A DNA stretch of 64,000 bases from Cryphonectria parasitica EP155 (taxonomy: Eukaryota > Ascomycota > Sordariomycetes > Diaporthales > Cryphonectriaceae), in NCBI RefSeq assembly GCF_011745365.1, contig NW_024468913.1, positions 3,906,001-3,970,000 on the forward strand. The letters are read 5' to 3'. The first letter of the stretch is position 1; every line of letters begins with the position of its first letter. Position numbers and translations under genes: made by a program. Shown here piece after piece: positions 1-64,000 of the stretch. The notes under the pieces were generated by a model. That model made no database searches. It saw only the letters and a list, made by a program, of their open reading frames with translations, and was not told the DNA's origin.

Positions 1-429
1 CTGCTGAACATGAACCCATCATTTCCAAGAGCGGGCGTTGCTGCGCTATCAAAGCCACCGATTTGACTAGACCTGCTTTTGTTGTGCGTATGATTCTAAT
101 ATCGTTCTTATTCCCACACTTCAGCCATACACAGAGCTTATTCTGCTTATTATATATGTCTCACTTACATTGCTGACATAGGTTAAGAGTGAGTAGGAGG
201 GAGAAAACAGTTTTCAAGGAAACCAAGCATTTGGTCACAAGCTCGGAGAACCGGAGAGAGACATGCTCGATAGAAGGCGGCGATTTCCTACAAATCGAAT
301 ACGACAAACACCATGTACAACGAAGTAATATCGTTTTTTATCAGAAAAAAAAAAAGTTGTCATTAGCATATTAAAGTCATATCCAAAGAGCCCATAAGTT
401 TCCAAAGGGACCTAGGCTTCCTTTCCCGT
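1..429. other. Intergenic, no gene seen
   Basis: Window edge and 3' flank of the mannosyltransferase gene. It contains only a short open frame of about 60 codons with no recognisable features and an A-rich stretch near 345-356. Nothing here supports a gene. Confidence 0.6.
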
Positions 430-2485
430 CTAAGTGGCAATGCCAATCTTCCTGGCCTGCTTGACCATATCGGCAAGGAGATCCTTCTCTTGGGTAGAGA
501 GCTCACCCTTTAGGTGGTGATCCGTCGTCAGGCAGCACATATTGGCATCGCCTAGGAACCAAGCGCCCGGCTCCCTGATGTCGCGGGGCTCAATCAGGAA
601 CGAGTCCCAGGATCCAAACTTCCACTCCCGCCTGTCGAGGAATTTGTTGCGCACGAGTCCGCCGTTGAACCAGAGCGGCTTGCCTTGCGTGTCGAGGTGA
701 AGAAGCTGCGGTGAGCAGATCTTAGGCTTCGGGGGCTCTCTAGGCAGCAACTCAGATGCGCTGGTGTCGGTGTCGTTCCCTTCCGTGCTGGCGAGGTCGC
801 CAGAGGTGTCTTGAGACTCCCTGTCCTCTGCTCTGTTCTCGTCGTCTGGTCTCGGCTCGGGGATGGGTTCAGGGATGGACTCGAGCTCGCCAATGATGCC
901 GGCGTCACCTTGGTGGAAGGCGTAATCTGTATCTCCAACGAGCTCGAAGCCGAGCCAGAACGTCTCCTTGTCACCTGCAAATCTCTCGTTAGAAAAAGAA
1001 CCTGGCATGATGGGCGCGGAAAACCTTGTGTTCCTCAAGGGTGGACGCACCGTAGACCATATCGTACACGCCAACCTGGTTTTTGGACTTGTCTCCTTCC
1101 CGGTCTGGCCCATTCATCCGCAACACGAACAGCATCGCCAGGAAATGTCGATGCGTATCCACGACAAGTACTCCACTCTCCTGCTGGTGTCCACTCTCCC
1201 CCTTCCACAGCCGGCTCTGCTTCACGTTCCGCGACACAGGCTGCGGTAGGATGGACTGCAGCCAGCTCTTCTTGCTCTCGGGCATGATCAGCCTGTCACG
1301 GAAGAACAAGGCCCCGGTGTCGACGTACTCGGGGTAGTCAAACATGACCTCGGGATTCTTAAAGAAGAAGCTGTCCGCGTCGATGAAGATGACCTCTCGG
1401 AAGCTTGACAGCAATATGGCAAAGGGCTTGGCGGCCCAGCTGGCGATGTTCCACCCCACGGGATTTACCATGGCTCCGATGTCTCGCGTGATGACGCCTT
1501 CGATGTCTTCGAGGTCCTGCCGAGAGTCGCGGTTGAGATCGTTGTCGCCGACGTACATGACCTCGATCGGCAGGTTGCAGCCGAGCTGGCGGAGGATCGG
1601 GATCTGGGTGAGAAGATATGTGACTTGATCGTTCCCTGCGGTAAGCACAATACCACGGCCACCCTTCTTGAGGTGTGAGCGGAGTGTCATGTGGTCAGGG
1701 AAGTAAGGCGCTGTGAAGGGGAAGAGGAGATCATCCAGCTGAACGAGCAACCGGCGGAAACCCTCATAGGCGTGTATCTTGTTGACCAGCTCGACATGAT
1801 CTATGCTGGAAGAGGCAGTCGAGGCTTGGTATCGAAGAAAGGGAATCACGTCATCCCTGATCTCGTAGCCGCCGTCCGAGTCCGTCACAACATGCAGGTC
1901 CTCCCACGCATCGAAGTACTTCTTGTACTTGCGCGCAAGCATGCCTAACTCCCGGAGTCGCTGTTCGCCTGTGAGCTCGATCGGGCGAAGGAGGCCCCGC
2001 ATTTCGAGTTCGCTGGGTAGCAGGTTGATGATCTTAAAAAGAGCATCATTGAAGCCAGGCCTAGGCGAGAAATGGACCTCTGCTGGTGACTTGGAGGCTG
2101 TCCTGCCGAGCCCATCCTCCTTGCTAGCTAGGGGCACCTGATGGGGTTTATGAGGAGGGAGGCCTTGGGGCCCTTCTTCAGATACTTTGCCGGTATCAAC
2201 GTCGAGTGTCGGAAAATGCGTCTCTTCTGTCTGCGCTGGCGCAGTACCGGTTCTGGGCACGGAGCCCACTGCTTCGTTCAAGGACCCAACACCATCGTAT
2301 GACGCCGACGAGGAGGAGGACCAGTAGAAGATGGCTGACCGAACGACCAGGACCACGAGGACCACTAGAGCTATCTGTCGGACTCTCTGGTTATGTTTCG
2401 ACGGTGGTTCCCTTGGGCTGGGGACGGCCAGTGGCAGACGACCTTCCTTCAGAGGGACATCTTTGAGTGAGAGGGGTTTGAACAT
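430..2485 (-). CDS. GT71 (MNN1/MNN2-type) Golgi alpha-mannosyltransferase
   Basis: Two exons, 2485-1051 and 974-430. The intron 975-1050 (76 nt) has a GTGCGT donor and TTGCAG acceptor, and the join restores the frame across a conserved Tyr-Gly-Asp-Lys-Glu-Thr-Phe-Trp stretch. The product is 659 aa: a short cytosolic tail, one signal-anchor membrane segment (about residues 37-55), a linker, then the catalytic domain. A DxD metal/nucleotide-sugar motif sits in Phe-Ile-Asp-Ala-Asp-Ser-Phe-Phe-Phe (Asp369, Asp371). This type II topology with DxD is typical of the fungal mannosyltransferases that transfer mannose from GDP-mannose to N- or O-glycans in the Golgi. Linkage (alpha-1,2 or alpha-1,3) cannot be decided from sequence. 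A Glu/Asp/Pro-rich insert of about 65 residues lies inside the C-terminal part of the catalytic domain, just after the intron. The stop is TAG at 430-432. Confidence 0.88.
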
Positions 2486-4015
2486 CTCGGGGGACGTTCA
2501 GGCGCCCGAGGACCAGGTGATAAGAGAACCACGTATCCTATATGTCGTGTAGTCTTGACGCTGGAGGAAGAGGAAGAAGTAAATCAACAACAATCACAAC
2601 AACAACAAACGCTGGACACAGAAAGAAAGACTCAAGAAAGGAATTAAGGGCGGAGGAAAAGACGGCGGCGACGCGGAAAGTCAAGCAGAACCCCTCGGGC
2701 CGTGTCTAGGGAGCGCGATCTGGCTAGAGAAAGGGAGGCAGCCCCTTGGCAAATACCGCGTCCATTCATCTTATTATTTCAGCTGCAAGGGGAGCTTCCC
2801 AGCAGAGATGCACAGCTGGCCCCGATATTTTAATCCAGACTCCGGCCTGTGCCTGGGAAAGGCATAGCAACAAGGTCTCGAAGAGGCGCCGTCAGGGACT
2901 GGCGTCCCACCATGATGCCTCGGGGAACCCTTGAAGCTGTCACGGGCCGGTCACTGGTGCAGATCAGCCAATACCGCTGGCCCCAGCGTACCATACATAG
3001 TATGAATGAATGAATGAATGATATGTTCTGGGCGTAGGGGGGAGCGAGTCAGGGTTCAAGACTTGCTCGTGATTTCTGTGAGCTTTTTTCTGCGTTTGGG
3101 GGAGGGCGCCACTATTCAGCCCATCCAAAAGAGTCTAGAAGACGCCACCAGCCTGATTAGCACGTGGCTAGCACTGGGCTACGCTGCACCGTGGACGCTT
3201 GGCGGGAGCAGGGCGTCCGCTGAGTCCAGAGCTGAACAAGACTGGCACCCCGGAAATTTATGCCTGGTTCCATGCAGCAGTCGGTCTTCTGGCCGTGACT
3301 TTGTACTATGGCATGTAGGTATAGCCGACAAAGCGGCTGAATCTGTAGATCCTGAGGCTTGGCATGACCATATCTAGTCGTCTCGATCCTCGATAGGGGC
3401 TTTTATGGATGAGACTTAGTTTTCATGCCGACGAAGAAGACTGGAGAAGGATGATTCAGCCCGAAAAGGGAAATCCGAACATAGCAATGGAAGAAAGAAA
3501 AAAAGGACAGAAAAAATAGAGGCAGTACCCGAATTATTCCCCGTAGTCCTCGAAAAACACTGACTCATTTGTCTTCTCATTCCGGAGTCTTGAAATGCGA
3601 GGGTGTTCCTCGTGAAAGCTCAACAATCGCGAGCAAAGACAGTAGGCGAGCTGTATGCAGAAGATAGGGAAAAGGGGGGCAGGGGAAAGTGCTAAACATC
3701 CAAGCCAAGTAGCCTCACTGTGATTCGTCAAGTGAATATTCTTCCCTTCCTCAACTGGAATGGACTTGACGGGAGGCTACTTCCCCTTCTACACTTGCTA
3801 AGCCTGTTGTGCTTGCCAACATTTTCTATGCTCTCCAATACTGGTAACTGCGATGGGCTGCAGATAAGGTAGACAAATAGACAATACTGAAAAGAGGAAT
3901 AGTTTCGAGAATTGATCTGTCAAAACCACAACCATCATCATTGTCATCTCAATTTCTGCCCAGCAATACCATTATCAACTCAATTTATTCCTATTGCTAC
4001 TGACCGTATGTCATA
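2486..4015. other. Divergent promoter region, no gene seen
   Basis: This lies upstream of both the mannosyltransferase (-) and the RTA1-like gene (+). An open frame of about 119 codons (3018-3377) has no family features and poor composition. A short (TGAA)n tract lies near 3002-3020. I see no gene. Confidence 0.5.
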
Positions 4016-5464
4016 ATGGACCCATCCCGCTCCGACTCCGAGAACATGAACTTCCTCTCGAGGATCTGCGCCGTGGCACCGCAGGCGCATCCAAATTGCC
4101 AGACAGGATTCTACGGATACAAACTGAGCCACAATGCCAACGGCGCCTTCATGGTGCTATTCTCTATTGTTGCAGTTGCTTACATCTGCATGTACGCCTG
4201 GAAGAGGGTTGGCGCCGACTTCACTGGCTTCATGCTACTAGGTTTGTTGGCAGAGGCTCTCGGATACGGTGCTCGGGTGTAGAGCACTACCGATCAGTTC
4301 GAGGACGATGCCTTCTTCATGCAGATCTGCTGTTTGACCATTGGCCCGGCGTTCATGGCCGCGGCTATCTATCTTTGTATGCGGAGGATTGTTTTTTGTT
4401 TCGGCGAGGAGAACTCCCGCATCTCGTCCAGATGGTTCACCAGAATTGTAAGTCGTGATGCTCCCGCTGCCCAGGTTGCGTGCCGTCCGAAATCTGTGTG
4501 GCTGAACGGTCACAGTTCATCCCATGCGACATCGTCTCCCTCGTCCTGCAGGCCACGGGTGGCGGTCTTTCAGCTGTCGCATACAAGAACGGCGGTCATG
4601 TGTCTACCGGCAACAATATAAGTGAGCCAATTCCTCCTCACCGTCTCCACGTTGATATTATCTGGTCAATGAAACGAAATTGACCGATGCCTGGCTTGCC
4701 ATCCAGTGATTGCCGGCCTGGCCTTCCAAGTTTTCACAATGGCCACCTTCATCTGCAGCGCGGTCGACTTCACGCTGCGCACATACTTGCGCTACAAGCT
4801 GCAGGGCCAAGAAGCCCTCGAGCAGGCCGTGTCAAACACGGCTGTCCGCAGCTCGACCCCCTTCCGCCTCTTCCTCGCGGCCCTGATCTTTGCCACGCTG
4901 TGCATCTTCACCCGGTGCTGTTTCCGTGTTGCGGAACTCAGCGGAGGGTGGACGGGTCCGTTAATGAAGAAACAGGTACTGTTCATCGTATTCGAGAGCA
5001 CCATGGTCTTCTTGGCGAGCGTGGCACTGGTCGTCTTCCATCCCGGGTGGTGTTTCAAGATAATGCTGGAGGGGGAGGGCGGCCTGGGCCTCAGCCGGCT
5101 CAGACAGTTCAGGCCGTTCCGGGGAAATAGACCGCGAGCCAATGCTGTTTCTGAAGGGAGCGTCGATGATGGCGTGTTACAGCGGCAGATCTCGGGGCAG
5201 ATGCAGGGTGGCGAGGACAAAACCGAGGCTCAGGCCCCGACGACCTCACGCGTCCAAGTTCCTGCTCCACGTGCGAACACCACCTCCACTCATGGAGCCA
5301 ACAGAGTCACGTTGCAGCCCAACATTCTGCTCAGTGAGACTCTCGCAGAGGATAATACAGCCTCGGGGGCTGAACATAACACACCTGTCAGGTCTGCGGT
5401 TGCCAATGCGGTGGTCTTTCCAAAGAATAGACCGAGTGCCACTGCCATGCCTTGTGCAGGCTAA
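4016..5464 (+). CDS. RTA1-family membrane protein, frame interrupted by one in-frame TAG
   Basis: Three exons: 4016-4447, 4516-4621 and 4707-5464. Introns are 4448-4515 (GTAAGT...CACAG) and 4622-4706 (GTGAGC...TCCAG). Together they make 432 codons in one frame, except that codon 89 is TAG (4280-4282). Both sides of the stop read as RTA1 family (7 membrane segments, lipid-translocating/drug-resistance related proteins): TM1 about 42-62; TM2 about 70-88, ending in Gly-Tyr-Gly-Ala-Arg; TM3 about 99-122; TM4 about 145-165; TM5 after Met-Ile-Ala-Gly-Leu-Ala-Phe; then TM6 and TM7; and a disordered tail of about 100 residues. No frameshift, deletion or plausible intron removes the stop; the only GT...AG pair spanning it would be 41 nt and would delete the conserved TM2 end. 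The intact splice sites and downstream frame argue against old decay. Options are recent pseudogene, sequencing error, readthrough or mRNA editing. The family call is firm; the functional state is unknown. Confidence 0.82.
4269..4287 (+). other. Hairpin presenting the in-frame TAG adenosine in its loop
   Basis: Bases 4269-4274 (GTGCTC) pair perfectly with 4282-4287 (GAGCAC). The 7-nt loop is 4275-4281, and its last base, A4281, is the A of the TAG. A few further pairs are possible outside the stem with small internal loops. In Fusarium and Neurospora, A-to-I edited adenosines are enriched in hairpin loops with U at -1. Whether this one is edited is inference. Confidence 0.6.
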
Positions 5465-6039
5465 GCGGCACACCCTGCCCATCAGGCGCGGCAATCTCTC
5501 CTCCCTGACCACATAGGACGAATGGGGTTGTCAGCTGGGGATTGAGCCCAATTGAGGGGGTTTGCTGGGTGGGATCGGGGGTGAGGAGACTCTTCATTGA
5601 AGGCAGGTTCATTTTGCTCTGGGTGTGTAATACGTTCTCTTTGCTGTAATTGGAATAGAGGAAGAAAGTATTGGGTAACAGTGTAGTCTGCTCACGCTGT
5701 ACAGACAGGCGGGCTCCTCCTCCTTTGACTTTCTGATCAACTAGATCGGGGATGGACGGGTACAACTTTCTATACTGTCAGCACATGGATATAAACATTG
5801 TATGGCCTTTTAATTCTTTAGTTCCTTGACATCGCTTCCAGTCATCGTCCATTCCCTTTGTCCCTGGCTTCGTCCGAGCTCAACTGCGGACTGGCGATGA
5901 CGCTGGTGGCATCTGTCGTGCTGACTCCGCCTGCAACCCCTACTGGCATCTAGACTGATGCCCTTGCTGCCGGATCTCGTAGAGTTCCGGAGGCTCCCGC
6001 TTGAAGTCCTCGCCTGGAGAGCTGGCAGGGGAAAAGAGA
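5465..6039. other. Convergent 3' flanks, no gene seen
   Basis: 3' untranslated and intergenic DNA between the RTA1-like gene (+) and the lipase (-). I see no open frame with family features and no strong repeat. Confidence 0.5.
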
Positions 6040-7919
6040 TCATCTCTTGTCTCCGTCCAACTGTTCCGCACTGCCGTCGAGGCCGAGCCCCAGGCCGCGG
6101 GGGGGTGATGTTCTGCCTCTGCGTCCAAGAGGATGCGGGCTATCTGCGCCACGCTCGCTCGGGTCTGTGATGGTCGATATGTCATCGTCGCTGAACCTCA
6201 CATCGCGTATGCCCTCGCGAGCCTGGTGCGCCTGCCTCGTGGATGGCGTGCCGCCCACAGCACTATTTACATCGCTGTCGTTCATGTCGCTCCCGTTATA
6301 CGCGTGACCGCGCTGCCAAAACGTGGCGCTCTTGCCGAGGCTCTGCGTCCTCGCGCGGCGGTAGCTGTCGTACTCGTCCTTGGAGTGCTCGGCATTCGTG
6401 AAGCTGTCCAGGGCGTCGAAGACGTGCGGGAAGACCTGTGCGGCGACGTCGCGGGCCCACAGGAAGTCGAGATGTTCGTAGTGGGGGATCTCGGTCGCGA
6501 CAGTCTTGGGCGGGAGTTCGCGCAGCATCGCCTTGATGTCGACGAGAGAGTCGCTGCCTCCGTAGACGAGCACGACGGGCGTCTTGATGTTGCGCGTTGG
6601 GTACTTGGTGACCTTGGTGGAGCGCGTGGATGTTCCTATGCTCAAGGGTGGGTCATCGTCGTACATCTGGAAAGATTTGGTGCGAATGATCTGGAACCAG
6701 TGGACCACGGACTTGGTGGAGGTGAACGAGTAGAGGTGGGGGTAGGCGGCGAGCTTCTGAGCGACCGAGATGTTTTGGGCCTTCCAGTTGAAGAGAAACC
6801 GGATCCCGTTGTCGATAATCTTGATATATAGAGGCGGGTAGATGATGGACTCCCACAGAGGTGCGGAACTCAGGATGCCGCGCCGACCAAACATGAGAAA
6901 CAGGACCTGTGGTGATGCTTTAATCAAGGCGTCCGCAATACCGTTGGCCAGACCAGGCGGCGACATTGCCGGCGCGAGAGCAATGAAGACATTGACTTGT
7001 TGATTCAATTTCGGATGGATAGACAGGGCGGCAAAGGCCTGCGCCGTGCCTTGGGAAAAGCCGATATACGAGAGCGACGGCTGCCCTGTATTCCCTAGAA
7101 TGTACTCTATACTGTTCGGGATGTCGTAGAAGGCGAACTCATCGATGGAAAAGTTCCAGAACTCAAGAGAGGTCGGCGCAGAGTTGACGCTTTTCTTGGA
7201 GTATTTGTTCCCACGATTGTTTCCAAGCTGTCGATTGAGAGAGAACAGAGGTCAGCACCACAAGTTTAGAACCCGAGAAGAACAGGAACAACATCTCACC
7301 CAAACATCGAACCCCTTATCTACCAAGACGAACGGCAAGGCCCTCTCCGCGTCCGTGAGGCAGACCCATACTTCGCTGTTCATCAGAAGCCCATGGTGCA
7401 GGTAGATGACTCGCTTCTTGATACTGTTGGGTCCGGAATTAACCTTGAGATCCTCCTCGTCTTTCCTCCACGCCAGCCGGTGCAGCCCCAGGAGGTAACC
7501 GTCGCTAGTCTGGACGACATGTTCCTCGGCGGTGTAGCCAAACAGCTCGCACAGCTCAACGAAATCGGTCGCGTTTCTTATGGCGGTTGAGAGGCCTAGA
7601 GCGGGTGATCCTCGTCAGCCTTGTGTTCTCCAATGGGCATGAATCCTTGCTGGATAGAACCTGGACATACTCTTCTTTCTTTCCTCTGCCCTTTTTTCAT
7701 CTGTGGATCTCCACCGATTGAATATACGTCTCGATGCGCGGTAAAAGATGTTGATCAGAGGCGAAGCTGTCTAGTGGTCAGAGAGGCGCTCTCGTGTCTT
7801 AGGGAGAAGCTGGAAATAGACGGACGCAAGGCAAAGGTCAGGACGCGAATGATGCTCTCGAGAGTGACGAAGGCAAACGACAGAGCGACGGCGACATATT
7901 CGACTCTAGCGAGCATCAT
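6040..7919 (-). CDS. Membrane-anchored steryl ester hydrolase / acid lipase (TGL1-YEH family)
   Basis: Four exons on the minus strand: 7919-7826, 7766-7671, 7595-7300 and 7227-6040. Introns are 59 (GTCCGT donor), 75 (GTATGT) and 72 nt (GTGAGA). The product is 557 aa. An N-terminal hydrophobic segment (about residues 8-30) likely anchors it in a membrane or lipid droplet. It is followed by the alpha/beta-hydrolase lipase lid and the conserved Asp-Val-Trp-Leu-Gly-Asn-Asn-Arg-Gly block. The nucleophile is Ser220 in Gly-Phe-Ser-Gln-Gly. The acid is in Val-Tyr-Gly-Gly-Ser-Asp-Ser-Leu-Val-Asp, and the base is the His of Tyr-Glu-His-Leu-Asp-Phe. The family cleaves steryl esters or triacylglycerol during sterol homeostasis. 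The last 90 or so residues are low-complexity and probably disordered. The exon 1 donor is the least certain boundary; it was chosen because it keeps frame and joins a family-like Phe-Ala-Leu-Pro-Ser-Pro-Leu-Ile-Asn. Confidence 0.87.
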
Positions 7920-8580
7920 AATCAGTTAGCCAGCTGACAACCGGGGCAGGACCATGGTATTTCGTAGTGGCGCATACATGTTGAGGCGCCCAATGAATGG
8001 TACGGGCATGTTGGCGCGCTCAGGGTGGAATCTATCCGCCCGCCTACTATCGTCGGATTCTTAGGATGGCCAGGCTGGCCAGGATGCGCTTGGAGAGGCT
8101 GGATGGATGAAGGCGCACACAAATACTTCTCTAAGGCGACATGGTGTAGAATTCCATGTTTTAGAAAGACGAGAGAGAAGTTGGGAGAAGACTGTGGTTG
8201 TAGCTGTTGTACTGGGAAAAAGAGGGATGATGTCACATGCCAGTGGGTTTTACTAGCTGAGCCCAAGCATCACACAGGAGCTGCACCTGCAGGTCCAGGT
8301 CCTCAAATAGAAACGGCCCAAGTAGCCCACCCCCTGACCCACCTCAAGCATCCTCATTTCTGACTTCTGAGTCACTACAAAGATAAGACGTGTATTAGGC
8401 GGGTACCACGGCCGTCTCGATGAGCCTTACAAACTCCTCAAATAAATGAGCATGGTCCTTCTGCGCATTCATTCCTCTGCCATGGATCCTAATTCTTGAT
8501 ATCCGACTTCCTGCGCCCTAAAATCGATCCTCGCACTAGCTCAAGCACCGACAATATCCTGCCGAAACCTGGCGAGAGAG
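7920..8580. other. Divergent promoter region, no gene seen
   Basis: About 660 nt between the lipase (-) and the GNAT gene (+). Short open frames on both strands have no protein-like features. This is the probable promoter for both neighbours. Confidence 0.5.
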
Positions 8581-9129
8581 ATGGAGAAGCCCTCGCCCGC
8601 GCCCGTGCTTGAGCCTCAAGGCCATGCAGTTGCTGGGCAGCAGGTTTTCATTGAGCGCGCCACCGTCCAAGATGCAGATGTCATCAGGTTGATGGTAATC
8701 GCCGCGTACGCCAAGTATGTTGAACGCATCGGCAGAGAGCCCGCGCCAATGACAGCAGACCAGCACGCCATCATTGCCGACCCCACGCAGGACATCTACG
8801 TGCTACGCAGGTGCGAGGACGGGAAGGTGGTGGGATCCATCCTCCTCTCGGACTCTGAAAGGGACGACTCGACGCTGGTGGATAATCTCGTCGTTGATCC
8901 AGAGCTGCAAGGGCGTGGCTATGGACGCCTCCTCATGGATTTTGCGCATGACTATGCTCGTGCGAAGGGGCGCCCGGCTCTGACGCTCTTCACCAACGAG
9001 AAGATGTACGAGAACCACGCACTGTATGTGAAGATGGGTTTCATCCAGGTAGACAAGAGGGTTGAGAATGGATACCACCGGGTCTACTTCCGCAAACAGC
9101 TCGCACCAGCAATTTCGCAGCACGCCTAA
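8581..9129 (+). CDS. GNAT-family N-acetyltransferase
   Basis: Single exon, 182 aa. The GNAT fold is visible: an N-terminal Ile-Glu-Arg-Ala-Thr-Val-Gln-Asp-Ala-Asp strand/helix entry at about residue 24; a central Val-Val-Gly-Ser-Ile-Leu-Leu strand at about 84; motif A with Val-Asp-Pro-Glu-Leu-Gln-Gly-Arg-Gly-Tyr-Gly-Arg-Leu-Leu (about 105-118), which is the acetyl-CoA pyrophosphate loop (Q/RxxGxG/A); and a motif B-like Met-Tyr-Glu-Asn-His-Ala-Leu-Tyr-Val-Lys-Met-Gly-Phe near 145-157. Enzymes of this type move acetyl from acetyl-CoA to an amine. The substrate is not predictable here, and no neighbour suggests one. The ATG at 8581 is the first in frame and gives the expected length for a single-domain GNAT. 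Confidence 0.85.
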   Translation: MEKPSPAPVLEPQGHAVAGQQVFIERATVQDADVIRLMVIAAYAKYVERIGREPAPMTADQHAIIADPTQDIYVLRRCEDGKVVGSILLSDSERDDSTLVDNLVVDPELQGRGYGRLLMDFAHDYARAKGRPALTLFTNEKMYENHALYVKMGFIQVDKRVENGYHRVYFRKQLAPAISQHA

Positions 9130-11117
9130 GGACACCTAGAGCTGTGTTCTCCTAGAACATGCCGGGGATCACAGAGGACAGCAGACGAAACAAGATGGAG
9201 CTTGCATCTGCCAAGCATACAATCTCTCACTATGGATATGAGATGTGCTGTCACGAAATGACCTTCCAGGTCCACGACCGCCGTTAACATTCTGTTGGCC
9301 TGTGCTTCTGGCTCGTCGAAAGGCCAAACCTCGATCCAACCAAGACCCCGGTGTCAACCCACTCTTAGTTAACAGGTGTCTGCCGGGCGAGACATGCATT
9401 ATACATAGTAGCGTAGAAGACTAATGTGATGTGTTTATGAAAAGACAGGATCCTGACTGCTGCAGAAGTTCTGCCGAGACAAGGACTTTAATTAACCCGC
9501 GAGCTTGTCAGTGTAGCAATATCCCATCGTGCTCGTGTACTGGATCCAGGACGAGGAGAAGGGTACTAAGTCTGACCAGAGGAGCAAGGCCAGAATGAAG
9601 AGAGATAATAAGATGGGCAAGATCCACAGCCCACTCTGTACATAGTACCATAGGAGAAGTCTCATCTACTATGATTGATTAATGGTAACGTTGGATGGAG
9701 GGAGGAAAGAAGAGGCACGCCCGTTGGGACATGCAGCGGATCGGATCTGGCGCAGGGGAGACCCCTGAAACAGTGGCTGGCGTGAGGGGCGGGATTGGAG
9801 GTTATCTCCTGCGCAGTACTACCATAGGACCTTAGCTGCTAGTACCTTGCTATGACAGGACATCAAACCGTGTACCATGTACTATATAGAATGGCTCACC
9901 ATCTGCCGCGTAAAACCAGCAAAACCCGCTGAGAGGGCCCCCCCACAGTCATGTTAGTTCTCTACAGCAACCCGCTGTCGACTCCACGTACTTGACCTGC
10001 CACAACACACACTACCGTAGCACTTATAGTGAGCAGGAACCATAGCAATAGTACCCGGCCGTACCATACTATCCCGCAAACCCGCCTGCTCGCTAATTGT
10101 CCCTGGTCCTCCGCATAAGCCAGTATGGGGGATATTCTTGTCTGCATCCTGCCATGACAACACCCGCCTCTGTTTTCTTGCTGCTAGTTGAAGTCGTCAT
10201 CCTAACCTTTCCTCCTCTCCTTCTCTACCTAACACCATCAATTGGATTGCTACCCATACACCCGGGCATTCAGATAGCCACGCAGACAATCAATCAACGT
10301 TTTGCTTGTGGAATTGCCACCTCGGAGGCGGACTAATACTCTTTTGCTCCACGGCCACTGTTCCTTTCAGTTGCACGCATGCCTGCAGCTTAACTTCCGC
10401 GGCCTGAGAGAGCTCCACCCCAGCTCGTTTCTTCCTCCAGAGCAGCGATCCAACCTCGACCTGACAGCAACAATTCCGGCACCCACCTCAGCTGCCCGGT
10501 CCACTGCTGGGTGTGATCGCTGTCCCCCTCCCAACCCCTGGCGGTTCATCTCTCTTTTCTCCGCGCCCTGCCCCTACCCACGACGCACGACGGACTGCCT
10601 GTGCTGTCCGCTGCAACAATCGACCTCAGGGCCTTTCTCTCCCAGCTACATGATCCTCCCATGGACGATCTGTCTGGGTCTCAGCTCTGAACTCGTCCCA
10701 GCCTCAACCTGTTATACATTTTACTAGGCAGGATCACACTCAGGACCAGGACCTGGCCTAGGGCCGGCACCGGAAACGAGAGGAAAATAGAAAGAAAGAG
10801 AAGGGGGGAAAATCAAGAAACGAAACGAAAACAAAAGGCATCCGCTATATCCTGCCCACCCTGGATCGATACCCCTAAGCGAAGACGTAATTCCCAGCCA
10901 GGCGACACACACAAAGACACTCCCACACGAGCGCATTGACGCCACACTGTTGCCCGCCGAGGTCCCGTTCGATTTGATTAGGCCCCTGATCACTTCATTT
11001 TCCACCTCGTACTGTACTTCCCACCGTCAACTCCTGCTTGTCTCGACCAGGCGCAAACCACCCCAACAACGCCCACACCACCCTCCCCGAGACGATCCTC
11101 ATCACGACCGTCTCAAC
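9130..11117. other. Intergenic and 5' leader of the next gene, no gene seen
   Basis: Nearly 2 kb without a supported gene. The 9.6-10.1 kb part carries several scattered copies of short TAGTACCATA-like words on both strands. From about 10.3 kb the sequence is CT-rich and looks like promoter/5' leader of the gene starting at 11118. Open frames here (such as 10302-10727) have low-complexity translations. Confidence 0.5.
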
Positions 11118-11804
11118 ATGCCCTCTCTCGCCGGTGGCAACGGCGCCGCCAAGCCCGCCACCTCCAAATTCCAGCTACCGGCCCTCGACCTCAAGTTCGG
11201 CTCTCTGACGGAGGGCACAGACATCCCACCCCCTCTGCCATCACCTATACAGGAGGAGGCACCAGAGCTTCCCAAGGCCGCCCAGCCCGCCGTCAATTCT
11301 GCTACGCACCACCCCACCATTGCCAGCAATGCTACCCAGACCACCCCAGAGGTCCAGAGCAACGGCCTGACGCGGTCCGCAGAGCAGCAACCGCCTGCCT
11401 CGCCGACCTCCACCAAGGCTCCGCCTAGCATCCGACGTTTGTTCAGCCGCAACCGTCTGAACGAAGCCTTATATGCTAACCGTCACCCCAATCTAGTTGA
11501 CGGTGCCATCCCCAGGCCCCCGAGCCAGAGCAATGCCAGCATTGCTACCGACAAGCAGTCCAAGCGCAGCTCCGGTTGGTTCCGCCGCCTGCGAGGCTCC
11601 GACAGCCTGGATATCAGGCGCTCCAGTCGCATCTTCATCTCTGGCGATGGTCCCAAGCCTGCCACGCCCACCACGCCCACGACCCCCAGGTTTACCGGCC
11701 CTCCACCCCCCAAGATACCTGAGTTCAAGGCCCTCGGGTCCAAGGTCGACATCTCTGATGATGCTGGCAGCCTCGGCTCTGACCTCTTCAAGGACATCAA
11801 GTAG
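11118..11804 (+). CDS. Conserved-looking small disordered protein, unknown function
   Basis: Single reading frame, 228 aa from the ATG at 11118; the frame is open further upstream, but this is the first ATG after a long CT-rich leader. No enzymatic domain is visible. The protein is Pro/Ser/Thr-rich with a basic core (Ser-Ile-Arg-Arg-Leu-Phe-Ser-Arg-Asn-Arg-Leu-Asn, about residues 104-115), a second basic patch (Ser-Ser-Gly-Trp-Phe-Arg-Arg-Leu-Arg), a Thr-Pro repeat, and an acidic end with Asp-Ala-Gly-Ser-Leu-Gly-Ser-Asp-Leu-Phe-Lys-Asp-Ile-Lys. I believe similar short proteins occur across Pezizomycotina, but that is from memory and not a search. An internal 60-nt segment (11437-11496) has all the marks of an intron yet is in frame, so a shorter spliced isoform is possible. 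No function is assigned. Confidence 0.7.
   Translation: MPSLAGGNGAAKPATSKFQLPALDLKFGSLTEGTDIPPPLPSPIQEEAPELPKAAQPAVNSATHHPTIASNATQTTPEVQSNGLTRSAEQQPPASPTSTKAPPSIRRLFSRNRLNEALYANRHPNLVDGAIPRPPSQSNASIATDKQSKRSSGWFRRLRGSDSLDIRRSSRIFISGDGPKPATPTTPTTPRFTGPPPPKIPEFKALGSKVDISDDAGSLGSDLFKDIK
11437..11496 (+). other. Possible in-frame cryptic intron (exitron)
   Basis: The segment starts GTTTGT, has a GCTAAC branch-like site at 11475-11480 and ends ATCTAG at 11496. It is 60 nt, so removal keeps frame and deletes 20 residues including most of the basic Ser-Arg-Asn-Arg motif. Both states are translatable. Confidence 0.35.
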
Positions 11805-14169
11805 ACGGACGGTAGGCCAGCACGCCCTGGCTGGATTCCATGTCTCAGGCCTGGCAATCCGGACAACGGCAAACGGTGCCAGGCCGTTTTCATCGATTCT
11901 GGACCGACTGCGCCCCCTACCAATAGATATGACGATACAGTTGCTTTGTGCAAGAAGTCGGAAAGAGAGAGAGGGAGAAAGAGATGGAGAGAGATGGTGA
12001 GAAGGAGGAATCGAGTTCGAGTTCGAGATACCCCGCCCGCCCTATGCGAGCTCATTCACAAGCGGAGAAGCGCCCCCCCCCCCCCTTTTCTTTTTTTGGT
12101 TTTTTCTTCTTCCTTTCTATTTCTTTCTTCTTTAATTCCTACGCACCTTTACATAACACTCTCACCCCGAACGACGTTTTCACTTTTCTTGTTCTTCGAC
12201 CACAACGGGCCCCCAAGCCAATTTAACACGGACTTATCCATACATTGAAAGAGATGGAGGAGGTGACAGACCGAGGTCCCAATTTGGTGTATATTCTCTG
12301 GGTTATCTTTTCGGCGCTTCTCTTGATACCTTGAGAGCTGGGGCATAAAGGGCATATTGCTGGCAGCCGTACATAATATGATTTGACGTCACAAGCGGGT
12401 GTCGTTAAATCTTGTGAACTCATGGAGCGGGTCATTGAGTCAAGGGACGGAAGTGAGGTTTTTCTTCATAAGGGAAGAAGCATGCCTAGTCTGTCCCGCG
12501 CTATATGAAAAGAATTGTTGACGAATTCGAAAGGACAAGCAGCTGGGCCAAAAATTCGATATATATTTAATGGGAGACGCGACTGCCCAGGCATTGGGGG
12601 CCATTTCTACAAACCAAAAAAAAATGATTGGAACCGGACTTGAGTGCTGTGAAGACTGCGAACCATTTGTAAGTGATGTTGTTGTCATTGAGTTGGATCA
12701 ACACGCGTGGCTTCACGGAGTGCCTCGTGGTTCGAGGTGGGTGCTGCCAGTATGATGCTCACGTACACTCAGTTCCATTGCCGTCTTGTTCATGGCCACT
12801 AGCGGCAGTAGCAAAGGCGACAAAGCGAGGCCTGGAGAGGTGTGGTGTCTTCAATGCGGTCCTGTCTATAGTGAGTATCATGCTTTTGATGCAGATATTG
12901 CTTTTGTAGTACGTCTAGTGTGCACTTTCTTTTCACGAATGCTATATAGTCTCACCATGAAGATCATTGGGCCGCTGCGGATTTTGGGTTTTTCTTGCTG
13001 CCAACTGCTGCGAAAACTAACTCTCTCTCACTTGCTCACTCACTCGCCTTTGATCTGGTCCTGTCTGTAGTAGGTATGGTGCATGTGGTTGCGGTCTTGG
13101 AAAGCTCTGATTGGTCGGTGGACAGCAGGTCAGTCGTCTGACAGCATTTCGTGCATGAGACGGGCAAGAGAATGCTATTTGAGGAGCGTGCCCGTGCTTC
13201 CAGACCTCGGTCTGCCTTGTCGGGGGCTGTTCGTTCGTCACTGTAGGTGCAGGACGGCTCAACTTGCGTGCGAGAAATAAGACGCTGCGTCAACCCCTTT
13301 TCGGCTATGCAGCAGGCAACTCGATGCAGGTACTGATGCAAGTGATTAATTTGATAGCTGGCTGCTCACACAATTTTTTTTTGAATTCCCTCGTGCTCAT
13401 GCGTAAGACAGTCTTTTAGCTAGAATCGAAAGAAAGTATACGATGATTGTAGCCAAAGATCGAGCCCTCTCTCACCTGTGTCGCAGGCATTGCCAAATAG
13501 GGTAATGATTTAACCAGCTTATGCGTCAAAACTCTCAGCTGCACCATCTGATTCAACCCACCAATCTGAGTAAGCTCTCTGACAATCTCAGTTCTGCACT
13601 AAATGAACGATGTAGAACACTCGATTTGGACCGTCTCCTGGCCTTTTGAGAGCGCTGGAGGTGTAACGCTTGTTCCATAGTGCCATGAGCTTGGTTTCAG
13701 CTGCAAAGTCCGCTCCTAAGAGCAGGAGGAATCTATTCACTCCTGGCCTCATCTTCTGTAGAAGCTCAATAGGTGGAAGTAGAGATAATTCCCGAGGCAT
13801 TCCTTCGTTGGAATTTCTACCAACACGACGTCTAAGCTCAGTGTAGGCATGCTAGGTCGAAAGCGGTTCGGGAAAACGTATCATGCATGAACCTTTAGCA
13901 GACGTGTACTATATAGTCAACTCCGAGCTTGCGCCACTTCCTCTACCGCCTCAAAATCTGCGCATCGGGCCGGACCTATGCATTCCTGGATAATCTATCC
14001 CGCCTCTCTTTATATCATCTCCAAAGCCTCCTCTCGCACAGCTGTTTCTGCAAATCTCAATTCTTCCAAACGCCAAACATTTTTCATTACAGTATTCATT
14101 TCCCAGATCTTCAGTGACTTGCATACTAGACCCCTTACACCTATTTTCTTTGCTAGAGCCTTTCTTACA
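11805..14169. other. Gene-poor region, no gene clearly supported
   Basis: This holds the 3' flank of the 11118 gene, a 13-base C run (12073-12085) followed by T-rich DNA, and then about 2 kb of mixed-composition sequence. A short frame at 12792 has a Cys-x-x-Cys pair and runs into a GTGAGT, and a 70-codon minus-strand frame (13588-13800) is open. Neither can be tied to a family. These could be gene relics. Confidence 0.4.
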
Positions 14170-14476
14170 ATGGCTCTCGACGCCGGATCTATCATCTCCA
14201 TCATTGGCATTCTCGTAGGCCTTCCCCCCTGTCTCTTGGCTGTATACCAGTATTTCCAACGCCAGCACCGAGGTCTGTCCACTGCGCTTCCCTAGACCCT
14301 TTCTCTCTGCTGCTGAAATTCATGTTCATTCACCGGCTGCACTCTGCATCTTATTACCCTACAATATCATAACTAAGGCGCTCCCAGACGAAGTTCTCCC
14401 ATACTACGACCGCCAGAGGCATTCGGCTGGCGATCGCTTCATAACTGGTGTGGTCTTTTCCATGCGGTCTCCGTAG
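14170..14476 (+). CDS. Possible small single-pass membrane protein
   Basis: From ATG 14170 the translation gives a short N-terminus and one strong hydrophobic segment (Ile-Ile-Ser-Ile-Ile-Gly-Ile-Leu-Val-Gly-Leu-Pro-Pro, about residues 8-27), then a basic end Gln-Arg-Gln-His-Arg at a GTCTGT donor (14273). Splicing to a CTCCCAG acceptor at 14387 would add Asp-Glu-Val-Leu-Pro-Tyr-Tyr-Asp-Arg-Gln-Arg and end at tandem TAG TAG codons (14474-14479), giving 63 aa. Without splicing it stops after 41 aa at 14295. Such membrane-plus-basic N-termini are seen in uncharacterised fungal proteins. This may be a complete small gene, the 5' end of a decayed gene, or chance; no domain supports it. Confidence 0.3.
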
Positions 14477-14479
14477 TAG

Positions 14480-15180
14480 CACTGCCAGTATTGGTGCAAC
14501 TGTGAACGACCATGGCCGATCGAGAGTGCCGGAACTCGAAAGCCGGTTCAGACAGGCGCGGCGCTGGCGCCCCGTTGCTTGACCCCGATTTCCCGTACTA
14601 CCACCGAGCCGAAACCAACCCCACTCACGACCGGAAGACCCCACTATCGGCCGGCCGACCTCCGAAATAGCGACTTCTTCACATGCAGCTTACGGGCTCC
14701 TACGAATACGTCTCCCCTCACACACGATTGCGACGGTTATGACTTGATGCGAAAAAGAAAAGAAAAAAACATGGAGGAATGGTATTGGAAAATCATCTGT
14801 CTGGCTACATATACCCAACCACATCTCGGCACTGCATGCTCATTGCACACCCTACGCGCGAGCCCTATCATTCTGGACAAACTTCTTTAGGCCTATCTAA
14901 CCTATGAACAGATAAAAGCAGGGGAAGTGTGAGGAACTTTATTGCAGATTTTTTTCTTTCTTTCTTTTGTAATTCGATAGATGGGCGCATCTTGAGGGAC
15001 TTGGAAGGCCGAAATGCAGGTGATTGGGTCCTGGATTTAGGTAGGCGATTACTGGACGAGCTTGGTAAGGGTTCGGAGCTTGCGGATGATTTTACTTGCA
15101 TGGAAATGGGACATGAGCATGGAGTTCAAAGGACGAAAGGGTTGTAAATACGCAGATATCAGGTACGTATATATCCTATT

Positions 15181-15213
<33 letters not shown>

Positions 15214-15643
15214 ATAAAGAGACAAAAACCCCAAACTGAAATTCAAGGGTCAAGCTTGTATTGACATATAATATAGAAGAATACACAGAACACTTGGAAG
15301 GTGTCCAAAACTAGACAATACCTAGCTGATGCTGGCTAAGAAAGAAAAGGAAGAGGGGGAAGAAAAAAAAGAGGAAGGGGGAATAAGACCTAATGCGAAT
15401 CGCATACTCCGCTTGAACATAACTCATGAGAGAGCATAGCATCAACGTTTTGCTCATGGCCAGATCTCACCATCAACCAGGATGTGGGTCTGTTGTTGTA
15501 TTTTCCCCCATCAACCCAAATCCCTCACCCGTCGTCAAAATCGCAAAAAGTCCTGCCTTCCCTGATGAGAAAGACATGGGTAAATGCCTCATCATTGAAG
15601 AAAGCAAATCCCTTTCCACATACACATGGCCAGTGGAAATTCC
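14480..15643. other. Intergenic, no gene seen
   Basis: 3' flank of the ROM2-like gene. It includes an A29 homopolymer (15183-15211) and A/G-rich low-complexity DNA around 15340-15390. An open stretch near 14520-14670 is Pro/Thr-rich and unsupported. Confidence 0.5.
15183..15211. repeat. Poly(A) tract, A29
   Basis: An uninterrupted run of A on the plus strand with no adjacent open frame or target-site duplication that I can see. Run length is prone to sequencing error. Confidence 0.85.
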
Positions 15644-18600
15644 TTAGCCAGCCTTGTCGTGTCCATCATTAAGTAGTAACTCCAGGATAATTTGCATGCC
15701 AGGAACCTCGGGATGCGTCATGGTGATCTTGACAGTGCCCTTGGAGTCTTGCTCACCGGCGATGATCGAGCCCGCCCCGACACCACCCGCGCCTGTCGGG
15801 CCGCGCACTCCATAGTCGAGACAGCGCACGTCGCGACCAGCCACGATCTGCCGCAGCCTGCCGTTCTCGGCATTGCGCACCTCAACGTAGTCCTCATTGA
15901 ACAGGACGAGGTACTGCCCGAACATGGTCGCCCCGCGGGCCTTCTTCTGCTTGCCCGAGTACTCCATGATCAGCGTGCGGGAAACCTCACCGTGCTTGTC
16001 GACATAGACCGCACAGTCCTCATAGGCGAGGATGAACTCTTGCTCGTTGAGCTTGAACATGCCGAGTGGCCGCTGGTCGCGGATGCGGTTCGCAATGTTG
16101 GCAATGGTGGGCTGGCCGAGACCGCTGGGCACGGACATGGTCTGTTTCTTGTCCAGCGTGAGCATCTCGAAGCCTTTTGCGGTGGCCACGGCGATGTACG
16201 TCTGGAACAGGTTGAGCGAGTAGCATTCTGTTGGCAGATAGAACTCGTCAAAATCCCGGAACGACTCTGTCAAACCGTTGCCGCCACGACGTCCACCAAA
16301 GATGCGAGGTCGTTTCTCCGAGGACCGCTGGAAGACTGGCTCGAGCACCTTGAAGGTGGTGTGCATGCCTTCCTTCCGCTTGTAGAAGATGAGCATGCGT
16401 TCCTTCATGCGGGCTGTGGCGAAGAATGTGACGTCCTTGGCAAGCCGTTGTGGTGCCTTGCGCACGCTGTCGTGACTTGCGGCTGGGAAGTTCGAGGTGG
16501 GCGCAATTGTCTCCAGGGGATACGCGATTAGGGACCGATCTGCTGTGATGAGACAGATGGAGAACTCTTCCAGGACAGCTATCTGCGTCACCCTGGCGAG
16601 TTGCACAGACTTGGGAGCAATGTTAGTAGATAGTCCCAGGCGTGCACTGAATTAAAAAAAAAAAACCATGACTACTACTCACCCTGGTCCAACCCCGAGG
16701 ATTTGAGGCCTCAGAGATATAAACTCCATAGTCTGTTCCAATTGCCACCAGTGACTTGTTGAACGCTGTAAACGCCGTAGCGCAATTCACTTGAGCCCTG
16801 CACACGGCTGGTGGCCCTCTCCCAGAACCATATATCTTCTCAATTTCGCGGATCGAGCGATCAAGAGGTGTTCCCTTGATAGGCACACCAGGCGTCTTGC
16901 CGATCGCGGAGACCGTGTCGTATGCAAATGCACCGTCCGCCAGGATTCGAAGCCTGAAAGGCTCTGCATTCTGGGCGTGCAATGCTCTTGCGTGCTGAGT
17001 CTTGGCCTCGATGATCTTGCTACACCAGAGCTCGCGGTCCTGTTGAGACGTTGCGTATAGAGTGTACACTTCGTGGCCAAGATGCTTCACTCGGAAGGGG
17101 AATAGAACAGAATCTGCCGAGCTCGCAGTGTTGATGCGAGTAACGGCGTTCATATTCAGAGACCCCATCGAAGATCCAGTGTCGGAGTGTGACAGCACAG
17201 GGCGATCCCCGTTCGACATGACCTTGTTCAGCTGTGTACCGGAGGCATTGGCGATCGCGGTCCGGGTGAGAGGGGCCCTCAACCCGCCCTGCTTCATGAC
17301 GGGTTCATCGCGCATACTTTCCAGGAAGAGCAAGGGCATGGGAATTGGCTATAAAAAGTTAGCGCGCGCACACACATACACCCACACGTACACAAGTATG
17401 AACCCCCAAGATTCTCTCCTGGCTTAAAAATAGCACAACACATACCTCTTTAGACACGTCATATTTCTTGTCCTTCCCGTCTTTGGAGGGATACTCCTTC
17501 GCCAGGATGAAGTAGTGGTCAAACAGCAATGCGTGTGTATCGACCCACCGCACACCTTTGGACCCCATTCTTGTGAGGTCGCCTTGGTGAATCAGCTGTC
17601 TTCCCAGGTGATCCAGGTTGAGGACTGATTGGAACCCTGGGCGGAGGACCAGCGCGGACTGTAGCATATGAAGATCGACCTTGCTCTTGCTGCGGGCCAC
17701 GGCTTCGTCGCACTTGTGTGTCACAGCTCTGATCTCTTCGAGGGCCTTCAGCAAGTTGGTCTTCTCCTCACTGTCCTGCACCATCTTCTTCAAGCTTGCG
17801 TCGAGAAGCAGACTGTATCTTTGCAGTCGGGTGATGGGCGCCTTCAGGAAAGTGTCCCAGCCTAATCGATTCGACCGTTTGTGACGCTGCACGTGCTCTA
17901 GGAACTGAGCAAACAGCACATTGCGGGAAGCCTCTTTGCGAATGGCCAGCTGGGCATGGGGAAAGGCTGCAGAAAATTCCAGGTAGGGTGCTTCTGCTTT
18001 TCGGATCCAATCACGAAAGATGTCTGAGAATCCAGTGATCCACGGGCCCTGCTCATTCTGGCGATACTTCAGCTGCGCCAGTAGGTATTCCTTGTTGACC
18101 TGGTGAACTGCGTCGACCTTCCCAAAGACTTTGTCGACGAAAGCATTGATCTTCGCGGGGGGAATGATGGGAGGCGCCCATGCCTTGAGCTGATCTCGGT
18201 ACAACAGCCGGACGACCTCCAATTGTGCCATATAGTCTTCCTCACCAGTCACGATCTCGTGAAGAATGTTTTGTCGCTCGGTCTCCTTTTTGGGTTTCGC
18301 CTCCACGCCGGCTTTATCGAGCTTGTAGAATGTCGCCCAGTCGGCGTGGTGCTCAGACTCGTCCGCCAAGAGCTCGTCCAGGTTGGCCTTCTTCAGCGTT
18401 CGCGTGCAATGGTACGAATAGCATCTGCCACCAACCTCGGTCTCGTGCACCTTTGGTGCATAGCAACCGGACCCAGTCAGCTGCCACAAGACACCAGAGA
18501 GCGTTCCCTGGCCAAATTTTACCCACTCCTCATCCTCAAGAAGTATGCCGGCCTCGTACAGCCGATCAGCCACAATCACGCCCAGTGTCTCGGCGTCTGC

Positions 18601-20946
18601 GATGTTCATGGTCGGCACCTTGGTGGTGAAGAGCTTGGTGAGGCCGTCCTCGACGGTCTTGCGCTTTAGGTCCGGCTCGCCTTCCGCCATCTCCCGGAGC
18701 CAAGCTGCAATGCTGCTCAGCGCCCAAGGCTCTGCGCAGCGCTTGCAGTCACCAGTGCTCAACTTCTCAGGAATAAACTTCTTCTTGCGCCCACTTGGCA
18801 GTGTGATCAGATCATAAGCCATGGGAGACGGAGTCCCCGTCTCGTAGCCCTCCAGTGGGGTGCCCAGCTGCGAACCATTGTGCTGATGTTGCTGTTGCCG
18901 TAATGCCTTCCTGCGCTCTTCTGCAGCATCTGTTCTTGATCTTCCGGGGACCTGGACGGCGGGTGTTGTAGTATGACTTGACAGCGAAATGGACCTCTCG
19001 ACCTGTTGTTGATGGGTCAATGGTTGCTGGCCGACGTCGAAGCCATCGGCGCGTTGCACCCTTGAGTCACTACTGAGTGAGTAGCTGTGCTGACTTGGTC
19101 CGCGGCTTGGTGACTGCACAGAGAGCGAAGGACTTGTATCAGACCCACCAGGCAGGGCCGGCAATGGGCGATTGGATAGCCCTGGGTGGAAGAAGAGATC
19201 AGGGAGGTCCTCCTTGACGGGGGAGTCACTGCCACTCGCACGATCATCCCCCTCGTCAAAGCTGCGGCGCTGGGCCGTGGGAGCCTGCAGCCCACCGGTA
19301 TCACCGTAGTCCACATCGATAGCCAACCCATAGTAACCCCCATCGTCACTATCATCATCTGGATAGGGGAGAGTTTGGTCCGTTGGAGGGGGCGGCAGTG
19401 GCCTTTCACGGCTCTGAAGTGACGTTGACCTTGCCGGCGGCGAAGCCGCATTATTGTCGTACGACAGGTTCAGGTTCGGCGTGTAACCTCCGCTCAAGGC
19501 CGCAAGATCCAGTGCACCTGCGTACTCGCTGTCGCTGCCACTCGGCTGCTCCTCTGGGGGAGCAGGTAGCGAGGATGTTGCTACTGGGTGGTTGGGAGGA
19601 TATAGTGAATATGACGTGTTTCCGCTGAAGCGGCGGTCTGTCAGCTCATCCTCCTGCATCATGGCCAGACCGGCTGCTCCATCCCCATCACTATCATCGT
19701 CCTCGAAGAAGGTGGCCGGCGTGCTACGACTGTTGAGCGTAGATGCGTTCGAGTTGTACCGACCCACACCTGTGCTGATAGTCCCCTGCATAGTCGACGC
19801 TCGCGAGTCAAAGCTGGTGCGAAGTCTGTCCAGATCATCGTCGGATATGTTTCCGTTGATCGGCGCGGGCCGGGAAGCGTGGCCGCCTTCTCCACCAAGG
19901 TCGTTGAATATGTCCTCCATCAAGCTTTCCTGCGCCACCTGTTCATTGGAAAAGTATGTCAGGCTCGGGTCGCCTGCCCTCTCGTCTGGAGTCATTTCTG
20001 TCGGTCGACTTGGGAGCGGTGCATTCGTCGGATGCCTGGCGAGGCCTGGGGACGAAGGTTGATCGTACACGGGAGGCGACGGGGCCGGCGACGTATGTGA
20101 TGCCTGGCGCGTTCGAGAAGTCATGAAGGCCGCATTTGGATCTGCTGCTGAATAATTTGGGCCAACAGGCATTTGGAAGGACCCGGGATACGGCGCCTGA
20201 GCAGTGTATTGAGGGCCCTGCGGGGAGGTGGTTCCGTTGGACTGGTGAAGGCCGCCGGTCCATGCAGCCTGAAAGGGCGTAGGTGTCATTGATGGTGTCG
20301 AATGTGACGAGTACTGAGGACTCGGCAGACTGGGCGCGTACTGTGAGTTTCCTCCTCCAGCTGCTGCTGCTGCATGCATCTGCGGTGACACGACTTCGTG
20401 ATGATTATACGTGGGGCTATAGGGTGGGTTCTCCTGTTGGGAAGAATACGACGCGTTCGCTTGCTGAGACGCCATGGAACTGCTGTAGACATGCCCATAC
20501 TGGTTGTATCGCTGCTGAGTCGGGCTGACGCCTGCGTAGGCCGACGGGTCGTAGGTCGCATGGTTGTAGGTCGTGGGTTGCGGGGTGTAGCTCGTGGGAT
20601 GGGCGGGCGGCGAAGCATATCGCGCAGCTGGGTGGTAGGGCAACGTGGTCGAGCTCGATCTCGCAAAGTCTTGTGGGTTGTATGATGTCGGCGAAAGGGG
20701 CGGTTGTTGAGCCTGATTTTGATATGACTGTTGGTAGCCAGCTGCCGAAGCAGTCGGGCTCGTCATGTACCCCTCCGCCTGCCTTCCCATGGAGGGACTG
20801 TGGTGCCGAGCTGGGTCGGCAGCAGCGTCATCGCCCTCGTTGAAGCTACCCCTACGTGGCGGGTAGACATTTTGACCATGGCCAGCAACGGGATATTGAA
20901 CTGGAGGTAGATGGCCGTAGCGCGGGTTGTTGCCTCTGAATGACAT
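15644..20946 (-). CDS. ROM2: ROM2-like Rho1 guanine nucleotide exchange factor (DEP-DH-PH-CNH)
   Basis: Three exons: 20946-17446, 17348-16683 and 16609-15644. Introns are 17349-17445 (GTATGT...TATAG) and 16610-16682 (GTGAGT...CTAAC...CCAAG); both junctions are phase 0. The product is 1710 aa. Residues 1-700 are disordered and rich in Ser/Pro/Gln/Tyr. Then come a DEP domain (about 715-850), a DH/RhoGEF domain (about 890-1085, with Glu-Ile-Val-Thr-Gly-Glu-Glu-Asp-Tyr and Pro-Ile-Thr-Arg-Leu-Gln-Arg-Tyr), a PH domain split by a low-complexity insert (about 1092-1288) and a C-terminal CNH domain (about 1295-1690). This order is that of fungal Rom1/Rom2. The family loads GTP on Rho1 at sites of growth, which activates glucan synthase and the Pkc1 cell-wall integrity MAP kinase pathway. 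The last intron uses an AAG acceptor; the earlier CAG would put a stop in frame. Confidence 0.93.
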
Positions 20947-23407
20947 GTTTGTTATGCAAACAGGATGAAGAAATAGTGGGGGAGGATCGTCGCAGCAAGT
21001 CGGGGCGATCGTGGCCTAAGACTTGTAACGTCAGGAGGAGGCCTCGCTGACTGTAGCACGTTGGAGACGAGCAGCACTGTCCAAGTGCGCGAGAGTGCGG
21101 TCGGTCAACGCGCTTAGAGGAATCGGAGAAGGGGAGGTGTGTTCTTTGAAGGAGCGTCGCTGGAGCCCAGAAGCCCAGAGATCGAAGACCTGGGTGGGGA
21201 GCGAGTCGCAGGTCGAGGGTCCCTCAGATAATGTGTCGTAGCAGCCAAGAGGCCTAGGATCCTAGGCACCGAAATCGTAGGTAGCGGTCCGACGGTCGAG
21301 CGAAGAAGGCAAAGGGGTAAGGTGGGCTGCACGATTGGGTCACGGCTGGTCGGATCCGCTGGTGGATGTCGAGGAGCGAGGCAAGAGAACGAAGTGAGGG
21401 GTGTGTCGTCGGCCAGCGAGTATCGTGTGTAGCAAGCATGCCAGCCTCACGTGGCTCGCTGGGTAGTTGGGTAAGATGCTGCTGTGGTGAATCGCCGCCG
21501 TGCCACCCGTGGGTTATCGATCGGTTCGGGCCCTGGCTCGTCGTCACAGAGGGGTTCCCGGCTCAGTCGCGGCTAGTACTGTGTAGTGTATACATTCATT
21601 CAGTATTCATTCAGTCCGGCGCCGAGTCGCGGTTCTCAGATGAAGCCGGTTCGCTTTCTTTCCTTACCGCCAAGATGGAAGACGTACTCGTCGGGTATAG
21701 TGAGGGGAAAGGAAAGAGAGAAACATTTCATTCCCAGCTAGATGACTACACGTTTTAGAGACTGCGCATCCTGCCTCAACCTGGGACCTAGACGGGATCC
21801 TTGAGGCGAGCTGGCGGCCAGTGTTGGGGCTGGAACGCTGTTGGGTGAGCGCTGTACTGCGTCAGTAAGCATAGCCCGGTTTAGCGGCTCCTGCCAACAA
21901 CCTACCCCTGCGGGACCGTTACTTTGGTGGGTATACTCCAATTTCCAGGGCTCCCCACAGAGTATGATGGTACATGGGGCTAGAGTCTCTAGCACCTAGG
22001 CTCAGGTACTAGAGACACGAGCAAGCCCAAGGGTCTCAGCTTCAGGACAGTACTTTTCCCTGTCGCGCATCCGAGCGCTGTTCCTAACTACCTAAGTGCC
22101 CTTATGCCTTTCGGCCTTTTGCTTTTCTCAGCAGTGGCGATCCGGCCTTTGAAACAAATGGCCCACGGTTACGAATCCGCATCGTTCAAAACATACATTG
22201 CTATGCTCCAGTATATAGTACGTGGTTTGCTACATGTTGTTATCTCCAAGATCACTTCTTTTCTTCTAACCTCGTCTTCTGCCCCTTCATGATTTTCCTT
22301 GTGGTCTGGATAAGGTGGGCTGACCACCTTCGCACATCTTCCCACAATCTACGAAATGCTCCTCGATACTGTCAGTTGGATCATTGAAGAGGAGGCGGAG
22401 TTCATCTGACCAGCCAGGCCCTGTTTTAGAAGAAAATGTCGAATCCGTAGTGTTGCACGGGCCCTTACACGAGCAACGCGGCCGAGCTGAGCCATTGCAA
22501 CTCGGTGGTCCAGGTGATATCTCTTGATCCTAGGAAGAAACTGGGAAAACCAATCTCACCACGGCATGCCTCATAATCGAGGTTTGAGATATCAAGCGAT
22601 GCGTTGCCTTCATGATTTTTATCAGCACGTCGCTATGAAGCTATGGAGGCATTGCATTGGTGTTGTTGAAACACGTCATCCCATCACAATTTTGGCTATA
22701 TAGATTGTATTAAGCACAGCACTACCAAACCTGTCTTGGCCCATGGTTCCATGCCTTTTCCTCCTCCTTCTTCTTCTTCTGCCCCCTTCCATCCCTCTTT
22801 GAATGCCTGGCTTTAAGAGGCAATGCGCACTTATAGCCGCTTACTGTGTTGAGCCAACAACTTCGACTCGGCGGCCGCATAGGTGTCTATTCCGCTAGTG
22901 CACCGCCCAGGGTCACCGACACCGGCCGAGGTACAACTGACGACAAGTCAAAGCCCCCCCCCCCACACGGGGCCCTGGTGAGGGGTACCTGTTAGGACTC
23001 GTGTTGTGATGGGGATAGTGACGGTGATGGTGATGGTGGTCATGAAGACCAAAACATCCCAAAAAACAGACCTCGTCGCAATCATCAGATTTCTTCATCT
23101 TCTCCATGTATGAATATTCTAGTCGTTGTTTCGATGAAAATTGTGGGCGAGCATGAAGTCATCGCAAGCACTTGCAGCAGCGTTGCTTAATAATGAAATG
23201 TCAGTCTCATCTAGAGCGGGGTTCCGGATGGCGAATGTGGAGTTGGAAGCTCGCGGCGTCGGACTTTGGCCCTCACTTCAGTTCCCATAAACTTCGGTTC
23301 TCCTCACTTTCCTTTGCGTTTTCCTGAACCATCAAACTCGTCATTGTAGAGTCTGAGCATCGTCCATCATCAACCATATCAACACAACCCACAAATAAAC
23401 CGTCAAG
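20947..23407. other. Long divergent intergenic region, no gene seen
   Basis: Upstream of the ROM2-like gene (-) and SOD1 (+). It includes a C11 run (22954-22964) and a GGTGAT-rich stretch (23005-23040) whose minus-strand translation is His-rich by chance. Open frames such as 21366-21758 lack any family feature. It presumably holds both promoters. Confidence 0.5.
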
Positions 23408-24355
23408 ATGGTCAAAGCAGGTGAGAAGACTTTAGCTCCTTTACCCCTCATTATATCATCAGAGCTCCGTCATAGCTCCTGGCCTGAGGAGGGGCAGCAG
23501 GTTGGGTGCTGGATGCATGGTTCAGTGCCATCCGTCACTCCCTGAGGGTCCCTTGCCGAGCTGCATGAGCACCTTGATGGGCATTTCCCCCAGCTTGATG
23601 ACTGTCATGTCTCGCGCATGGGCCTATCGACGCCTAGATCGTCAAGGGGGCAGGTCGAGAGTAGCCAGAGCGAGCTTGGCCGCTGATTGCTTGCGTGCAA
23701 CCTTCCTGCCTGACCTGTGATCAGCCAGCTGACATCCACCTGTTGATGGCCTCTTCTAGTTTGCGTCGTCCGTGGTGACGCCAAGATCAGCGGCACCGTG
23801 ACCTTCGAGCAGGCCTCCGAGTCCGATCCCACCACCATCTCCTGGGACATCACCGGCCACGACGCCAGCGCCAAGCGTGGCATGCACATTCACACTTTTG
23901 GTGACAACACCAATGGCTGCACCTCCGCTGGCCCTCACTGTAAGTCTCAGCAGCAGCATTGCCTCCTGGCCTCCTACCCTGAAGCTCCTCCCGGCTAACA
24001 TGCTTTGCCCCCAGTCAACCCGCACAACAAGACCCACGGTGCTCCCACTGACGAGGTCCGCCACGTCGGTGACCTGGGCAACATCGAGACCGATGCTCAG
24101 GGCAACTCCAAGGGCAGTGTTCAGGACAAGTTTGTCAAGCTGATTGGACCCGAGTCTGTCATTGGCGTATGTCGACACTGTCTTCTCCCCATATACCATT
24201 CAAAGAGCGATAATTAAAGGCTAACTTACCCACAGCGCACCATCGTTGTGCACGCCGGTACTGATGATCTCGGCAAGGGCGATACTGAGGAGTCTCTCAA
24301 GACTGGCAACGCTGGTGGCCGTCCTGCCTGCGGTGTCATCGGAATCTCCAACTAA
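23408..24355 (+). CDS. SOD1: Cytosolic Cu/Zn superoxide dismutase
   Basis: Four exons: 23408-23420, 23760-23939, 24015-24166 and 24236-24355. Introns are 339, 75 and 69 nt. The first exon is only 13 nt (Met-Val-Lys-Ala plus one base). The total of 154 aa is the standard length for the enzyme, which converts superoxide to oxygen and hydrogen peroxide in the cytosol and intermembrane space. Metal ligands are visible: the two His of Met-His-Ile-His, His in Ala-Gly-Pro-His, His in Lys-Thr-His-Gly-Ala-Pro, His and Asp in Val-Arg-His-Val-Gly-Asp-Leu, and His in Val-Val-His-Ala-Gly. The disulfide pair is Asn-Gly-Cys-Thr and Pro-Ala-Cys-Gly. The substrate-guiding Arg is in Gly-Gly-Arg-Pro-Ala. There is no signal peptide. 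Thr replaces the usual Glu after the second metal-binding His; this is tolerated in the family as far as I know. Confidence 0.96.
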
Positions 24356-25571
24356 GGGACTGTGCGTGCCAGGTCAATACGACGCAGTTCAACAGCCCTG
24401 CAGATTTGGACGATAGTTAGGAATGGACCAAGACTGCGGATGTAGAGTCGTTGCAGTGCTAGAACAAGCAGAATGTTGACCCGCCTTTCCGAATGTTCAC
24501 TGCTTGTTTTCTGCGTGGCTCTTGGAAGAGATATACCACTCGAGATCTTCAAACAAGTCAATTATTGTCCACAGAGGAGCCATTGTAGTGCCTATGCTCT
24601 TCGAACAGCCCTCGTCCTGGGGGATCTGGTGCGTGATGCCTTCCACTAAGATGATGAATTCAAGGTGCAGCAGATTCTTCTGCCGAAACTATGCCTTGGG
24701 TCCGGGATTCGAAGTGGTCAATCTTCCTTCCTCTCAATTCCTAGGCTGGTCTCCTCCATTCTAGCTTCTACCTCGACTATCTCGATTAGGAGTGATTCAA
24801 TACATTCTGCCAAAGCCTCTTACCTTCTACATAGCATTTGAAGCTTGTGATTTATGCAACAGGTCCTCAGGGTCTGGGGCAACCCAATTGGGCTAGTGTT
24901 CAGGGCAGGGGCCCCACACTAGTTCTGGCCCACACTTTTCGTAACCTTCTCACTACCAGCACTGAACATCTGGCCAGAAGGCGCGAGAGGCACACGACAC
25001 CTTTATAAAGACAGAACGATTACCTACCTTCAAACGCTACCACCACTCTTTCAGATTCTTTCCTCAATAAACTCCTCCCCCCCTTTCCTCTTTTGCTATC
25101 GCTACACTTGCCTCTCCATAATTGTCGACCATCCCCTACAGGCAAGCAATCTTCCATCTCTCTACCCGCTTGCATATTGGTACGTGCCCCTCATCTCTTC
25201 TCAGATGCCCATCTCAATTACGCATTACACTCTTACATATCAAGAGTATTTCAGTTTGTGTGGTCCTGTAGCCGAGGGACTTCCCAGGCGAACCTCTCTA
25301 AACTATCCTACTTACCATCCCTTATGACTCCCCCCCCTCCCCCTTCCTGTCCCAGTTACCCTTGGAGTATGCAGCACATCTTGTCCTTTCCAATGCTCCG
25401 CCCCATACGCCCTTCCAACAGACGCCCCGTTGTAGCACAAACTTCACCTTTCCGCCCAACTCTCCATTGCAAAAGCTGATGTGTTCTTAGCGCTGGTGCT
25501 GAAGTGTTTGCTAGACAAACCCAGCCCCTGTCATTATTTCCAGCATTGATTCATTGCCCTCCTTCGTCACC
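24356..25571. other. Intergenic and long 5' leader of the Tudor-SN gene
   Basis: 3' flank of SOD1, then a CT-rich stretch from about 25000 that looks like promoter and leader. A GTACGT at 25180 and a CTGAT...TTCTTAG ending at 25490 could delimit a 5' UTR intron of 311 nt. I see no other gene. Confidence 0.45.
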
Positions 25572-28235
25572 ATGGCTCAACCTACCGTCTCAGGAGGCTA
25601 TGGCAAGGTCAAGTCCGTCCTGAGTGGAGACACCTTGATCTTGACAAATCCCGCGAACCCGGCTCTGGAGCGTACCCTGTCATTGGCCTATGTCAGCGCG
25701 CCGCGTCTGAGCAAGGATGGCGATGAGCGTTTCGGCTTCGACTCTCGAGAATTCTTGAGGGCGCTCACTGTCGGCAAGGTTGTCAAATTCAAAGTGAACT
25801 ACACTGTGCCCACCTCTCAGCGGGACTATGGCACAGCGGAGCTGCCAGGTGACGTCCTTCTGCCCGACGAACTCGTGAAGGCAGGTTGGGTCAAGGTTCG
25901 CGAGGACGCAGGAAAGAAGGAGGATGATGAAGCCATCCTGCAGCGGATTGACAACCTTCGTAACTTGGAGAGCAAGGCCAAGAACGAGAACTTGGGGCTC
26001 TGGGCGACCACTGGTGGCGTGATCGAGGTTCAGAACGACCTTGGTCACCCGCAATTCCTCGAGGAGTGGAAGGGCAAGACCGTCGATGGCGTTGTCGAGC
26101 GGGTCCTCAGCGGTGATCGATTACTGGTACGAATTTTCTTGTCGGACAAGAAGCATCTCCAGGTCATGACCCTCCTGGCCGGCATCCGCACCCCTGCCAC
26201 TGCACGGCCGCTTGTTTCCACCGGCGGCACGCAACCAGCGGAGGAGTATGGCAACGAGGCAAGGGCATTTGTCGAGACCAGACTGCTCCAACGCCACGTC
26301 AAGGTGCACATTCTCGGAGCGAGTCCCCAGGGCCAACTCGTAGCGACTGTGCTGCATCCCAACGGAAACGTCGCCGAGTTCCTTCTCCAAGAAGGTCTGG
26401 CTCGGTGCAACGACTTCCACTCCACCATGCTCGGAGACAAGATGGCTGCTCTGCGTGCAGCCGAGAAAAAGGCTCAAGGCAACAAGTTGAAGCTGCACAA
26501 AAACCACGTCGCCAAGGCAGACGCCAAGGAATCCGAGATGACTGTCACCAAGGTGATTGGTGCGGATACCATCCTCGTCAGGACCAAGACGGGCGAGGAG
26601 AAGCGTATCAACTTCAGCAGCGTGCGTGGACCCCGGACCAACGAGGCGTCCGAGGCCGCTTTCAAGGACGAGGCCAAGGAATTTCTGCGCAAGAAGATCA
26701 TTGGCAAGCATGTCAAGGTTACCGTTGATGGTTCCAAGCCGGCCGCCGACGGCTTTGAGGCCCGTGATGTTGCGACTGTCACCCAAAATGGCAAGAACAT
26801 TGGCCTGACCTTGGTGCAAGAGGGTTATGCCTCAGTCATCCGCCACCGAAAAGACGATACTGACCGGTCTCCCAACTATGACGAGCTGCTTGCCGCGCAG
26901 GAGACGGCCAAGACCGAGAAGAAGGGAATGTGGTCTGGGAAGGCCCCGAAGACCAAGACCCTTGTCGACGCATCAGAGAGCTTGCAGAGGGCGAAGCTGA
27001 ATCTGGGTACTCTCCAACGTCAGAAGAAGATTCCGGGTGTGGTTGACTTCTGCAAGTCCGGATCTCGTTTTACCATCCTGATCCCCCGCGAGGGTGTCAA
27101 GTTGACCCTTGTCCTGGCTGGCATTCGCGCCCCTCGAGCGGGTCGGTCGCCAGAGGAGAAGGGCGAACCTTTCGGCAACGAGGCTCTGGAGCTGGCGAAC
27201 AAGCGCTGCAACCAGCGAGATGTTGAGATTGATGTTTACGACATCGACAAGATCGGAGGCTTCATTGGTGATCTCTATGTCGGACGTGAGAGCTTTGCGA
27301 AGATATTGGTTGAGGAGGGTCTGGCCTCTGTCCACCAATACTCTGCTGAGAAGTCAGGAATCGCGGCGGAGCTTAATGCGGCGGAGAAGAAGGCGAAGGA
27401 GGGCCGCAAGGGCATGTGGCACGATTGGGACCCTTCACAGGAGCAGCAGGAGGAGGCGGAAGAGGAGACGCCCGTTGAGACTGCGGCAAATGACGTGCCA
27501 GTGAATGTCAAGCGCGAGTACCGCGAGGTGTCGGTTACCAGCATCGATGACAACGGCAGGATCAAGATCCAGGAGGTGGGCCAGGGCACAGCCTTGTTGG
27601 ACCAGCTGTCATCGAGGTTCCAGAAGTTCCACCTGGACCCCAAGAACAATATCCGCCTCAAGGGTGCGCCCAAGGCCGGCGACCTGGTGGCCGCCAAGTG
27701 GTCCGAGGATGGCTATTGGTACCGTGCACGGATCCGATCCAACGACCGGACTGCGCAGCAAGCTGAAGTCGTCTTCATCGACTACGGCAACACGGAAAAG
27801 TTCCCGTGGAGCGAGCTGCGGCCTCTGGACCAGGCCGAGTTCGGCACGCAGAAGCTGAAGCCGCAGGCCGCAGATGCATCCCTCTCACTCCTGCAACTTC
27901 CCACGGCGCCGCAATACTTCAACGAGACCAAGGCGTTCCTCACTGAGGTCCTCTCTGGCAAGGCCAAGTGGATCGTGAGCTACGACTTTGTTGACTCCAA
28001 GGAGGGTCTGACCTACATTACGGTCTACGAGGACAAGGAACCCCGGCCCAAGGCACACGAATCGATCAACCGCGAGGTGTTGCTCGAAGGACTGGGCATG
28101 GTGCCCCGGAAACTGAAGAGTTGGGAGCGCAGCCCGGCCTTGAGCGAGATCCTAAAGGCATACAAGGAGGCGGAGAGCGAGGCCAAGGACAACCGCGCAG
28201 GCATGTGGGAGTACGGCGATCTCACGGAGGACTAG
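25572..28235 (+). CDS. SND1: Tudor staphylococcal nuclease (Tudor-SN/SND1)
   Basis: Single exon, 887 aa from the ATG at 25572 in a good context (CACCATGGC); the frame is open slightly upstream but without an earlier ATG. There are four tandem staphylococcal-nuclease-like domains: SN1 about 10-150, SN2 about 178-310, SN3 about 322-460 and SN4 about 483-620. Each opens with a Val-Leu-Ser-Gly-Asp-type strand and carries a Gly-Ile-Arg-x-Pro or Val-Arg-Gly-Pro-type loop. A Tudor domain follows (about 703-760, with Trp-Tyr-Arg-Ala-Arg and Val-Phe-Ile-Asp-Tyr-Gly-Asn), embedded in a split fifth SN domain that runs to the C-terminus. This is the canonical Tudor-SN architecture. The protein binds RNA and acts in RNA stability, splicing and stress granules. 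Nuclease activity of individual repeats cannot be judged here. Confidence 0.95.
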   Translation: MAQPTVSGGYGKVKSVLSGDTLILTNPANPALERTLSLAYVSAPRLSKDGDERFGFDSREFLRALTVGKVVKFKVNYTVPTSQRDYGTAELPGDVLLPDELVKAGWVKVREDAGKKEDDEAILQRIDNLRNLESKAKNENLGLWATTGGVIEVQNDLGHPQFLEEWKGKTVDGVVERVLSGDRLLVRIFLSDKKHLQVMTLLAGIRTPATARPLVSTGGTQPAEEYGNEARAFVETRLLQRHVKVHILGASPQGQLVATVLHPNGNVAEFLLQEGLARCNDFHSTMLGDKMAALRAAEKKAQGNKLKLHKNHVAKADAKESEMTVTKVIGADTILVRTKTGEEKRINFSSVRGPRTNEASEAAFKDEAKEFLRKKIIGKHVKVTVDGSKPAADGFEARDVATVTQNGKNIGLTLVQEGYASVIRHRKDDTDRSPNYDELLAAQETAKTEKKGMWSGKAPKTKTLVDASESLQRAKLNLGTLQRQKKIPGVVDFCKSGSRFTILIPREGVKLTLVLAGIRAPRAGRSPEEKGEPFGNEALELANKRCNQRDVEIDVYDIDKIGGFIGDLYVGRESFAKILVEEGLASVHQYSAEKSGIAAELNAAEKKAKEGRKGMWHDWDPSQEQQEEAEEETPVETAANDVPVNVKREYREVSVTSIDDNGRIKIQEVGQGTALLDQLSSRFQKFHLDPKNNIRLKGAPKAGDLVAAKWSEDGYWYRARIRSNDRTAQQAEVVFIDYGNTEKFPWSELRPLDQAEFGTQKLKPQAADASLSLLQLPTAPQYFNETKAFLTEVLSGKAKWIVSYDFVDSKEGLTYITVYEDKEPRPKAHESINREVLLEGLGMVPRKLKSWERSPALSEILKAYKEAESEAKDNRAGMWEYGDLTED

Positions 28236-30072
28236 GTGCTATTGTGACCAATGGGCCCTCTGATCCCAGGTTCTTCATCCTTCGTGTTCTTTCATATTAC
28301 TAAATCAAAATCATCCTACTGAACACAGCATGCAACTAGGGAAAGGAAAATAAAGAGGAAGAGAGCGGGGAAAAGACTTGGAACGCCGGGAAAGGGGGGA
28401 AGGGGGGGAAAAAAAGGAAGGGGAAAAAGGCATTGAAAGGTTGCGAGTCTATTCATACGCATGCATGCTGCCCAGACAGCTGGTAGAAGGTGTGGCAGGC
28501 TCAAGCCATGCAGATAGTAGCAAATGGCATTGGGAATACAGGCTGTTATGACATCCTGGCCCTCTTCTCGCTGTGATGTTCGTGTGATCTTCTTTGTAAA
28601 GTGCCCAATACGAAAATTTTTTATTTTTATTTATTTTTATTGGAAAAAACAACCCGTCTCGTGAGATGTACCATAGGGCAAGTGTTCCATGGATACTTCC
28701 ACTACATAACATGATCGTGTAGCAGATCATTCCACGGGTGATTTCAAGCTGCTATATGGATGATCTCGATGATTCCCTTGAGTGATTGTCATCTTGTGGT
28801 GTGACTCATGTCTGCCAGTACACAATGCGGGCCTGATCGACTTCTCATGTTGAGCATACATGCCAAGTACCTGGCGTTGCGTGACTTAGACGATGGTGCA
28901 CTTACGGTACCACACTTGAGTATGAAGTAGGTTTTGGGTTGTTGGGCAGGGTGAGTGTTCTCCGTCCTTGGGGTCGTGCCTCAACCTGGAATTGGTCAGT
29001 TGGGGCGTGCTTGGCCCTGTTCTGCTCGCTAAGCAGCTGGCGGGTAGGTGGGCCGAACGTGTGCCCGCCAAGCGTCTCCGAAAGAAGGACGTAGACCTGA
29101 CGTCCGGTCCCGGGGTCTGCATGGGTACGTAGAGAGTTGTGGTGTGCGTGTGTGTGTATGAGTCCAGTGTTTCAGTTATTGGATATAGCAGCTGGGTGTC
29201 TCCCTCTTTTTCGTTTTTTTCCTCCTCTCTCTTTCCTTCTATTTCCTCAGCCTTTTTGGTGCATGGGTTAGGCGCCTCAAGCGCGTCGTGGATTTGGGGG
29301 TTAAAGGGTCGTTTTGCTTTCCTTTTCATTTTCTAACTAGGGGGTGGGAGGGATTGGGCGGGGTCGGGAAACGTTTTCCGAGGGTTTTGTAGTATGCTGA
29401 GCCCTGTCAAGTTCCATGTTCGTCAGGGTTTACAGGGGCAGGGGAAATGGCGGAGGGGTACCATAGTAGTAGAAGGGGTAAGGTAAAGGAAGAGAGGGGC
29501 AGCACTCGACCCCGCACCCAAACCCCCCTGCCAGTGCTCTGGTCCAAGTGTAGCATAGACTGCTTGAAGGCCAGAATGAATGGGGAGACAGGTAGACAAC
29601 AACGTTTCGATCACCCTAATGAACTTGAAAGGGAGGCGATGGATCCCAGATTAATAAGAAGAGAAGAGAACAAGTAGGAAGAAAAAAAAGATTGGGCCTC
29701 TCTGGCGGACAGTTTGGAATTTCACAAGGTCTGACGTAGGCCGGCTCCATAATTTAACAAATATTAAATTCGCCCCGAGAGGCGGCATGACGAGGAAGAG
29801 AGCTCATGTCAGGGCTGGGTCGGGTCAAGTTCAGTACTTAAATGCCTCGACGGACCATCGCCCCTCCCCCATCTCCCGACTCAGCCGATCAATCTTCTGT
29901 TCAGAATTTCTGTAAACCAACAACGTTAGTCCCAATTCTCCATCTTCATATTTCCATCATCCTGTTATATTGACTGTACTTAGATCACACAACAACGACA
30001 GCGACAACTATCAACCAATCTACCTCACCCCACCATCACCACCACCAACATACCAACTACGCCACACGCAAG
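28236..30072. other. Intergenic, no gene seen
   Basis: 3' flank of the Tudor-SN gene with purine-rich low-complexity DNA (28330-28440, G6/G8 runs), an A/T-rich patch (28616-28650), and from about 29850 the promoter and 5' leader of the transaldolase gene. The open frame 28886-29329 (-) is low-complexity. Confidence 0.5.
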
Positions 30073-31168
30073 ATGAGTTCATCTCTGGACCAGCTGAAGG
30101 CGTCGGGAACCGTCGTCGTCTCCGACTCGGGCGACTTCGCCTCCATCGGCAAATACAAGCCTCAGGATGCCACCACCAACCCTTCTCTGATCCTCGCCGC
30201 CTCCAAGAAGGCCGAGTACGCCAAGCTGATAGACGTTGCCATCGCCTACGCCAAGGAGCAGAAGAGCAGCGAGGATCTCGACACACAGGTTGACGCTGCC
30301 CTGGACCGTCTCCTGGTCGAGTTCGGCAGGGAAATCCTACAGATCATCCCCGGCAAGGTCTCCACTGAGGTCGACGCCCGCTTCTCCTTTGACACCAAGG
30401 CCAGCGTTGACAAGGCGCTGCACATCATCGAGGTAGGCTTGTTTTGTCCCCCCTTTCCCCTCCCCCGCCCTAAAATAGAGGCCAGGGCAAGCCAGCACAA
30501 GACATGAGTGAAGAAGACTAACGGATCGGATGGTTTTCACTCTATAGCTCTACAAGGAACAGGGCATCCCCAAGGAGCGCATCCTGATCAAGATTGCCTC
30601 CACCTGGGAGGGCATCAAGGCTGCCGAGATCCTGCAGCGAGACCACGGCATCAACTGCAACCTGACCCTGATGTTCAGCTTGGTGCAGGCCATCGCCGCC
30701 GCTGAGGCTGGCGCCTTCCTCATCTCCCCCTTCGTGGGCCGCATCCTCGACTGGTTCAAGGCCCACACCAAGAAGGAGTACGGCAAGGAGGAGGACCCCG
30801 GTGTCGCCTCGGTCAAGAGCATCTACAACTATTACAAGAAGTTCGGCTACAAGACCATCGTCATGGGTGCCTCTTTCCGCAACACCGGCGAGATCACCGA
30901 GCTCGCTGGCTGCGACTACCTGACCATCGCCCCCAACCTGCTCGAGGAGCTCTCCAACGCCCAGGAGGCTGTGCCCAAGAAGCTTGAGGCTGCCTCCGCC
31001 AGCAGCCTTGACCTCGAGAAGAAGACGTACATCCAGAGCGAGGCCGACTTCCGCTTCGACTTCAACGAGGACCAGATGGCCGTCGAGAAGCTGCGCGAAG
31101 GTATCAGCAAGTTCGCTGCCGATGCCGTCACCCTGAAGGACATCCTTAAGAGCAAGCTGAGCGCGTAA
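30073..31168 (+). CDS. TAL1: Transaldolase
   Basis: Two exons, 30073-30432 and 30548-31168. The intron 30433-30547 has a GTAGGC donor and a TCTATAG acceptor; the product is 326 aa, the usual length. The enzyme moves a dihydroxyacetone unit from sedoheptulose-7-phosphate to glyceraldehyde-3-phosphate in the non-oxidative pentose phosphate pathway in the cytosol. The Schiff-base lysine is Lys135 in [11 protein letters not shown]. Other family blocks are Asp-Ala-Thr-Thr-Asn-Pro-Ser-Leu-Ile near the N-terminus, Asn-Leu-Thr-Leu-Met-Phe-Ser, and [11 protein letters not shown]. The codon use is strongly C-ending, as expected for a highly expressed gene. Confidence 0.97.
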
Positions 31169-31515
31169 AAGGGACAAAAAGGGAAGGAAGGAAGAATCGG
31201 AAAGACTAAGAACGGAATAAGAACCCCAATGAAGACTGGACATGGGTGGGGACATGTAAGGGAGACTGGAAGATAGCGTGCATAGAAATTCAGTAAACAA
31301 TCACCTACCTAAATATGTCACAACCTGGTTGGCCGTGTATACTGCCATAGAGCATCGCCGCCAACCCATCGACTACTGTAATACGTATGTTTCATCTGCC
31401 CAGTTAATAATGCAACACCGAAATTATAGACTCGCCGCTATGATAAATGTCTGCATAGCTGCTTGGAAAGCCGGTGATTTCTTCATTCCATTTCCTTGTT
31501 CCTGCTTCATGATGC
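31169..31515. other. Convergent 3' flank of transaldolase
   Basis: Short 3' flank between transaldolase (+) and the open frame that follows UBC13 (-). I see nothing else in it. Confidence 0.5.
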
Positions 31516-31989
31516 TTAGTTGCGGGGTTTGTTCCACGAGATGGCCCGTCTCAACTTCTCCCTGTCAGCCTCGCTGATCTCTTGCTCCTCCCCGCCATGA
31601 CCCATGTGTTCCTCCAGGATCTGATCAAGCGTCCGATCTAACGCCGCAAGAGCGCTCTCGTCCGAGTCGCTGCCAAGATCTTCATCATCCGTCCCAATCT
31701 CCTGGCCCACACCAAGCTGCCAGCTGTATCCCAAAATTTGGCCCTCCTCCACCAAGTGTCCGACTTCACCTTCTCCTGGGGAGGAAACAGATGCGACGAT
31801 ATTATCCCAACCGCCGCTCCCGCTTCCGCTGCCACCCAGCCCATCCTCAACTCCATCCTGTGAATGCACAGGGCCCTCCATAGTATCCCCCATATCACCA
31901 GTCGGGGCTTCTCGTGAACCGGCCTCCCACGGCTCCGAGACGGTAACGTTGCCCCTAGGAGGAGGCTTAGGGACACGAGACAGGCCGTC
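31516..31989 (-). other. 157-codon open frame continuing UBC13 past its TAG stop
   Basis: The frame directly after the UBC13 TAG (31990-31992) stays open for 157 codons, to a TAA at 31516. Its translation is acidic and Gly/Ser-rich, then ends with an amphipathic-looking tail: Asp/Glu clusters, Ala-Leu-Ala-Ala-Leu-Asp-Arg-Thr-Leu-Asp-Gln-Ile-Leu-Glu-Glu, then Glu-Lys-Leu-Arg-Arg-Ala-Ile-Ser-Trp-Asn. An ATG at 31893 would allow a separate 125-aa product. It reads like protein, but another frame here is also open for 146 codons, so stop density is locally low. It could be a recoded C-terminal extension, a separate small gene, or 3' UTR. Confidence 0.35.
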
Positions 31990-32756
31990 CTACTGCGCGT
32001 CAGGCTTGGCGTACTTCTGGGTCCACTCACGGGCGGTCTCGATGGCGGCCTTCTCGTCCTCTTTCCAGGCCTTGGCAACCTCGGCGGCGAGAGGGTCGTC
32101 GGGGTTGGGGGCGCCGAGCAGGGCCTGTATGGAGAGGAGGATGGTGCGAATTTGAAGAGCGGGAGACCAGTTGTCTATACAGGAGCACAGACGCACAGAC
32201 GCACACACAAGGTCAGCCATACAGGAATCCCCATCTAAAAGAGTCATAGGATGAAAGGGGAGAGGGGGAGGGGAAGTTGTTTTGCGTACTTTTCAGAACG
32301 TCAAGGCAGATGCGGCCCAGCTTGTCGACATTTGGGTGGAAGATCTTGGTCAGGAAGCGGATCTTGGGAGGGACCATGGGGTAGTCGTCTGGGAGGAAGA
32401 GCTCGAGCTTGAAGTTTCCGCCTAGCGAGACCGAAAAAAAATGGTCAGGTCAGCGGGCTGTGCGTGTTACCCAAGGCGGGGTGTCAGGCATGGGCGAGTA
32501 ACTTGGTTTGATTTGTATGTACCTTCGTATGGTGAGGAATCGGGGCCATCGATAGTGACGTCGAAGTAGCGGAGGTTTTCGGGGTGAGGAACGGCGCTGA
32601 TGCCGGGCACACTGTTGCACACGTGTGGTCAGAGGTCAGAAGAGGTTCAGGCAGCGGGGAAACCCCATCCGAACAGGTAAACATAGAGAGGTGGGCAGCG
32701 TACGGCTCCGCCATCAGGCGCTCTGTTTCCTTGAGGATCCTCTTTGGCAAAGCCAT
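31990..32756 (-). CDS. UBC13: Ubiquitin-conjugating enzyme E2, Ubc13 type
   Basis: Four exons: 32756-32704, 32611-32523, 32421-32290 and 32174-31990. Introns are 92 (GTACGC), 101 (GTACAT) and 115 nt (GTACGC). The 152-aa product matches the Ubc13 family end to end: an N-terminal Leu-Pro-Lys-Arg-Ile helix, the HPN motif (His76-Pro77-Asn78), the catalytic Cys86 in Gly-Arg-Ile-Cys-Leu-Asp-Val-Leu, and the Ser-Pro-Ala-Leu-Gln-Ile-Arg-Thr helix. With the Uev/Mms2 partner, this E2 makes Lys63-linked ubiquitin chains in post-replication DNA repair (PCNA polyubiquitylation). The stop is TAG, and the same frame continues open for 157 codons beyond it. A GTGAGT inside the last exon gives only out-of-frame or too-short intron options, so the 152-aa form is taken as the main product. 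Confidence 0.95.
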
Positions 32757-33148
32757 GGTGTGTGTAAGATGAAAGGAGAGGGCGACAAGTTTGCAAAAAC
32801 GTGGGTGACTCCTGAAAAGGATATCGCGAACTTGTCAAGGAGACAGACCCCTAAGGCTGGCTAGGTCTGGTGTTGGTGAATGCGGATGTGGAGGACTGGT
32901 TGTCAAGTCCAGGTTACTCAGGTCGCAAACGTTAACCACAGATGTCTGTCGTGTGTGCAGGGCAGGGCGATACTGGATGATGGGAAGTAGACAAGTTCCT
33001 AGTCGGTAAGATGTCTGAAATGGGCGGTGCAAGATAGTGATCTGTAATCAGGTATGACGCTATCGTCGAGTGTTTTTTTCTTTGGTCCTTTAGGGAAAAG
33101 TAAGTCAAGACGATAACAAGACCAGCTGCCATCCTAAGGTCGAGCGAT

Positions 33149-33173
33149 GGGGGGAGGGGGAGGGGGAGGGGGG
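33149..33173 (+). repeat. G-quadruplex-type tract in a divergent promoter
   Basis: Four runs of G6, G5, G5 and G6 separated by single A bases. Single-base loops and runs of five or more fit a very stable intramolecular G-quadruplex. Folding in vivo is inference. Confidence 0.8.
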
Positions 33174-33338
33174 TCGCACCTCTGTGGTGCCTGATTAGAT
33201 AAGGTTGCGTGCACTAGCCTGCCTGCAGTAACGCTTGCGTTATGTACCTACGTACTCATGCACAGTAGGACTCAGTTAACGACGTGCCTCGACCTCAATA
33301 CCAGCTTCGGTCAACCCACGAGGCTGACGTCTAACAAA

Positions 33339-33353
33339 CCCCCCCCCCCCCCC
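33339..33353. repeat. C15 homopolymer
   Basis: Uninterrupted C run 190 nt upstream of the MTC5-like start. Length is uncertain, as for any homopolymer read. Confidence 0.8.
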
Positions 33354-33542
33354 TCTCCCAAATTACGAATCACAAAGGGGGTAAACATGAACCTCTTCAA
33401 CAGGTCCATCCACCAGATCAAACGATGAATAATGACCCCCATAACAACCAGCTGCATTGCTTAAGAACATCTTCCAGATGACAACAGCGGCTATGTTGTT
33501 CCTGTTCAGCGACCCAAAGCAGTATCACTTAAGCCGAACAAG

Positions 33543-36500
33543 ATGCCTTCAGCCTTTGATCAACTCAAGTCCTCACAAAAGAAGACGAAGATCATCAAAT
33601 CTGCATATGACAGCGAGAGCTTCGACGCAGATGGGACCATACATGTTGACGGCCTGGTTGGCTCGGCCACCATCTCCCCTTCTGGGCGAGACGTTGCCTT
33701 GGCCTCACCTGAGGGCCTGGCCATCATCGACCTTGACTCTCCCTATAGCCCTCCCCGCCGGCTGAGCAGCCATGGCTCTCCGTGGCTGGTGGTCGACGTG
33801 CAGTGGTCACCCTTTGCCGCCCGCGACTACTGGGTTACGTCTACCGCGAACCACCGATGCCTAGTCTGGAACCTGAATTTGAGAGACGACTCGACCTCTG
33901 GGGCCATTGAGCATTCTCTGCAGGGCCATAGCAGGGCCATCACTGACATCAACTTCTCCGCCCACCATCCTGACTCCCTAGCGACTTGTTCCGTCGACGG
34001 CTATGTGCACTGCTGGGATCTGAGAAGACCTCGACAGCCCGCTATCACCTTCTGCGACTGGTTTGCGGGCGCCACACAGGTCAAATACAGCCGCCAGGAT
34101 CCCTTCATCATCGCTTCCTCTCATGACAGGTGGCTTCATATCTGGGACGAGCGGAAGTGTTCTGAGCCTCTCAGATCCATCAGCGCTCACACTTCCAAGA
34201 TTTACGGTATCGACTGGAACCGCACCAGGGCCAGCGCGATTGTGACCTGTTCTCTGGACAAGAGCATCAAGTTCTGGGACTACGAGAAGGAGGGTGATGT
34301 ACCCGAGAGGGTCATCAGGACCGATTTCCCTGTCTGGCGTGCCCGACACACCCCCTTTGCCTGGGGTCTGCTGGCTATGCCCCAGAACGAGCCTGGAAAT
34401 CTTTACCTGTTCGACGGGCGCATGGATCATGAGACGCCCACCGATGGCCCAGTAGAGCCTGTTGCTGTGTTTGAAGGCCATGGAGATCACAAGGCCAAGG
34501 AGTTCCTGTGGAGGACCCGTGGCGGGATCTCGGACGAAGGGATCGACAGCCGCGAGTTCCAGCTCGTCTCCTGGGGCGAGGACAACAAGCTTCGACTGAC
34601 ACGTCCCGAGCCATCGACTCTGGAAGGGGTTGGGTACGTGAAGGGTATGGAGGCCGAGAAGAATGTCGTTCTCACAAGGCAGGGCGCCACGTACAAGACG
34701 TTTCGGACAGTCGATGACGGGAGTCACCACCGCAGAGCAGCGACAATGAGTGATCCCCATGCCGCCGGGATGCGGCAGAGCGCCCTCACCCTTGGCATGA
34801 AGATCCCATCATACCGGACCGGGCCATCCTGGAGAGGGCCGTCCATGAAAGCCAAGAGCACAAACACCAGGAAGGTCGACCGCAGCCAGGCTCAGATGAA
34901 TTGGATGAAAGGCATCACCATGACCAAGAGGAAAACGAGTTCTGATTCGCCCAACCGAACAGCATCAAAGGACTCGAGCATTTTTGGGCCATTCTTGCAG
35001 CAGGACTATTGGGCAGAGCCCGAGACCCTGCAGGAGGAGTTTGTACGCATTAGCGAGCAGCTTCCAAATGTCAAGTGGGACAGCATAGATATGGACAGCC
35101 TCATACTCAACGCCTCGCTCAAGGGTCCCTGGGGAGTCGATGAGGAGGACATCTTCCTCAAGGTGAAAGTTGACATCCCTCGTGCCTATCCCAAAACCAA
35201 GGCACCCAGTTTCATCATAGAGAACAATGCCTTCATGCCAGAAGGCACTCATGAGAAGCTGGAGAGAGAAGTCCATCAGATTGGTGAACAGTACTTGAAA
35301 CGGAAACAGAACTGTCTGGCGGCGGCTTTCTCTTACCTATTGGGAGAGACTAATCTGGCCGAAAGTACAAACTTCTTCAGGAACGTACGAGACCTCGACG
35401 ACATCGATGTACTCGCAGATGAGAGCTCGAGCGAGGATTCCGATAACGACATACCCGCAGGTGGCTCAGCAGCAATGTCACAGGATCTGACAGCAAGCAT
35501 CGAGATCGAAAATACTCTCGCACCCATCAGTCGTCCCACCTTACCTCCGGTATACAGAACGTGCGGTGCACGGTTCTCAAATGATGGCCGATTGGTGACC
35601 TTCTTCCCTACGAAAGAGGCCAAGGCCCTTCTCTTCAGCCCCAACGATACCTTCAAGGAGAAGCCCAAGGATCAGCCGACATTTGCTGGTTTTGGCCGTC
35701 TGACCCACGATTCCCCTCCGCCGCGCAAGCGCTATCTCGATGGCGAGGCTTCAGCCGTCGATGATCTATCAGCTTTTTCAGATGATTCAGAGGACTCTTC
35801 GTCCTCCAGTGATTCCGAGTTGACGACCATGCACAAGATTAGTCTCTGGTACCGCCCTGGGCGTCGCCTGCACAAGACGTGGAGTGCTAATGATTCCCTC
35901 CGATCGAGTGGTGGGGGCACCGGTGCTGGGACCGGCACAGGGACTGGCACGAGTCGGCGCCGTGCTGGACGGCCAAAAAATGTTGTCAAACTCTTTGATG
36001 TGCGGGATATGCTCCCTTCCAAGAAGCAGTTCGCGCAAGAGTATGCCATATTCGGCAATGGAGCTCAAGTGTGTGCACATAACGCCCAGGTAGCAGAGAG
36101 ATACGGCTACCCAGACATGGTCAACATCTGGAAGTATGCCGCTCTTCTTTTAAGATCAAATATTCCGCTGGAGATGCGCGAGCCGCGCCAGAAGAATAAG
36201 TCGGTGCTCGTCATCGCCAAGGACGTCCTCGCAAGGTATCGAGACGGCGAAAGCTCAGCAAACGGGGCTGAACTCTTGACAGGCCGCGTCAAGTGGGGCA
36301 ATCATCCTCTTGCCCAAGAATTCGTCAAAGACTTGTTTGAGTACTTTGAGCAGCTCGCAGATGTCCAGATGCTCGCAATGCTGTCTTGCATATTCGGAGA
36401 GTCGTCCACCGACGATCCTGTGCCCTATGCCGAATCACGCCTCCCACAGCCAGAAACGCCTTTGCCAATGAAGGCGCCTTCGTTTTCTCTAGAGTACTTT

Positions 36501-38285
36501 CCAACAGACGCCATGGAATGGGGCATGCAGACCAGAAGTGGTTACAGCTCTGTGGTGCACACTCCTCGGACGTCGCAAACGCCTCTCATCACATCAGATC
36601 CACAAAGTCCGGATGGTCTATGGATAGGCGAGCCCGGATCGCAGTCTTACTCGAACTCGACCGGTGAGACCCCTCCTCAGAGATCCCTTAGGGATTACCT
36701 CAGCGACGTCGAACAGACGCAGAGTCTGTCTACCTCTCCGAACGACCGCTCCATGCGGCGATCACAGTCGTCCGTCTTAACCACCACGTTCGCCTCAAAC
36801 TTATCACGCGGTTTCACATCCATGACATCCTCGTCACCTCCGAGCCGAAAGCGTCCCAGCCCGGCCGAGACAATACTGTCGCATATTCCGAGCAACATCA
36901 CCTGGGGTGGCTCGACCTACTTTGGTGCAGGCCAGCCAGACACTACCGAGACGACAAGGACTTCCATATCTGACGACGATTTCCGAAGAGATGAGTTGGT
37001 GTCCATGGTGCCAGTGAATGTAAATATCACCCTAGAGAACGAGATGGCCTTTGATGACGACGGATGGTTGTCTACACCGCTGCTGGATCCTACCCGGGAT
37101 GCAGCCTACGCAAGCTACCGGTATGCCTACGCAGAAATGCTCCAGGTATGGCAGCTGCCACTCGCACGTCTCGAGATCATGAAATTCAATGTCTTCAAAG
37201 ACAGCTGGAATGGCACCACGCCAGGCATGGAGAACGGGACGCCCGCCGAGGGTACCTATCACGAGTCCGACAACCATGACAGCGGTAGCCACAGCGCAAC
37301 AGGTACGACATCACCCACCGTTCTTCTCGGCAGCAAGCGCAGCCAGCTCGCGGCGCTCAATGCCTCCGGCCGAGGTCTTGACGTCACAGGCATCTGCCGC
37401 GTCCACGAGATTCAGCTCCAGCCTCTGCAATATTCCAAGACGGAATCAACCGGCGGCGCCGTAGGAATCTGCGAGCGGTGCCGACACACGCAGACCCAGC
37501 TTACCTGTGTCTTTTGCCACGAACCCATGGATGCACTGTACTCGGCATGCTTAGGGTGTGGCTGCGCAACCCACGACGCATGTCTTGCGGAATGGCACGG
37601 CATGGGCGAGACGGAGTGTCCTGCGGGCGACGACTGCGCGTGTGTCGAAGAGGCAGACAAGGGCCAAGTGGAGACATGGGTTGCGATGAGGGCTGCGCTC
37701 GCAGCGAGGGAGAGAGAACGAGACAGGGACACGGAAAAGGCGAGGAGAACGGCAACGTCGCACGGGGAGAAGGGCCACCAGCAGCACGAACGAGACAACG
37801 AAGACAGCGGTCACTTGCACGGGACCAAGTCGCCCCCCTTTGCTGGTAGGAATGGGCCAAGTATAACCTCGGGCCTGGCGACGCGATTGAGGCGGAGGTC
37901 TGCGCCCGCTCCGTTCTTGCTATCAGTAGACGACACGGACGAGGAGAATGGCGGCGGAGGAGTACCACCCCCGAAGACGTCCTACAGAGAAAGCATCCAG
38001 AGCACTATTACCAGAGGAAGAAGGACTGAGGAGGAGCTGGAGGACTCTGCGAGCATGACTTCTGTACCATCGACAAACTCGGTTACTGCTGCTGCTGCTG
38101 CTGCTGCCGCCGCCGCCGGTGCTGTGCCTGCGAAGCCATCCCCTCTGGGCCCCGGCGTGTCTGCTGCAAGGTTGAGTCTGGGGAACAGGCTGAAAGGCCT
38201 AGAATCTGGCAAGCGGCCTGCGTCCTTGTCGAGGAAGAATCCTGGAAATAATGGAGGAACCGCGGGTGCCCGTGGTGGGAATTGA
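33543..38285 (+). CDS. MTC5: WD40-RWD-zinc protein, MTC5/SEA3 (WDR59) type
   Basis: Single exon, 1580 aa. WD40 repeats occupy about residues 40-340, with repeated Trp-Asp dipeptides (such as Val-His-Cys-Trp-Asp, Leu-His-Ile-Trp-Asp and Ile-Lys-Phe-Trp-Asp). An RWD domain follows (about 492-602, with Lys-Val-Asp-Ile-Pro-Arg-Ala-Tyr-Pro-Lys-Thr-Lys-Ala-Pro). A long middle region contains an AT-hook-like Arg-Arg-Arg-Ala-Gly-Arg-Pro-Lys and acidic Ser tracts. A C-terminal Cys/His zinc module lies at about 1282-1370 (Cys-Glu-Arg-Cys, Cys-Val-Phe-Cys-His, Cys-Leu-Gly-Cys-Gly-Cys, Cys-Pro-Ala-Gly). This order matches Mtc5/Sea3 of the yeast SEA complex and human WDR59 of GATOR2, which relay amino-acid status to TORC1 at the vacuole. 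A short Ala run near residue 1520 comes from a GCT repeat (38088-38117). It lies two genes from KOG1. Confidence 0.85.
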   Translation: MPSAFDQLKSSQKKTKIIKSAYDSESFDADGTIHVDGLVGSATISPSGRDVALASPEGLAIIDLDSPYSPPRRLSSHGSPWLVVDVQWSPFAARDYWVTSTANHRCLVWNLNLRDDSTSGAIEHSLQGHSRAITDINFSAHHPDSLATCSVDGYVHCWDLRRPRQPAITFCDWFAGATQVKYSRQDPFIIASSHDRWLHIWDERKCSEPLRSISAHTSKIYGIDWNRTRASAIVTCSLDKSIKFWDYEKEGDVPERVIRTDFPVWRARHTPFAWGLLAMPQNEPGNLYLFDGRMDHETPTDGPVEPVAVFEGHGDHKAKEFLWRTRGGISDEGIDSREFQLVSWGEDNKLRLTRPEPSTLEGVGYVKGMEAEKNVVLTRQGATYKTFRTVDDGSHHRRAATMSDPHAAGMRQSALTLGMKIPSYRTGPSWRGPSMKAKSTNTRKVDRSQAQMNWMKGITMTKRKTSSDSPNRTASKDSSIFGPFLQQDYWAEPETLQEEFVRISEQLPNVKWDSIDMDSLILNASLKGPWGVDEEDIFLKVKVDIPRAYPKTKAPSFIIENNAFMPEGTHEKLEREVHQIGEQYLKRKQNCLAAAFSYLLGETNLAESTNFFRNVRDLDDIDVLADESSSEDSDNDIPAGGSAAMSQDLTASIEIENTLAPISRPTLPPVYRTCGARFSNDGRLVTFFPTKEAKALLFSPNDTFKEKPKDQPTFAGFGRLTHDSPPPRKRYLDGEASAVDDLSAFSDDSEDSSSSSDSELTTMHKISLWYRPGRRLHKTWSANDSLRSSGGGTGAGTGTGTGTSRRRAGRPKNVVKLFDVRDMLPSKKQFAQEYAIFGNGAQVCAHNAQVAERYGYPDMVNIWKYAALLLRSNIPLEMREPRQKNKSVLVIAKDVLARYRDGESSANGAELLTGRVKWGNHPLAQEFVKDLFEYFEQLADVQMLAMLSCIFGESSTDDPVPYAESRLPQPETPLPMKAPSFSLEYFPTDAMEWGMQTRSGYSSVVHTPRTSQTPLITSDPQSPDGLWIGEPGSQSYSNSTGETPPQRSLRDYLSDVEQTQSLSTSPNDRSMRRSQSSVLTTTFASNLSRGFTSMTSSSPPSRKRPSPAETILSHIPSNITWGGSTYFGAGQPDTTETTRTSISDDDFRRDELVSMVPVNVNITLENEMAFDDDGWLSTPLLDPTRDAAYASYRYAYAEMLQVWQLPLARLEIMKFNVFKDSWNGTTPGMENGTPAEGTYHESDNHDSGSHSATGTTSPTVLLGSKRSQLAALNASGRGLDVTGICRVHEIQLQPLQYSKTESTGGAVGICERCRHTQTQLTCVFCHEPMDALYSACLGCGCATHDACLAEWHGMGETECPAGDDCACVEEADKGQVETWVAMRAALAARERERDRDTEKARRTATSHGEKGHQQHERDNEDSGHLHGTKSPPFAGRNGPSITSGLATRLRRRSAPAPFLLSVDDTDEENGGGGVPPPKTSYRESIQSTITRGRRTEEELEDSASMTSVPSTNSVTAAAAAAAAAAGAVPAKPSPLGPGVSAARLSLGNRLKGLESGKRPASLSRKNPGNNGGTAGARGGN

Positions 38286-38834
38286 GACGACAAGGGAGGG
38301 TGGTAAATTTTTAATAAAAAAAAATTTGGCAGATTTGATTGTTGGTCTTCCACAAACGTGATATCACTTGGGTGTCAAATTAATATATAAATAAATATAA
38401 GAAGGATCTGCTACATATGCTTCCCGATTCAAGCTTTCAAAACACATTAGCAACTTTTAAGTGTGCTTCAATTGACTTGACCAGCTTTTTCCTTCTTTTC
38501 TTTACATATATACATGAACGAAAAAGACTGATACGAAAGAGGGCCAGAGCACAGATTTATGTTCAGCCACTTCAAATGTTGCATATATACATCAACCTCA
38601 CGGAGACTTGGTTCGGTCACGTATGGGCACATGATCGCCATTTCGCGCATAAGAAAGATGAGAGAAGTAAACCATGATTGAACAGTGGACGACGGCATAC
38701 CCGTGCTTTTCTTATTTTTCTTCTCTTCTTTTCTTTTTCTTCTTGTTGACTTATCATTACCTGTCTAGTCTAAGGGACCAAGCCTTCTTGTAGCCAAGAC
38801 AAGCAACAAACCTTCTACCAGTCTTTCACTTTTC
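38286..38834. other. Convergent 3' flanks, AT-rich
   Basis: 3' flanks of the MTC5-like gene (+) and DPS1 (-). AT-rich, with AATAAA-like words near 38310-38400 that could serve 3' end formation. No gene seen. Confidence 0.5.
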
Positions 38835-40603
38835 TCAAGGGAACAGCCTGCTCGGCGTCCTAGGATAGTAAGCAGCCAATTGAACATTAGGCAGGTTGAG
38901 GTAGAAGGCCACAACACGGTCCAGACCAATACCACCACCGCCGTGCGGTGGACATCCGCCCTGCTTGAAAACGTTGACATACTCCTTCAGCCCGGGGGCG
39001 TTTGGGTCGACGCCCTTCTTGCGCATGCGGGCCTCGAGTTCGGCGGGGATGTTGATACGCTGGCCGCCAGACATGATCTCCTGGCCGCGCATAAAGAAGT
39101 CGTAGGCGTTGGTGACGTTGGGGTTTGCGGGGTCCTCCTTGGCGTAGAAGGGCCGCGCCGACTCGGGGAACTTGTCGAGCACGTAGAAATCGGTACCATA
39201 TTTCTTGCGAATGATGGCGCCCAGGGCCTTCTCCTGCGGAGTGGACATGTCCTCGTCGTCCGAGACATTGCGGAACTCCTCGGGCCCTTCCTCGCGGAGG
39301 AGCTTCTGGCCTTCGGCAAAGGTCAGGCGTACCTCCTTACCGTCCTCGGGCAGCTTGAAGGGCTCCGAGGGGTAGACGGTGCGTACGAGGGCGATCTCGT
39401 CCTTACAGCGCTCCTCGAGGTTGCGGAAGATGTAGAGAAGGATACCCTCGAGCATGAAGATGACCTCATTGTAGTGTTCTTCGATCTCCATTTCGATATC
39501 GAGACCGGTGAACTGGAGAGAGAAGTGTGTTAGGACAATATAATAAAGAAGAGGAAGGGAAGAAGACGTACCTCAGTCATATGTCTTGGTGTATTGGAGT
39601 TCTCGGCACGGAAGACGGGGCCAACGCAGTACACCCTCTTTCTGCCGCCTGCAATCTCCATCTGCTTGTAAAACTGGGGCGACTGGGCCAAAAAGGCACT
39701 CTTGCCAAAGTACGGCAGGCCAAAGACATTGGCGCCACCCTCAGAGGCAGCACCAATCAGGCAGGGGGGTTCGAAAGAGTGGAAGTCGTTCTTCTTGAGG
39801 TACTCGGCGAACAGGTCGCGCACGTTCTCGCGCACAGTTTGGATGGCCTGCTGCAGGGGCGCGCGCTTGTGCATGACGATGTTGTCGAGATGGGTCTCGA
39901 GAGTGGCGGACAGGCCCGGGGCGGCGTCAGCGCCGGAGATGTTCAGCTCCTGCATCTTGCCATCGACATCGAAGCTGCTGATGGGGGCGTTGGAGGCGTT
40001 CATGGTCAGGCCCAGCATCTCGGGGCCGCGAGCGATACAGTAGATCTTGGTGATGTGCAGCTCGTAGGCCGAGACCTTGCAGCTCTTGACGGGCTCGAGG
40101 GGCTTCTGGACGGTGGCCTCGACGGCGACGTAGCTCTCGAGGCTGATGGCGCCGACCCACTTGACCATCTGCTTGGAGACAGGCTCGCCGTCGGGGCTGG
40201 CGGCGACGATGCCCTGGATGCTCCAGTCGCCGACCTCGCGCAGCTCGACGAAGCACATCTTGGCGCCCTGCATGCGGCTGTTTTGGATCCAGGCGCGGAG
40301 CTTGACGGCCTTGCCCACGTGCTCCTCGGCGTACTCCTTGAGGGCGGCCTTGGGCGCGGACAGGGTGACAATATCGCGGTCGCCGTAGTTGTCCTTGGCC
40401 TTGTCCTCCGAGTCCTCCTTAGCCTTGGCTGCCGCCGTGGCCGCCTCTCGCTCTGCAGCGCGTTTGGCCTTCTCTGCCTCCTTCTTGGCCTTGGCCTCGG
40501 CCTTCTTGAGAGCCTTCTTCGAGGGACCAGCCTCGCCCTCGGCACCAGCATCTGCGGCAGGAGCGGCCTCTGGAGGAGGGGTGGGCTTCTGCTCGTCAGC
40601 CAT
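38835..40603 (-). CDS. DPS1: Cytosolic aspartyl-tRNA synthetase
   Basis: Two exons, 40603-39572 and 39512-38835. The 59-nt intron (GTACGT...CTCCAG) falls just after motif 2. The product is 569 aa. It has a Lys/Ala/Glu-rich N-terminal extension (about 1-70), as in eukaryotic cytosolic AspRS, where this segment helps bind tRNA. An OB-fold anticodon-binding domain (about 80-180) is followed by the class II catalytic core. Motif 2 is Val-Gly-Pro-Val-Phe-Arg-Ala-Glu-Asn-Ser-Asn-Thr, and motif 3 is Gly-Gly-Gly-Gly-Ile-Gly-Leu-Asp-Arg-Val-Val near the C-terminus, followed by Pro-Arg-Thr-Pro-Ser-Arg-Leu-Phe-Pro. It charges tRNA-Asp with aspartate using ATP. There is no mitochondrial presequence. The ATG at 40603 has a good context and the leader is CT-rich on the coding strand. 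Confidence 0.96.
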
Positions 40604-41886
40604 GGTGGGTGGTGGTGGTCGCGTAGAGGAGCAGGAGGAGGTCGAGAGTCGTGATCGTAATCGAGGTCGATGTCGATGTCGATAGCAACGGCGAGACTAA
40701 GAGTGACAACGATGAGTTTATAATACTTCTCTCTGTGTGTGAAGTAGACAAGGAACTGAAATATGTGATTTGTCTCCCTCTGCCTCGTGTATACGACGAA
40801 GAAGAACAAGTAGAACAAACAGGATGGAAGAAGGAAAAGTGAGGGTGACTCAACCGGTCAGTGTGACTCTGTGACTCTTCTTTTTTTTGTTTTGAATAAA
40901 TTGGGGCAGAGACGTTCTCGCCGTCAATTGTTTAAACAGACAGAGGTAAGCACGGTAAGTACTTTAAGTAGGGTTGTCCGGAGTAGTGAGTAGTTGGACA
41001 GGTCACGTCAGTTTTCCCGAGCTTGCCCTCTCTTCCGTGGAGGGGTAGATTTTTGAAAAGGAAGGCAAGGTGGGGTGGTTGCCCACCTGCAGTGGGCAGA
41101 CGCTTCATGCAAGCAACCCCCTGCAAAGTCGCTTTTCCACTCACTCCACTGATTCCTCTGTCTCTCTCTTGACCTCTCGACAACGCCATTCGTGTTACAA
41201 TTTTCATCAGCAGCTTGCTCACCTGTACGTCTCCTGAGGTCCAACAGGGCTCATTTCCTGCTCAGTCCCAGGCTCTTGGTGTACAGCAATATCTGGGACC
41301 TCGTCCTCAGAGAGATGACTGCTCTCACATCATCATCATCATCATCGTTGTCGTCGTCGTCATCAACGGTTTCTCTTATTAGGACTACTTTCAAAAAGGC
41401 AAACCCTCTAATTTCTTCGCTTTCTCCTTGTCTGCCTTGCCAAATATGGTTGATGATTATGCTGGGTCCCATCGACGCGGTATCAAAGTGATTTGTAATA
41501 CAATAATGCTTGTTCCTTTCCATGAACTCCAGAAGCCCGGAGAGAGCCGGCGAGACGAGGCTCGATAAGCCAGCAGAAACTTCTCAAAGAGGAGATGATG
41601 ATGAATCGCTAACATCTCCTTTCCCTTTGTGGTTGTCGTTGTAATGGGGCGAGTCAAGAGTCCAGGAAGTCAATGATGCTTCCTACCTGTCCCGACTTCA
41701 TCCCTCCCTCCCTTGCCCATCTCCCTTTCGCTATGCCAGACAATTAATAGAAAAGAGTTAAAAGAAAAAAAAAAAAGCGCCACCGATTCTCAGCTCGTAA
41801 TGCTGGCAAGCAGTCACTGTCGAGGAGTTTTTACGGCTCTTCGCTATCCTCGCAAGTCCCCTTCCTTCGTTCTTCACACGCCGGTA
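40604..41886. other. Intergenic, no gene seen
   Basis: 5' flank of DPS1 and 3' flank of KOG1. It contains a trinucleotide array (CAT then GTC units, 41328-41363) and a short A12 run near 41766-41777. No supported gene. Confidence 0.5.
41328..41363. repeat. CAT/GTC trinucleotide microsatellite
   Basis: CATCAT units pass into GTCGTC units. Minus-strand translation gives a spurious Asp run, not a gene. Confidence 0.7.
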
Positions 41887-44800
41887 TTAGAAGGACGAAC
41901 CCGCCGCGGGTTCATTCGTACAGGTGAAGAGATTGATGTGGTGGTCGCCCCTCGCTGCGGCGCCCATGATCATGCGGTGGGGGTGGAAAGCCGTCGACGA
42001 GATGGGAGAACCGCGATTTTGTCCCAGGAAGCTCGAGTATGGCTCGACACGCGAAAGCTCCTTGCCCTGGAAGTTGAATACCTTCACTATGTGGGCGGAC
42101 GTGCCACTGTGGTCGCGTCAGAGGGTTAGAAACATCCCGTCGTTGGCATACTATCAGTAAATAGGGAGATACATAAAGGGGAACGAAGAAAGAAAGAAAA
42201 GAGAAGGAGAGACGAAGAAAAAAAGACCACTTACACAGAGAACACGGGCAGGTGTTCGTGAACACTTGCCGTCCTGAGCACGTCCTTGGTGGTCTGGAAC
42301 ACCTTGAGAGGCTGGTCCATTCGTATGTCCCACAGCTTGACCTTGCCGTTTCTCGACGCCGACACAAGCTCCCTTTGCCCGCCCCGCTGCATGTGGACGC
42401 TGCGCACCCACTGTCGATCCGGCTCGTCCTTCCACTTACGAACCATGGCCTCCTGTGGCTTGAGGCGCGGGTCAAACACACGCACCGCCCCATCCCCAAA
42501 GCCCGCCACAAAGATGTTGCCCGTCATCTGGTCCGACGTCAGCGACGTCACGCAGCTGCCCGACCGCGCCGGGATGTCCATGATGCATGTCTCCGAGCTG
42601 GCGTTCCACACCCGGATCACGCGCACGTCGCCCGCCACCAGGACAGTGCCGTTCACCTGCAGCCAGTCAAAGACCATGCCCGAGTTGACGTTGCTCGCCA
42701 CCATGTGCGTCAGCGCCCGCCACGACGACGCAAGCTCGGGCTTCTTCAGGTGAGCCTCGTCATCCCCTGGCGCGTAGTGCCGGTAGATGCGGATCACACC
42801 ATCAGAGGAGCCGCTCATCAAGAAGGCCTGGTCGTCCTCGTTGATAAACTTGATGTCGCTGATCTTGGACCCCTCGGGATTCCCGTTGGAGAACCTGCTC
42901 TTCTGCTTTTGCAGCTTCCAGTCCCAGACGTAGATAGAGTTAGCATCGTCTGCGACGGCAAGGTGGTCTTCAAACTGATGGAAGGTCATCTTGGCGGGCT
43001 GCGCGCCGTTGTTGAGCAGCGCCAGCTGGTGGTTCCACTTGTGCGAGCCGGCATGAGATTTCTGAGGTTGCGTCTCCCGCAGGATCCCCTCATTCCTCGA
43101 GCGCCTCCACAGTCGCGCATTGTATTCCTCGCTGCCGGGCTCCTCGGCCTCGTTAGCCTTCATCTGTGGCTCCCAGAAGTATTCGATCGACCAGTCCAGG
43201 AACCCGCTGGGCAGGGGCAGCACTGGTGCTTCTCGCATGTTGCGCTCCTTGTAGCCAACTGAGACTGGCTCCTCCGCGACGTGGTAGTTCGCAGGCGCCA
43301 TGAGCTGTTCATGTTGCTCCGGCGGCGCGTCGGGTAATCCTGTCCTGTTTCTCAGCGAGCCGCTCCTAGAGGCGGCCAGGGCAGGCGCAGGGGCCGTGCC
43401 GGGGTTGAGCCCATCAGCACCTGTCCATGGACCAAACAGGGTGCTGAAGGTCCTCTTGAGCAGACCTGGGGATGGCGGCACCGACATGTCAGAGGTCAGC
43501 GAGTTTCCCGTGTTTGTCCGTTGGTGCGAATTCGGGCCCTTGACAGATACTGATTTGGTCCGTCGTTGAATCTCTTCCATGAGGTTCTGGGCTTGCGCGC
43601 CAACGGCTGAATGCAGCAGTGCGTTGTGCACATAGTCCGTGACGACGGTCGCATCCATCTGCACCTCGGGATGAGGATCAACACTCATGATCATGATGTG
43701 TTTCCATGCCGCAGCTATGACTGTGTTGTTGGAGAGCCCTTCCGCCTGGGGTTTGATGGAGCCGTCCTCTGTGCGGTATGCAGGCCGGGCGTAATGTAAT
43801 AGCATGTTCTGCCTGTCGAGCAAAGCATCCTTGGGCGGGAAGAGAAGGTATTCCTTCTCTTCCAGCAGGTGCTCGTATGCTGCGACGATGAACTTGCTCT
43901 CGTACCGCAGCACAAAGTGCGACAGGAAGACGAGGAGCTCTCGACGGACCATTGCGCTTCCATCATTGGTCATGTCCAGCAGCGTCCACGCGATAGCTTC
44001 TTCAATCCGCTGCACCTCAGCAGTCAACTCGGCGATGCCGATGAACGTGGTCATGGCGACGAGCATCGCCGCACGAACCTCGCAGCAGGGATCCTTGGTC
44101 AGGGCAGAAAGCTTCGTGGGGGCGTTTTCCCTGATCCCCTTCCATTTGGCCTCGGCCATGTTCAGCCACAGTTGGCTCAGACACAAGCAGGACCATTGCC
44201 GCAGGAGCGGGTTATCCTTGTTCTGCAGATACAGCAGACAGTAGGCCATGATGTCTGTTTGGTTGCAGACCACCTGTCCAGGTTTGTAGTCCTTGCAGAG
44301 CATGGCCAGAATGAAGGCGCACATAGCCTTGTGCTCGTCGCTGTTGGTCACGCAGAGGACCTCTGAGGGCTTGAGGATCTGGACGAAGTAGTTGTAGCCG
44401 CTGTCCTTGATCAGATCTTGTTGACACGAGATATCCACGGCCAGGACCCGCGTCCAGATGAAGACCATGACGGGCTTGAGCTCCATGTGCGTCGACTGGA
44501 GCAGCTTGAGCACGTACGGAAAGATTCCTATACTCAGAGAGAGCTGCACAGCCCACGGCCCGAGATCCAAGAACCTGCCGAGAAGGATCAGGGCCCGCAC
44601 CCTGTGCTGCTGGCTCAGAAGCACCTGCAGAACCACAGGAAGCTGCTCGGGCGGTTTCTGCGACATAGCGTCGCCCCTCGTCAGGTAGACGTCAAAAGCG
44701 GAGAGCTGATCGGTGAAGAAGGAGGAGCTCTGGTACTCGTACTCGACACCATCGTCCTTCCTCTCTAGCATGGGGAGCTGAGCCAGGGCCATGTCAACAG

Positions 44801-46795
44801 CCAGGTCCCAGCTATCCCACAGGGGGTGCTGGCGGGTATCTGGCAGCTCGGGCCACGACTGCGGGTGACAGCCGTACACCGACATAATCCTCTGCGCCAG
44901 TAGGAAATTTCGAAACAGTGCGGCGACCATGAGGTCCTGCCTGAAGAACTTCCTGAACAGGTGCCGAGGGAGCGTGGTCCAGGCAATGGTGTCGGTGATG
45001 GCGGTGAAGATCCAATTGAGCTCGCCCAACGGGGTGCGCCTCTCCTGAAGGCGACCCGGGAGCTTCTTTGCCCTCTCTGGGGAGATATCGGTCTTGAGCG
45101 GGTTCTGCAGGGCAAAGAACCACAGGGCCATCTCGATAGGCGTGGTCAGGCACGAGGTGAAGAGGTCGGCGGGGAGCTGGGGATTGGTCGGCAGGTTCTC
45201 CTTGGCGGCGCACGCAGCGAGGTGGATATAGGGGGTGAAGTTGACCTTCTCGTAGTTGGGGTCGCGGGCAGCAGCATCGGCTTGTTCGCGCTCGTGCTTA
45301 TCGGCAAACCGATGGAAGTTGTTGACGATGTTCCCAGCTTCGGAGCAGTCCCACACAAAGATGGTCGGAGCAGCCAGCCACGATTGCAGGTCGTAGAGCG
45401 AGACGGGGATGTACTGGGTGTAGTTCTTATTGAAGACCCATAGCTCGCCTGACGCCGTGGGTTTGGGAACGCCATGACCGTTGTAGTGCAGTAAGACCCT
45501 CTCATCCTTCGCATTACGACGGAGTGAGATGCAGAATTTCTTGGTCTCCTCGACTGACGGGTCCAGATACTGCTTGTACCGCGTTCTTATCGCGAGAGTC
45601 TCGTACTGTGCCTGGAGCGCCTTGCCGATGTTCTCAAGAGCTTTCTGTACTGGGGGTACGGTAGGATCCTGCCATGCCTCCAGCTTTGCGCCCGGGTTCG
45701 TCTTCAGCTGGTCTGGAGGTTCGACGCCGATATTAAGACAGACGGCGAGTGCTGCAGAAACGGTCTTTAGACGATCTCTCATCCGCCAGTCCTGGATGGT
45801 GAACGGCTCCGCCTTGGGTCTCCCCGTCGTGTCGTGCCTCTTGTCCGTGTAATACATGTACCATCCCTGCGTCTCAAGGTCAGCTTATACTGGTGCCAAA
45901 AAGGGTCTGGATGAAGTAGTAACGTCATAAATCGGGCAGCAGGAGAAAACAAAGCCAAGATGCCCAAGTTTGGATCAGGTCGCGTGTATGAAGCAGGCAG
46001 ATCAGCCGCTACTACTGCCAGCTGCAGCAACAGCCGCAGCGCATTGACTTATAGATGCACTTGGTATGAAAGAAAGAAAAAAAGGTGCAAGGGCGAGAGA
46101 GGGGGGGAGGGGGGGGCAGTATATAAAGACCAAGAAGAGAAGCCTCTCACATTAGCAAGTTGAGATATTATGTCCTCGCTCTGGTAATGTCCATCGAAAC
46201 CATGCCTCATGCCAAAATCCTCCGCGGCAGCTACGATGGTCTGCTCGTCGTTGGAGTTCTCGGCGCTGCTGTCGAGCCCACGAGACGGATGCTCGCTCCT
46301 GGTGCGCAGCAGCTGTGGTTTTGCGGGCCTGCGGGCGGCCTGGGGTCGCTGGTGGTCGAAGCCGTTTGTGGCCAGCAGGCCTGGGTCTTTGTGATTGTCG
46401 CCTGGGGCGCTAGAGGGGCGCGCATGGTTGCTGGTTGAGCTGTGCCTGGAGGCGGCGGCGGCAGCATCAAGGGCCTGGGCCTGGGCGCGTGCTGCCGTAG
46501 ACATCTTTGCCTGGGGGTCAGGTCGGGTCGGGGCTGCGCCCGAAGAGGATCTGACGGCGGAGGGCATGTTGTCGAGGGTGCCGCGCGCAAGGTGGGAGGA
46601 GGAGGAAACAGTTCTGGCGGGGCGGGCGGAAAGGTCGGAGGATGGCGAGAGGAGCTGTTGGTGCCTCGACTGGGCAGGAGGTTCGACGGTGGAGGCGGGG
46701 TTGGCGGGGTTGTGAATGTGATTGTGGTACAGTTGTTGACGCTGTTGCTGGCGGGCGAGCTCGGTACCGGAAGAGGTGGTTGTGACGGCGGTCAT
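41887..46795 (-). CDS. KOG1: KOG1/Raptor, TORC1 scaffold subunit
   Basis: Three exons: 46795-46151, 45866-42235 and 42106-41887. Introns are 284 nt (GTGAGA...ACGCAG) and 128 nt (GTAAGT...CCACAG). The product is 1498 aa. Residues 1-215 are a low-complexity Ser/Ala/Gln-rich extension. The Raptor N-terminal caspase-like domain follows (about 219-420), with His-Tyr-Asn-Gly-His-Gly-Val-Pro near 344 and Val-Trp-Asp-Cys-Ser-Glu-Ala-Gly near 388. Then come HEAT-like helical repeats (about 480-900) and seven-bladed WD40 repeats at the C-terminus (about 1110-1490), finishing in the small last exon with Gly-Ser-Pro-Ile-Ser-Ser-Thr-Ala-Phe-His-Pro-His. Raptor presents substrates to the Tor kinase in the nutrient-responsive complex TORC1 at the vacuole. 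Size and domain order are normal for Pezizomycotina. Confidence 0.95.
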
Positions 46796-48297
46796 GTTGA
46801 AGATGATGTTCGCCTTCGCCTACTGCGGCTCCACCATCCTCGTTCGTCTGACAACGCCTTGAGTTCCCAGACTGGTCGCTTGTCCTCGAGATGTGGGAGG
46901 GGAATGGGGACAATGCTTGCAGGACGTCAAAAGGCTGCAGTCAAGAACTGGTAGCCAGGATCAAAAGGGTTGAGCGGCGCCAACAATCGCCGCCTGGTGA
47001 CGCAGGCGTGTGAGAAAGTCAAGTCAGCGTCTGCGTTCACCTAATGTTCATTCCCGGCCGTTGGGACTGGACCCGCAAAGATGATGGAAGTCAAGTGGGA
47101 GGGCCAGCCGCGAACATCACGTAATAGGGTGGGTATAGTTCCGGCTGCCGGGTGCTAAAGGTGCTGGGGGGGCTGGGGTGCTGTGGTGTCTGCGTTTCTG
47201 GGTACGGCGCACGAATTGGCAGGCTGGGGGGCGGGGGGCGGTTGCTGAAGGTTTGTTTGGTTCTGGGGCCTGCAGGCAGGTGCGTCGATGTGCGTATGCC
47301 AGTGAATTGTGCTACTAGGCACTGGCTGTAGACGAGGACACGGCCTGCTATTTTATTAATTTTCTGTCAGGTGAAAACAGGACAGCTATATATCCAGATT
47401 GCGGTTTCACTCCAGGCCTGATGTCCTGCACTGGTCATGTTCTACAAATTGTGCGTACCTTGTGTGAAGCACCACGGTGGGCGAAGGTTGCGCAAACCCA
47501 GCTCTGCGCAAGATGATACAGAAGGGAAGAAAAGACGAACCTGTACCAACCAATCAAAGAGGGCCCTAGGAACGTTTTCCGTTGGCTACATTTCCGGCAG
47601 GCAAGTCAGAGTCAAATAAATGTGCCAAGTGCGCCTACGAATGTACCAGTAGTACTATGAACATATGTATGACCGCTTCGTGGCGCGTGCGCTGGCCTTC
47701 CCCTCTTCTTCCCCTTCTCTCTAGTTGAAGATGTAGAAGAGAGGAAAAGCACCCAAGCCCCCCATGTCTCAACGCGTGGGTGAGGTCCCCACTTTGTTCT
47801 GGAAGATGGAAGACCTGGCCCAGCCAGCTTTTGTATGTATGTGGCATAGTACGACTGTTAAGGCAAGCCAGAAGGCCAGCTTCATGTCTATCGATAACGT
47901 TAACATCCTAATACGGTTCTCACCCACTTTCAATGAAATTGCATCACACGCACTGTAGGGGAGGTGCACCGGCAAGTCTCGTCAGCCGTGCCAGACTATG
48001 TACAATCAAGCCTAAAGCATACTCTGCGCGACAGATCTGACGCTGGATGAGTCTGGGTAGCAGCAAGAATCATCGATCGCACACAGCTATGCCCTTCAGA
48101 AAGATGTAGTATGGAGTTCTGACAACGATTTCATTTAGAATATAACAAGAGACCGTCGTCTGCATTTTTATAATAAGGTAGTAGGGATGTGTTTGGCCCA
48201 GGCAAACGAGAAGAGGCTTATAGTATGATAGGGGTCGTGGCAATAGCCCGCCCAGAACAGAAAGAGAGAGAAGAAGAGAAGAAAAATAAAAGAAAAA

Positions 48298-48338
<41 letters not shown>

Positions 48339-50836
48339 AACGCTGACAGAAGGGCCGGTCGCCGAAACGAAGGTCTTGTTCGAAGATCTTGATTATTATA
48401 TGGAGGGATCGCATGAGCTCATGGAGAAAACAAATCTCGGCATGGACAGGTTGGGTATGTGGGTGGGTACGGGAACATCTGTAGGACCCTGTACGGAGGA
48501 GCACCGATCCTGTTGATGTTCTGTAAATTTCCCTAGGGCTCAAAGTTGCGCATGTAATTTTGTGACCCCCCTTCTCTTCTCCCCTTTCCATGTCAAGGCC
48601 GTCCCGTCTCTCTTACTATTACTCATGCTACTGTGTTACGCACATGCCATGCAGTGATTACTACTGTAATAGTATAATAAGTACTTCAATGCAATAATCT
48701 TTCCATACTAAGATGGAGATCAAACGGCGGGTCCACAGAGGGTCTGTATATGGCGAGGCGACAGCAACGGTGAATGTCGATCCTATCATCTTGAAAGTCA
48801 GCTGTAGCTATATGCGATGCAATGCAGATGTTTGTGCTGCAACACATTGCAGTGCAATGCAGTACTACCTTCAGTACAGTGCATGTTCCTCCTGAGCAGG
48901 ATCGTTTGCCGCAAGATTCTTTCTTTCGAAGGAACGGACCGTGGCTTGACGAGATGAGACAAGAGAGATGCACCGCCTTTTGGGGTCCAAAAAGACCACC
49001 CCAGGGGATTCAGCACAAGTCCCCAGGAGAGTAACGACACAAGAATCCTGGCCGTACTTGTGGTGTGGTTTCCATACAAACTTTGGCCCTACCATGTACT
49101 ACATGGGGTGGTGATGGTGGTATTGGATGGGGGAAAAAAGAGGGTGTGTGCAATCACATCACATTGCACATGCGTCTAAGATAGCTGACAGCCCCTACAT
49201 AGGAGTGAGAGATTATTTATAGCAACACAACAGCCAGCCAAAAGATGATGCTCATTAGTTTGAAGAACGAATTCGAAACTAACATGATAGGCCATAGCAC
49301 ACAGTGTCCTCGAAATTGGAGGTCTTACAATCACGGACTTGACATTTCCAACCAGCGAGTACATGAAACATTTATCAACTATGATTAATCAGGGTTGGAA
49401 ACTGAAACGAGGCTGGCGAACCTCGGTCGATGTCAGTTTTTTGGGGTTCGAAAGAAGAAAAGATAATCAGAAGTACAAAGTGAAACTTGCTGGCAAGCTA
49501 CGACTGTGGTACTGTGGTACGCCGCTCAGGCAGCCGAGTCTGTACTGCCTGCGTAGTAGTAGGGCATCAGAGCGGCTCTCTCTACCAGTTACGGCCCAGG
49601 CACGCCCAGGGTACCGAGCCCACTACACCGTACCACATGTGTGTACAGGCGCAGGGCCCTTGCTGCAGCCCCACTCGTACCTGAACCTGCAGCCTGCAGG
49701 GAGTGCGGAAGGGCTCTAGCGTTCCACAAAGATGCATACCTTGGGCAGCCCAGGTTGGCCCTCACTGGGCTAGGACCCTGTACGCTGTAATAGTATAGTG
49801 CACCATAGCCTGCTCGCTCCCTCTCACTGGCTTGCCAGCCCTCCCGACCGTCGGCTCAGCACATCTCAGGCGCCGGTCCAAAACCCTCCTCTCTGTTCAT
49901 CAGGGACCAGGGCAGGCAGGGGGCTGTTGTATGTAGTGGAGGTCCTCCTCACAACGAAATATGCTTCGCACCCAAACCGTGCCATAAGCCCAGGTGCCAG
50001 CCCGCCAGCGTCCCCCCCCCCCGAACTTGGCCTTTCTCCTTTCGCATGCCAGTCCCCATTTACTGCAATTCCCATCTACCACCCCCATCCTATCGCTCGT
50101 CTGAGCCGCCCTTTTTTTATTTTCCTCTTTGCCCCCCCTTGACTTTTATACTCGAGGACTGGGTTCGACAGGTGACGATGAGATGTTAATGGGCTCTGAC
50201 GACTAATTCGTTTGCTCTTTATTGTTTGGACCTCTCAGCCTCGAACCCTCGACGTTCTCTCGCTGATTTGGATATCCCGACGATCGCATCTCTTGGCCTC
50301 GCTTCGCCTCACCTCCTCCAACTTGCCCTCAACCTCGCTCGAACTCCACCGGGCACCACGAGCCGCGCCCGTTCGTCGATCCAGCGATCAAGCGTCCCAA
50401 ACTCTTCTTCTCTGTTTTTGTGCCAGGCCTCCAAGCCTGGAGTTGATTGTTCCCTCAAGTCGAGGTGTGGGTCGTTTAGGAGGAAGTCAGGGACATCGCC
50501 AGCGACCAAGTCCCCGATGTGCCTCTATTTCCAGCCCTCTTCAGTCTCGACAACGCACCATCCACAACCTGTTCCGCCGCTCCTGTGCACCACCCACGAT
50601 CTCGATTTCTCTTGCTCTTGCCGCCTCCTTGCAGCTCGTCTCTCCGATCTCACATTCAGCCTCAGCCTCGATCCGTTCCGTATTCCCAATTTCTCATCGC
50701 CTCGCTCACGTCTAAGCCGGATCACTGCGCTCGCCTCGCCCCTCCCGTCCGCCATCGAGGCGTAGGGTCGTTCCCACCAACCCCCTGCCCACCTCCCTCT
50801 TCAACGACGACGGCATCCCAGCTTTGACGGCTAGCC
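46796..50836. other. 4 kb divergent intergenic region, no gene recognised
   Basis: Between KOG1 (-) and the Tea1-like gene (+). It contains G-rich DNA near 47160-47240, an A36 tract (48301-48336), several GCAATGCAG-type words at 48800-48870, and from about 50200 a CT-rich stretch that is probably the Tea1-like leader. Open frames (for example 49339-49719 and 50226-50765, the latter without an ATG start) show no family features. Confidence 0.5.
48301..48336. repeat. Poly(A) tract, A36
   Basis: Uninterrupted A run at the end of an A/G-rich stretch. No retroelement body or target duplication is visible upstream. Confidence 0.85.
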
Positions 50837-53800
50837 ATGGCTTTTCTTTTCAAATCAAAGAAGCACCAGGATCGGGCGCTGGCCGGCGGTCGCGAGGGTA
50901 TCAATGGCTCTCAGGGCTCTATGCAAAGCCCAGATGCTCGCGCGAGGGTCGTCAGGGACGAGAAGGCCAACACACATAGGTCGACGCCCACTGGCAGCTT
51001 GAACTCCATCGACAACGACGGCAGCAACGCGAGTCCCGATCAGGGTTTCAACCCCAATAACCTCCGCCGCGCCCAGACTGGCGACCCGACGCCTCAGATG
51101 GCCAATGAAAGCCCACAACAGGTAATTAAACCTCCCCCCCCCCCAAACATGTCACTTGCTGCTCGCTTTCCTCGTTTGTCGCCTTGTACTTTCTTCCTGT
51201 CTGCTGCGCCGCAGCAGCCTGCAGCCTGCTTCCCGCTGACTTCGCTCGTTCTAATAGATGCGCAACGGCCCCTCGCAGACGAGCCCGAACTCATCGCTGT
51301 ACCCTTGGTCCCAACGAAAGTTGAACTTCACATCCCCCCACCCGGGTCCCTTCCCCCGCTATGGCGCCGCCGCCAACGCGACCTCCTCCAAGGAGGGCGA
51401 TATGTATGTTATGGGAGGCTTGATCAATAGCTCTACCGTCAAGGGAGATCTCTGGATGATCGAGGCGGGAGGCAGCCTGTCGTGTTATCCGTTACCCACC
51501 ACGGCCGAGGGCCCTGGTCCAAGAGTTGGGCATGCAAGTCTTTTGGTCGGCAACGCGTTTATTGTCTACGGAGGTGATACAAAGATTGAGGATAACGATG
51601 TACTCGATGAGACCCTCTACCTATTGAATACATGTAAGCCCACCCCCCGCCAAAAACCATTGCTGCCACCCCTTCTTTTCTTTCCCCTTCCCTTTTCCTT
51701 CCTTCTTCTTGGGCTTTCCTGTCTTACTGACCTGTCTCAAGCAACACGACAATGGTCAAGGGCCCTACCGGCCGGGCCACGGCCCTCGGGTCGATATGGC
51801 CACACCTTGAATATTCTGGGATCCAAAATCTACATCTTTGGCGGCCAGGTCGAAGGCATCTTCATGAACGATATGGCTGCATTCGACCTGAACCAATTAC
51901 AGATGACCAACAACCGGTGGGAGATGCTCATGCTGAACAATGATTCCGGTGCTGCAGGCCCGAGCAAGGTCCCACCAGCAAGGACCAACCACACGATGGT
52001 CTCTTTCAACGACAAGATGTATCTGTAAGTCTTTTCAACATCCAATTGAGAGTGATCATTTTCCTTTGTGGCGGCGGCGTTTCTGATTTGAAGTACTACA
52101 GATTTGGAGGCACAAACGGTTTCCAATGGTTCAACGACGTCTGGTGTTACGATCCAGCGACAAACGCATGGACGCAATTGGATTGTATCGGCTATATTCC
52201 TGTGCCTCGTGAGGGTCACGCCGCCGCGCTTGTCGACGATGTCATGTACATTTTCGGAGGTCGGACCGAAGAAGGCGCCGACCTGGGAGATCTGGCAGCT
52301 TTCCGCATCACGTCTCGTCGCTGGTATACTTTCCAAAATATGGGGCCGTCCCCGTCGCCCCGCTCAGGTCACAGCATGACGACAGTCGGCAAGATGGTGG
52401 TCGTGGTCGGAGGTGAGCCGAGCCAGGCAGCTCCGCCGGTGAACGATCTCTCCATGATCTACATGTTGGACACTACCAAGATTCGATATCCCAGCGATTC
52501 ACAGATACAATCACAGAGGACGCCCGGACAACGGCGGCCCAGCATGGCCGAACCACCATCGCAGTACGCTCGCAGCGCGCCATCCCGAGAGGGCTCCCAG
52601 GGGCCACCAGACCAGAGGAGGATCGTCCCAAGGGATGGAGGTATAGCGAACAGCCCAAATGGTGTGAGAGGCATCAATGCACCCGACGCAAATGGTGTCA
52701 GTCCACCTGGGTCCGGGGCACGTGGGCCCAGGGGTCCTGCAGGACCACCCCCGAGCGGGCCGCCTCCGCAGGGCCAACCTCCAAGACCGGGAGTGAACTC
52801 ACGACCTGGCAGGAACACTTCTCTGGAGAGGAACGACTTGCCGGGCGCCACGTCAAGTCACTCGCCTCCAGTACAACAAGAAAAGGCGGACAACTCAGGA
52901 GTCAATGGACGGCGCACCCCAACATCCCAAGCGGCCAGGTCGGGCCCCGGGAGCGAGACCGTGGCTGCCGAGGCTGCTGCTGCGGGGGCGGCGGCGGCGG
53001 CGGCGGCGACAACGACGACAACGACAAGAAGCGGGAGGGGGACGCGCCAGACACGAGGACAAGGCTCGATGGACAGCACAACGGACTCGGCTTCCAGAGG
53101 TGTTGTCACGTCCCCACCGGCGTCCAGCTCAGGCCCCTCTCCAGCTACAGCTCCAGCTGCGGCCGCGACTGCCGCTGCTACTGCTCCCGCTTCGAGTCCA
53201 GCTGTGACAATCTCGACCGCTGCTGCAGGACCGCCGCCAGCCAGGCCGGCCTCTCCACCCCCACCTACACGACAGCCCAGCAACCCAGTATCTCGGCGGT
53301 CTTCGATGCGCAACTCACAGACAGTGGCTCTCTTGAAGGAGTTGGACGCAGCACGCAACAGAAACGCCTGGTATGCATCGGAACTGGAGTTGGCTAGGAA
53401 ATCCGGCTATGTCGCAAATGCGTCCCTGAGCCCGGTTCTGGACAGCCGTGGCGCAGAGACGTTTGATGATGACGACAAGCCGCTAATCGAAGCCCTGCTG
53501 GCTATGCGGACAGAAGTTGCTAATGTGCAGGCTTCCCTCGACAAGCAAGCCGTGCTGGCTTCCAAGCACATCGCCGAGGCCGAAAGACAGAGAGATGCTG
53601 CTATCCAGGAAGCTGCACATGCGAAAGCGAAACTGGCAGCATTCAGTAGCGGCGATTCCGCCGCTTCTTCGTACCCGGATGCCGACCGCGAAGGAGACGG
53701 TCGGTCCAACGAGCTCGGTCGCAAACTCGCTACAGCGCTGACTGCCCAGCGGGAGCTGCAGAACGCCCTGGATCGAATGTCGACAGACGTGGATGCTGAG

Positions 53801-55699
53801 AGGCGCGCTCGCAAGATTGCGGATGACACGGTAGCTGCCGCTGAAAAGCGTATGGCTGCCCTGGAGGCGTACAAGCAGCGGAGCTCATCAGAACTGGAGC
53901 AGCTGAAGGCGGAACTGCATATGGTGCAACGCGAGGCAAGAGAACAGTCCGTACTCGCCCACGAGGCTCAAGCCGCTCTGCAATTGCTGCAGGCGGAGAA
54001 GACGCGGTTTGAGACGCAATACCACGAGGCTGTTGGCAGCTCCAAGGATCACAACGACACGATGGAGTCCCTCCGCGACGCCATCCTGGCATCGGCTGAG
54101 ACCAAGGCTCATCTGGAAGCGAAGCTAGACGAGGAACGAGCACTCCGGGAGAAGGTCGAGAACAAGCTGACAAAGCTGAAGGCCGAGCACGAGGCACGGA
54201 CCGCCGAGCTGGTGGCAGCGACTCAACGTCTGAGGGACGCCGAGGAACTTGCCGAACGTCATGCGAACGAGGCGCGGACACACCGACAGGTGGTTCTGGC
54301 TGGCCTGGATAGGATCTCGACCCGCGACGCCTCATCAACTGGCCAGGTAGACAACAGCCGAGTTTTGGCGCTGCAGAGCCAGCTTGATGCTGCCAATGCT
54401 CTGGTCAAGAGGTATCAACAAGAGGCCGACGCGGCTTCGGACAGACTGCGTGCTGCGGAGGAGCGGATAGCAGGCCTCGAAGCATACCAGGAGCAAGCCA
54501 GTAGGGAAGGCGTTACGATCCGGAGGCAGTTACAAGGTACTCTCAGGGAGACGCAGTCGCTGCAGGCTGCCAACTCGGACCTCAAGCACCAACTCGCCAG
54601 TCAGCAACTCGAGGCCAACGCGATCACCGTGCAGCATAACACGCTCAAGGACATTCTCGTTGAACGAGGTATCAGCCCCACCAGTGTTCTCAGCCGGACT
54701 CGGTCCATCACGAGCCCACGCGAGGGGTCCCCAGAACTGTCTAGAGTACGCGACCTGGAGAAACAGCTGGCTGCATCCCTTGCCGCCCATGAGGAGACGA
54801 AGCAGACGATGTCCTCCCAGTCTCACGAGTCCGAGGCGCGGTACCGCGAGAAGCTTACCCAACTCGAGAACGACTATCAGTCGGCTGTGCACTACGTCAA
54901 GGGCACCGAAAAGATGCTCAGGCAGCTCAAGGAACAACTGTCGAAATACAAGACGGAGAGCTCGCGGCTGAAGGAGGAGCTATCTGATCTGGAGAGAAAG
55001 GGTACCGCCGCCGCCGGTGGCGATGCGCCGGCGGACTGGGAGGACGAGCGCCGGCAGCTACACAGCAAGATCGAGGAGCTGCAGGACGAGATCACGTCGT
55101 CCTCCTCGCAGCTCGAGCAGCAGCTGCAATCGGTGCGCCAACAGCTCGCAGATGCCCAGCGTGCAGCGCGGGACAACGAGAGCGCCAGCGCCCGCCTCGC
55201 CGCAAGCAAGAGAGACCTGGAGCAGCTGCAGCAAGAAAACGCGCTTCTCGAGCAGCGCGCTCACGATGCCGAGAACAAGGTGTCGATGCTCCTGGACCAG
55301 GTCGAGACCTCTGTGACCAACTACCGGCGCAGGAGCAGGCAGCTTCCCAGCATCGGCTCGACCGACCAGATGGCCGCCGCCCTGGCCAATGAGTCTGCCA
55401 CCAACGGCGGGGGTCATTCGCGCAAGGAGAGCTCGGAAGCAGGGTCGGTCTACAGTCCCATGGGTGACGCGCGCAATAGTGCTGCGCTGGACAACCTGGC
55501 CAATGAGCTTGAGACGCTGCGCACCCACTGGGAGGCGACCAAGAATTATCGCCTCAGCAACACGTTTGATTTCGAGACAACGCCGGCAACAGCACCCTCG
55601 GACCCGGCTGGCACGAAGGACGAGGGCAAGGGGAAGACAGACGAGGGTTTGGGACTGAGTGAAAGCCTGGCTGATTGGAGAAAGAGGCTGGACTCTTAA
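50837..55699 (+). CDS. Tea1-type kelch-repeat cell-polarity protein
   Basis: Four exons: 50837-51121, 51258-51633, 51742-52024 and 52102-55699. Introns are 136, 108 and 77 nt. The second uses a CTCAAG acceptor, which is the only one that gives the conserved Leu-Asn-Thr-Ser-Thr-Arg-Gln-Trp. The product is 1513 aa. Six kelch repeats (about 120-440) are marked by Gly-Gly pairs and spaced Tyr/Trp, as in Met-Tyr-Val-Met-Gly-Gly, Ile-Tyr-Ile-Phe-Gly-Gly and Met-Tyr-Ile-Phe-Gly-Gly. A Pro/Ala/Thr-rich linker (about 450-715) follows, then a very long coiled coil (about 716-1391). In fission yeast Tea1 and Aspergillus KelA, this architecture rides microtubule plus ends to the cell tip and marks the site of polar growth, where it recruits formin. 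An Ala run followed by a Thr run in the linker comes from simple repeats near 52980-53030. Confidence 0.9.
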
Positions 55700-57595
55700 A
55701 AAAAAATTAAAAAAAAAAAATAACTTGGTGATCCGGAGGGTCTGTCTGTCTTGTGCCAACCTCCTGCCTGCGTTGAGGGGCGTTCCTCGATCATCCCAAT
55801 TGCACGGGGCGTCCCTTGACGGTTTCACGAATTGGCGTTTGGAATTCTTTTTCTCTTTTCTTCTTTCCTAGGGAAGACACCCTATTTTTATGTAATGTTT
55901 CTTCTATCAAGCCTCTATTTTTCTTCTTCTTCTTCAAACCACTTACTTCTCCCTCTGCAATGTTGACATTCTCGCTTGTCCGCTTGGTCACATCACTCTC
56001 CCAGGGGGAAACGGAGCTCCCTCTTTGGTATTTTATTCCTTTGTTTTCTTCAGGATTGCCTCTTGCTGTTTCCAATTGTTGCATACCCCCGCATTACTTA
56101 TTCACACATCACCCATGAGTTCCCATGTGAATGTCAGAATTGAAAGAGGAAAAAAAATAACAACAGATAATTGGGTTCTTGGCGGGTGGAGGGGTTTCTT
56201 TGTGTATGTATGTATGTACATATGTACGATAACATGGTAGATGTTTGTTTTCTTCACCTTTTTCCTGCCGCATTGCTGTGGTGGTCGTATTGACAATACT
56301 GAGAGAAGTGCCGTGCGCATATGGTGTTGTGTATTCAAAACGTGTTTGACAAGTATTACAAAATGTTGTTGCAGTTCGTTCATCACCCGTGCGGCCCCTT
56401 GGTGTCGTCGTTCTGCATCGAAAAGATGCTCTTCCTGCTTGGCTGTCGTATCATGTTCGTTTACTATATATCTTTGCTCTGTGCTTCGGGTTACTTGTCA
56501 CAGCACGAGATAAAATACTCGGTCAATTTCACTCCAACATTCCATCATCTTTAGTACTTTGATCGGCATGTATACAGCCATACTTTCTTGCGCACAAACA
56601 CAACCTCGAGGCAGATTGAATCAAGTAGAGTCTCTGAACAGGTACAACATGGCGGTCTCAATGTGTATACGGTTTTAGGTTGAGCTACAGTTTCCTTTGC
56701 TTGCTTGCACGGCTTGCTGAGATTCTTGTGTGATTTTTGATAAGTGTAAATGGATTCTTTCAGCATTGCGAGCTTAGATTAATTGTTTTCACAACTACTC
56801 ATCATAACATAGAATATTATGTGTGAACACTAACTCGTAGAAGTCGTTGATTGAACTGGTGAGGCATTATTAATATAATTGGGTTTCAAGACTCTGAAGT
56901 CATCATTAAAAGAAATAAGCAGGTTGAAAGCATATTTGATCATGTCCACAACTATGCAATAGTGAACATCAAGCAACGAAGGTGCTGTCAAATAACTTAA
57001 ATATATTACATGGAATGCGCTGTTGATAATGCAGTCTGGATAGTCTTTCACACAGACATCAATATACAATAGAGCGAGTATCCTTCATTGGGTTGCAACA
57101 CTGGCTGCTGCTGTGGCATATTCGACAATCATTGACAAGTCTTTCACTTTAGAACAAATAATACTGAACAATCTCAGCCAGACCTGTGCCACATGATCAT
57201 ACAAGAAATCATGCCATTTGAGAAGCAAATTTTGGAGACGTGCAGAATAAGAATATTCAAATTCAAGCAGCCATGCCTAAGTATGTAAGTATGTATGTAA
57301 GTACTTCAGAATGAAAAGTCCATGTCACAACTAAATGGCCAAATACAAATCAAAACCTCCCGCCTCCAGTTGGTTTCCCTTCCCCCACACAAAGGGGCAT
57401 CAAGCACTATACCACCAGAATGCAAGGTAACGTTACCCAACTCATCATCATCAAATCAACATCATGAATAACAACATGAGAGATGCATACAATATGACCA
57501 CCAACCAGCGAAATGAAGCAGATCAAGCAGACTAGACATTACACACGACAAACAGCAACTCACCCACCCACTCTCGGCAGAAGAGCATGGGAGTG

Positions 57596-57642
<47 letters not shown>

Positions 57643-57761
57643 GACAAAAAAAAAGGAAAGCAAAAAGCCAAAAGCAGCGCAGAGCAGATCTCCTCGAGTT
57701 AGTCAAAAACACATGGGCAGGCTGTCTGGACCCCTCCCAGGCCTGGCCGTTGAGCAGGTAA
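55700..57761. other. AT-rich intergenic region, no gene recognised
   Basis: Downstream of both the Tea1-like gene (+) and the O-methyltransferase (-). From about 56500 to 57480 the DNA is clearly richer in A+T than the rest of the window and has only short open frames (for example 56830-57069, minus). It ends in an A44 tract. It could be a decayed element or simply 3' intergenic DNA. Confidence 0.45.
57596..57639. repeat. Poly(A) tract, A44
   Basis: Longest homopolymer in the window, 122 nt beyond the O-methyltransferase stop codon. On that gene's strand it is a T44 in the 3' flank. Confidence 0.85.
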
Positions 57762-59700
57762 TCACTCCGATACAGGCGCAGGCGTGTCTTGGGTCTGATC
57801 ATCAACTGCCTTGGACACAACCGCATCCGGTTTCCAAACAGCCTCAACAATACTCATACGACATCCCTTGGCACGCGTGACTCCCTGGATCAAAGAAGAA
57901 GAAGGAAAAACCGTCAGTAAGCATTCATCATCTCCACAATACACATATAAAACATAATCAATCAGGAACGAAAAAGAAAAGATTCAACAAACGTACCTTG
58001 AACACAAAGCCCTCATCCGCCAGACGGAACAGCTCCCGAAACTCCTCCTCGGTCCGCTCCTGCGCGTTCAGCAGGGTCAACATGACCATATCCATACGGC
58101 GCATGATCTTCTCGTCCCAGGGGTTCTCCTGCCCCGGGTCGCGCAGGCAGTGGTCGTTGATGATGATGCGGGCGCCGGGCTTGAGCACGGGGACGAGGTT
58201 CTTGAGGATGTCGACCGCGTACGGGGTCGAGTAGTTGTGCATGATCCAGCGGAAGTAGTACACGTCGGCCGCGACGTCCTGCGGCGTGAAGAAGTCGTGG
58301 GCCTGGAACTGCACGCGCCCGGCGACCTGGGCGTCCTCGCAGACCGGGTCCGGCGCGCTGGCGACCGTCTTGGGCAGGTCCTGCACGATGAACTTGATGC
58401 CCTGCCACCTGCGGGCCAGGCTGACGCAGACGACGCCGTGGCTGCCGCCCACGTCGACAAAGGTGCCGCCGCGGGCGTCGACGTCGCCCAGGTCGCAGCT
58501 GTCGACAAAGTACGCGACCTCGTAGCCCTCGCCGCCCGTCAGGCTGGTCATGGCCTGGCCCATGCGCCGGGACCGCTTGGCGTCCCTGCCAAAGGTGGCA
58601 AACATGGGCTCGACGTCGACGGTGTCGAAGGCGAACTGGTAGCCGGCGCGGGTGAGCGAGGTGGCCTCTGGGTGGGTCTGCAGGGCCGGGAGGACGCCGT
58701 TGGAGGCCGGGAAGATGTCCTCGACGTTGAAGCCGACCCAGGCGGCCAGCTCCTCGTCTGTGGCCAGGAGGCGCGAGGCGGCGGTGTGGGCGATGAGGTT
58801 GGGGCTGGGCTCGGTGAAGATGTGGTTGGTCATGGCGGTGCGCAGGACGCGCGCGAGGTTGACGGGGTCCAGAGGGGTGAGCTTTTGGAGGTCGGTGAGG
58901 GAGATGGGCTTGTCGAGGGGAACGAGCTTGGCTGGAAGGAAATGAGTATTTTCTCAAGTGACAGTTGCTTTCTTTCTTTCTTTCTTTCTTGTGTCTGGGG
59001 GAAAATGTGTGAAAGGAAGGATAGGGAAGTGTTATGTGTAAATAAAGTGAGTGCCTTACCAAGTTCATAGTTGTAGATAACCTGAAGAGCCAGAACATCG
59101 AGGAACTTTTGTCAAGAAATAGTATCGTCAGTTTACACGTCATGTACAAATGTAAATGTATGTATGTATGGAACATGAAGAAATAAAAATTAAAGGAGTT
59201 GAACAAGTGCATAAGTGTTTGTGTTGATCGTCAAAAAGGAAAAGAAAAAAGAAATAAAACAAAGGTCTCACCTCCCAGACGCCCCATCTCACGCTCTCTC
59301 GTGGGCCGATAGTAAGGTCTCGGAGCTGTTTCGTGGCGTGGATGATTTCCAACCTGCAGTTCTGGATATCTGCCGGCAGCTTGGGAAAATCATCTGCAGC
59401 ATCCACGTCAAAAGCAGGCATCGGCAACCCTTTCTCCTTCATGTACCTCTCGAGCTTGGCCGTCTCCCTGCTGATCTTTTCTGCCAGGGCCATCATGGTG
59501 CTGCTGCTGGAGGAGGAGGACGACGACGAGGAGGAGGTTGTGGTCCCGTTGACTGGTGGTTGTGGCGGTGATTTTGTTGTCGTTGTTGATACTGCTGCTG
59601 GCACCACTGGCTTTTGATTTTGCTGCTTGTTATTTATGTCGTTGTTGTGACGGCCATTGTTCGAAGAGCCGAACCACGAGACACGACTCAGCTTGACCAT
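57762..59700 (-). CDS. SAM-dependent O-methyltransferase (family 2, COMT-like)
   Basis: Four exons: 59700-59272, 59105-59060, 58931-57997 and 57884-57762. Introns are 166, 128 and 112 nt; the first uses an AAAAG acceptor. The product is 510 aa. The N-terminal 70 residues are low-complexity (Asn, Gln, Thr, then 12 Ser); a later Met-Met pair could be the real start. The dimerisation/winged-helix part precedes the Rossmann fold. The SAM loop is Val-Asp-Val-Gly-Gly-Ser-His-Gly, the acidic SAM-ribose region is Val-Gln-Asp-Leu-Pro, and the active-site region has Trp-Ile-Met-His-Asn-Tyr and Ile-Ile-Ile-Asn-Asp-His-Cys-Leu. The C-terminal exon restores the family end (Lys-Gly-Cys-Arg-Met-Ser-Ile-Val-Glu-Ala-Val-Trp). 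Such enzymes methylate phenolic or polyketide hydroxyls, but no biosynthetic core gene lies within the window. Intron 2 carries a CTTT microsatellite. Confidence 0.88.
58968..58990. repeat. CTTT microsatellite in an O-methyltransferase intron
   Basis: Tandem CTTT units on the plus strand, inside intron 2 (58932-59059) of the O-methyltransferase. Confidence 0.8.
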
Positions 59701-60500
59701 CTTGGCGGTTTTCTGTAGAGGGATAGAGAGATCGAGTAAAGAGAATATGTTCTTTTCTCCAAGTCTTGCTTTGGTTGGTCGTGTGGATGAATGTGCGAAC
59801 CGGCCCCGTTAAACAATGCCAGCCACTTTCGAAGAGACGATGACTGCTTTGTGTGGGTAAAAGAATATCCAAGTGAGGAAGTGCAGACTGAGTACCCAAG
59901 GAGGACTGCCACTTGAACAACGAAGAATCGGTTTTGATCCTACGTCTCTCAATATTGTAGGTTGAGTGAGACTGGTGGAAGAGGGAGGAATGGTCCAGAC
60001 GGAGGCAGATCCCTTCAGACCCAAGGGGCCGGAAGATAAAAAGGATCACAGAATAGTAGGTACAAGTTGCTACCCAATCTTCCCTGTTTGGGTTGCACTC
60101 TGGAACGATGCCGTTTTGTTCTTTCTTTTCTTTTCCCGCTCCTCCTTCTTCACCAACGGTCCCGGCAGAGAGGAACCTAGCTGCCGGACTGAGACAGCGT
60201 AGAAGCGTGCGTGGGTTATTTTACCTATTTCTCATCAAGATATTATGTGTTAGTCTCAGTAAGGATAAATGCAAATGCAGGTTACACCTGTAGCAAGCCA
60301 CCGATGTTGTTTTTGGCAAGGGGAACAGGGAAGAGGGGGGAAAACGCCAACAGCCTCTCTCTTTTTCCCCCTCCCCACCCCTCCTCCTCCTCTGCTCCTC
60401 CTCGCCGTCATCCTGTAGTTCTGCACCAAGGAAGGGCTTGGCCAAAAGTGATGAGCCTGCCGACGGAACTCTCTTTCTCACCACCCCCCTCCACCCACCC

Positions 60501-60522
60501 ACACACACACACACACACACAA
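60501..60522. repeat. CA dinucleotide microsatellite
   Basis: Eleven CA units, in C-rich surroundings. Confidence 0.85.
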
Positions 60523-61895
60523 GAATTAGACCTGCGGTGAAAGGATGGACTAGGTAGGCAGACTGGCAGGCAAAGCAGACAGGCGCATAGGCAAGCCATC
60601 GGTGAGGTTAACCAGCGGTTGAGAGCTGAAGAACCGGATGGACGCCATGTGGCGATCATTTGTTCCGCCGATGGTTCCACCGAGGAGTTACCGACAGATT
60701 GGGAAGCAGGGTATGGCAAAGGGCTGACCTACCTAGACGGGATGAAGAAGAAAGCAGTAACAAGAAAGGTGGGCCAGGGCAAGATTGATCAAAGTATCAA
60801 CAAGAATTAACTTTTTGTTGTGTGCCCTGTTGATGCAGTGTGATGGAGTGGGTTTAATCTGGTGGTTTTGCGAGACTAGAGAAGACAAATCATTCAGATT
60901 TCCCTCACCCCCTTTCTCCTTCGTGATGGGCCAAGACTGAATGACTGCGTGACCTGAAGGGCGGGTCCCCACGGTTGTTGCTTGCTGCAAGTCATGTATG
61001 TATGTCAGTGGAACCATTCACACCAGACTACTATAGTAGCAGCACATCGCCCTCTCTCTCCATATACTACCCGTAGGTAGTGGGTGGGTATGCATGCAGA
61101 TAGTGTGCGGGCCAAGAGTGGAGGAGGACGAGGTGAAAACAATAAAAATAATGGGTACATACGCTGTCGTGCTGGCTGGCCTACGAGAGGATCTTCAGCC
61201 GCTGCTGTGCGGATCTACCAGAAGGACAGGGAGTGTGCCAGTGTGAGCTTCACCGCCTAGAAACTATTGTCATAGTATGTGAGTAAATATGCAGTGACGA
61301 GGATGGCCCTTATGATATCTACTATAATATCAACAGTGCTATGGTAAATATAATACATACATACCTCCAGCCGAACAGATATGTGAGAGGGTATGTGTGT
61401 TGTTGAAGAATGACTCGTGTGTTAGACAATGACCAAGTTTCCGTGGCTTGGGCTCTCTTGTGAGTATTTGTTGGAGAAGAAAGCGAGTGGTTAATGCTGA
61501 GCTTTTTCCTTCGAGGAAGAGTGTCTATTCAGAGCCTGCACCTGGACTTTCTTGTTCTCCTCCCTACCAAAATCTCGTGCAAAGGGATGTGTAAATCTCG
61601 ATGAGAGCCAGAAAGTCAAAAAAAGCGATGTTGACTAATTCGCTAGTCACCCCATGTATGTAACAAGGAAAGCTACCCTTAGGGGTGGACCGCGTCAAAA
61701 GTTGCTTTTTCCTTTGGGGTGGTGGTGCTGTGCAGGGCCTCGAGGCGGCTGGGCTGGACCAGATTGGCTGCGTGAATCCAATCAGTAACCACACATTTCT
61801 TGTGGCTCGGGTGAGGAGGCGACGACAACAGGTTTTCCCCAGAGGAGTCTTGGGGGGTAGATTAGGTGAGGAAAAAAAATAAGAAAAGAAGGCGG

Positions 61896-61996
61896 AAGAA
61901 AGAAAGAAAGAAAGAAAGAAGAAAAGAGAAAAGAAGAGAGAAGAAGAACAAGGCAGAGAGAGAGAGAGAGAGAGAGTGTGTGTGTGTCCTGTGTGT
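61896..61996. repeat. Compound GAAA / GA / TG microsatellite
   Basis: GAAA units, then A/G-rich sequence, then a GA run (about 61955-61976), then TG units. It explains the long Ser/Leu/Phe-rich open frames on the minus strand. Confidence 0.85.
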
Positions 61997-64000
61997 GAGT
62001 GAGGAAAAAAGAGAGCAAAGTCGACGATCACTATGCCCACAGGTCCACACAAGCACCCAGTCCCCCTCCTCCTCCTCGAGAAGAGCGACAGGCATACTAA
62101 CAGCACTGCTACGGTTACATACTTACTCGGACCCAAAAGACCTCGGAGCATGGTCCCGTTTATCGACAAGACCAGCGTTGTGGGAACAAGGCTAACGGGG
62201 ATTGTGAGCAGTAGTAGGAAAGTAGGAAGTTAGTGATAATGATAAAAAGCAATATTATGGATTGGGACATACAATACTAGCAGTACCGCACAGCTGGGGC
62301 ATGCAGCATGGGAGGGAAAAGTGAGCAAGCTATAGGCTCCCGATGGGCCGCAACCAGGGATGAGGCTCCCTCTTGCATGGCGATCTAGACCTCCTCCGTC
62401 ATCTTTCTTTTACCCCCTCATCCTTTTCTCCTCCATCTTGCCAGGCTTGCTGCGAGATGAGAGAGAGGGAGAGGGGGGGAGAGAAGGGAGAGGAATCCGA
62501 GCATGAGGAGATGCGGTTATTCAGATGGTATATTCGAGACACTGTGTGAATGAAAACCAAAGAAAAGAGCAAGAAAAAAAATAGCCACCAGAGAGAGGGG
62601 CTCTCCCATGAGGCTCTCTCTCCTCTCTCCTTGCTCCTCCAGCCAGCTTAGGGATCCGAGACACTGGGCACACACACACTCCCAGCTGGCGTGGTTTGTG
62701 GTGTGTCTCTAAACTAGTCCCAGCAATCCGGACTCCCGGGATGGCAAAAAAGAGTGAAAGATGCTCCTACTACTTACTGTCCCAGGCATGGTACGTACGT
62801 ACTTACAGGGTTCAAACCCATCCCCCCTTCCCCATAAAACCACCTAGCTGCAGCAGCCAAACCCCAGCAGTGCCAGCAGCGCTGGAGGAAACCAGCCCCC
62901 CAGCCTCCTCCTCCCCACCCCGCCGGCCGTTGTTTGCTGGGTGACATCGGGGCCCAGCGGAAGATGCAGAACCCTTTCCAAATATCCTGCCCCCCCCCCC
63001 CCACAAATTTCCTCTTCTCTTTTTCCCCAGTGGAAGCCATCAAAGCCTAAAATGCTACCCAAATTTCACGTACTGAACAGGTGCAGTTGATAAGAATCAG
63101 TTGGGCCGAGGTTCAACAAGGGGAAGGAAAAAGAAAAAAAAAACCAGAACCAAAACCCACCTGTCGATTACCAAAGTACAAAGTCGAAACTGAGGGGTGT
63201 CCAGCCAAAAAGCCCTCCCTCCACCTCCCTCCCCCGCCAGAAAAAGATCAGCAATCCCCTCCTAGGTCTGGCTTGCATGAGATGCCGCCGTGTGCTGGCC
63301 ACGTCAGTCATTCACTAGAAAATACTACTGTAGTACCTTGGGGTGCTGAAATTGTTGGCTTCCCTTTGCCCTCTATTGCCCCCTCCGGATAAACCGAGCA
63401 AAAGTCGTCAGCACCGTCCCGACCTTGGATTGTGAGTGACCTATGTTCTAGTAAGCAAGTAAACTGTTTCCCTAGTAGGCCAGTGAATCAACTCTATCTG
63501 TCTCAGTCAGTTTTTATCTTGTGTAGTCAAACGAACAAATTAAATAAACATGTTGGTTGGTAGTAGTAACGTATGTGGTAGATCAATCCTGCTCCTCCTT
63601 CAGCTCAGAGTGGCCTAATCTGCACGTCACCCACCTCATCAGCACTCTATTCTAATCTCCCCCCCCCCCCCTCTCCTCAGAAAGGCCTATCCAAAAGATT
63701 ACCACACTGTCGCCCCCCCCCCATCAAAGTCCTCCCCCCCTTTCCCTCTTTCCCGTCCCTACCCTCCAAATCCTCCGCGGGATGACTTGGTGGCGCTGCA
63801 CTAGCAATACTATTGGAAGAGAAAGTTTCCCTTTTATCGTTTGCCTTTCTTCCAGCTCACCCGCCAAACGTCGACCCCATCGACTGCGTGGACAGGGTCG
63901 TCCCATAAGGTTCTCCAGGGGAGAGCGAGAGGGTGGTCAGACTGCTAAGACTTCCCAATCAGGCAATTTCAGCAGAGGAGCACGTTTGGAGCAGGCCATG

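What the first reader, a model, noticed from the sequence alone, without database searches (positions are those of the whole stretch)
4269..4287. In-frame TAG of an RTA1-like gene sits in a perfect hairpin loop: candidate A-to-I edited pseudo-stop
The gene is otherwise intact (three exons, good splice sites, seven membrane segments) but codon 89 is TAG. Bases 4269-4274 pair with 4282-4287 in a perfect 6-bp stem, and A4281 is the last base of the 7-nt loop, preceded by U and followed by G. Established knowledge: in Fusarium graminearum, Neurospora crassa and Sordaria macrospora, A-to-I editing of mRNA happens mainly in sexual tissue, prefers UA(G) adenosines in hairpin loops, and rewrites premature UAG stops to UGG (Trp). 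Editing here would restore a full 431-residue transporter only in edited tissue. This is inference; recent pseudogenisation is the alternative.
Basis: partly seen in the sequence, partly recalled or inferred. Interest (0 to 1): 0.75.

Follow-up and report, generated by a model that had tools for sequence, protein, structure and literature searches.

The report
Possible RNA-edited stop in fungal transporter
A membrane-protein gene of the chestnut blight fungus is intact except for one internal stop codon that sits in the kind of RNA hairpin that related fungi edit during sexual reproduction, so it may be switched on only in edited tissue, but a recently broken gene is almost as likely.

Summary
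The window is Cryphonectria parasitica EP155 (Sordariomycetes, Diaporthales). A three-exon RTA1-family gene (4016-4447, 4516-4621, 4707-5464) is open except for TAG at codon 89 (4280-4282). A4281 is the last base of a 7-nt loop closed by a perfect 6-bp stem. Such a stem is uncommon around a TAG (14 of 1020 in the window), though 340 of 1020 TAGs fold with the A in some hairpin loop.

Sequence predictions of premature-stop-correction editing are met: UAG, U at -1, G at +1 and +3, a loop, an editing-class lineage. Trp is the commonest residue at the site in the gene's own subfamily (6 of 11), though rare in the wider family (3 of 140). There is no other lesion, no clear rate acceleration and no RIP signature. 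The NCBI model skips the stop with a 93-nt in-frame "intron" over conserved coding sequence, as reported for edited PUK1-like Fusarium genes.

Against: the two nearest relatives carry Gln and Gly, no relative is seen with the stop, other genes of this genome with stops look like pseudogenes, and no RNA was available. Verdict: plausible candidate, about even odds with a recent null allele; a new member of a known kind if true.

The parts
4016..4447 (+). Exon 1 of RTA1-family gene, with in-frame TAG at codon 89
   Evidence: translation and splice donor GTAAGT; relatives read exon 1 on through the same place
4280..4282 (+). In-frame TAG (codon 89); A4281 preceded by T, followed by G, with G at +3
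4269..4287 (+). Hairpin: 6-bp stem, 7-nt loop, A4281 last loop base
4448..4515 (+). Intron 1 (68 nt, GTAAGT...CACAG)
4516..4621 (+). Exon 2
   Evidence: matches relatives
4622..4706 (+). Intron 2 (85 nt, GTGAGC...CCAG)
4707..5464 (+). Exon 3 and end of the reading frame
   Evidence: matches P0126 and others
4192..4284 (+). 93-nt in-frame 'intron' that I infer from comparing the NCBI model P0001 (402 aa) with the DNA; coding sequence in relatives, so most likely an annotation artefact that skips the stop (real splicing not excluded)
   Evidence: homologous residues encoded in P0045, P0142 and others

Best explanation
An RTA1-like seven-helix membrane protein gene carries a premature UAG that is a substrate for A-to-I editing by the fungal Tad2-Tad3-Ame1 type machinery. 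Unedited tissue makes an 88-residue, two-helix fragment; in perithecia the adenosine at 4281, at the 3' end of a hairpin loop with U at -1, would be deaminated, the codon read as Trp, and the 431-residue protein made. Shown here: gene structure, stop, hairpin, lineage, Trp as the commonest residue at the site in the subfamily, no further decay. Inferred: that the transcript is edited, when, and what the protein does (lipid or sphingoid-base export, from names given to relatives only).
For: Stop is UAG with U at -1 and G at +1 and +3, in a hairpin loop; published preferences are U at -1, A/G at +1 and +3 (PMC11156358, parts 1 and 2 of 3 read) and hairpin loops (62.4% of sites; PMC4817773, passages), against 340 of 1020 TAGs here. 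Own subfamily: 11 relatives split from the 21 others in the tree with support 100; Trp at the site in 6 of 11, in two separate parts of the tree. Trp to TAG is 8 of 145 weighted one-step routes to a stop over the gene's 430 sense codons, so a TAG at a Trp-rich site is a modest coincidence under random nonsense mutation. No other lesion in 430 codons. Exon 3, unique changes window: P0126 with four outgroups 6:6, 7:10, 9:10, 11:14; tip branch 0.216 against 0.267 for P0142 and 0.478 for P0045. No RIP-like composition and no second DNA copy. Automated annotation skips the stop by an intron, as reported for PUK1 and at least 69 other edited genes (PMC4817773). Lineage: Sordariomycetes, where editing is called a common feature (PMC11087585, passages); a DUF726 (Ame1-type) gene with Met-Ser where a second copy keeps the Lys-Asn described as ancestral is present.
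Against: No RNA data. No relative seen with the stop. Nearest relatives have Gln (Coniella P0045) and Gly (P0142), and Gln to TAG is the commonest one-step route to a stop in this gene (30 of 145). Site is variable: Met 93, Leu 27, Gln 5, not covered 5, Ile 3, Trp 3, Ala 2, Ser 1, Val 1 of 140, so Trp is not required. A third of the TAGs here fold into hairpin loops, and two of four folds keep only four of the six pairs. One of the relative-rate counts before the stop leans the other way (13:8 against P0142 with P0143 as outgroup). A4281 is the last loop base, whereas tRNA A34 is the third of seven (recalled). The Ame1 residues are not a clean match: at the spacing of the Fusarium protein the four copies read Ala-Met, Ala-Lys, Ser-Leu, Ala-Leu, and the Met-Ser reading needs a shift of one.
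Confidence: 0.5

Rival explanations
1. Recent nonsense mutation: a young pseudogene, or a null allele of EP155 or of part of the species, in one member of a large family.
For: No relative seen with the stop; the two nearest relatives have Gln and Gly, and Gln to TAG is the commonest one-step route (30 of 145). The genome gives 23 RTA1 matches, counted exon by exon, so redundancy is possible. Kinase-like genes with in-frame stops of all three kinds occur in this genome: L057 (TAG), L060 (TAG and TGA), L074 (TGA), L075 (TAA). Absence of further decay is what a young null shows too.
Against: Coincidence of UAG, -1/+1/+3 bases, 6-bp hairpin and a Trp-rich site; no clear sign of relaxed evolution.
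Confidence: 0.42
2. The stop is removed by splicing: the 93-nt in-frame intron 4192-4284 of the NCBI model is real, giving a protein without the segment just before the stop.
For: P0001 is annotated so. FgBUD14 shows both editing and alternative splicing around such a stop (PMC11156358).
Against: The 31 codons are coding sequence in relatives; donor GTACGC and acceptor GAG look weak (consensus recalled); P0001 lacks the start of the Pfam domain (profile 17 onward) and a predicted membrane segment (65-83). Annotators are reported to insert such introns to avoid edited stops (PMC4817773).
Confidence: 0.05
3. Sequencing or assembly error at one base.
For: A single base is involved, and one search listed one protein from one strain.
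Against: No other defect in the gene. Read depth could not be checked.
Confidence: 0.03

Closest known systems
PUK1 and about 70 other premature-stop-correction genes of Fusarium graminearum (PMC4817773, passages; PMC11156358, parts 1 and 2 of 3)
   Same: In-frame UAG in an otherwise intact gene, U at -1, preference for hairpin loops, false intron in automated annotation, Trp after editing
   Different: There editing was seen in RNA and tested genetically; here no RNA. Different gene family and order (Diaporthales)
AMD1 of F. graminearum, an MFS-domain protein with UAG editing (PMC5496914, start of abstract in search listing only)
   Same: Transporter-type membrane protein with a premature UAG
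   Different: MFS, not RTA1; editing demonstrated
RTA1-like proteins (PF04479)
   Same: Pfam match E 3.6e-68 after the stop, seven predicted membrane segments
   Different: Reading frame interrupted; function of this copy unknown
CHE1 of F. graminearum (PMC11169179, passages) and OLD-ZAO (PMC12754623, passages)
   Same: UAG correction by A-to-I editing, there in hyphae or on virus infection
   Different: CHE1 and ZAO are transcription factors; OLD lies beside its target, whereas the only adenosine-deaminase-domain (PF02137) match of this genome lies about 97 kb from this gene (that OLD has such a domain is recalled)

Membership tests
Premature-stop-correction edited gene (PUK1-like) | In-frame UAG in an otherwise complete coding sequence | tested here: met
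Premature-stop-correction edited gene (PUK1-like) | U at -1, purine at +1 and +3 | tested here: met
   preferences from PMC11156358
Premature-stop-correction edited gene (PUK1-like) | Adenosine in a stable hairpin loop | tested here: met
   14 of 1020 TAGs by strict stem, 340 of 1020 by any hairpin loop
Premature-stop-correction edited gene (PUK1-like) | Trp at the site in relatives | tested here: inconclusive
   6 of 11 in own subfamily, but Gln and Gly in the nearest two; 3 of 140 in the wider set
Premature-stop-correction edited gene (PUK1-like) | Stop conserved in close relatives (not always so in known cases) | tested here: inconclusive
   no shared stop seen among the relatives that cover the site, but only protein records and no congener were available
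Premature-stop-correction edited gene (PUK1-like) | Continued protein constraint after the stop | tested here: met
   relative rates; a very recent null would also pass
Premature-stop-correction edited gene (PUK1-like) | A-to-G in cDNA with A in DNA, in perithecia | not testable with these tools
   no RNA reads
Premature-stop-correction edited gene (PUK1-like) | Organism has the editing machinery (Tad2/Tad3 with Sordariomycete-type Ame1) | tested here: inconclusive
   Sordariomycetes; cytidine/adenosine-deaminase-domain and DUF726 genes present, Tad2 and Tad3 not identified among them; key Ame1 residues Met-Ser only with a one-residue shift
RTA1-like family PF04479 | Profile match over the curated cut-off and seven membrane segments | tested here: met
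   229.6 bits against 24 for the part after the stop; hydropathy
RIP-mutated gene | High TpA/ApT, low (CpA+TpG)/(ApC+GpT), duplicated sequence | tested here: not met
   0.47 and 1.39, window 0.65 and 1.28; DNA search found only itself

The most novel reading that the evidence does not exclude
The RTA1-like membrane protein of the chestnut blight fungus is encoded behind a stop that only A-to-I editing in fruiting bodies removes, making it a sexual-stage-only protein and the first such site noticed in the order Diaporthales.
Probability: 0.45. Interest if true: 0.55.

Novelty: new member of a known kind. Interest (0 to 1): 0.4.

Why it matters
If true, it extends premature-stop-correction editing to Diaporthales, an order for which the one search made (A-to-I with Diaporthales) found no paper in the held library, gives one precise base to test in a fungus much used for mycovirus work (recalled), and warns that annotated introns over in-frame UAGs in this genome may be false. 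If false, it is a useful example of how a recent null allele can mimic the sequence hallmarks of editing.

Tried and rejected
RIP as the source of the stop: composition is not RIP-like and there is no second copy. Splice removal: kept as a minor rival. Neighbouring deaminase as in OLD-ZAO: the one PF02137 match is about 97 kb away. PUK1 orthologue as positive control: a kinase-domain search (125 of 224 candidates scored, 140 matches) and a scan of 39 kinase loci (30 returned, 9 fetched) for a stop in the Trp-Trp motif did not identify it; inconclusive. RID as a control: no TAG inside any of the 6 methylase-domain matches (one has a TAA); inconclusive, since I did not know the place of the published stop. 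MFS search: only 9 of 458 candidates scored, of no use. A small survey of in-frame stops in kinase, p450 and RTA1 matches: of five other TAG cases folded, the A was in a hairpin loop in two (L042, L056) and not in three (L057, L060, L072); further TAGs at the edge of a match were taken for intron ends (for example L063, L071, L073, L077, L078) or not examined, so nothing can be said on enrichment. The search for related loci was not used: its collections are viral, prokaryotic or, for metagenomes, capped at 0.

Limits of the protein searches: one search listed 120 of 450 proteins over the threshold, from 7997 capped candidates; one search listed 27, one search listed 13. The 5 of 140 rows without a residue at the site are pieces that do not cover it.

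Literature, what was seen: PMC11156358 (outline, parts 1 and 2 of 3); PMC4817773, PMC11087585, PMC11169179, PMC5381528, PMC7306014, PMC12754623 (passages found by term); PMC5496914 (listing only). Searches (Cryphonectria with editing terms) listed 5, 3 and 2 papers, none by title about editing in Cryphonectria and none read for it; one search (RTA1, RNA editing, perithecia) listed none; one search (Cryphonectria parasitica, RTA1) listed two, not read, neither on this gene by title.

Full report
What is there. The window is contig 5, 3906001-3970000, of a 43.8 Mb genome; the gene's own public protein names it Cryphonectria parasitica EP155 (P0001), class Sordariomycetes, order Diaporthales. At 4016-5464 lies a three-exon gene of the RTA1 family (PF04479, E 3.6e-68 for the part after the stop). 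The reading frame of 431 codons is open except for TAG at codon 89. Two predicted membrane segments lie before the stop (three windows, two overlapping) and five after it.

The hairpin. GTGCTC at 4269-4274 pairs with GAGCAC at 4282-4287 around GGGTGTA; A4281 is the last loop base. A Watson-Crick stem of six or more around the A of a TAG occurs at 14 of 1020 TAGs of the window and in 141 of 20000 flank shuffles. With 30 nt each side, the length used in the Fusarium paper, 340 of 1020 TAGs have the A in a hairpin loop, and 31 of 1020 match or exceed this site in stem, loop and energy. All six pairs form in the folds of 15 and 100 nt each side, the inner four in those of 30 and 50 nt. Published edited sites are in hairpin loops in 62.4% of cases (PMC4817773, passages), so the mere loop gives a likelihood ratio of about two; the strong short hairpin gives somewhat more.

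What relatives carry. Among the 140 proteins other than P0001 listed (one search showed 120 of 450), the aligned residue is Met 93, Leu 27, Gln 5, Ile 3, Trp 3, Ala 2, Ser 1, Val 1, and 5 are pieces that do not cover the site. A search with exon-1 pieces kept apart found 13 more. The tree of exon 1 used 32 relatives: P0045, all 13 and 18 that I chose from the others; it has 123 columns, with the stop column left out. The window gene and 11 relatives are split from the other 21 with support 100; in these 11 the residue is Trp 6, Gly 1, Gln 1, Arg 1, Leu 1, Thr 1. The nearest, P0142 (63% identity; its contig has the same length, 9167 bases, as that of the exon-3 piece P0126, so probably the same gene), has Gly; Coniella lustricola P0045 (59%), also Diaporthales, has Gln. 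Inner branches among these have weak support (39 and 78). So the subfamily's commonest residue is the one that editing would write, but the closest relatives differ and the site tolerates many residues. Protein records could show a shared stop only indirectly, as a frame cut short or a model that skips the site; none was seen.

Routes to the stop. Over the gene's 430 sense codons, weighted with transitions double, Trp to TAG makes 8 of 145 one-step routes to a stop and Gln to TAG 30 of 145, the commonest. If the codon was Trp before, the coincidence favours editing; if it was Gln, as in Coniella, it does not.

Is the gene decaying? Unique changes in exon 3, window against P0126, are 6:6, 7:10, 9:10 and 11:14 with four outgroups; in the piece before the stop against P0142 they are 6:11, 13:8, 5:10, and against P0045 5:10 and 5:9; in the rest of exon 1 against P0142 they are 5:3, 5:4, 4:4. 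The window's tip branch (0.216) is shorter than those of P0142 (0.267) and P0045 (0.478); some more densely sampled relatives have shorter ones. GC3 is 0.69 before and 0.70 after the stop. RIP indices are 0.47 and 1.39, and no second copy was found. The stop is therefore young, or harmless because it is edited; these tests cannot separate the two.

Annotation. P0001 (402 aa) avoids the stop by an in-frame 93-nt intron, 4192-4284 (inferred). It removes residues that relatives encode. The Fusarium paper describes false introns over UAGs in PUK1 and at least 69 other genes (PMC4817773). A pseudogene would provoke the same artefact, so this is consistent, not decisive.

Machinery. Editing is called a common feature of Sordariomycetes and depends on Tad2-Tad3 and Ame1, a DUF726 protein whose Lys-Asn to Met-Val change matters (PMC11087585, passages). 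This genome has at least four DUF726 genes (7 matches). At the corresponding place one (contig 3) reads Met-Ser and another (contig 5) Lys-Asn, after a shift of one residue from the spacing in the Fusarium protein. That is suggestive only.

Weighing. For editing: UAG rather than the other stops, flanking bases, hairpin, Trp-rich site, no clear decay. Against: no shared stop seen, near relatives without Trp, apparent pseudogenes with stops elsewhere in this genome, a large family, no RNA. Known edited sites are often not shared between species (PMC5381528, passages), so the lack of a shared stop is weak evidence. I put editing at about 0.5, a recent null allele at about 0.42, and the rest on splicing or error.

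Noticed in passing
L056 (G000:C2:281900-283500, minus strand): Kinase-domain gene with one in-frame TAG whose A lies in an 8-nt loop closed by a 9-bp stem (-19.4 kcal/mol); second editing candidate, or a very short intron, or a pseudogene.
   Followed up: partly
L042 (G000:C4:4565587-4566285, plus strand): Aurora-like kinase copy (name from a recalled motif) with one in-frame TAG in KQV*REIEIQ; A in a 6-nt loop with 5-bp stem.
   Followed up: partly
L057, L060, L074, L075: Kinase-like genes with in-frame stops (TAG; TAG and TGA; TGA; TAA), probably pseudogenes.
   Followed up: partly
4008-4018: A two-codon upstream frame (ATG TCA TAA, 4008-4016) ends on the A of the main ATG (4016-4018), a TAATG overlap that could damp translation.
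   Followed up: no
P0001, C-terminus (window about 5409-5460): The NCBI model also ends differently from the simple exon-3 frame, apparently through a further predicted intron.
   Followed up: no
L009, L010 (DUF726 genes on contigs 3 and 5): Ame1-type pair: one copy Met-Ser, the other Lys-Asn near the Tad3 contact site.
   Followed up: partly
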